A stretch of DNA of 5,157 nucleotides. It comes from Treponema sp. (GTDB lineage Bacteria; Spirochaetota; Spirochaetia; Treponematales; Treponemataceae). The notes under the pieces are model-generated. The model had not been told where the DNA came from, ran no database searches, and was given only the letters and a program-made list of their open reading frames with translations. A program made the translations under genes and the position numbers. The stretch spans positions 1 through 5,157 of the forward strand of contig JAGADS010000178.1 of NCBI GenBank assembly GCA_017613485.1. Direction: 5' to 3'. The first letter of the stretch is position 1, and each line of letters begins with the position of its first letter. Shown here piece after piece: positions 1 through 5,157 of this stretch.

Positions 1-50
1 ACTTTATTTACCTTGAGAATCACCATGTCTAAACAAGCTTCAGTTTTCAT
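1..50 (-). CDS. Possible start of a divergent gene, cut by the left edge
   Basis: On the minus strand an ATG at 50-48 opens a frame that stays open to the window edge and encodes MKTEACLDMVILKVNK. An AGGA sequence lies 7 bases upstream of the ATG, at a good Shine-Dalgarno distance, and a TATGAT hexamer (72-67 on the minus strand) could serve as a -10 box, though no good -35 is seen. Only 16 residues are visible and I do not recognise them, so no function is given. The case rests on the ribosome binding site and the divergent layout. A chance open frame of this length is quite possible. Confidence 0.35.
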   Translation of the reverse strand, partial: MKTEACLDMVILKVNK

Positions 51-56
51 ACTGAA
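39..56. repeat. Short inverted repeat (6-bp arms)
   Basis: TTCAGT and ACTGAA are perfect reverse complements separated by six bases. The repeat covers the start codon of the possible minus-strand gene. It could form a small RNA hairpin or be an operator half-site pair. There is no T-run, so it is not a terminator. Six-base arms can arise by chance. Confidence 0.3.
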
Positions 57-68
57 ATCCTACTATAT

Positions 69-87
69 CATAAAATGAAATTTTATG
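69..87. repeat. AT-rich perfect palindrome upstream of the SulP promoter
   Basis: CATAAAAT and ATTTTATG form perfect 8-bp arms around a 3-base centre (GAA). The site lies between the possible divergent start and the -35 box of the SulP promoter. That is a typical place for a regulator-binding site acting on one or both directions. It has no flanking T-run as expected of a terminator. The symmetry is seen directly; a regulatory role is inferred. Confidence 0.4.
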
Positions 88-109
88 CTAGTGGGGATTT
101 TCTCCCTCG

Positions 110-138
110 TGGACAAGAGGCGGCTAAGTCATTATAAT
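110..138 (+). promoter_or_regulatory. Sigma70-type promoter of the SulP gene
   Basis: TGGACA (110-115, five of six bases matching consensus) and TATAAT (133-138, perfect) are separated by exactly 17 bp. Transcription normally starts 6-8 bases after the -10 box, so the RNA would begin near 144-146, at or immediately before the ATG at 146. This predicts a leaderless or nearly leaderless mRNA. The spacing and hexamers make this one of the strongest promoter matches in the window. Confidence 0.75.
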
Positions 139-145
139 ACCGCTC

Positions 146-1849
146 ATGTACAAACCAGAATTATTGAATACGCTCAAATCTTACAGCGGAAAACAGTTTG
201 CAGCAGATCTTGTTGCAGGTATCATCGTGGGTATTGTTGCCCTCCCCCTTTCAATTGCATTTGCCATAGCCAGCGGATGCAGCCCGGAAACAGGTCTTTA
301 TACTGCAATCGTCGCAGGTTTCTGTATTGCGGTATTTGGTGGAACAAGATGTCAGATTGGAGGACCGACAGGTGCCTTTACAGTAATTATCTATGCCATC
401 GTTAATAATCCGGATCTTGGGGTATCAGGTCTTGCAACAGCTACAGTTCTTGCCGGAATCATGCTCATTCTTCTGGGTGTGTTCAAGCTGGGCGGTCTTG
501 TAAAATTTATTCCATATACAATCGTTGTGGGTTTTACGGCAGGAATCGCGGTTACAATTGCAACAGGTCAGATCGGAGACTTTTTTGGAATGCAGCCTTC
601 TTTCCCGATTACTGCCATGGGCAATGAATACACAAAAATGCCGGGAACCTTTGCAGGAAAAATCCTTGTCTATGCAAATTCACTTTCTTCTATAAATATA
701 TATTCAACTCTGATGTCGCTTATATGTCTTGTGATAATCTTCCTGTGGCCTCGCGTTACAAAAAAGATTCCAGGTTCTCTGATAGTCATTGTTCTTGCAA
801 CTATCGTAAACCTTATTGTCTCTCACTTTGCAGGTGACAATCCTTTCTGGCACACGGACATTATCAAGGACCGCTATTCAATTCCTACAGGTCTTCCAAA
901 GCCTGTTATTCCGGGGTTCAGTTTTGATACATTGAAGACAGTTTTTCCGACAGCAGTTTCCATTGCAGTTCTTGCCGCTATTGAATCACTTCTTTCTGCT
1001 GTTGTAGCTGACGGCATGATCGGTACAAAGCATGACTCTAACAACGAGCTTATCGGTCAGGGAATTGCAAACATTGTAAGCCCGCTTTTCGGAGGTCTTC
1101 CTGCAACAGGTGCAATCGCCCGCACTGCAACCAACATCAACAACGGAGGCCGCACTCCTGTAGCCGGTGTCATTCACGCAATTGTACTTCTTCTGATAAT
1201 GTGTCTCTTCGGTAAGTATGTTGAATACATTCCAATGGCAGCTCTTTCGGCAGTTTTGATGAGTGTGGCATGGAACATGGCCGGCATTCCTTCTATCAGA
1301 AAACTTTTAAAGAGTCAGAAATCGGACATTGTAGTTCTTCTGGTTACGTTCCTATTCACAGTGTTTGTTGACTTGACTTATGCAATCGGAATAGGACTCA
1401 TCTTTGCGGCTTTCTTCTTCATCAAGAAAATGATAGATGTCTCTGGAGTACAGGAAAACAACCGCACAATAGTAACTGGTATTACAGGCGACGGTCATAC
1501 AGAGCAGCTTGAAGTTCCCAAGGGAGTTCTCGTTTATGAAATCGAAGGTCCCCTTTTCTTTGCAACCGTCAGGAAATTTGAGCTTGCAGTTGAACGTGCC
1601 GGTACTGAATTCAAGGTTCTTGTCATCCGTATGAGGAACACGATTTATGTTGATGCAGGTGGCATACAGGCTCTTGAACAGTGTAAGGCAGCATGTGACC
1701 GTAAGGGCGTTAAGATTGTCATAAGCGGAATTCATTCTCAGCCATATCTTCTTTTTGAGAAAACAGGAATGGCAGATAAAATCGGACGCGAGAATATTTT
1801 TGACAATATTGATGCAGCCATGGAACGTGCCCGCCAAATTCTCAGTTAG
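146..1849 (+). CDS. SulP (SLC26-type) anion transporter with STAS domain
   Basis: The 567-residue product is an inner-membrane transporter of the SulP family, which moves inorganic or organic anions (sulfate, bicarbonate, dicarboxylates). The substrate cannot be told from sequence alone. The N-terminal stretch up to the first membrane helix (ADLVAGIIVGIVALPLSIAF, residues 19-38) is typical. Also present are the GGPTGAF motif (72-78), the AIESLLSAVVADGM segment with its conserved Glu280 (278-291), the NNELIGQGIAN motif (299-309) and GGLPATGAIARTATN (316-330). About a dozen hydrophobic helices end near residue 427. A cytoplasmic STAS domain covers about 455-565. Its loop reads VDAGG (502-506), without the Ser or Thr phosphorylated in anti-sigma-antagonist relatives. 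Length is normal for the family. The ATG at 146 fits the family's usual N-terminus, but no ribosome binding site lies at normal distance (AAGAGG is about 25 bases away) and the promoter's -10 box ends only 7 bases upstream. No carbonic anhydrase or sulfate-assimilation gene adjoins it. Confidence 0.95.
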   Translation: MYKPELLNTLKSYSGKQFAADLVAGIIVGIVALPLSIAFAIASGCSPETGLYTAIVAGFCIAVFGGTRCQIGGPTGAFTVIIYAIVNNPDLGVSGLATATVLAGIMLILLGVFKLGGLVKFIPYTIVVGFTAGIAVTIATGQIGDFFGMQPSFPITAMGNEYTKMPGTFAGKILVYANSLSSINIYSTLMSLICLVIIFLWPRVTKKIPGSLIVIVLATIVNLIVSHFAGDNPFWHTDIIKDRYSIPTGLPKPVIPGFSFDTLKTVFPTAVSIAVLAAIESLLSAVVADGMIGTKHDSNNELIGQGIANIVSPLFGGLPATGAIARTATNINNGGRTPVAGVIHAIVLLLIMCLFGKYVEYIPMAALSAVLMSVAWNMAGIPSIRKLLKSQKSDIVVLLVTFLFTVFVDLTYAIGIGLIFAAFFFIKKMIDVSGVQENNRTIVTGITGDGHTEQLEVPKGVLVYEIEGPLFFATVRKFELAVERAGTEFKVLVIRMRNTIYVDAGGIQALEQCKAACDRKGVKIVISGIHSQPYLLFEKTGMADKIGRENIFDNIDAAMERARQILS

Positions 1850-1869
1850 CGTTTTTGCATGAATTACAG

Positions 1870-1898
1870 TAGAAAATGAACGGTTTTAGTGTTATAAT
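1870..1898 (+). promoter_or_regulatory. Extended -10 promoter of xylB
   Basis: A perfect TATAAT (1893-1898) is preceded by TGT, giving an extended -10 (TGTTATAAT). A weaker -35 (TAGAAA, 1870-1875, four of six) lies 17 bp upstream. Transcription would start near 1905, leaving a leader of about 27 bases. This makes xylB a transcription unit separate from the SulP gene despite the 82-bp gap. No xylose-repressor palindrome is obvious. Confidence 0.65.
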
Positions 1899-1916
1899 TA
1901 AGTAACACCCAAAAAC

Positions 1917-1921
1917 AGGAG
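1917..1921 (+). promoter_or_regulatory. Ribosome binding site fixing the xylB start at 1932
   Basis: AGGAG lies 10 bases before the ATG at 1932. No comparable site precedes the next in-frame ATG at 1971, where only a weak CAGAG is present. The site therefore supports 1932 as the genuine start, upstream of the in-frame TGA, rather than the start at 1971. Confidence 0.65.
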
Positions 1922-1931
1922 TATTGCTTTT

Positions 1932-3416
1932 ATGAAAACAGTTGCATGAATTGACCTTGGTACCCAGAGTATGAAGGTTGTCATTTATGATTACGAGAAA
2001 AAAGAGATAATCGAAAAGGCCAGCTGTCCGATGGAATTGATTTCGGCAGCAGACGGTACACGCGAGCAGAAGACTGAATGGTTCGACAAGGGACTTGAGG
2101 TCTGCTTTGGAAAACTTTCGGCACAGAACAAGGCTACCATCGAGGCTATCGGTGTTTCCGGTCAGCAACACGGTTTTGTTCCGCTCGACAAGGACGGCAA
2201 GGCATTGTACAACATCAAGCTCTGGTGTGATACCGCCACAACCGAACAGTGCGCCTACATAACAAAACAGGCAGGCGGGGACAAAAAGGTAGTTGAGCTT
2301 CTTGGAAACCTTATGCTCCCGGGCTTTACGGCTCCAAAGATTCTCTGGCTCAAGAACAACAAGCCGGATGCTTTTGCTGCCCTTCATTACGTCATGCTTC
2401 CACACGATTACCTGAACTGGAAGCTTACAGGCGAATATGTAATGGAATACGGAGATGCCTCAGGTACTGCACTTTTTGACTCTGCCAAACGCTGCTGGTC
2501 CAAGACTATCTGCGACATCATAGATCCGAAACTGCTCGGACTTCTTCCAAAGCTGATTGAACCGAGTGCTCCTGCCGGAAAGGTTTCTGCAGAGGCTGCC
2601 GCTGCCTATGGAATTCCTGCAGGTATTCCTGTTTCCGCTGGTGGCGGCGACAACATGATGGGTGCTGTCGGAACCGGTACTGTTGCAGACGGATTCCTTA
2701 CAATGTCCATGGGAACCTCAGGTACACTCTACGGATACAGTGACAAGCCGATTAATGATCCGGAGAACGGTCTCAGCGGATTCTGTTCATCTACAGGCGG
2801 ATGGCTTCCACTTCTCTGTACAATGAACTGTACTGTTGCAACTGAATTCATCCGCGGTCTTTTTGATCTTGACGTTAAGGATTTGGATAAAGAAGCTTCA
2901 AAGGCTCCATGCGGAAGTGAGGGCGTAATCGTTCTTCCATTCTTCAACGGAGAAAGAACCCCTAATCTTCCAAACGGCAGGGCAAGTATCACAGGTCTTA
3001 CATCTGCCAATACAAACCGTGCAAACATTGCCCGTGCATCCCTGGAATCAGCCGTATTCGCCATGCGTGGTGGACTTGATGCATTCCGCAAGCTGGGATT
3101 CAAGCCGCGTGAAATACGCCTGATCGGTGGTGGCTCAAAATCTCCTCTTTGGAGACAGATTGCAGCCGACATCATGAACCTTCCAATCCGTATTCCTGCA
3201 TTGGACGAGGCAGCCGCCCTTGGTGGTGCAGTTCAGGCTTTGTGGTGCCTCAAGAGCATGAGCGGAAAGTGCGACATCGCAGAATTGTGCGCCGAACACA
3301 TCACACTCGACACATCAAAAAGCGCCGACCCGATTCCAGAAAATGTTAAGGCATATAACACGGCTTATGAAGAGTACAACAAAGTCCTTGAAGCTGTAAA
3401 ACCATTGTATGAGTAG
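1932..3416 (+). CDS. xylB: D-xylulokinase (FGGY family) interrupted by TGA at codon 6
   Basis: The product phosphorylates D-xylulose with ATP to xylulose 5-phosphate, feeding xylose into the pentose phosphate pathway. From ATG 1932 it would be 494 residues, close to the family norm (E. coli XylB is 484). Counted from that start, it shows DLGT (8-11, ATP phosphate site), SGQQHG (76-81, sugar site), and the first FGGY signature GFTAPKILWLKNN (131-143). LPHDYLNWKLTGE and DASGTALFD follow, then GGGDN with the catalytic-type Asp240 and MGTSGT (260-265). The second FGGY signature lies at 351-372 and the adenosine-site GGGSK at 399-403. Codon 6 (1947-1949) is TGA where relatives usually have Gly before Ile-Asp. 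If translation began at ATG 1971 (481 residues) the DLGT motif would be lost and the enzyme probably inactive. The rest of the frame is intact, so this is a recent mutation, a sequencing error, or less likely recoding. No xylose isomerase gene lies in the window. Confidence 0.9.
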
Positions 3417-3431
3417 ACACGACAAGGCCTA

Positions 3432-3463
3432 TGTCGGGTTTACAATTTATTGAAAACCCGACA
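3432..3463 (+). repeat. Strong hairpin just after xylB
   Basis: TGTCGGGTTT and AAACCCGACA are perfect 10-base reverse complements around a 12-base loop. The structure begins 15 bases after the xylB stop codon. It is not followed by a T-run, so it is not a classical intrinsic terminator. It could protect the 3' end of the mRNA, or be half of a repeated palindromic element together with the next hairpin. Confidence 0.6.
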
Positions 3464-3472
3464 AACGGCTGA

Positions 3473-3503
3473 GTCAAGGCCTTGAGCGTAAGCGTGCCTT
3501 GAC
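3473..3503 (+). repeat. Second hairpin between xylB and its duplicated tail
   Basis: GTCAAGGC and GCCTTGAC are perfect 8-base arms, and CTT/AAG inside can extend the stem past a 3-base bulge. The left arm shares CAAGGCCT with 3423-3430, just before the first hairpin. No T-run follows. Two stable hairpins spaced 9 bases apart resemble paired REP-type elements, but copies elsewhere in the genome cannot be seen here. Confidence 0.5.
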
Positions 3504-3560
3504 CAGACGTATGAAGAGTACAACAAAGTCCTGGACAAGGTTGCCCCACTCTACGTGTAA
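3504..3560 (+). pseudogene. Remnant: 3' end of a second xylB homologue
   Basis: This stretch encodes QTYEEYNKVLDKVAPLYV followed by TAA. The end of xylB encodes AYEEYNKVLEAVKPLYE followed by TAG. A block of 23 bases is identical between 3366-3388 and 3510-3532. After that the two copies differ in most codons, yet still encode similar residues (Leu, Val, Pro, Leu, Tyr kept in register). This is what two diverged homologous genes look like, not a fresh tandem copy. No start codon with a ribosome binding site precedes it and the rest of the gene is missing. It is best read as the leftover tail of another xylulokinase gene lost by deletion or recombination. The terminator downstream probably belonged to that gene. 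Confidence 0.7.
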
Positions 3561-3595
3561 GCCCCTTTTCCACGAGATTATGACATGAAACCATG

Positions 3596-3628
3596 ACCGC
3601 TTGTCCCGATAGGATGAGCGGTTTTTTT
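3596..3628 (+). terminator. Intrinsic terminator
   Basis: ACCGCT and AGCGGT form the outer stem. The arms continue inward through two G-T wobbles to TCC/GGA, giving about 11 pairs with a 5-base loop (CGATA). A run of seven T follows directly (3622-3628). This is a textbook rho-independent terminator. It probably ends transcription from the xylB promoter, after the duplicated tail. Confidence 0.85.
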
Positions 3629-3666
3629 GTTGGTGGTGTGTGAAGTTTTATGCCTGCCTTGTCACA

Positions 3667-3724
3667 GGGATGTTCAAAAACTTAGATTTGTCATTGGGAT
3701 ATTCAAAAAGCAGGATTTGTCATT
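3667..3724. repeat. 29-bp tandem direct repeat, two copies
   Basis: Two adjacent units (3667-3695 and 3696-3724) match at 24 of 29 bases. Both begin GGGAT and end GATTTGTCATT, with the differences clustered in the middle. The bases before unit 1 (TTGTCACA) look like the end of a third, degraded unit. The last ATT is shared with the palindrome that follows, so repeat and palindrome may be one composite element. The region is non-coding. Confidence 0.7.
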
Positions 3725-3744
3725 ACCGGACTTGATCCGGTAAT
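3722..3744. repeat. REP-like palindrome
   Basis: ATTACCGGA and TCCGGTAAT are perfect 9-base arms around the loop CTTGA. The arm-CTTGA-arm layout resembles short palindromic repeats that are dispersed in many bacterial genomes, which is family knowledge and not checked here. It lies in intergenic DNA between a terminator and the next promoter, where such elements usually sit. No T-run follows, so it is not a terminator. Confidence 0.6.
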
Positions 3745-3819
3745 CTTACAATTAAAAAAGTCGCCAGTCAGTTGACCCGAAATCGATTTTTTTATGATAT
3801 CCTAGATTCTACAATTGAA

Positions 3820-3927
3820 ATGAATTCACTAAGGGAAAAGCCAAAGCAGGCAGCAATTTTACTGAGCACAGGAAGTGAAGGTATTTTTTTGCCTGTTTCA
3901 ATGCGCCAATTGACGATTATTCAATGA
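3820..3927 (+). CDS. Doubtful 35-codon ORF or gene remnant
   Basis: An ATG at 3820 opens a frame ending in TGA at 3925-3927 (MNSLREKPKQAAILLSTGSE and onward, 35 residues). The same frame is open upstream back to 3736, about 63 codons in all, without a good start. The residue mix looks protein-like, but no ribosome binding site precedes the ATG and I do not recognise the sequence. The end overlaps the -35 box of the next promoter. It may be the remnant of a lost gene, a small protein, or chance. The rest of 3630-3930 holds only the repeats listed and a weak promoter-like pair (TTGACC 3772-3777, TATGAT 3793-3798, with a 15-bp spacer). Confidence 0.2.
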   Translation: MNSLREKPKQAAILLSTGSEGIFLPVSMRQLTIIQ

Positions 3928-3939
3928 CAATGATATAAT
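3910..3939 (+). promoter_or_regulatory. Strong promoter of the zinc-ribbon gene
   Basis: TTGACG (3910-3915, five of six) and a perfect TATAAT (3934-3939) are separated by 18 bp, with TGA directly before the -10 making an extended -10. Transcription would start near 3946, giving an untranslated leader of about 104 bases before the ATG at 4050. That leader contains the small ORF at 3996-4043. Confidence 0.75.
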
Positions 3940-3995
3940 CGAATATAACGACATCACTTTTGCTGTATGAACATTGTACATATGGTAACTTGAAT

Positions 3996-4043
3996 ATGTT
4001 TTGTAGACAATACGGAAAGAATAAAGCCAACGATGGAGTGTAA
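3996..4043 (+). other. Leader ORF resembling the start of the next gene
   Basis: This ORF encodes MFCRQYGKNKANDGV and stops with TAA six bases before the main ATG, in the same reading frame. Its first 11 bases (ATGTTTTGTAG) are identical to the first 11 of the zinc-ribbon gene 54 bases downstream. Residues line up with MFCRNCGIQADEDA (Met-Phe-Cys-Arg, Gly, Ala, Asp shared), but the second Cys of the zinc knuckle is Tyr. It may be a decayed partial duplication of the gene start, or a leader peptide coupled to the main gene, whose GGAG (4035-4038) lies inside it. Its own ribosome binding site is weak, so translation is unproven. Confidence 0.4.
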
Positions 4044-4049
4044 ATAATC

Positions 4050-4799
4050 ATGTTTTGTAGGAATTGTGGCATTCAAGCAGATGAAGACGCTATCTTTTGT
4101 AAGATTTGTGGTGTAAAACTCTCCGAAAGAAATAATAATAAATATTGTTTCAATTGTGGTTCGGCTCTTGACGATGATGCAATTTTTTGCATGTACTGCG
4201 GTACTAAAATCAAAGAAAATGAAGAAAGCACGGAAAATAAAGAAAACTATGATAAAATAAGCGACTCATCTGAAAATTCCAATCAAAATACAAAATTTAT
4301 AGATTATAAAAACGCATTTAGAAATGGGAAACATTTTGTTTATGCAACAGATTCCTCTGAATTACTCTGTCCGAACTGCCATAAAATCGCAGATCCAGAC
4401 GCTACTCTTTGTTACAATTGCAACACAAGTTTTCTTGTTTCTAATAATTCTAGTTCTACAAACGATAACAATAATACAGAGCAAAATGAATATACCATTA
4501 TCGAAAAAGATTTGAAAACATTTGCTGTTATTAAGAATGGTAATCCCAACAATTACTATTGTCCAAACTGTCATCAGCAAGTAAACCCAAGTTCAGATAC
4601 CTGTAGTAACTGCAATACAAATTTCTATAAATACAACACGAACAGCTTAGATGGTCTTTCTCAAAACGATGATATCATTTCATCTGACAATAGAGATCTG
4701 CCTGATGAAGAACCTAGAAATTATGCCCTTCTAGGCGGTGTTTTGGGATTTCTTGCATTTATTTGTTTTTTTATATGGGTACTTAATATACAGAGTTGA
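4050..4799 (+). CDS. Tail-anchored protein with four zinc ribbons
   Basis: The 249-residue product has four zinc-ribbon units, each with exact Cys-x2-Cys-x10-Cys-x2-Cys spacing. The cysteines are 3/6/17/20, 33/36/47/50, 107/110/121/124 and 171/174/185/188. Units 1 and 2 are joined by a 12-residue link. Linkers rich in Asn, Ser, Glu and Lys follow (about 55-100 and 130-168). A single hydrophobic helix at about 225-246 ends three residues before the stop and follows an acidic stretch (DLPDEEPR). There is no N-terminal signal peptide, so the ribbons should face the cytoplasm with the protein anchored by its C-terminus. It fits the broad zinc_ribbon_2/DZR class of bacterial proteins of unknown role; the function here is unknown. 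The start is supported by GGAG at 4035-4038, 11 bases away. Base composition is clearly more AT-rich than xylB, suggesting separate origin. The next gene follows within about 95 bases. Confidence 0.85.
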   Translation: MFCRNCGIQADEDAIFCKICGVKLSERNNNKYCFNCGSALDDDAIFCMYCGTKIKENEESTENKENYDKISDSSENSNQNTKFIDYKNAFRNGKHFVYATDSSELLCPNCHKIADPDATLCYNCNTSFLVSNNSSSTNDNNNTEQNEYTIIEKDLKTFAVIKNGNPNNYYCPNCHQQVNPSSDTCSNCNTNFYKYNTNSLDGLSQNDDIISSDNRDLPDEEPRNYALLGGVLGFLAFICFFIWVLNIQS

Positions 4800-4840
4800 A
4801 ACCATAATTTCATCTCTATAAAAACAAGGGGGTAAAAGCA

Positions 4841-4882
4841 ATGAGTTGCGAAAAATGGAAACTACTGGAAATAATTTTATAG
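4841..4882 (+). other. Short ORF with strong ribosome binding site before the last gene
   Basis: ATG at 4841 is preceded at a good distance by AAGGGGG (4826-4832), the strongest Shine-Dalgarno in the window. It encodes only MSCEKWKLLEIIL and stops at TAG 4880-4882, just where the AGAGG of the next gene begins. A run of five A at 4851-4855 allows a slip of -1 after codon 5. The ribosome would then read into ATG 4855 and on into the downstream frame without a stop. It may be a leader peptide coupled to the next gene, the true start of that gene shifted by one missing A, or a real frameshift site. None of these is proven. Confidence 0.35.
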
Positions 4883-4893
4883 AGGTAAAGGAA

Positions 4894-5157
4894 ATGGCTG
4901 AGAATTACATTATTGAAGGAACTGTTTCTGAAATTTCTAGTGAAAAACCGGAAGAAGTAAACTTCAAAATTTTTGGTACAGAAGGGTATGCATTAAAAAT
5001 CGGTAAAAATAAATACAACATTTTGTGTAGTGAAACAATATTGAAAAATGCGGCCGATGATAGTACTACGAAAGATGAATCAAAAATCTATTCTGAAACC
5101 TTCATATTATCACAGCAAATATTATTTACATCTACAGATACTGCAAAAGTTGGAATA
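4894..5157 (+). CDS. Hypothetical protein, 3' end outside window
   Basis: The frame from ATG 4894 is open for 88 codons to the window edge and begins MAENYIIEGTVSEIS. AGAGG (4881-4885) lies 8 bases before the ATG, which is why this start is chosen. An in-frame ATG at 4855 would add 13 residues (METTGNNFIEVKE) but has no ribosome binding site of its own. The visible part is hydrophilic, rich in Lys, Glu, Ser and Thr, and alternates in a way that suggests beta strands (for example FKIFG, YALKIG, YNILC). There is no signal peptide or membrane helix. I do not recognise a family. It shares the AT-rich composition and strand of the zinc-ribbon gene and is probably co-transcribed with it. Confidence 0.7.
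   Translation, partial: MAENYIIEGTVSEISSEKPEEVNFKIFGTEGYALKIGKNKYNILCSETILKNAADDSTTKDESKIYSETFILSQQILFTSTDTAKVGI

Follow-up and report, generated by a model that had tools for sequence, protein, structure and literature searches.

The xylulokinase gene (xylB) of a T. bryantii-type Treponema spirochaete carries a TGA at codon 6, where its relatives carry a glycine codon, and sequence comparison makes a very recent nonsense allele the most probable reading (at roughly 60%). The window, by which we mean the whole stretch of DNA analysed (5,157 nucleotides), holds a disrupted xylB, because the TGA sits between the start codon and the N-terminal IDLGT motif. The features on which the argument turns are the following.

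146 to 1849, forward strand: sulP family anion permease with a STAS domain (TIGR00815, 384.8 bits against a cut-off of 380.45).
1870 to 1898, forward strand: promoter-like site TAGAAA-17-TATAAT, 5′ of xylB (10 of 12 consensus positions).
1917 to 1921, forward strand: AGGAG, the ribosome-binding site for the 1932 start, from the sequence (duplex of -6.6 kcal/mol).
1932 to 3416, forward strand: xylB frame (xylulokinase, FGGY family), broken at codon 6 (TIGR01312; Pfam FGGY_N and FGGY_C).
1947 to 1949, forward strand: TGA at the site of the relatives' glycine codon (GGN in 79 of 79 readable loci).
1953 to 1979, forward strand: small hairpin, GACCTT/AAGGTT, 3′ of the TGA, kept with GGN in relatives and not specific to the TGA allele.
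1971 to 1973, forward strand: ATG of Met14, the next in-frame ATG and the first ATG, GTG or TTG past the TGA (from the codon list).

From 1932 the sequence reads ATG AAA ACA GTT GCA TGA ATT GAC CTT GGT ACC and then remains open until the TAG at 3414-3416. IDLGT is not in one translated frame with the start, the TGA intervening. The 481-residue frame from 1971 (1971-3416) scores 598.9 bits against the XylB model TIGR01312, the cut-off of which is 380.25. An earlier note on this DNA had placed the TGA at codon 6 of a xylulokinase gene without other lesions, and its coordinates hold on the window sequence. Its statement that the other 488 codons carry no lesion is right about the open frame and wrong about the count, as 494 codons precede the final stop and 493 of them are not the TGA. 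It had also seen no further in-frame TGA in the two long genes; indeed, the window has one TGA at a conserved sense position, and neither sulP nor the remainder of xylB has another. The start at 1932, proposed from the ribosome-binding site and the family alignment, agrees with both: the anti-Shine-Dalgarno duplex at AGGAG (1917-1921) is worth -6.6 kcal/mol, vs. -2.9 kcal/mol 5′ of the 1971 ATG, and the relatives' loci L001 to L007 all begin MKTVAGIDLGT at the position equivalent to 1932. The promoter-like site at 1870-1898 falls in the stretch that can be aligned to L001, where the alignment begins at 1854. Such sites number 2 in 1700-2000 compared with 0.9 in shuffles, which is weak evidence alone.

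The state of codon 6 was read in the best 80 of 577 confirmed relatives from the genome collection. All 79 readable loci have a glycine codon (GGA in 36, GGT in 26, GGC in 14, and GGG in 3), never TGA; L028 is uncounted, its locus beginning inside the gene with the 5′ end absent. (An initial script, which skipped L028 and L071, found GGN in all of the other 78.) This comparison with the xylB of related strains, a check that the earlier note had called for, bears out its remark that the residue before Ile-Asp-Leu-Gly-Thr is usually Gly. Glycine is also found in 32 of 32 further loci, some of which belong to genomes already represented. Within the genus of G001, 200 genomes were searched and 185 gave some match, many of these being only distant kinases. 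The matches listed show no internal stop; 81 of them are at least 60% identical and begin at residue 1 or 2, and hence cover codon 6. A protein search listed 120 relatives, and of the seven sequences read, three are without the N-terminus: P0083 (367 residues), P0072 (458), and P0087 (403) start past the IDLGT segment. P0083 was rejected as a second lesion, since its likely source, a 20,249-base contig of G031, has an N run in xylB and GGA at codon 6. The short N-termini of P0072 and P0087 could be due to contig ends, start miscalls or lesions.

The closest relative among the best 80 of 577 is L001, the XylB of Treponema sp. Tb.RUG.153, with 98% protein identity over 481 residues. It is like the window in the start, the hairpin and the downstream element, but has GGA at codon 6 where the window has TGA. 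The first 51 coding bases of the two show one difference, which lies within codon 6, and the other 48 bases are identical; TGA is one base change away from GGA, as the earlier note had it. GGA is present also in L121, a second close genome. The relatives are nevertheless an indirect guide, because the DNA of the window and L001 is only 87.7% identical over 1854-3626.

Judged by its substitutions, the rest of xylB is conserved. The dN/dS between the window and L001 is 0.019, from 479 of the first 480 codons, in which 151 differences are synonymous and 15 nonsynonymous. (The L121 rows were dropped from the table as invalid, because an N run shifts the frame.) Six outgroups served to assign the changed codons to branches by majority. 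The window branch receives 62 synonymous and 7 missense changes plus the TGA, against 64 and 3 on the L001 branch, while 18 and 2 fell to neither; these counts ignore multiple hits, and codon 312 was given to the window on one of the six outgroups. The missense excess on the window branch relative to the L001 branch is nonsignificant (Fisher p 0.33). Had the gene been neutral for more than about 6% of the window branch, a missense count of 7 or lower would have a chance of less than about 5%, an estimate that is built on the branch counts and an assumed transition weight of 2. Neutral drift for longer than that is unlikely. The paucity of missense changes and the estimate of the neutral fraction together argue that the lesion is either very recent or absent from the organism.

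We infer that the organism itself has this base, that UGA ends translation there and that the use of xylose is impaired. A single base separates the TGA from the codon found in the closest relative, and translation from 1932 would be expected to end once five residues have been joined. A product re-initiated at Met14 would have 481 residues but no IDLGT segment, so that little or no xylulokinase is expected. Phosphorylation of xylulose should suffer from the loss of xylB if the window strain resembles G001 to G004, because each of these genomes has one match that is 94-100% identical, the others being 25-29% identical. Leaky reading of UGA, known in some bacteria according to the available text of one study (PMC7918605), could preserve some activity. 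If the base is real, the strain has been caught just after the loss of an enzyme of xylose use. This would be of modest ecological interest, since several of the relatives were sampled from the rumen, a habitat in which plant fibre serves as food.

The earlier note had named recent loss and sequence error as candidates, and the comparison with relatives fits both. An error from sequencing, from assembly or from a mixture of strains, with glycine as the true codon and an intact gene, is a possibility to be taken seriously, although on the whole we doubt it. It agrees with a lesion of a single base in a gene that is otherwise open and conserved, next to a sulP that is open throughout, and with the presence of the TGA in no other copy read; what counts against it is indirect, namely that the lesion is a base substitution rather than an indel and that neither long gene has a further one. 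If it is an error, the case has value only as a caution in annotation. The finding is in any event an ordinary one: neither loss nor error alters what is known of decoding. It is improbable that a real TGA is read through by a near-cognate tRNA to an extent that keeps the gene useful at lowered expression. The available text of Belinky et al. (2021; PMC7918605) describes UGA as leaky in some bacteria and reports in-frame stops within genes of low dN/dS, and the window resembles those cases in having a single in-frame stop in a conserved gene, the remainder of which has low dN/dS. But the stops in that text had to be common to at least two genomes, whereas the one in the window has been seen once. 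Conserved read-through was rejected because the TGA occurs in 0 of the 79 readable loci and in no match listed from the 200 genomes; a very recent stop, for its part, would leave dN/dS just as low. A real TGA that is usefully read as sense, and selected as a natural low-expression allele of xylB, is a shade less probable again.

Recoding of the TGA, whether by selenocysteine insertion or by a reassigned code (e.g., the glycine code of SR1/Gracilibacteria), is hardly credible, even though the TGA occupies a Gly position and is followed by a hairpin. Selenoprotein genes combine an in-frame UGA with a bacterial SECIS hairpin, and to this extent the window is like them. The hairpin arms, GACCTT at 1953-1958 and AAGGTT at 1974-1979, are where the earlier note had put them, and the fold is better than that of shuffles in two of three stretches (z -2.45 for 1932-2000 and -2.91 for 1947-1990, but -1.28 for the longest, 1947-2030; L001 gives -0.68). 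The hairpin is not specific to a UGA gene, however: both arms are kept in 11 of 68 script-readable loci, every one of them GGN, and they are present in L001 with GGA, so the hairpin belongs to the conserved coding sequence. The site, moreover, is Gly and not Cys in relatives of the window. The earlier note had thought selenocysteine unlikely and had suggested a search of the genome for selA, selB and selC. In relatives, a search yielded no selB over the family cut-off and no tRNA-Sec over the gathering score in eight nearer genomes (completeness of these genomes is not given), while T. vincentii was positive for both. Weaker matches to the selB model occur in all nine genomes; as they are confined to its front part, we take them to be other GTPases. 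The tRNA-Sec negative covers the 150 candidates scored per genome, out of 153-253. Selenocysteine was rejected on the absence of selB and tRNA-Sec over cut-off in these relatives and on the hairpin's lack of specificity for TGA. A TGA at a glycine position is also what the UGA-to-glycine code of BD1-5/SR1 bacteria entails, as given in the available text of PMC4032931. In contrast to such a code, the relatives of the window hold glycine codons at the site and retain RF2: prfB is above cut-off in all eight, 5 of 5 prfB genes read carry the frameshift site CTT TGA C, and the prfB of L123 and of L124 itself terminates in TGA. That frameshift site regulates RF2 only where UGA is a stop recognised by RF2. 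The selB, tRNA-Sec and prfB results all come from relatives' genomes. With RF2 and its frameshift site kept in relatives and no second in-frame TGA in sulP or xylB, a reassigned code was rejected, as the earlier note had anticipated. Just as remote is a functional protein that begins at Met14, with the TGA merely closing a short leader. Past the TGA, Met14 is the first in-frame ATG, GTG or TTG, and a distance of 24 bases is near enough for re-initiation. Yet ribosome binding there is weak (-2.9 vs. -6.6 kcal/mol), and no more than 40 of 79 loci have Met at residue 14, so Met14 is no general alternative start. A protein begun at Met14 has 481 residues and is without IDLGT, within which Asp8 and Thr11 sit in relatives. 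We take these two residues, by motif and position, to be counterparts of D8 and T11 of SePSK, a related sugar kinase whose D8A and T11A mutants are, in the available text of PMC4880283, far less active after substrate addition; the sequence match to the SePSK structure 5htn begins only at residue 154, so the N-terminus lies outside that alignment. The available text of a paper on the FGGY family (PMC3245297) has nothing on the motif. The weak ribosome-binding site, the loss of Asp8 and Thr11, and the occurrence of Met14 in 40 of 79 loci led us to reject a functional start at Met14, and a very recent nonsense allele remains the preferred reading.

The gene order in the window is the sulP-type permease (146-1849), xylB (1932-3416) and a zinc-ribbon frame region (4050-4799). 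The sulP gene is intact and matches Pfam Sulfate_transp and STAS. Window positions 4-92 align with the region 5′ of xylB in L001 (73%) and L121 (75%), and unlike in those two, sulP separates this segment from xylB in the window. The best sulP match (68-79% identical) and xylB are on different contigs in 8 of 8 relatives. The split of 4-92 from xylB by sulP and this separation of contigs suggest a rearrangement. In L001 the gene 5′ of xylB is on the opposite strand and is carB-like by eye, whereas sulP occupies that place in the window. The zinc-ribbon protein has a C-terminal membrane-like stretch by eye, and weak matches only, in 2 of 4 relatives. An Rfam scan of the window gave one chance-level match, to a snoRNA (E 0.17). 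The similarity of the window to L001 and L121 ends at 3626-3628.

A second copy of the 3′ end of xylB is found past the stop (window 3366-3391 and 3510-3560), where 3515-3560 is 84-87% identical, over 45-46 bases, to the gene end of L002-L005 and L007. The arrangement is common to the window, L001 and L121, and the duplication is therefore older than the TGA; it is perhaps a relic of gene-end replacement. The element at window 3420-3520 has a pair of strong hairpins (z -5.3) and is a dispersed repeat. It has matches in 8 of 8 relatives, from one in G001 and one in G031 to at least 40 in G007 (40 of 44 candidates scored), and is REP-like. The element has no Rfam match, and neither the search of plasmids with the repeat nor an exact scan of viral contigs led anywhere. 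Farther on, the intergenic stretch 3659-3716 consists of two head-to-tail copies of 29 bases that are 76% alike.
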